Virus record (IMG/VR): IMGVR_UViG_3300006752_000230
Coordinates: 1-23,722 of that record
Reading direction: 5' to 3' (one strand)
DNA: 23,722 nt
From: a virus
The number at the start of each line of letters is the position of its first letter. The first letter of the stretch is position 1. The notes under the pieces were generated by a model, which saw only the letters and a program-made list of their open reading frames with translations, was not told where the DNA came from and did not search any database. The position numbers and the translations under genes were made by a program. Below, one piece after another: positions 1 to 23,722 of the stretch.

Positions 1-1446
1 GAAAGAGATATTCAAATAATTGAAACTGTTGATAAGGATGATATTATAAACGCATTAGCACCTATTACTACATTGGATAAATTTATTGACAATTCTACCA
101 TAGATGTAAGAGTTAATAAAAAAAGTAAGGTCTATACAGTTACTACTGAAGAGCAAGATTGGAACCTATATGAAGACTTTTTAGGAGTTTCCGGTAATGA
201 TAGAGCAGTTGCAAAAATTTCAAGCCCCGGAAATTTTGGGGGTAAAATAGACTTAAATACCGGTAGACATATTGAAGAAGTAGAAGAAGGTTTTTCTGTT
301 GAAGTTATTAGAGAAATGTTAAAGCCGTCAGGAGTTAATGAAAAATTATTTGTCAATGTTAAAGATTCTATAAACTCTATACTTGATGATAAAGATGTTA
401 TTTTAAGATATTATAATTTAGTTTCGACTGAGGGTGATATTGACGATGAAAAAATTGATGATACTATTAGTAATTTAGAAAACTACATTGGTGAACTAAG
501 TGAAGATGAATTATTAAATTTATTAAAGACTTATAATAGTGAAGAATCGGAAACCCTAAATACATTATTAAGACCTTTTAATACATTAATGAAAACAGTC
601 AATAACACATTTAACGACCACACAGAAAATGTGAGAGAGGCAGATGAAGAACAAATTAGAAGCGATAAAGAAGCAGATAAAAGGGGAGAAGAAATTAAAG
701 TAGAACCTGAAACACAGGAAAATAGATTAGACATTCAAACCAATACTGCCATTAAAACATTTAGAAATTTCTTAGACGCTTATGAAAAAACATTTAGAAA
801 GTTAAATAATTATAGACCCGTAGAAGATTCTATGGAAGATATACAAACCTCTATGGATGAATTTTTGGCTACACCCGCAGGTCTACCATTTAAAGAAACA
901 TATGTAAATGTTTTAGATGGCAAAGAGTTAAACGAGTTAAACAGACCAGCAGTTCTACAAAGACTTGAAGAATATTACAGTCTCGGTGAATCTAAATTAG
1001 AAGAAGGTAAAGAAAAACTTGTTGAATCATTTATTAAAGATGATATAATGCAGACGCATAAATTAGTCGATATATTTACAAACATAATTACAAATAAAGA
1101 AACAAACCCTAAGCGATGGACACAGATGGCAAAATATACTTCGGCAGGTAAAATACAATTTAGATTTATTATCACAGTATCGGATAGCGGTAATTCGGAC
1201 CACCGAGCCGAAATAATTTATAATCAAGAATTTCAAATTAAACCTGTATTATCGGACACTTCAAGAATACAATTTACTAATCGAAAACAACAAGCCGCCG
1301 CTTCTATTGATAGAAGAGGTGGGCAAAAAAGTATGACCGCACTCGGAAGAGAAATTAAAGAAAACGGGTTCGGAATAGACAGGAACAGGAAAGAGTTTAT
1401 AGATAAGATAGTAGAAAGACTACAACAGTTGGAGATGGTGATTTAA
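1..1446 (+). CDS. Unrecognised virion-region protein, 5' end outside the window
   Basis: The reading frame is open from base 1 without a stop, so the gene begins upstream; a TTG at 73 is only an internal codon. About 481 residues are visible. The middle is highly charged and helical, with an acidic/basic coiled-coil-like stretch around nt 620-720. The C-terminus is basic and helical, with an R-R-G-G-Q-K segment near nt 1312-1330. No signal peptide or membrane segment is visible in the visible part. Its stop TAA overlaps the next ATG by one base (TAATG), so it is coupled to the head-tail connector gene. By position it lies where head or head-completion genes usually sit (inference). I do not recognise the family; capsid-associated or scaffold-like roles are possible but unsupported by a motif. 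Confidence 0.85.
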   Translation, partial: ERDIQIIETVDKDDIINALAPITTLDKFIDNSTIDVRVNKKSKVYTVTTEEQDWNLYEDFLGVSGNDRAVAKISSPGNFGGKIDLNTGRHIEEVEEGFSVEVIREMLKPSGVNEKLFVNVKDSINSILDDKDVILRYYNLVSTEGDIDDEKIDDTISNLENYIGELSEDELLNLLKTYNSEESETLNTLLRPFNTLMKTVNNTFNDHTENVREADEEQIRSDKEADKRGEEIKVEPETQENRLDIQTNTAIKTFRNFLDAYEKTFRKLNNYRPVEDSMEDIQTSMDEFLATPAGLPFKETYVNVLDGKELNELNRPAVLQRLEEYYSLGESKLEEGKEKLVESFIKDDIMQTHKLVDIFTNIITNKETNPKRWTQMAKYTSAGKIQFRFIITVSDSGNSDHRAEIIYNQEFQIKPVLSDTSRIQFTNRKQQAAASIDRRGGQKSMTALGREIKENGFGIDRNRKEFIDKIVERLQQLEMVI

Positions 1447-2534
1447 TGGTTAAGATGATGACACCTTCGGATTCCGGTCTAAATGTAGTTAATTACACAT
1501 TAGGTAACGGTGCTTATACAACTGCTGTAAAGGTAGCCGCACTATTAGGTATTGCAGATTTTTCCTCCTCTACTTCTCCTACTTTATCCGAAGTCGGAGA
1601 TTTGATGAGAAGGTCCGAAGATTTTATTGACGAATTTACAAATGCTTCATGGAGAGATAATTTAGTGGAAAACGAATTTCACGACTTTATGAGAAGTAAT
1701 AATTATAATTATTTTTACGAAGACTACATCGGGAAGATTAGACTTCATCACGAAAATACTCGTAAAATTTTACGAATTGCTATTTGGGATGGCTCGACAT
1801 ATACAGACATAGCATCCGTAGTAGCAACATTAACAATAGATGATTACACCAATCTTACATCTATCGTTCTTACAGGTGGGGGATTAACTTGGACCCTATC
1901 TCCGGACAGTTCCGGAATAACCGATAATGATAAGTTTAACAAGGCTTACGGGCAAAGAACTACTGCACAGGAAATTTGCTATCTTATCAATGAACAAGTG
2001 CCTACTATTACCGCACCTTTTACAGGTGGAACTGGTAAAAAGGTTTTACAAGATGGAACCGACACATATAATATATCCGATTTCTTTTATGCTAATTTAG
2101 AAGAAGACGAAACGATTACAATTGTTTCTTTACTCCCCGGTTCGGATGGTTCTAATTGCACACTCGCAGTTAATGGGGGAACTAATTCTCGCACTCAATT
2201 TACAAATAAAGAAGACTATGACCGTAATGCGGCATGGTGGGATATGAAAGATACGGGAGATATTTTTTTCCGTAGCGAGTTTCCTACACACCATAAGCAT
2301 TCAGTAAAAATCACATATACATGTGGGCAGACTCGCATTCCTGCCATTATTGAAGATGCGGCTACAAAACTTACTGCTTGTGAACTTATTACAAGTGATG
2401 ATTCTTATGTATTATTAGGAAATGATTCTAGTAATGGTATAGATTTAAAAAGTAAATACGATTCCTATAAAGCAGATGTGGACAAAATTTTACGCATGAA
2501 ACGCCGAGTGGTTTATTATTTGGATAGTGATTGA
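1446..2534 (+). CDS. Head-tail connector (gp6-like adaptor) with an inserted beta domain
   Basis: A 362-residue protein. The N-terminal part (about residues 28-72) has the pattern of connector proteins: a V-K-x-A-A-L-L-G-I helix, then a helix containing R-R-S-E-D-F-I-D-E-F-T and a Trp-Arg. The C-terminal part (about 285-362) has the other half of the pattern: a strand V-K-I-T-Y-T-C-G, then R-I-P-A-I-I-E-D-A-A-T-K and a long basic helix. Phage connectors of this class are normally about 100-200 residues. Here residues 105-265 form a Thr/Gly-rich beta insertion. The family's role is to cap the portal and join the head to the tail. The start at 1446 overlaps the preceding stop; ATGs at 1455 and 1458 are alternatives. 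The function is inferred from pattern and from its position at the head side of the tail module. Confidence 0.68.
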   Translation: MVKMMTPSDSGLNVVNYTLGNGAYTTAVKVAALLGIADFSSSTSPTLSEVGDLMRRSEDFIDEFTNASWRDNLVENEFHDFMRSNNYNYFYEDYIGKIRLHHENTRKILRIAIWDGSTYTDIASVVATLTIDDYTNLTSIVLTGGGLTWTLSPDSSGITDNDKFNKAYGQRTTAQEICYLINEQVPTITAPFTGGTGKKVLQDGTDTYNISDFFYANLEEDETITIVSLLPGSDGSNCTLAVNGGTNSRTQFTNKEDYDRNAAWWDMKDTGDIFFRSEFPTHHKHSVKITYTCGQTRIPAIIEDAATKLTACELITSDDSYVLLGNDSSNGIDLKSKYDSYKADVDKILRMKRRVVYYLDSD

Positions 2535-2535
2535 T

Positions 2536-3393
2536 ATGTGGGAAGAAATATTAAAGGGAAGTAGTAGAGTAAATTACCCTATATACAGACAAAAAGTATA
2601 TGAGGGTATTAGTAATTATATAGAAAATAGCCCATTGGAAAGAGTGACTATTCGTGATATTGAAGGAGATAGAAAAAAAATTATTCAATACATGAGAAAT
2701 GAGTGGTCCGAGGTTGAAGACGGAAGATTAGCGGGTTTTGCTCAATTTCTTAGTCATAAATTTACAGGTCAAATCAAACCTGTAATTAATAAATTAGTTA
2801 GAGATGGAAAACTTGGAGAACTTGGTAGAGTATCTAAAGTAACCACATATGAAATTATCAAAGCAAAGGATTACGGTAAAGTAAAACCTAATAAAATAAG
2901 TTCGCAAATGGAAGAAGACATAGAAGAAGTTGTAGCCGATAACGAGTTTGAAAATAACCCTACTCTTTCGGACAAAATTAAACATATTTTAATGCAAACT
3001 CCTGAAGGAAAACAGCCAAAAAACAAAGAAGATATAAAAGAGTTTAATAGAAGATTTCCCGGTATTAAGACAAACATAGTTATTGAAGATGATGATGATA
3101 TAGAAGATATGGATTCTGGTTGCGGTTGTGGTTGCGATGGTAAAGAAGTCACTAAGGCTAAAGTTCCTGCTGTAAGAAACGCACAATATAATGCTTATGT
3201 TAAATTTATTAAAAAGGTATTGAAAGATGAAGGCGGTGCGGCAGGAATGCAAAACTTTATTGATGCAGGAAATAAAATAGACGGGTTTAAAGAAAAAACA
3301 TTAAAGTATGTTATTAGTGATGCAATAGACCATGATAATTGGTTGGCAGAACACGAGTTTGGTGACTATTATTTATACGAGGGAACGGAGTGA
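2536..3393 (+). CDS. Tagged accessory protein 1 (MWEEILK start) with Cys-Gly-Cys-Gly-Cys cluster
   Basis: 285 residues from the ATG at 2536; a GTG at 2527 would add three residues and lies inside the previous gene. The ATG puts the tag W-E-E-I-L-K directly after Met, as in its relatives in this window. Residues about 20-105 are helical and end in a strand (K-V-T-T-Y-E-I-I), loosely like a winged-helix fold. A run of acidic residues (about 183-192) precedes a cluster with Cys at 196, 198 and 200 separated by Gly. The remainder is helical and ends in an aromatic/acidic tail. The Cys cluster could bind metal or form disulfides (inference). The protein sits between the connector and tail-terminator genes, one base after the previous stop. 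The family is not recognised. Confidence 0.88.
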   Translation: MWEEILKGSSRVNYPIYRQKVYEGISNYIENSPLERVTIRDIEGDRKKIIQYMRNEWSEVEDGRLAGFAQFLSHKFTGQIKPVINKLVRDGKLGELGRVSKVTTYEIIKAKDYGKVKPNKISSQMEEDIEEVVADNEFENNPTLSDKIKHILMQTPEGKQPKNKEDIKEFNRRFPGIKTNIVIEDDDDIEDMDSGCGCGCDGKEVTKAKVPAVRNAQYNAYVKFIKKVLKDEGGAAGMQNFIDAGNKIDGFKEKTLKYVISDAIDHDNWLAEHEFGDYYLYEGTE

Positions 3394-3397
3394 TTTT

Positions 3398-3673
3398 ATG
3401 GGATGGGAAGATATTCTAAAAAGAAAGTCTGGTAGATGCACTAAAAGAACAGGCAAAACATCTTCTAATCGAAAAGGCAAGAAATGGATGGCTTGTGTTC
3501 CCGCAGGTAAAAAGGGAAAATACAAGAGAGTTCATTGGGGTCAAGCAGGAGTTAAGGTCACGGGAAAGAGTGGAAATACTAAGCGTAAAAAATCCTTTAA
3601 CGCAAGGCATAAATGTAGCACTTGCACAGGTTCGGATTATTCAGCCCGTTGTATGGCTTGTAAGGATTGGTGA
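3398..3673 (+). CDS. Tagged accessory protein 2: small basic Cys-rich (zinc-knuckle-like) protein, MGWEDILK start
   Basis: 91 residues starting at the ATG at 3398, chosen because a GGAGTGAT ribosome site ends just before it and because the tag W-E-D-I-L-K then lies at the N-terminus. The longer frame back to 3332 would run inside the previous gene. After the tag the protein is very Lys/Arg-rich. The C-terminal half carries V-H-W-G-Q-A-G, then A-R-H-K-C-x-x-C and R-C-x-x-C, ending in K-D-W. The two CxxC pairs can make one zinc site. From general knowledge, this V-H-W/F-G ... A-R-H-K-C ... W layout occurs in a small family of unknown function in tailed phages and large DNA viruses; I cannot name the family with certainty. 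A nucleic-acid-binding or virion role is inference. Confidence 0.87.
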   Translation: MGWEDILKRKSGRCTKRTGKTSSNRKGKKWMACVPAGKKGKYKRVHWGQAGVKVTGKSGNTKRKKSFNARHKCSTCTGSDYSARCMACKDW

Positions 3674-3675
3674 TT
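3669..3675 (+). promoter_or_regulatory. GGTGATT ribosome-binding site with embedded stop codon
   Basis: GGTGATT matches the complement of the 16S rRNA 3' end (ATCACC) and lies four bases before the ATG at 3679. The TGA inside it (3671-3673) is the stop of the upstream 91-residue gene, so termination and re-initiation are physically linked. It decides the start at 3679 over the upstream TTG/GTG codons in the same frame. Confidence 0.7.
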
Positions 3676-3678
3676 AAA

Positions 3679-4953
3679 ATGTGGTCGGATATTCTCAAAT
3701 CTACGCAGACAGCCAAACTTAAAGGAAGTATTATTAGAAATTTACTTCTTGAATATGTAGAAGAAACGGATTATCAAAATGAATATATAATTGAAGATGT
3801 AGTAGATAGTATATATAGTGAATATAGAACAAGGCATAAAGCACAATTTCCGGATGCCGGGTTATCGAATTTAAGAATTATGAAAAGAAAATTAACAAGG
3901 TTTTTTGGTAAATATTTTCCTGAAGGATATGAAAGAATAATAGACGGTAAACAAAGTAAAAAAATGATTAAATTAGACCAACGAAATAATCTTGAAAAAT
4001 CAAAGCCAAAGGTTAAAGGAGACATTTTTAGAAGATTGCTTCTTGAACATGTGGAAAAAACGGGCTACCAAGATGTATATGACATAGATGATGTAATAGA
4101 AAGTATTTATGAGGAATATATAAAAGAATATAAAATTTTAGAACCGGGTAGACCTGCACCAAAATCGTATAAACATAAAAGGCTTATGCGTTCTTTTATA
4201 AATAGAGGATATTTTCCACAACAATATATAAGAAATATAGACACAATGGTTAAAAGAAATCTAAATTCTGATGATATAGACATTGAGAAAATTCGCACTC
4301 GAAGAGGAGACAGATTAAAACTTAAAGATTGGGAGACATTTAAAAGGGATTTAAGAGCAGGTCTTAATACCATTGTCCCAAGAGATATTTATGGTCGTAA
4401 ATCATCAGTAAGAATAGTTGATGGGGATTTTGTAGATAATAAGGCTACTCTCAATGTTTCTTTTAGGTCTTTACAAACAGATAGAAGATATATCTTTATT
4501 AATTTTGTAGAAGAAGAAGGAGACTATTACTTTACCACAATTGAAGGTAATGTTCAAATATTTGACGATGAGGTAATACAAACTGAAGCCCAATTAAGAG
4601 AACGAGTTATAGACTTAGTAGAAGAATTTTATGTTGAAGAAAAAAGAGAATATGATTTAAGGGAAAAAGAAGAAGGCGAACTTACAGAAGAAGAAAATAT
4701 TCGTCAATTAGAAGCCGCTAATCCTGATTCTTACTGGGATAGAGAAAGGGCGATGTTGGTTCCTAAAGAAAAACCACCTGAAGAACAAGAATCGAGGAAT
4801 TTAAATTTAGAAGAAGCGGCTAAATTAGGTGCTAAGGCAAAAGAAAAGGCAGATAAATTAAAAGATTTACTTGCTGAAAGAAAAAGAAAAAAAACTTCTA
4901 TGTCAAACATTAAACCTCAAAGAGGAAAGCGGGGTCGTAAAGATGTTCCGTAA
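3679..4953 (+). CDS. Tagged accessory protein 3 (MWSDILK start) with two tandem repeat domains
   Basis: 424 residues from the ATG at 3679, which follows the GGTGATT site and leaves the tag W-S-D-I-L-K at the N-terminus. Residues about 15-90 and 113-189 are two copies of one helical domain; each begins K-G-[SD]-I and contains L-L-L-E-x-V-E-x-T-x-Y-Q, then D-V-x-x-S-I-Y-x-E-Y, and closes near Y-F-P and I-D. A compact alpha/beta region follows (about 215-320, with strands R-Y-I-F-I-N-F and D-Y-Y-F-T-T). The C-terminal 100 residues are highly charged, helical and end in a basic tail. It overlaps the next gene by 11 bases. The family and function are not recognised; its position between connector and tail terminator suggests a virion-associated or assembly role (inference). 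Confidence 0.9.
   Translation: MWSDILKSTQTAKLKGSIIRNLLLEYVEETDYQNEYIIEDVVDSIYSEYRTRHKAQFPDAGLSNLRIMKRKLTRFFGKYFPEGYERIIDGKQSKKMIKLDQRNNLEKSKPKVKGDIFRRLLLEHVEKTGYQDVYDIDDVIESIYEEYIKEYKILEPGRPAPKSYKHKRLMRSFINRGYFPQQYIRNIDTMVKRNLNSDDIDIEKIRTRRGDRLKLKDWETFKRDLRAGLNTIVPRDIYGRKSSVRIVDGDFVDNKATLNVSFRSLQTDRRYIFINFVEEEGDYYFTTIEGNVQIFDDEVIQTEAQLRERVIDLVEEFYVEEKREYDLREKEEGELTEEENIRQLEAANPDSYWDRERAMLVPKEKPPEEQESRNLNLEEAAKLGAKAKEKADKLKDLLAERKRKKTSMSNIKPQRGKRGRKDVP
3721..4245 (+). repeat. Tandem duplicated domain within the 3679-4953 gene
   Basis: Copy A covers about 3721-3948 and copy B about 4015-4245, joined by a basic linker. The first 35 residues align without gaps: K-G at both starts, identical L-L-L-E, V-E-x-T, Y-Q and S-I-Y-x-E-Y positions. 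The second halves are more diverged but keep the Y-F-P and I-D ends. The DNA of the first halves is also visibly similar, so this is an internal gene duplication and not convergence. Confidence 0.85.
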
Positions 4954-5149
4954 AATTTTAGAAAAAATGCGTTTAGTTCAACTTGATATGGAAAGTATTT
5001 TAGAAACTGTTGTTCAGCAAAATGAGGATATACAGGATTACACTGAAAGAACTTTGGGTGAGAAAATGAGCGACGAGATAATGGAACAGGTTATCGAGCA
5101 AGAAGTTGTTCAAGTTATTCAAAGAAGAATTGAGGAGGCGTTTGAATGA
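4943..5149 (+). CDS. Small acidic helical protein (MFRKILEK start, degenerate tag)
   Basis: 68 residues from the ATG at 4943. A frame open from 4871 would lie entirely inside the preceding gene, so the shorter start with an 11-base overlap is preferred. The whole chain is predicted helical and rich in Glu, Gln, Ile and Val, with a heptad-like hydrophobic pattern, suggesting a coiled coil or small helical bundle. The N-terminus M-F-R-K-I-L-E-K resembles the W-x-x-I-L-K tag of its neighbours but has Phe for Trp and Glu for the final Lys, so it may be a decayed or divergent copy. Its stop overlaps the next start (ATGA). No family is recognised. Confidence 0.75.
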   Translation: MFRKILEKMRLVQLDMESILETVVQQNEDIQDYTERTLGEKMSDEIMEQVIEQEVVQVIQRRIEEAFE

Positions 5150-5916
5150 AGTGGTGGGATATTCTTAAAATAGAACCGAAGGATAATCCACTATCGGATG
5201 ATTTTGAACCGCCGAAAATCCCACCAATAGATAGAATAAAATTACACCCAAAACTTATTTCTTCTTCCTATTCTAATATAAAACCGCGTAGATTATTAGA
5301 CAACTTTCCTATTGCCAAAAAATTATTTGAAATAAGAAAAAGCGACTATGATAATAATATTTTAAGAATAGAAAACGATTATTGGATTTATGATAACTCG
5401 TATTTTGCCTTAGCGTTTAATACTCAATTTGATGAATCAATAATTAAAGAACATGATTTAAAATCAACTGTTGGAGATATAGATTTATTTTTAGATGCCA
5501 TACTTGAATTTTTCTTGACTATTGATTCTAATTACCAAAAAAGAACCGAGGCAATAAAGACATATGCAACTGCTATTTATAATTTTATAGTTATAGAATA
5601 TGCGGGTTCTACAAGTGAAAAATCAGTTATTGAAGGAACTGTTGATGAGGCTATGAGAATTTTAGAATCATTTGAAGGTAAAGTGCAACCAATAGAAATA
5701 GTTATACAAGAAACCATAGATGATATAAAAGAAGGAAATACAGAAATAGATTGGGAAACTTTATCCGAGTTATATATTACGGATATTGATACTTACTATG
5801 ACCATTTATACAATCTACAAGACGATGAAGGGGCAAGAGGAATATTTATGAATCCTGAAGACTATGTAGAATTAAGAACAGAAGAAGAATTAAGGAGGCG
5901 AAGAAACCGTGGATGA
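5146..5916 (+). CDS. Tagged accessory protein 4 (MKWWDILK start), unknown function
   Basis: 256 residues. The ATG at 5146 overlaps the upstream stop (ATGA) and has a strong GAGGAGG at 5132-5138, seven bases before the start. The tag is W-W-D-I-L-K after Met-Lys. A Pro-rich segment follows (about 11-30), then a mixed aromatic region with W-I-Y-D-N-S-Y-F-A-L near residue 80, then long acidic helices. It ends in a Glu/Arg-rich tail with R-R-R-R-N-R-G. No membrane segment is seen. It lies immediately before the tail-terminator candidate and overlaps it by eight bases. I do not recognise the family; the location suits a neck or tail-completion accessory (inference). Confidence 0.88.
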   Translation: MKWWDILKIEPKDNPLSDDFEPPKIPPIDRIKLHPKLISSSYSNIKPRRLLDNFPIAKKLFEIRKSDYDNNILRIENDYWIYDNSYFALAFNTQFDESIIKEHDLKSTVGDIDLFLDAILEFFLTIDSNYQKRTEAIKTYATAIYNFIVIEYAGSTSEKSVIEGTVDEAMRILESFEGKVQPIEIVIQETIDDIKEGNTEIDWETLSELYITDIDTYYDHLYNLQDDEGARGIFMNPEDYVELRTEEELRRRRNRG

Positions 5917-6502
5917 AGTCACATATTTAGTCACATTGCTTGATGAATATTGGGAAACTGCTTTAGCCGCATTAGGTAGTGCTATCCCCGCAATTCATAG
6001 AGTTAAACCACAGATTATGGATATACGAGATATGAGTTCTACTCGTAATGATTCAAAACCGGGAAGAGGTGGTAATAGAGTAAGAATTAGTGCCGCACGA
6101 GAAACTGCTGGAGATAATTCTACACCTTCTTTAGATGTTATTGCAGTAATGCAAAACTCTCAAACCATTGAATATCCTACTCGTGATTGGTCTGTAAGAA
6201 ACGAAACTCACGAAATGTCAATTACGATTAGAACAAAACAAGACGATAGACGAACTAATGATAATGCGAGAGTTGCGCCTTCGGGTTCTACTTTTGGTAG
6301 AGATAGAATAGAAAACCTTTATAAGATAGTGCGATACATCATTGAAACAAACCGGAGGGGCTGGTTCCGAAGTGCAGGAAGTTTAGAAGAAAACATTAAA
6401 CATCTTATACTTGGAAGCCGAACTGACGCTAATGACAAAAAATCAAGAATATTTGGATATAGAATAAATGTGACTATGAAAAGATTCGCCAACAGTTTGT
6501 AA
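5909..6502 (+). CDS. Candidate tail terminator / tail completion protein
   Basis: 197 residues from a GTG start at 5909. AGGAGG at 5893-5898 lies ten bases upstream and no ATG is suitably placed, so GTG is the likely start, with eight bases of overlap with the previous gene. The chain starts with a helix (residues 2-24), has strands around R-V-R-I-S-A and D-V-I-A-V-M, then H-E-M-S-I-T-I-R-T-K, a helix R-I-E-N-L-Y-K-I-V-R-Y-I-I-E-T, and a final strand R-I-N-V-T-M-K-R-F. This helix/beta pattern with a mid-protein helix after a strand ending in a polar loop is typical of tail terminator and tail completion proteins, and the gene directly precedes the tail tube as those do. The sequence similarity is weak, so the assignment is mostly by position and fold pattern. 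Confidence 0.5.
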   Translation: MDEVTYLVTLLDEYWETALAALGSAIPAIHRVKPQIMDIRDMSSTRNDSKPGRGGNRVRISAARETAGDNSTPSLDVIAVMQNSQTIEYPTRDWSVRNETHEMSITIRTKQDDRRTNDNARVAPSGSTFGRDRIENLYKIVRYIIETNRRGWFRSAGSLEENIKHLILGSRTDANDKKSRIFGYRINVTMKRFANSL

Positions 6503-6507
6503 TAAAA

Positions 6508-6514
6508 GGTGATT
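6508..6514 (+). promoter_or_regulatory. GGTGATT ribosome-binding site of the tail tube gene
   Basis: GGTGATT lies four bases before the ATG at 6519. The same heptamer precedes the 3679 and 9417 genes, so it is a recurrent initiation signal of this virus. Here the TGA inside it is not the upstream stop, which is the TAA at 6500-6502. Confidence 0.65.
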
Positions 6515-6518
6515 AAAA

Positions 6519-8795
6519 ATGGTAAGTAATGAAGTTTGGATGGACAGCGGGGCGATGGTATCTATGATACCTGAACAAGATATATTTTTAGGAACATTTG
6601 CGAGTGGGGTAAATTCTGATACATCTACTGGGGCAATTGCTTCTGCTACTGTTAAAACGGCGGGAACTCAAGTTTTAGCAAGTCAAACAACAATTGATAG
6701 TGCTGGTATTGTTGCTGGACAACCTACAACAGGAACAGGTGGAGAATTACTTTTAACCCTTTCAGCGCATACAACAGTTTTAACTTTTATAGATGCTACT
6801 GCCACTAATTACGAAGATGGTGTCGGTCCTGCTGGTCAAGATGGTTTTTTTACTCTTTCAATTGCAGGTGTTGATGGAACAGAAACAGTTGCAGTTATTT
6901 TAAATGACGACAATGTATCGCCTAAAGCCACAGGCGCAGATAGAGATATTACAGTTTCTTCCCCAATTGCTTCGGGAACCTCTGGAAGTCAAATTGCAGA
7001 AATGGTTCTTCAAGCCCTAAGTGGTGAAGATGTTTCAGTTTCAAGAACATTAGGTGTTCTTACTATTACAAATACCGTAGGTGGTTTTGTTGCAGATACA
7101 ACAGAAGATGTTAACGGTGGTGTAACCGTAACTTCAAATACTGTTGGTGGCGCAGTTACAGCCGCCACAGTTGTAGCCGGAGGTAGTGCTTATAATATTA
7201 CTTCTGTTGGAGATGAAGTGACATTTACTTCATCGGGAACAGACCCTGTTATTGAAATTGCTCTTGTAGAAGTTCCTTCTACTAACGCAGTTTTTACTCT
7301 TAACCCTTCTTTTACAGGAGAACTTCTTCTTGTTCCTAATCTGTATCGTGGGTGTATTTTAGAATTTTATTTAAACAGTGGCGACACTTTTACTGACAAG
7401 GCCATGATTATTTCAAATACGGCTACTACAATTACAGTAGCAAATACTATTGATTCGGCAATTATGTCTTCGGCATCAAGTTACTACGGTGTTATTCAAC
7501 ATATTGGCGCACCTGTTCCAGCACCTAAAGATAGTTCCAACCCCCGACTTCTTTCCGATACTTGGATTGGACTTACAGACCAAGTTACAATTCCTTCTAC
7601 CGCAATTGAAATGAAACAAATTGCACTTTCTTCGGGAACTCGAAATATGGCTTATCAATTTAAGGGTGCAGAAACTACCTCCGGTGGTTCTTTTTCCTTA
7701 TCTGCAAATAACTTTTCATGGCTTTACTACGCATTAGGTTCAAAAGAAATTACCACAGTATCTAATCAAGGTTCGGTGACAATGGATTCGGATGATTTCT
7801 TTACTTCAACCGGTCTTACTGGAAATAATTTTATCTATGATTCTAATGTAAATACAGCAGGTTTTCACCGAACAATTGGTAATGTAGTATGCCCTCCATT
7901 AAATAAACAAAAGGGTATGGATGATACAGATATTAAAAGTGTTAATCTTACTCAAACCAATGGGGCAATTACAAATAAAATTACTTATACTTTTAGTGAA
8001 AATAATACAGCAGACCTACCTTCATTTGCTCTTGAATACACACTTAAAAAGCCAGCAAGTATGGCTACGGAAGAAGTTGATATTACTTCGACTACTGTTA
8101 ACAGCGTAGCAAGAGATATTTCGGAAACAGTTTATTCTAAGATTTACCCCGGTTGTCAAGTTGAAAGTGTTAATCTTACAGCAGATGCCGGACAGGAAAT
8201 GAAAATGACAGTTAATTTTAACTCAAAGAATACATTTACTGCACCAAACAATTATGTGACAGCAAACAAAACTACTGACCTTCAAGAATGGGTAAACTTT
8301 GGTTCTCCAGCAGGGGGGCAATCATCTATTAGCGAAGAACAATTACGACCTTTTTTCTTCTCCGATGGCACTATTGAAATGTTTGGACAAGAATATATAC
8401 GCATCGAGAACATGACTTTGGACATTTCAAACAGCCTACAACCAAAGAGATTTATTGGTCGATATGATAAGAACAGCCAAACGCATATTCCGGGTCAAAG
8501 AGTATATAATCTCTCCTTTACAGGTTTAGTTACTGACAACCTTCTCTTTGAGGAACTGCGTAATAATGCTGCTACTTCTCTATCAGGAACTGACGGCAAT
8601 CAAATTAAACTTACCTTTACTAAGGACACTACAACCAATGATGAAACATTGTCAATGGTTTTCAAGGACTACATGGTAACAAGTGCAGACTTCCCACTTA
8701 CAAATGACAAAGGGCCGATTACAGTTAATTGGGCTATTCAACCTCTTGAGTTGCACTCATGCACTCATACAACAAATTGGATTATTCAAGGATAA
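6519..8795 (+). CDS. Tail tube protein with large N-terminal beta expansion
   Basis: 758 residues. The C-terminal 210 residues show the tail-tube signature: M-T-L-D-I-S-N-S-L-Q-P, then I-P-G-Q-R-V-Y-N-L-S-F-T-G and T-D-N-L-L-F-E-E-L, corresponding to the conserved strand-loop-strand of the tube fold that ends with a short helix. Another core part, around residues 345-410, has S-G-T-R-N, G-G-S-F-S-L and L-Y-Y-A-L-G. Siphovirus tube proteins are commonly about 150-300 residues. Residues about 35-340 here are Thr/Gly/Ser/Val-rich repeats resembling Ig-like or other surface-exposed beta modules, possibly decorating the tail shaft. The family polymerises into the tail tube around the tape measure. 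Position before the two-frame chaperone and tape measure supports the call. Confidence 0.72.
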   Translation: MVSNEVWMDSGAMVSMIPEQDIFLGTFASGVNSDTSTGAIASATVKTAGTQVLASQTTIDSAGIVAGQPTTGTGGELLLTLSAHTTVLTFIDATATNYEDGVGPAGQDGFFTLSIAGVDGTETVAVILNDDNVSPKATGADRDITVSSPIASGTSGSQIAEMVLQALSGEDVSVSRTLGVLTITNTVGGFVADTTEDVNGGVTVTSNTVGGAVTAATVVAGGSAYNITSVGDEVTFTSSGTDPVIEIALVEVPSTNAVFTLNPSFTGELLLVPNLYRGCILEFYLNSGDTFTDKAMIISNTATTITVANTIDSAIMSSASSYYGVIQHIGAPVPAPKDSSNPRLLSDTWIGLTDQVTIPSTAIEMKQIALSSGTRNMAYQFKGAETTSGGSFSLSANNFSWLYYALGSKEITTVSNQGSVTMDSDDFFTSTGLTGNNFIYDSNVNTAGFHRTIGNVVCPPLNKQKGMDDTDIKSVNLTQTNGAITNKITYTFSENNTADLPSFALEYTLKKPASMATEEVDITSTTVNSVARDISETVYSKIYPGCQVESVNLTADAGQEMKMTVNFNSKNTFTAPNNYVTANKTTDLQEWVNFGSPAGGQSSISEEQLRPFFFSDGTIEMFGQEYIRIENMTLDISNSLQPKRFIGRYDKNSQTHIPGQRVYNLSFTGLVTDNLLFEELRNNAATSLSGTDGNQIKLTFTKDTTTNDETLSMVFKDYMVTSADFPLTNDKGPITVNWAIQPLELHSCTHTTNWIIQG

Positions 8796-8840
8796 GTTTA
8801 AAGACCAACCCTTGCGTAGTTATTAACAAGGTGAATACCT

Positions 8841-9215
8841 ATGGATAAAAAGACAGTAAAAAATAAATCAGCCCTATTTGCGACAACAGAAAGCGTATTG
8901 CATTACATTCGTGTAGCCCCTGACAGTGATGAATACCTAAAGGTTTGGATTAAAGAACCTACTTTCCTGCAACTGGAGAAGGCACAGGCTAAACTTATTA
9001 ATCTAAACTCACGCACACAGGACATTTCTCTCGAAATGGATACACTATTTCGTTACCTTTGGGAAGCATTCGTTGATAAAACAGAACCTCAACTTTCACC
9101 AGTAGAAGTTATACGATTAAACCCTTATGTCGGTAATCAAATTAAAGAAATCTTACCAGACCCGTTTGATTATGAGGGGGATGAAGATTTAAAAGAACCT
9201 ACCGAACAGCCTTAA
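8841..9215 (+). CDS. Tail assembly chaperone, upstream frame (gpG-like)
   Basis: 124 residues from the ATG at 8841, with AGGTGA at about 8829-8834. It is small, soluble and helical, with a strand-rich start (Y-L-K-V-W-I-K-E-P-T) and a central helix Q-L-E-K-A-Q-A-K-L, and ends in an acidic linker (E-G-D-E-D-L-K-E-P-T-E-Q-P). It sits between the tail tube and tape measure genes, the conserved place of lambda G-like tail assembly chaperones, which bind the tape measure before tail assembly. The end of the gene contains a -1 slippery site and overlaps a second open frame ending at 9412; a fused G-T product of about 190 residues is expected as the minor product. The function is inferred from position, size and the frameshift. 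Confidence 0.75.
   Translation: MDKKTVKNKSALFATTESVLHYIRVAPDSDEYLKVWIKEPTFLQLEKAQAKLINLNSRTQDISLEMDTLFRYLWEAFVDKTEPQLSPVEVIRLNPYVGNQIKEILPDPFDYEGDEDLKEPTEQP
9174..9194 (+). promoter_or_regulatory. Programmed -1 frameshift site: slippery T TTA AAA with upstream SD-like GAGGGGG
   Basis: In the zero frame the codons are GAT TTA AAA, giving the canonical X-XXY-YYZ heptamer T-TTA-AAA at 9188-9194, where both tRNAs can re-pair after slipping one base back. The heptamer lies inside the only stretch where both frames are open (9185-9212). GAGGGGG at 9174-9180 is seven bases upstream and could pair with the 16S rRNA 3' end, like the stimulatory element of bacterial dnaX (inference). A weak hairpin, GGGGA (9220-9224) with TCTCC (9233-9237), lies about 25 bases downstream, farther than usual for a stimulator. 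Confidence 0.75.
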
Positions 9216-9412
9216 GTGGGGGGAAAATAGATTCTCCAGTAATCTCTTCTCGGATAACTTTATATATCTTGGCAAAGGAACTTAATATTAGTCCCGCCGA
9301 GGCATATCAAATGCCGTATTCTATGGTTCGGGATTTTATGGTTATGTTTTCTATCTCTAAAGAAGAAGAAGCGAAACAAATAGAGGCTACAAAGAATAAA
9401 ATGAATAGGTGA
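9185..9412 (+). CDS. Tail assembly chaperone, downstream frame (T part of a gpGT-like fusion)
   Basis: The -1 frame is open from 9185 to the TGA at 9410-9412, and no ATG or GTG occurs in it before 9311. It encodes a well-formed helical peptide with S-S-R-I-T-L-Y-I-L-A-K-E-L, P-A-E-A-Y-Q-M-P-Y and V-R-D-F-M-V-M-F, then a charged Lys/Glu tail. After slippage at 9194 the fusion adds 72 residues to the first 118 of the upstream protein. The motif of a helix followed by a short loop containing Tyr-x-Met-Pro and another amphipathic helix resembles T domains that recruit the tape measure. Its stop codon is embedded in the ribosome site of the tape measure gene (GG-TGA-TT), as at other real junctions here, which supports translation of this frame. 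Confidence 0.8.
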   Translation, partial: RFKRTYRTALSGGKIDSPVISSRITLYILAKELNISPAEAYQMPYSMVRDFMVMFSISKEEEAKQIEATKNKMNR

Positions 9413-9414
9413 TT
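9408..9414 (+). promoter_or_regulatory. GGTGATT ribosome-binding site with embedded stop codon, tape measure gene
   Basis: GGTGATT at 9408-9414 contains the TGA stop (9410-9412) of the frameshifted chaperone extension. It lies two bases before the ATG at 9417 and eight bases before a second in-frame ATG at 9423. The second ATG has the more usual spacing, so the tape measure protein could start at either. Confidence 0.6.
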
Positions 9415-9416
9415 AA

Positions 9417-11324
9417 ATGGATATGAACGCATTGAGAAGACAACTCGATTCATTTAATACAGATTTAGAAGATGTAAATAAATTACTATTAGAAACAGAT
9501 GATGCTTCCGAAGGTTTAGTCCGAAAGATGAAGGAACTTTCTGGGATTGGTTCAAAGGGCGGTATTATAAGAAGTATTGTCACCCGTTTTTCGGTAGCAG
9601 TTCCCTCGTTATATAAATTAACTCAACAGGTTTCTTCATTATTATTAATATTTAGGTATGTTGATACTGCAAGAACTGAAAGTTTAAAAGAAGAGGCTAA
9701 GGTTGTAGAAAGTCTTAGGCGTAGAGAAGACATACAACGAAGGTTGTATAAATTAGAAAAGGTTCGTAGAACTGGAAATCTTACTGCACTTGAAAAAGAA
9801 CAGTATTACAATGACGCTTCTATTAAAAATTTAATGAAGAGTATGTCTTTTAACGACGCACTATTAAAAACTCAAGAAAAAATGTCACTTATAAAAAATA
9901 AAATAGCAAAGGCTGATGATAAAATATTTAAAGCGGCAAGAAAAAGATATGTTCGAGATAATTACGGTGGTAATTTAACTGGTGGTAATTTATTAGGCAA
10001 GGCTTCAATTTTGATGGCTGATGAAGAATTAAAAGGTTTAGGACAAAGAAAAAGAGGACTTGGCGATGAAATGGTTAGTTTATTAGACCGAGAATTCACT
10101 TTGAAGGATGATATAGATTCGGGATATTTGACTGATTCTGGAAAAAAACAAGCAGAAAGGGATTTAAAGATAGTACAGGATTTAATTGCTGCCGTAGAAG
10201 ATTCTATGCAACTTATACAGGATGATATGAAAATTGCCTATTCAAAAAGAGATGACTTAATAGAAAAAGAATCGGGTTCATTTAGAGTTAAGGGTAATGC
10301 AGGTAATAGGAAATTTGAGGACTTAACACCTTTTGAAAAGCAAATGGCAAAGTATGAAAAGTTGAAAGAAAAAGTTAATACTAAGTTTAACAAAGTAAAA
10401 GGTGGAATTGAAGGTTTTTTTAGTAAAGGTAATATGAAATTGATGGCGCAAAATGCTATGAAATTTGGGAAGATATTAATGTATGCTCTTGGTTTTATTT
10501 TAGTATTGGGTATTATCGTCTATATGTTAAGAAGAATAAGATTCTTTGAAAAGGCTGGAGAAATATTTTCAAAGATTAAAGAAAAATTAATTCCCCTTAC
10601 GGAAATGTTCACAGAAAATATAGGAATTTTTATTACCGAAATAATGAATGTATTTGGTGCTATAAAGGATATTTTTGTAGGTTTATTTTCTGGAGATGGA
10701 GAAAAAATTTGGAAGGGCGGTGAAAGATTACTAAAAAGTTTATGGAAGGCCGTTAAAGCGTATGCTAAAGTTTTAGTAAGCGGTGGATTACTCGTGTTGG
10801 CTGGACTTGCTGGAACATATCTTACAGTTTTTGGAGGGTTATTATTAGGTGTGGGTGAAACTATAAAAGACGCAATTATAAATGCTATTAAAAGCCCATT
10901 TAAAACTTTTAAAAAAGGTATAAAAGGTTCAGTAAGTGGTGGCGCTTTAGGTGCAGTTGCTGGAGGTATATTGGGAAGTGTAATTCCGGGTGCTGGAACT
11001 GTTGCAGGTGCGACTGTCGGTGGAGTTATTGGTAGTACTATTGGTGGTTTTTCTGGAATGGCAGGAATGGCTTCAGGGGGAACTAATTTATTAGGAGGTG
11101 CTTATTTAGTAGGAGAAAATGGGCCTGAAACAGTTTTACTTCCCGGTGGAAGTTCAGTTATAAACAATACAAACACCCGTGGTTCTATGGGAAATACAGT
11201 AAATGTTTATGTTAATGGAAGAGTAGGTGCTTCCGAACAAGAGTTAAATCAACTTGCGGATAAAATAGGACAAAAGATTTCTATGCGTATGAATAGATTT
11301 TCACCAACAGGATTAAGAGGATGA
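9417..11324 (+). CDS. Tail tape measure protein
   Basis: 635 residues, or 633 if translation begins at the ATG at 9423. The N-terminal 340 residues are helical and rich in Lys, Glu, Arg and Leu, as expected for the extended coil inside a tail tube. A strong membrane-type segment lies at about residues 353-373 (G-F-I-L-V-L-G-I-I-V-Y-M). A second hydrophobic Gly/Leu region is at about 453-480, and a Gly/Ala-rich segment at about 505-560. The C-terminus has G-A-Y-L-V-G-E-N-G-P-E-T-V-L-L-P-G-G, a sequence very characteristic of tape measure C-termini. The family sets tail length and carries membrane-penetrating parts. The gene follows the two-frame chaperone, the canonical position. The helical portion is modest, suggesting a short-to-medium tail. 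Confidence 0.9.
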   Translation: MDMNALRRQLDSFNTDLEDVNKLLLETDDASEGLVRKMKELSGIGSKGGIIRSIVTRFSVAVPSLYKLTQQVSSLLLIFRYVDTARTESLKEEAKVVESLRRREDIQRRLYKLEKVRRTGNLTALEKEQYYNDASIKNLMKSMSFNDALLKTQEKMSLIKNKIAKADDKIFKAARKRYVRDNYGGNLTGGNLLGKASILMADEELKGLGQRKRGLGDEMVSLLDREFTLKDDIDSGYLTDSGKKQAERDLKIVQDLIAAVEDSMQLIQDDMKIAYSKRDDLIEKESGSFRVKGNAGNRKFEDLTPFEKQMAKYEKLKEKVNTKFNKVKGGIEGFFSKGNMKLMAQNAMKFGKILMYALGFILVLGIIVYMLRRIRFFEKAGEIFSKIKEKLIPLTEMFTENIGIFITEIMNVFGAIKDIFVGLFSGDGEKIWKGGERLLKSLWKAVKAYAKVLVSGGLLVLAGLAGTYLTVFGGLLLGVGETIKDAIINAIKSPFKTFKKGIKGSVSGGALGAVAGGILGSVIPGAGTVAGATVGGVIGSTIGGFSGMAGMASGGTNLLGGAYLVGENGPETVLLPGGSSVINNTNTRGSMGNTVNVYVNGRVGASEQELNQLADKIGQKISMRMNRFSPTGLRG

Positions 11325-11328
11325 TAAA

Positions 11329-12024
11329 ATGCCGGTAAGCACAAAGGACTTAATGACAAATGCAGGAAATACAGGTTATGGCTACGACCATGCAGTTTTT
11401 CTAAACTTTGCCTCCCGTGGAGATAACGGAGATGGTTCAATTACCAACCGTATTATGTTAAAAGCAGAAACAGTGGGAATATCTACTACGAGAAATGTAG
11501 CGCCAATTCCTATTCCCTTGTCGGGTTTAATTACAGGGGAATCTACTACGATGGCAATTGACATGGGTATCGCTAATAAGACATTCAATATATCGGGAAT
11601 TATTACCGAGCAACATATTGTAAAACAGTATGATAACACTACAAAAAAATCCGTAGTTATGACAGCACCTGAAGTAGCGCAATTAATTCACGCATCCGTA
11701 GATTCTTCATTTGTGCAGAAACATCAAAATCTTACAGAACTTGTAATTCTTTACCCTTCCCGTGTAGGAGATGATTATGCTTATCATACAGGTGTGACTG
11801 AAACTACGAAATTAGAAGACCTACCTTTACTACCCTTCTCCTATCATTCAAGAAAATTAGATAGAGCAAATACTATCGGTGGCGGTTCTATGCCTTCTCC
11901 TTCTAATACTGAATTTGAAGGTATTACGGGATTTATTGAAAACTTTTCTACTGACTTTATTCCCGGCTCTCCGTTCCTTACATTTAACTTTTCCTTTAGA
12001 CAAGCCTTTACTCCTCTCGGTTGA
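11329..12024 (+). CDS. Candidate distal tail protein
   Basis: 231 residues from the ATG at 11329, preceded by GAGGATGAT at 11317-11325, which contains the upstream stop TGA (11322-11324). The protein is beta-rich, with no signal peptide. It has strands around I-M-L-K-A-E-T-V-G-I and T-F-N-I-S-G-I-I-T-E, a helix around P-E-V-A-Q-L-I-H-A-S-V, and a final strand pair ending S-F-R-Q-A-F-T-P-L-G. Location directly after the tape measure and before the tip proteins matches the distal tail protein (Dit) or an equivalent baseplate ring component. Sequence similarity to Dit proteins is not obvious to me, so the call rests on gene order and the beta-rich composition with a strand-like S-G-I-I-T-E, which Dit N-terminal domains often resemble. 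Confidence 0.5.
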   Translation: MPVSTKDLMTNAGNTGYGYDHAVFLNFASRGDNGDGSITNRIMLKAETVGISTTRNVAPIPIPLSGLITGESTTMAIDMGIANKTFNISGIITEQHIVKQYDNTTKKSVVMTAPEVAQLIHASVDSSFVQKHQNLTELVILYPSRVGDDYAYHTGVTETTKLEDLPLLPFSYHSRKLDRANTIGGGSMPSPSNTEFEGITGFIENFSTDFIPGSPFLTFNFSFRQAFTPLG

Positions 12025-12029
12025 TTACT

Positions 12030-13073
12030 ATGCAGACAATATACTCGAAAGATAAGAAGTCATTGCAGTTCCCTGCAATGTGTGATGGGTATGTTAAGAT
12101 TCAACATAAAGATGATAGTGGCAATGTGCCTTTACAAGAAGTTGGCATGTGGGGAAATAGTGGAGATTTTACAATTGAAATGCTTGTAACACCTTATGAT
12201 GTAAATGGTAATGCAGCCGGAAATGTTTTTTATTCAAGTATTAAATCTTTATCAAGACACACAAAGGGGGCGACTTATTTACCCACTGCTAATAGACATG
12301 ATGTTGAAATGATTTTATTTCATAACACAAATTTAAGTATTTCTTTGGTTAATACAACAACAGATGCTTTTAATCAACCTGCTGAATATGCGGTCAAATT
12401 TTCTATGACAATTGGAACTACTACAACTTCTATTACAAGTGATACAGTTATCAGTGCTACGAGGGTAGATGATAACTATTTAAATTCTCAGTCTTCGGGT
12501 TATGTCTATGATGGACATACACCAGTGGCACATATAAGTTCATTAACTGTAAATTCTATTAATACATCTACAAGAGTTATAACTCTTAGTGGAACTGCTT
12601 CGGGTTTCGGAATAGGTCAAACAATTTATACAAGTACAGGTCTATTAGTGGGAACTATTACAAATGTAAGTGGGGCAGATATTACAATGGATAGTATTTC
12701 TAATACCCCTTCGGGATATGTTTGTCAAGAACTTACTAAAGATTCAGCATATGTAGAAGTTCCTCACCATATAGCAGTTTCATACAGAAATTCTGGAAAA
12801 ATGAGCGTTTTTTATAACGGTAATTTGGTTAAAGACGGAGTGCATGATGCAGGTGGTAATTTTGCTTTAGACCCCTCCGATGTTTATTTAGGTCAAAACC
12901 CTAATGCTGGTTCTTTTCAAACTATTAGAAAATCACAGTTTATGGGCGAGTTTCACGAAATATCTATGGTAAGTAAATATAAATCGGCGTTTAGAAGTAT
13001 CAATAGTCTTATGCCAAATTACAGAGACTTACTTTTATATCTTGATTTTGAGGAGGCTAATTTAGATGGCTGA
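12030..13073 (+). CDS. LamG / concanavalin-like tail tip protein with inserted beta module
   Basis: 347 residues from the ATG at 12030; an upstream TTG at 12021 in the same frame overlaps the previous stop and is less likely. The N-terminal half has F-T-I-E-M-L-V-T-P and the C-terminal half has H-H-I-A-V-S-Y-R-N-S-G-K-M-S-V-F-Y-N-G, followed by Y-L-G-Q-N-P and E-F-H-E-I-S-M. These are the ordered strands of LamG/concanavalin-A-like jelly rolls, which commonly bind glycans. Residues about 168-232 break the domain with a Thr/Ser-rich module (T-S-T-G-L-L-V-G-T-I-T-N-V-S-G). It overlaps the hub gene by eight bases. It is likely a tail-tip component that touches host surface sugars (inference). 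Confidence 0.7.
   Translation: MQTIYSKDKKSLQFPAMCDGYVKIQHKDDSGNVPLQEVGMWGNSGDFTIEMLVTPYDVNGNAAGNVFYSSIKSLSRHTKGATYLPTANRHDVEMILFHNTNLSISLVNTTTDAFNQPAEYAVKFSMTIGTTTTSITSDTVISATRVDDNYLNSQSSGYVYDGHTPVAHISSLTVNSINTSTRVITLSGTASGFGIGQTIYTSTGLLVGTITNVSGADITMDSISNTPSGYVCQELTKDSAYVEVPHHIAVSYRNSGKMSVFYNGNLVKDGVHDAGGNFALDPSDVYLGQNPNAGSFQTIRKSQFMGEFHEISMVSKYKSAFRSINSLMPNYRDLLLYLDFEEANLDG
13051..13056 (+). promoter_or_regulatory. AGGAGG ribosome-binding site of the giant hub gene
   Basis: AGGAGG lies inside the 3' end of the preceding gene, nine bases before the ATG at 13066. It is one of the strongest ribosome sites in the window and fixes this start. Confidence 0.65.
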
Positions 13074-16000
13074 CGATGTTTATGTATTTAACGAGGGTCA
13101 AGCAATCCCTACGGATTTTACTGCTACTCCAAGTGCAGGGACATTTAATCGTAATACATCTGTTAACCCTAATATTATTACAGAAGACGGAACAAATACA
13201 ACCGCATTAGGAATACATTGTTATGAAATACATTCGGATTCAGCATCTTCTATGGGAAGTGGAACTGTAAGTTCAAGTAAAGTAAATAGACTATATCCAC
13301 TAAATACAACAATAGAGAGTTATGCTGAAAATAAATTTGATAGCACTAATTATAGGGTTATCATAGACACTGATTCTGCTACCGGTTTAAAGGAAGGTTC
13401 GCATTTATTAGGAAGTAGTAGTTGCACAAGAGATTATTTTATTGTAATTTACGCAGACGATATTTACAAACATCATGTTGCTAAAATTACAGAACAGACA
13501 CTTTATGAAGGGAACTTTTACAAGTTTGATTTTACTCCAAGTTTGAAGGAAAACATTTCTGCTGGAACAAAAGTAGCAATATATCAAGGCCCTCTTGAAA
13601 CAGATAATGTTGTAGCCGTTGGTTATGGTCTGTTAAATGACCCTGACCCAAGTAGTGGAACAAATACTACTGATGAAAGACATGACAAATATGTAAATGT
13701 AAGCAGACCTACTTTTTACTTTTATGAAGGAGATAGTTTAGAACCCAATACAAAATATACAGTCTTAAAGACAAGCACTAATTCTACGGGGCCACAAGTT
13801 AGTGTTTTTAAAACAGCCCCTATTACCTCGGATAAATTATTAGACAAATCATTTTTTACACATACTGCGGTTATTGTAGATGTGAACAAGTCGAATGATG
13901 ATGATGTTTCGCAACCTAAAGGTATTAATTCTTACACAGCGGTAGGTAGTAATTACACCTTCGCAAAAGAAACATACGCCCAATCTTCTCTAAATATCTA
14001 TGATTCCGATTTAGGTTTTAATACTTATTTACAGTTTGTTGATTCACCTGAAAGAACACAATTACTTTCGACACCATACCATTTAAATACTTCTAAAACT
14101 GTCACTACGAGAGGTAATCAATTTGAGGCAAAGTATTATGATACTGAAAGAATACTTGAACATAAAATTCGTGACTATGAAGATATTAAAATTAAAGAAA
14201 TTATCCATACCCAAAATGTTTCTACTATTCCAGAAAGCGCATTGCCCGGAGTTTTTAGTAGAAAGAGTAGCACTACGATAGAAGTTACAGGACTTTTAGT
14301 AGGACAAGATTTAAGAACATTATTATACGATGCTTCTACTGGTGTTTTTGAACCTTTCTTTGTGGATAACTATTATTATGAATGTGCTTATGCTGTAGCC
14401 ACAGCAATTAGCGCACCTGTTGATGGTGTGCAAACAATAACTATTTCCAATTCAAGGGCCGTAACTTCAAACTTTTGGTCGGGTTCTGCATCAGTTCATA
14501 CCTTTTCGGATAAAACAGCCTACCGTAAATTTTATTCAAGAGTTACCGGAACGATTTTAATAGGACATGAAATTGATACAGAATACGATGGCACTACAAT
14601 TACAAGAAACGGGATTACATTAACTGAAAAGGAATCGGATATTTATAATTTAGAATATTCTATACAGGGAACAAATTACGGTAGAGTATTAAATGTAAGT
14701 AAGGGAGATAAAAATAATGGATATGTTACCTTAGTGAGCGAACCCAGTTCTTCATACTTTAGCACTTACACCAGTCCCTTAAGTGGTAATTTAATAGTAT
14801 CTAAAACTGTTTTTGAAGGAAAGGTGGAGTCAAAGGAAACAAGTGTGGAATCGACAGGTGCTTTTAAATTATCAATAAGTGGTAGAGATGAGATAGCGAC
14901 ACTTTTAAATACGCCCGTTAATCGCAATTATACTTACTCTCAAGAATACATCTATTCAACTTTTAACCCTTATAATACTAATTACACAGACACGGGGGAA
15001 GATGTTTCTTCTATTTCGGGTGCAGTAATTACTGCAACTAATACTGTTACAGGTCTCGTTTTTGGTGATGTTCTTTATTGTAAATCCGGAGGTAGTTCAC
15101 AATCAACCGGTGATTATTACTATCTTTTAGGAGTGGTAAAATCTGTTTCTGGTGCAAATATTACATTAGTCAAAGATTGCTATTTTACTACACCCGATAG
15201 TCTTTATACTGGGGAAGATACGGTAGTAGGAACAACTATTTTTAAAGCAAACAGAACTCTTTTGGCAGGTAAAACTTTAGAAACCTCTTTAAGAACAAAC
15301 CAAAGGGCTACTACATTAATTGGGACCGCAGATAAAGGTGCGGTATTTACAGATGGAAAATATTTTAATTACGGACTCCTTAATTCGAGTGATGATTCAA
15401 GTCAATATTCCGATACAGAAAGATTAACTGCTTTAGGTAGTGGAGGAAATACAAATGGTATTGATATTGATAACTTATTAAATACCGTAAATACCTCTAC
15501 GATATATTTTGATTCACCGGTGGGTTTTGATTTTGAACACCATACTATTTCTTCTATGGTAGATTTTCCTATTTTAAATTCAGTGGATTTAAAAAATGGG
15601 CTTACACAATATGAAATAGGGTATGTTTCCCCAATTGTTTTGGGTAGGATAGAAACAACAAATATTAATGATGATTTTATAGATACGGAATTACTTTCCC
15701 AAAATTTAAGAAAGGGTCATAATATTCATTTAATTAACGGACAAGGAATGAGGCTCGGTGGATATTTACATCTATTAAATAACGAATTAAATGCAGATAA
15801 ATCACCAAAGACATTTAATAATATTTTTCAAGATGATTCGGCATTTGGGTCAACTAAAAAGAGTCAATATGCTACAAGGTTTAATACACCCATATGGAGA
15901 TATTCTAATTTAAGTAAATCTAAATTATTAAGAAGAAGGACACATGGAATAAGTATTTCTGGAACATCAGGAGTTCATAGTAATAATAATCATTACGAAA

Positions 16001-19000
16001 AACCAAGTAATTATAATTTTTATGCTTCGGGCTATAAAGCAAACTCGACTACTATTCCGCTTGCCGATTACCATGCAGACGATACACTTTCTTATAGAAA
16101 AGAGTTACCTATTGAGGGAACAGGGGTAGACCCCGTAGTTGGTGCTAAGTCGTATTTAATGACCCGTTATCCCGAATTTTATCATAACAGTATTTTTAAT
16201 TATGGTAGAATTTCAAAGGGTCCAGCACTCCTAATTGGTTCTCCTTCATTTAGATATGAACTTAATTGGGGTATGTATGATAATTATTCAGGACCCCTTC
16301 ATATATTTTCAGTAGGAGATATTTACCCCGAAAGTAAAAAGAATGTAAATAATATAGGGTTCACGGAAACCGCAACAGTGAATGGCATTTCGCAAACATA
16401 TAGCAGAAATTTAGAAGACTATTCGGTAGTTTTTAAAGGTGAAGAAAAGGGTTCGGAAAAAACTATTGTGCATGAAAATTGGCAGGGTAAGACTACCATA
16501 AAGAATAGACTTGATGATGATTATTTTTACAGAACTATACAAAGTACAACGGGAGATTTAAGAAGGGCAAATTTATTAAGATTAACGGAAGTCACTTATG
16601 ATTACTTATTTAATGAAGTCGATTTTGAAAATTATAAGATGAATAATTTTGGAACTGAAGAAACAAAATTAATACATAGGGGACATGATGGAACTACACA
16701 AAAAACATATTTAGTTAAATCATTTCCCGAAAGTGGATTTAGCCCCATACATATTACCTTAGCAGCAGATATTCCAACCGCAACCGATGGCAATAGAAGA
16801 ACTATTACTGTTAATGATGTAAGATTCTATAATGCAAGTTATAATTATTATTTATATACCGACCCCCATAGTAATGATACACAAGCATTAGAAACAGGAG
16901 GTATGCCTCAGTTTATCGGAAAGGTAGCAAGTGTTAATACCAGTACAGATGTTGTCACATTTGGTACAGATTACTCTACATCTGTTCAAGGTTATTCAAG
17001 TGGAGAAAAACTTTATGTTATCGTCAGTCCTCTTGATTTAACCACTCCAAGTATTTATTCAAATAATTATTATATTAACGCAGGGTTTGATAATCAACTT
17101 GCTCATACTATACAAAGTTTGACAAATGGTTTAACTTTAGATGATAACACCACTTATAATTATAATAAAGCATTGGCTATTACATCATATGGTGATGGTT
17201 TAGGAGATGATGATATTGGGTCAGATGTTTTAGATGGCGACGGTAATGCTTTAACAGGGGATATTTCAAATTCAAATAAAAAACCTTTGGATAGTATGAG
17301 TACAGAGAATTTAAATGCAATCTTACTTCCTAATCCATATAACATAGAAACATATAAAACTACATCATTTGGTACAAATCAAATGTTTTTGTGGAAAACA
17401 GATGCTAATTTTAATGGAAATACTGTCACAATTAGCGGTGCATCGCTTCTTGATTACTTTAGAGATACAGTAGGAGAAGTAGTAGGGGCAAGTTTTCTTA
17501 CAAATATTTCTAATTCTTTTGGCTCTACACCAGAATATAATATAGGGTCAACTGTTTCCTTTTCAATTTCAGGTGGTTTTAGTCGAATAACAAAAAATTC
17601 TGGAAGTGGCGGTGATTGGACCAGTTCTCGAATAGTAGCAGGTAATTATATAAACATTACAGGTGCTACGAATGCCGCTAATAATGGGGAGTTTTTGGTT
17701 TTATCAGTGCCTAATATTAATACAATTTATATTGATAACCCTAATTTAGTCGTAGATAATTTTAACGCTATCACTTGGTCTAAATCAGTTTTCACTGAAG
17801 ATACAGTAATAGAAATTTCAAATGTAGGTGTGGGATATGATGGTAATTATAAAATTGCTACTTTGACTAATACTCAATTTACTTTAGATACGGATAAGTC
17901 AGGAACTGCGGCAGCATTTGGGGCAAGTGCAGATAAAACAGATGTAATTATTAAACTATATCAATCTACGGGTTCAAATTCAAAAACTTTAGACACTATT
18001 ATACCTCATAGAATTTTACAGGACACTCTTCGTGATGATACAGTAGATACAAGTTTTGGATTTGATTATACAGGAACAAAATTAATAATTGCTGGTATTT
18101 GGTCTGGAAATGCAAGAGCAGTTTCACCAAGTATTACAGCAAATATATCGGGAGCAATGTATGACTTTGAACCAAAGAGAGTTATTTATAGAGATGTAAA
18201 CATAGTAGGAAAACAGTTTGCCTCATCAGCAAATGTCCGAATAGACGGAGTTTCTCATACTTTTAATAGAGGTAAATTTTTAGACTATGGTTATGATGGA
18301 GATGATAACGGTTTAGGTATTTTACAAAGAAATGAAGATACGGGTGGAGATGATTTTGCGGGTGTCACACCTGTTGAGATTTTATTTAAACCCTACATTG
18401 ATGTATCGGATTTTATAGTTCACGGAACCGCACTTGATGATTCACTGACAAGTTCCGAAAGAGTTCTTTCTATTACAATTAATCATTTAAATATGGGTAG
18501 GGGACAAACCCCAACTGATAATCACTGGATTCATTATTCAAATAATTTAACTGGGTATTACCTAAAGGGGGAAAAATTACATAAGATTATTTCACACACC
18601 GTATCTAAAGATACTACCACCTTTATTCATTATCTTAAAATAGACAATGCTTCGGGAATAACAGTAAGCAGTAATGGAACCACTAATTCTACTGATACAG
18701 ATGAATTAACATTGTTAAAAATAAATCAAATTTGCACATATGATTTTTCACCAAGGGAAATAGAACTTAATACATTATCAACTTTATATACAAGAAAACC
18801 CAGTACGAATCAAATGCTCGAAACAATAGCATCTGCAACACATTTTACTGGGGATAATGTGTCAAAGGGTAATGTTAAGAACGAAGGGGTTCGCTCTATG
18901 TATTGTCTCATTGAACCCGATGGCGGGGGAGGAGATTATTTAGTTCCGAGAGCAGATGCTGATATGTCTTATACAAATAGTTTTAATGACGGAACACATA

Positions 19001-20043
19001 GAATTTTAATGACAGATGGTGTAAATAGTCTTGAAACTGAAATGTTTGTAAGAGAATCTACTGATAAAATAGAATTTTTAAATATGAAAAAGATGGTAGG
19101 TTCACCTTCTATTGGAAGTATATTTACTATTACGGTAAATCAAAACCCGTCTTTTAGCCCTAAATCTTTATCTATATGTTCACCTTTTAACATTAGTCTT
19201 GATTCCGAAGATATTGTTGACGATATATTAACTTCCAAAGGAATTTCTTATACAAAAGACACAAGCACTGATAATTACTATATCGGTTCTAATTTTACAG
19301 GTGAAAATGCTTATGCTGCAATTAATAATGTATTGTCGTTTAAGAAAAAGAAATTAACCATAGATGGTAATACTATACGGGTAGTTTCAAATGAAGAAGA
19401 AAAAGAATATAGAAGTATTGAATTTAATGAAGAAGATAATATCCATAAAATTTCGAGCATTAAAAAAGATAAATCATTATACGATAACTTTAACGAAGTA
19501 GTGGTATTTGGTGACGGCGTAAAGGGAACTGCTAAAAATTACAGAGAAATTAAAAAACGAGGTTCAAAAACTAAGGAGGTATATGATTTTTCATTAGTCA
19601 CTAATACACAAGTATCAGAAAAGGCCCAACAACTTTTAAAATTCTACACAAGCCTACAATCTGCAATACAAATAGAAGTCGGTGATAAGATACCACTACT
19701 GCAACCCGGAAATATCGTATCAGTTTATTACCCCTCGGAGGGAATATTTAGAAACGACTATATGGTTATTGAGATTGAAAAGACTATTGGAATGCCGACC
19801 AAGTTATTACTCGGAGAATATAACCGTGACTTAGCAAATACCTTTACAATGTTAATTTCGGAAACACGCAATTTACAAGGTAGGGCAAAGCAAAAAGTTT
19901 ATACGAGTGTGACCTCTCCTAATATTGATATACAGTCACTACGAGTTAAGTTTGTTAAGGCGACAATAACTAAGACTAATTCAACTGCGACAGAATTAGG
20001 ATTTACATACACATTAGGATTCAATACGGGGATGGGACTATGA
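13066..20043 (+). CDS. Giant tail hub / tip protein with host-contact insertions
   Basis: 2325 residues, the largest gene here. The C-terminal region (about 2040-2325) has a tail-hub pattern: a helix D-S-E-D-I-V-D-D-I-L, then A-Y-A-A-I-N-N-V-L, N-E-V-V-V-F-G-D-G-V, a helix with Q-V-S-E-K-A-Q-Q-L-L, then L-Q-P-G-N-I-V-S-V-Y-Y and a final strand M-P-T-K-L-L-L-G. This matches the gp27/late-control-D type of hub protein. An earlier hub-like piece, I-S-G-R-D-E-I-A-T-L-L, is near residue 605, so about 1,400 residues seem inserted between two parts of one hub fold. The insert and the N-terminal 580 residues are Asn/Thr/Ser/Tyr-rich beta structure, as in receptor-binding modules. Residues about 230-265 resemble a fibronectin-type strand pattern. 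No catalytic motif was found by eye. Confidence 0.72.
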   Translation: MADDVYVFNEGQAIPTDFTATPSAGTFNRNTSVNPNIITEDGTNTTALGIHCYEIHSDSASSMGSGTVSSSKVNRLYPLNTTIESYAENKFDSTNYRVIIDTDSATGLKEGSHLLGSSSCTRDYFIVIYADDIYKHHVAKITEQTLYEGNFYKFDFTPSLKENISAGTKVAIYQGPLETDNVVAVGYGLLNDPDPSSGTNTTDERHDKYVNVSRPTFYFYEGDSLEPNTKYTVLKTSTNSTGPQVSVFKTAPITSDKLLDKSFFTHTAVIVDVNKSNDDDVSQPKGINSYTAVGSNYTFAKETYAQSSLNIYDSDLGFNTYLQFVDSPERTQLLSTPYHLNTSKTVTTRGNQFEAKYYDTERILEHKIRDYEDIKIKEIIHTQNVSTIPESALPGVFSRKSSTTIEVTGLLVGQDLRTLLYDASTGVFEPFFVDNYYYECAYAVATAISAPVDGVQTITISNSRAVTSNFWSGSASVHTFSDKTAYRKFYSRVTGTILIGHEIDTEYDGTTITRNGITLTEKESDIYNLEYSIQGTNYGRVLNVSKGDKNNGYVTLVSEPSSSYFSTYTSPLSGNLIVSKTVFEGKVESKETSVESTGAFKLSISGRDEIATLLNTPVNRNYTYSQEYIYSTFNPYNTNYTDTGEDVSSISGAVITATNTVTGLVFGDVLYCKSGGSSQSTGDYYYLLGVVKSVSGANITLVKDCYFTTPDSLYTGEDTVVGTTIFKANRTLLAGKTLETSLRTNQRATTLIGTADKGAVFTDGKYFNYGLLNSSDDSSQYSDTERLTALGSGGNTNGIDIDNLLNTVNTSTIYFDSPVGFDFEHHTISSMVDFPILNSVDLKNGLTQYEIGYVSPIVLGRIETTNINDDFIDTELLSQNLRKGHNIHLINGQGMRLGGYLHLLNNELNADKSPKTFNNIFQDDSAFGSTKKSQYATRFNTPIWRYSNLSKSKLLRRRTHGISISGTSGVHSNNNHYEKPSNYNFYASGYKANSTTIPLADYHADDTLSYRKELPIEGTGVDPVVGAKSYLMTRYPEFYHNSIFNYGRISKGPALLIGSPSFRYELNWGMYDNYSGPLHIFSVGDIYPESKKNVNNIGFTETATVNGISQTYSRNLEDYSVVFKGEEKGSEKTIVHENWQGKTTIKNRLDDDYFYRTIQSTTGDLRRANLLRLTEVTYDYLFNEVDFENYKMNNFGTEETKLIHRGHDGTTQKTYLVKSFPESGFSPIHITLAADIPTATDGNRRTITVNDVRFYNASYNYYLYTDPHSNDTQALETGGMPQFIGKVASVNTSTDVVTFGTDYSTSVQGYSSGEKLYVIVSPLDLTTPSIYSNNYYINAGFDNQLAHTIQSLTNGLTLDDNTTYNYNKALAITSYGDGLGDDDIGSDVLDGDGNALTGDISNSNKKPLDSMSTENLNAILLPNPYNIETYKTTSFGTNQMFLWKTDANFNGNTVTISGASLLDYFRDTVGEVVGASFLTNISNSFGSTPEYNIGSTVSFSISGGFSRITKNSGSGGDWTSSRIVAGNYINITGATNAANNGEFLVLSVPNINTIYIDNPNLVVDNFNAITWSKSVFTEDTVIEISNVGVGYDGNYKIATLTNTQFTLDTDKSGTAAAFGASADKTDVIIKLYQSTGSNSKTLDTIIPHRILQDTLRDDTVDTSFGFDYTGTKLIIAGIWSGNARAVSPSITANISGAMYDFEPKRVIYRDVNIVGKQFASSANVRIDGVSHTFNRGKFLDYGYDGDDNGLGILQRNEDTGGDDFAGVTPVEILFKPYIDVSDFIVHGTALDDSLTSSERVLSITINHLNMGRGQTPTDNHWIHYSNNLTGYYLKGEKLHKIISHTVSKDTTTFIHYLKIDNASGITVSSNGTTNSTDTDELTLLKINQICTYDFSPREIELNTLSTLYTRKPSTNQMLETIASATHFTGDNVSKGNVKNEGVRSMYCLIEPDGGGGDYLVPRADADMSYTNSFNDGTHRILMTDGVNSLETEMFVRESTDKIEFLNMKKMVGSPSIGSIFTITVNQNPSFSPKSLSICSPFNISLDSEDIVDDILTSKGISYTKDTSTDNYYIGSNFTGENAYAAINNVLSFKKKKLTIDGNTIRVVSNEEEKEYRSIEFNEEDNIHKISSIKKDKSLYDNFNEVVVFGDGVKGTAKNYREIKKRGSKTKEVYDFSLVTNTQVSEKAQQLLKFYTSLQSAIQIEVGDKIPLLQPGNIVSVYYPSEGIFRNDYMVIEIEKTIGMPTKLLLGEYNRDLANTFTMLISETRNLQGRAKQKVYTSVTSPNIDIQSLRVKFVKATITKTNSTATELGFTYTLGFNTGMGL

Positions 20044-20393
20044 TAACAGCAGAAGGAAAAACAAATTTAAGAGACCATATTATCTCAACCTTTACACACT
20101 TTCAGGTGGGAACAGGTGGGGATTCAACAAATCCTAATGCGGGAGATTTAGATTCACCTTTAGGTTTAAAGGCTACAATTTCAAGTGCAAGTGGACAAGT
20201 CATTTCAAGTGGAGAAACTTCAATTGATTTTTCATTTACTATATTGGGTTCTGCGTATGTTGGTAATACAATTAAGGAAGTAGGCATATTTGATTCGGGG
20301 AATACTTTATTAGTTCGAGTTAATTATGATGGAATAGGACCACTTACAAGTTCGGATGAAGTAGAGTTTATAATTACGGTGGAGGTAGATTAA
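20040..20393 (+). CDS. Small tail tip / fibre-attachment protein
   Basis: 117 residues; the ATG overlaps the stop of the hub gene (ATGA). It has a helix at the N-terminus (E-G-K-T-N-L-R-D-H-I-I), then F-Q-V-G-T-G-G-D-S-T-N-P, D-S-P-L-G-L-K, a strand I-D-F-S-F-T-I, and N-T-I-K-E-V-G-I-F followed by L-L-V-R-V-N and a final strand V-E-F-I-I-T-V-E-V. This order, a helix then V-G-T-G, D-x-x-L and E-x-G-I-F, is common in small phage tail proteins that lie next to fibres and help to attach them. The function is inferred from this pattern and from its position between hub and fibre. Catalysis is not expected. Confidence 0.65.
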   Translation: MITAEGKTNLRDHIISTFTHFQVGTGGDSTNPNAGDLDSPLGLKATISSASGQVISSGETSIDFSFTILGSAYVGNTIKEVGIFDSGNTLLVRVNYDGIGPLTSSDEVEFIITVEVD

Positions 20394-21883
20394 TGGTAGC
20401 AAATGCAGGAAAAATAACAACGATGGGTGGAACTACTGGATTAGTGGACCAAACGGATAAAATGCACACGGGAATTTTAAAAGCATTAGAAGCGTATAAC
20501 AAAGAAGATATTTGTATCAGTCATGCAGGTTTTACTATTACAGACGGAGGGGCTTATACTCAATATAATTTACTGCAACCAATTCAGTTTAGAACGCGAG
20601 GGCAATTTAAACTATATGAGACTAATATTTCTGTAACCTATGATACTACTACAACGACAGCAAAACCAACTGCGACTCAAACACAACACCCTAATTATAC
20701 TCGCTATGATTTGATTTCTATGACTCCTGCTGATACACCTACTTTGGTAATTACATTAGGAACTTTAAATGGTGCTAATGGCTTAGTTCCTGACCTACCC
20801 GCAGGTAATATTCCTATTGCATTAATTGAAGTTACGGCAGGAACAGACCCTGATAAGATTGATTATAATTTACAATTATATACATTAGATTTAAACGCCG
20901 ATGTTTATTTAGGAAAATTTAAAATTAAAGGCGACCAAACAGTGGGGGCTGGACAAGATGGATATGTTTTGACTTATGACAATTCTGATGGAAAGGTCTC
21001 ATTAGCAGAAGCGGCAGGAGGTAGTTTAGATATTGATGGTTATTCAGCATTAGGAGGAACTGGCCTACACCAAACACAAGACCATTTTGTATTTTCCGAT
21101 AATGGAACAGAAAAGAAAATTACATTTTCTAATTTAGAAGATGCCGTATTTGGAAATGTTTCGGGAGATATAGCAATTGCGGCTGGAGGTGCGGCTACAA
21201 TACAAGCAAACAGCGTTGCATTAGGAACAGATACAACAGGAAATTATATGACGAATGTTTCTGCTGGAACGGGAATAGATGTGACCCATACTCCGGCTGA
21301 GGGTTCAACGGCTACTGTTGCAGTAGATGTTTCGGACTTTATGACTAATGGTGCTAATAATAGAATAGTTACTGCTACAAGCGCAGATGCGATGAATGCA
21401 GAAGCAAATGCTACTTTTGATGGTTCTACATTAGCAATCACAGGTGCTATTACTGCAACTACAACAATTACAGGTGCTACAACTACGGGAACAACAAGTT
21501 TAGTCACAAATGGATTATTACAACAACAACCAGAAGCCTTAGATATGAGTACATCACCAGTGATGTCAGGAACTAAAAGTATTGTTTATGTTTTTGATAT
21601 ATCGGGTACAGGGCCACCGAATCAAGTTGAATTGCCAAACCCTACTGCAAATCCTAATGCAGTATTTACAATTCGTAATTTTGGTTCAAATCCAATAACA
21701 ATTGTTGTAGCGGGTGGTGCGCCTATTGACGGCAATATATTAACGGGTACTGGTGCAACCCATCACGCTTTAATTACTACCCCCAATCAAATTGATTTAC
21801 CGGTAGGACAACATGTGACAGTTCAAGCAGTAGATGATTCGATAACGCCATTAATAACGGGTTATTATATCATAGGAAACTGA
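20393..21883 (+). CDS. Tail fibre / receptor-binding protein
   Basis: 496 residues; the start overlaps the upstream stop (TAATG). The N-terminal 190 residues are beta-rich and include H-A-G-F-T-I-T-D-G-G. The central part has G-Y-S-A-L-G-G-T-G-L-H-Q, F-S-D-N-G-T-E-K-K-I-T-F-S-N-L-E-D and G-N-V-S-G-D-I-A-I-A-A-G-G, a pattern widely seen in phage fibres. It is followed by low-complexity Thr/Ala/Gly repeats (I-T-G-A-I-T-A-T-T-T-I-T-G-A-T-T). The C-terminal 120 residues form a distinct globular beta domain (V-F-T-I-R-N-F-G, I-D-L-P-V-G-Q-H-V-T-V), probably the receptor-binding tip. The 5' half probably attaches to the tip complex. It is the last virion gene before the lysis genes. Confidence 0.75.
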   Translation: MVANAGKITTMGGTTGLVDQTDKMHTGILKALEAYNKEDICISHAGFTITDGGAYTQYNLLQPIQFRTRGQFKLYETNISVTYDTTTTTAKPTATQTQHPNYTRYDLISMTPADTPTLVITLGTLNGANGLVPDLPAGNIPIALIEVTAGTDPDKIDYNLQLYTLDLNADVYLGKFKIKGDQTVGAGQDGYVLTYDNSDGKVSLAEAAGGSLDIDGYSALGGTGLHQTQDHFVFSDNGTEKKITFSNLEDAVFGNVSGDIAIAAGGAATIQANSVALGTDTTGNYMTNVSAGTGIDVTHTPAEGSTATVAVDVSDFMTNGANNRIVTATSADAMNAEANATFDGSTLAITGAITATTTITGATTTGTTSLVTNGLLQQQPEALDMSTSPVMSGTKSIVYVFDISGTGPPNQVELPNPTANPNAVFTIRNFGSNPITIVVAGGAPIDGNILTGTGATHHALITTPNQIDLPVGQHVTVQAVDDSITPLITGYYIIGN

Positions 21884-21938
21884 TGTAATGGAAAAATATT
21901 AAATAGTCGTTATTAGTTCGTTTATAATAGTGGTAGCC
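21884..21938 (+). promoter_or_regulatory. Possible promoter before the lysis genes
   Basis: This 55-base gap is the longest untranslated interval in the plus-strand operon and is very AT-rich. It contains an AATATTAAA box at about 21895-21903, suitably spaced for an archaeal TATA element with a short leader. It also holds TATAAT at 21923-21928, a perfect bacterial -10 box lying ten bases before the ATG at 21939, with only a poor -35. Either could start a separate lysis transcript; neither is decisive in DNA of this composition. Confidence 0.3.
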
Positions 21939-22148
21939 ATGTCGGATTTAGATGAAGTCCTTGAAAGAGATTCGGATGGTAAGATTAATTGGCTTGTCTC
22001 GAAAGTGAATGACATTGATACACGAGTTCACACTATTGAAACAAACCATTTATTTCACATGGAAAAGGACATGGCTATGCTACGAAAAGGAGTTTATATT
22101 CTTGCCGCAATCGGTATTACATATTTAACAGGGGTGCAATTAATATGA
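21939..22148 (+). CDS. XhlA-like membrane protein, holin accessory candidate
   Basis: 69 residues from the ATG at 21939; a GTG at 21930 is also in frame but has no better ribosome site. Residues 15-45 are a charged amphipathic helix (V-N-D-I-D-T-R-V-H-T-I-E-T-N) with coiled-coil character. Residues 51-67 form one membrane segment (G-V-Y-I-L-A-A-I-G-I-T-Y-L-T-G-V). A coiled coil followed by one C-terminal membrane span and almost no tail is the layout of XhlA-type haemolysin/holin partners. It is placed after the fibre gene, as lysis genes usually are, and its stop overlaps the next start. The role in lysis is inferred from layout and context. Confidence 0.6.
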   Translation: MSDLDEVLERDSDGKINWLVSKVNDIDTRVHTIETNHLFHMEKDMAMLRKGVYILAAIGITYLTGVQLI

Positions 22149-22408
22149 CATGGGAAGCAATTCTAAAAGGCGTAAAGGTTCGACCAAAGCATTTAGATTT
22201 ATTGGTTGAGTTTATTGAAATGCTGCAAGAGCCTGTAAAGCCTACCGAGTTTATTTCTTTTATGGATGAAAGAAACTTGTCAAATGTTCCTTCAGCGGGT
22301 CCAGTAAAAGTAGCCGCAAAAAAAGACAATAGATTTAATTTTCACGGCACAGGTAGAGATTTAAAAATAGGACTTGAAGGAGTCCACCAAGTATTAGGGG
22401 ATGAATAA
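22145..22408 (+). CDS. Tagged accessory protein 5 (MTWEAILK start) in the lysis region
   Basis: 87 residues; the ATG overlaps the previous stop (ATGA). The tag is W-E-A-I-L-K. A helix follows (H-L-D-L-L-V-E-F-I-E-M-L), then P-V-K-P-T-E-F-I-S-F-M-D-E, a polar linker, and a short segment N-R-F-N-F-H-G-T-G-R-D-L-K. No membrane span and no lytic enzyme motif are seen. It sits between the two membrane proteins of the lysis region, so a tag-bearing protein occurs far from the other cluster near the neck genes. The family is not recognised. A regulator of lysis or a late virion-associated protein are both possible (inference). Confidence 0.87.
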   Translation: MTWEAILKGVKVRPKHLDLLVEFIEMLQEPVKPTEFISFMDERNLSNVPSAGPVKVAAKKDNRFNFHGTGRDLKIGLEGVHQVLGDE

Positions 22409-22409
22409 A

Positions 22410-22853
22410 ATGAATAAAAATAAAGACACATTTAATGACCGAATGGTAAAGCGAACAGTATTGCCAGCAATTTATCTATGGCTTCTTGCCGCAGGTTCAG
22501 TAGTGGCTATGGGTATTTTGAAACCCGATGTAGTATTGAATAATCTTGATGGATTTATTGCTCTTATCGCAATTATCGGAGGAACAGCCGCACCTGCCCT
22601 TTCAACAGTTTTGCGTATGTGGGAATCGGAACAGACTATTGAGATTGATAATATGGGTGTTGAAATGGAACACGAGCGTGACCGTGATGCACTAAAGAAG
22701 CAACACTTAATTGACTTAGAAAAAATTCAACAGAAGCACGAACATGCTTTATCTACCGCCGCTCAAGAACATCAGCATATTGTTGAAAAGCATAAAGAGA
22801 CTATTGTTAAACTTACACCTATCCATAAGATGGGCGAAGATACTGAGGAATGA
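22410..22853 (+). CDS. Two-membrane-span holin candidate with coiled-coil tail
   Basis: 147 residues from the ATG at 22410, chosen because GGGGATGA at 22397-22404 lies at normal spacing; an ATG at 22401 would add three residues and overlap the upstream stop. There are two membrane segments at about 16-37 (A-I-Y-L-W-L-L-A-A-G-S) and 47-67 (F-I-A-L-I-A-I-I-G-G-T-A). A long, His-rich charged coiled coil follows (about 80-135, with E-K-I-Q-Q-K-H-E-H-A) and the C-terminus is acidic. Two spans with short ends and a soluble helical tail fit a holin. The neighbour is XhlA-like. The tail is longer than in most class II holins, so another membrane role cannot be excluded. Confidence 0.6.
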   Translation: MNKNKDTFNDRMVKRTVLPAIYLWLLAAGSVVAMGILKPDVVLNNLDGFIALIAIIGGTAAPALSTVLRMWESEQTIEIDNMGVEMEHERDRDALKKQHLIDLEKIQQKHEHALSTAAQEHQHIVEKHKETIVKLTPIHKMGEDTEE

Positions 22854-22855
22854 AT

Positions 22856-23005
22856 ATGTGGCGAGATACTTTAAAAAAGGATGCTGAAACATATTTTAAA
22901 GAAAAAATTGCTGAGTATGAGCGCAGGTTAAAAAGAGACCCGAATGACGACAAGGCTAAAGATGCCTTGAAATATTATAAAGAACAATTAGGTGAAGAAG
23001 AATGA
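22856..23005 (+). CDS. Tagged micro-protein (MWRDTLKK start)
   Basis: 49 residues. The ATG at 22856 follows GAGGAATGA, in which the TGA (22851-22853) is the stop of the holin candidate. The tag is W-R-D-T-L-K, with Thr for the usual Ile. The rest is a single charged helix (E-K-I-A-E-Y-E-R-R-L-K-R, then K-A-K-D-A-L-K-Y-Y-K-E-Q-L), likely a helical hairpin with D-P-N-D-D at the turn. The stop overlaps the next start (ATGA). No family is recognised. It is unlikely to be spurious because spacing, tag and overlap all agree. Confidence 0.8.
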   Translation: MWRDTLKKDAETYFKEKIAEYERRLKRDPNDDKAKDALKYYKEQLGEEE

Positions 23006-23109
23006 CTCGTTGTAATTATTTAGATGCTTGGTTTGATGAACAATCAAAGATAGTAGATAAAGAAGAAAAGAAAACTAAAAAAGATTTTGTCACTGGTGAA
23101 AAGAAATGA
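23002..23109 (+). CDS. Micro-protein, 35 residues, untagged
   Basis: The ATG overlaps the preceding stop and the gene's own stop overlaps the following ATG, both as ATGA. The peptide starts M-T-R-C-N-Y-L-D-A-W-F-D-E-Q and continues as a Lys/Glu-rich segment ending T-G-E-K-K. It has a single Cys and no membrane span. It lacks the W-x-x-I-L-K tag. Being chained by ATGA overlaps on both sides is the main support for translation. The function is unknown. Confidence 0.65.
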   Translation: MTRCNYLDAWFDEQSKIVDKEEKKTKKDFVTGEKK

Positions 23110-23282
23110 GTTGGGAGAACATTCTAAAATACAATCGAGAGCATTATGTTCGTGCAGGTCGTAAGCATAATGACCCTGAAACAATTAGTGTTCATCAAAG
23201 AATTTTAGAAATAGTTAATGACAATAATATTCCAAGAAGAGAATTAGGTCAACGAATAAAAGATATTTTAGAAGAGGAATAA
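23106..23282 (+). CDS. Tagged micro-protein (MSWENILK start)
   Basis: 58 residues. The ATG overlaps the previous stop (ATGA). The tag is W-E-N-I-L-K, followed by Y-N-R-E-H-Y-V-R-A-G-R-K and a helical C-terminal half (V-H-Q-R-I-L-E-I-V-N, then R-E-L-G-Q-R-I-K-D-I-L). The helix pair could be a tiny helix-turn-helix-like bundle, but no clear DNA-binding motif is seen. This is the last plus-strand gene before the convergent terminator region. The family is not recognised. Confidence 0.82.
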   Translation: MSWENILKYNREHYVRAGRKHNDPETISVHQRILEIVNDNNIPRRELGQRIKDILEEE

Positions 23283-23317
23283 CTTTAGGCTAAAAAATGA
23301 AATCGAAAAATTTGCAT

Positions 23318-23345
23318 AAAAAAAAGCCCCGACCCCCTACGGGGC
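23318..23345 (-). terminator. Intrinsic hairpin / T-run terminator of the minus-strand gene
   Basis: Read on the minus strand, GCCCCG (23345-23340) pairs with CGGGGC (23331-23326) around an eight-base loop, and the stem is followed directly by eight T (23325-23318). It lies about 65 bases after the exonuclease stop at 23410, the right place and strand. On the plus strand the same stem is not followed by a T run. Confidence 0.8.
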
Positions 23346-23360
23346 CGAGGCCAAAAAAAG

Positions 23361-23395
23361 TATTTTTCTCACTGTTATTAACAGGTCATTTTTTT
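23361..23395 (+). terminator. T-rich tracts, possible terminator of the plus-strand operon
   Basis: Two T tracts, TTTTT near 23363-23367 and TTTTTTT at 23389-23395, follow the last plus-strand gene and the hairpin. In archaea T tracts alone can end transcription, so this may stop the late operon before it enters the convergent gene. The first tract is about 18 bases after the hairpin, too far for a classic bacterial terminator. Confidence 0.4.
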
Positions 23396-23409
23396 AGTTT
23401 GAAACTCAA

Positions 23410-23722
23410 TTACCACTCTAAATCAATTTTTACCAACTCTCCTAAGTCTTCATCGAAGAAACTTAGATTACCATTTTCTACTCCCATTTTCCACACATCT
23501 AAAGTAAGTTGAGAATCTTTTAGACAATACTTTGCCACATCTTCATACTTACCTTCATTCCACCATCGGACAGCCATAAGTCCGTCACCGGACTTTTGTG
23601 AATTAAGATTACACTTAGCGAGATTATCCAATTGAACTCGCTTACCTGCCGCCTTTGTCATCATTCTTGATGTATCAATACAGCGTGTTTCTTTCTCTTC
23701 GAGATACTTACGGACAATATAA
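23410..23722 (-). CDS. DEDDy 3'-5' exonuclease, C-terminal part; 5' end outside the window
   Basis: The minus-strand frame is open from the window edge to the stop at 23410-23412, giving 103 visible residues; an internal ATG near 23664 is not the real start. Visible motifs are C-I-D-T-S-R-M-M, L-D-N-L-A-K, K-S-G-D-G, A-V-R-W-W-N-E-G-K, and Y-C-L-K-D-S-Q-L-T, followed by G-N-L-S-F-F. The Y-x-x-x-D element is motif III of DEDDy exonucleases of the RNase H fold, and its Asp is a metal ligand. Motifs I and II would lie upstream, outside the window. Similar proteins serve DNA replication or repair in tailed viruses. It points towards the late operon and is separated from it by a convergent intergenic region with its own terminator. 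Confidence 0.78.
   Translation of the reverse strand, partial: YIVRKYLEEKETRCIDTSRMMTKAAGKRVQLDNLAKCNLNSQKSGDGLMAVRWWNEGKYEDVAKYCLKDSQLTLDVWKMGVENGNLSFFDEDLGELVKIDLEW

Follow-up and report, generated by a model that had tools for sequence, protein, structure and literature searches.

In phage lambda the tail assembly chaperone gene G precedes the tape measure gene and is extended by a T part that lacks its own start codon, ribosomes entering T through a -1 slip shortly before G ends (PMC5009743), and the locus described here has the same layout. Frameshifting of this kind is known from other tailed viruses as well, and in archaeal systems it has been proposed for few viruses, the experimentally studied -1 programmed frameshifts of archaea being limited to a single cellular gene, the alpha-fucosidase of Saccharolobus (PMC8211752, PMC7911831). 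Among individual viruses, -1 frameshifting has been listed for HVTV-1, HCTV-1, HCTV-2 and HCTV-5, and +1 frameshifting for HSTV-2 (PMC8211752, PMC5009743). The Magrovirales, which are viruses of Poseidoniales, have genomes of 90-100 kb that encode a family B DNA polymerase and a head-tail module related to that of the Druskaviridae. A tail assembly chaperone is named for Aobingvirus in the ICTV profile (PMC10768690), and frameshifting in magroviruses appears to be undescribed in the literature consulted.

The DNA analysed is a stretch of 23,722 bases from the IMG/VR record IMGVR_UViG_3300006752_000230, referred to below as the window. As at the lambda-type locus, two overlapping reading frames lie between the tail tube gene and the tape measure gene, so that tube, G, T and tape measure follow one another with the features given below.

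6519-8795, + strand: tail tube protein, context (Pfam PF18906 Phage_tube_2, E 1.3e-11)
8841-9215, + strand: G, tail assembly chaperone, zero-frame product (124 aa, stop TAA at 9213-9215)
9174-9180, + strand: SD-like GAGGGGG, ending 7 nt before the heptamer; probable stimulator
9185-9412, + strand: T, extension in the -1 frame that lacks a usable start (75 codons open at 9185-9409, stop at 9410-9412)
9185-9212, + strand: overlap of G and T, between the -1 frame stop TGA (9182-9184) and the zero-frame stop TAA (9213-9215)
9188-9194, + strand: slippery heptamer T TTA AAA, in phase (zero frame GAT TTA AAA GAA)
9202-9253, + strand: downstream hairpin, weak in the window, starting 7 nt past the heptamer
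9202-9205 with 9250-9253, and 9208-9209 with 9246-9247, + strand: outer helix of the hairpin, covarying in the T TTA AAA clade
9217-9223 with 9232-9238, + strand: inner helix of the hairpin in the window fold
9417-11324, + strand: tape measure protein, context (PHROG tail length tape measure families, lowest E 1e-6)

A first-pass annotation of this DNA had proposed a programmed -1 frameshift in the tail assembly chaperone, and the proposal is supported by the conservation of the signal, by selection on the T frame, by PHROG matches and by gene order. The 28-nt overlap is indeed the only region shared by the two frames, being bounded by the two stops; the T TTA AAA heptamer within it has the phase that was claimed, and GAGGGGG stands seven bases upstream, with ATGAAGA (7 nt) between the element and the heptamer. 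G itself carries an SD-like aaggtga upstream of its ATG. Reading G through AAA (118 aa) and continuing for 72 aa in the T frame gives a predicted G-T protein of 190 residues, in agreement with the minor product of about 190 residues that had been anticipated. We put the probability at about 95% that the window holds a lambda G/GT-type tail assembly chaperone pair with a -1 slip on T TTA AAA. Most ribosomes would read G to its stop, and a minority would slip back one base on the heptamer, with tRNA-Leu re-pairing on TTT and tRNA-Lys on AAA; probably held by pairing of GAGGGGG with the 3′ end of 16S rRNA and by the hairpin ahead, these slipping ribosomes would continue into T and produce the G-T protein. 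By analogy with lambda, G may bind the tape measure protein, and tail tube subunits may be recruited by G-T, the less abundant of the two products, so that their ratio would matter for tail assembly.

The strongest evidence comes from the relatives of this locus. A first scan gave 71 relatives of G and a later profile scan 345; the later scans comprise 296 G loci, of which 181 are distinct, and 180 of these have enough sequence to show T. The T frame is present in all 180, and G is always terminated by a stop, with no fused G-T arrangement among the 181. The first-pass annotation had suggested comparing the slippery site across relatives, and regarded relatives without a slippery sequence as evidence against the frameshift: an in-phase X XXY YYZ heptamer lies in the overlap in 180 of 180, so that the site is kept and no such relative was found. 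Eight different heptamer sequences are used, namely A AAA AAC (69), G GGA AAC (34), T TTA AAA (29), A AAA AAG (20), G GGA AAA (11), A AAA AAA (11), G GGA AAT (4) and G GGA AAG (2). On a tree of 121 representatives less than 90% identical to one another, a quick tree with many weak forks, the identity of the heptamer changes at least 22 times, each time to another X XXY YYZ. In the first set, the heptamer is found in the last 12 codons of G in 43 of 43 representatives, compared to 19.2 expected when synonymous codons are redrawn, a null that is conservative because it keeps the amino acids and that ignores relatedness, so the comparison serves as a guide and not as a probability; elsewhere in G, 6.2% of 12-codon windows contain an in-phase heptamer. 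The second slippery codon is AAC or AAT in 66 of the 121 representatives, and AAC in this position has been called mammalian-like (PMC5009743).

The element upstream of the heptamer is conserved together with it. An SD-like element is present at some spacing in 117 of 121 representatives, compared to 7.8% at control positions, and in 95 of the 121 it ends exactly 7 nt upstream of the heptamer. Many genes of the window are preceded by AGGTGAT- and GGAGG-like SDs, and this genic usage makes it plausible that GAGGGGG would pair with the anti-SD of the host and act as a stimulator.

Downstream of the heptamer, the 60 nt that follow fold with a mean z of -2.9 in the representatives versus -0.2 at the control position, and single members of the A-run clade reach z values of -5.6 to -6.3. 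In this clade the outer helix, about 8 nt past the heptamer, pairs in 72.6% of cells compared to 60.0% when shuffled and 41-51% when slid, with a covariation score of 0.419 versus 0.244, and in the T TTA AAA clade of the window it pairs in 74.8% versus 67.6%, with a covariation score of 0.285 versus 0.167, the tested helices having been picked on these very alignments, a choice that works in their favour. RNAalifold gave no consensus structure on the aligned downstream regions, apparently due to register shifts of the inner helix. Judged from sequence, the family signal is a dnaX-like one of three parts, SD, heptamer and hairpin. The window carries the SD and the heptamer; the stem-loop, which is strong in most relatives, is represented here by a minimum free energy fold that has the hairpin shape, with a stability not exceeding that of shuffles (z +0.70).

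Between relatives, dN/dS is 0.04-0.5 in the T frame and mostly exceeds 1 when this DNA is read in either of the other two, which indicates that T is under purifying selection in its own frame only; T is thereby a real coding sequence, and it has no conserved start. A T protein could in principle be made independently of G, either from a non-canonical start such as the ATA at 9227-9229, which in the window is placed just behind a GGGGGG (9218-9223), or by ribosomes that reinitiate once G has terminated, and some early ATG, GTG or TTG in T is indeed found in roughly half of the representatives. These candidate starts, however, vary in position and kind: within 12 codons past the heptamer they are absent from 61 of 121 representatives, and an ATG or GTG with an SD at usable spacing occurs in 5 of the 121, so that few relatives have an SD-supported form of the T-frame start which the first-pass annotation named as a counter-sign. 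Its description of T as lacking a usable start is also accurate for the window, where the earliest standard start, a TTG at 9269, falls within the conserved T domain. Since independent initiation would moreover leave the universal in-phase heptamer and the fixed SD spacing unexplained, we consider it very improbable. The frame change might also be produced not by the ribosome but by RNA polymerase slipping on an A/T run, and the A-run classes (A AAA AAR/C, often with one more A before) could support such slippage; yet the arrangement is the same around the TTTAAAA of the window and in the G GGA AAN class, both without a long homopolymer, and an SD-like element with a downstream hairpin typifies ribosomal signals, which makes transcriptional slippage an exceedingly improbable source. 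The -1 slip of the ribosome remains the reading that we adopt for the window.

One lineage among the relatives departs from the -1 relation found in the window. T stands in the +1/-2 frame relative to G in 11 distinct sequences (L062, L071, L102, L103, L106-L110, L114, L115). All of them carry CAGGAGGATGA(A/C)GAAAAAAAGGA, with a conserved A7 run and the SD kept; their hairpin is strong (mean z -5.3), their T is under purifying selection, and L109 has no ATG at the position where other sequences of the lineage have one. Sequencing error was ruled out as the origin of this frame, given 11 distinct sequences from different metagenomes with a selected T. The stretch from the A run to the hairpin is one base shorter than in the -1 sisters, and this loss puts T in the -2 frame and at the same time shortens the spacer, which measures 2-4 nt in this lineage, compared to 5.5 as the median of the -1 A-run class (p ~0.03, from eight rows that are related). 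On the tree there are up to three changes of frame relation, and possibly one, owing to the weak forks in that part. Since the frame relation by itself can't separate -2 from +1, these 11 relatives could also be explained by a ribosome that moves +1, the P-site AAA slipping forward. Against this, the A7 run would let both tRNA-Lys re-pair perfectly at -2, the heptamer, the 7-nt SD spacing and the hairpin are all retained, and neither the length nor the junction Arg is altered in a -2 product; the spacer is shortened in the direction expected for a -2 slip, which according to a review favours a spacer 1-2 nt shorter than a -1 slip does (PMC7618472). As A7 re-pairing and the shorter spacer favour a two-tRNA -2 slip, we suppose that the lineage probably switched from -1 to -2 slippage, and a +1 move is unlikely here, while still deserving serious thought. 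We lean towards the broader view that magrovirus-like archaeal viruses share the three-part signal and that one of their lineages moved from -1 to -2 with the stimulators kept. If true, this would be, as far as the literature consulted shows, the first case of programmed -2 frameshifting from an archaeal system, and a natural test of spacer length setting the size of the slip.

As for the identity of the two products, 31 of 50 T relatives match phrog_9001, and G relatives match phrog_25860, phrog_32593 and phrog_35486, all of which are tail assembly chaperone families. Because the window's own proteins are individually below significance, G having no significant family match and T reaching an E of 0.036 at best, the chaperone assignment rests on the relatives and on gene order. 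The structure model of T is helical and confident (mean pLDDT 93.9), in keeping with the well-formed helical peptide described for the downstream frame; that of G is fair, and a BFVD search with it returned one strong unnamed relative together with weak matches, a few of them to annotated phage tail chaperones. PDB searches with G by sequence and by fold returned nothing. Pfam matches of G to APOBEC2 and JHBP were below cut-off and were taken as chance.

The virus is marine, is most likely a virus of archaea, and appears magrovirus-like from its genes and those of its relatives. A family B DNA polymerase is encoded in 11 of 12 tested contigs of G relatives (36-97 kb), the window itself being a 23.7-kb fragment, and contigs of up to 97 kb with this polymerase fit magroviruses. 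In contigs of the A-run clade the polymerase is split in two, as named for Aoguangviridae (PMC10768690); two separate matches are present in the contigs of L033, L036, L048 and L061, the first match of L048 containing four in-frame stops. No MCM above cut-off was found in the relatives. The head-tail adaptor of the window (1446-2534) matches, among 50,697 phage records, solely HVTV-1, HVTV-2 and HCTV-5 (E 4e-4), and because BLAST of G against phages gave nothing, the haloviral link rests on this adaptor, gene order and a profile comparison. A host search in genome contigs gave one match, a contig of a Maricaulis MAG (L300, NZMJ01000011.1) whose G protein is 43% identical; this contig is probably viral and mis-binned, and it is uninformative on the host.

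Several side observations concern other parts of the window. At its far end (23410-23664, - strand) there is a weak match to PF10108, a PolB exonuclease-like family (E 0.065, below cut-off), and the strand switch would agree with a replication module of opposite orientation. In the tail tube protein (758 aa), about 350 residues, encoded in the 6519-7590 part, precede the Phage_tube_2 domain (residues 359-704) and perhaps form an added surface domain. Moreover, the motif M-x(0-4)-W-x-x-[ILV]-L-K opens several proteins of the window (+ strand ORF starts 2527, 3332, 3667, 5146 and 22145), as in MWEEILKG, MGWEDILKRK, MWSDILKS, MKWWDILK and MTWEAILKG, and it also occurs at protein starts in L003, L005, L018, L086, L091 and others; it may serve these proteins as a common tag for targeting or packaging.

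The family, with its 181 distinct members and a heptamer that varies yet is never lost, offers a much larger record for comparing the sites on which archaeal ribosomes may slip, and it suggests that internal SD elements and hairpins influence decoding in archaea as they do in bacteria. A start-less T is easily overlooked by gene callers, so that annotations of magroviruses may be missing part of the chaperone protein.

Among known systems, lambda G/GT shows no sequence similarity to the window by the searches used, and its heptamer, G GGA AAG, differs from T TTA AAA; the lambda signal is not known to include a conserved SD element and hairpin. The E. coli dnaX signal likewise consists of an SD-like element, a heptamer and a stem-loop a few bases downstream, but belongs to a different gene in which the slip ends translation early, whereas the slip in the window would extend the protein (PMC5009743, PMC7618472). 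Hardycor1 (HrrHc1_110/115), an archaeal tailed virus of a different group, has a classical -1 site G GGA AAT ahead of its tape measure gene (PMC7911831), a heptamer that four sequences of the window's family also use, unlike the window. Closest are the haloarchaeal Druskaviridae HVTV-1 (gp129/gp130) and HCTV-5 (gp128/gp129), which have the same order of adaptor, tube, G, joined G-T and tape measure, and in which the chaperone is annotated as a joined CDS in the -1 frame with an in-phase heptamer near the end of G, as in the window. They differ in that this heptamer is G GGA AAG, T is about 125 aa compared to about 75 aa, and the SD-like element is GGAGG at 10 nt instead of GAGGGGG at 7 nt. The gp129 of HVTV-1 matches the G profile up to the shift site over 82 columns (E 3e-5, probability 73%), a weak match that is consistent in position. 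The GGAGG 10 nt upstream of G GGA AAG occurs in both HVTV-1 and HCTV-5 (L094 15845-16599, L095 13845-14599), so that an SD-like stimulator may predate the split of the two virus groups.
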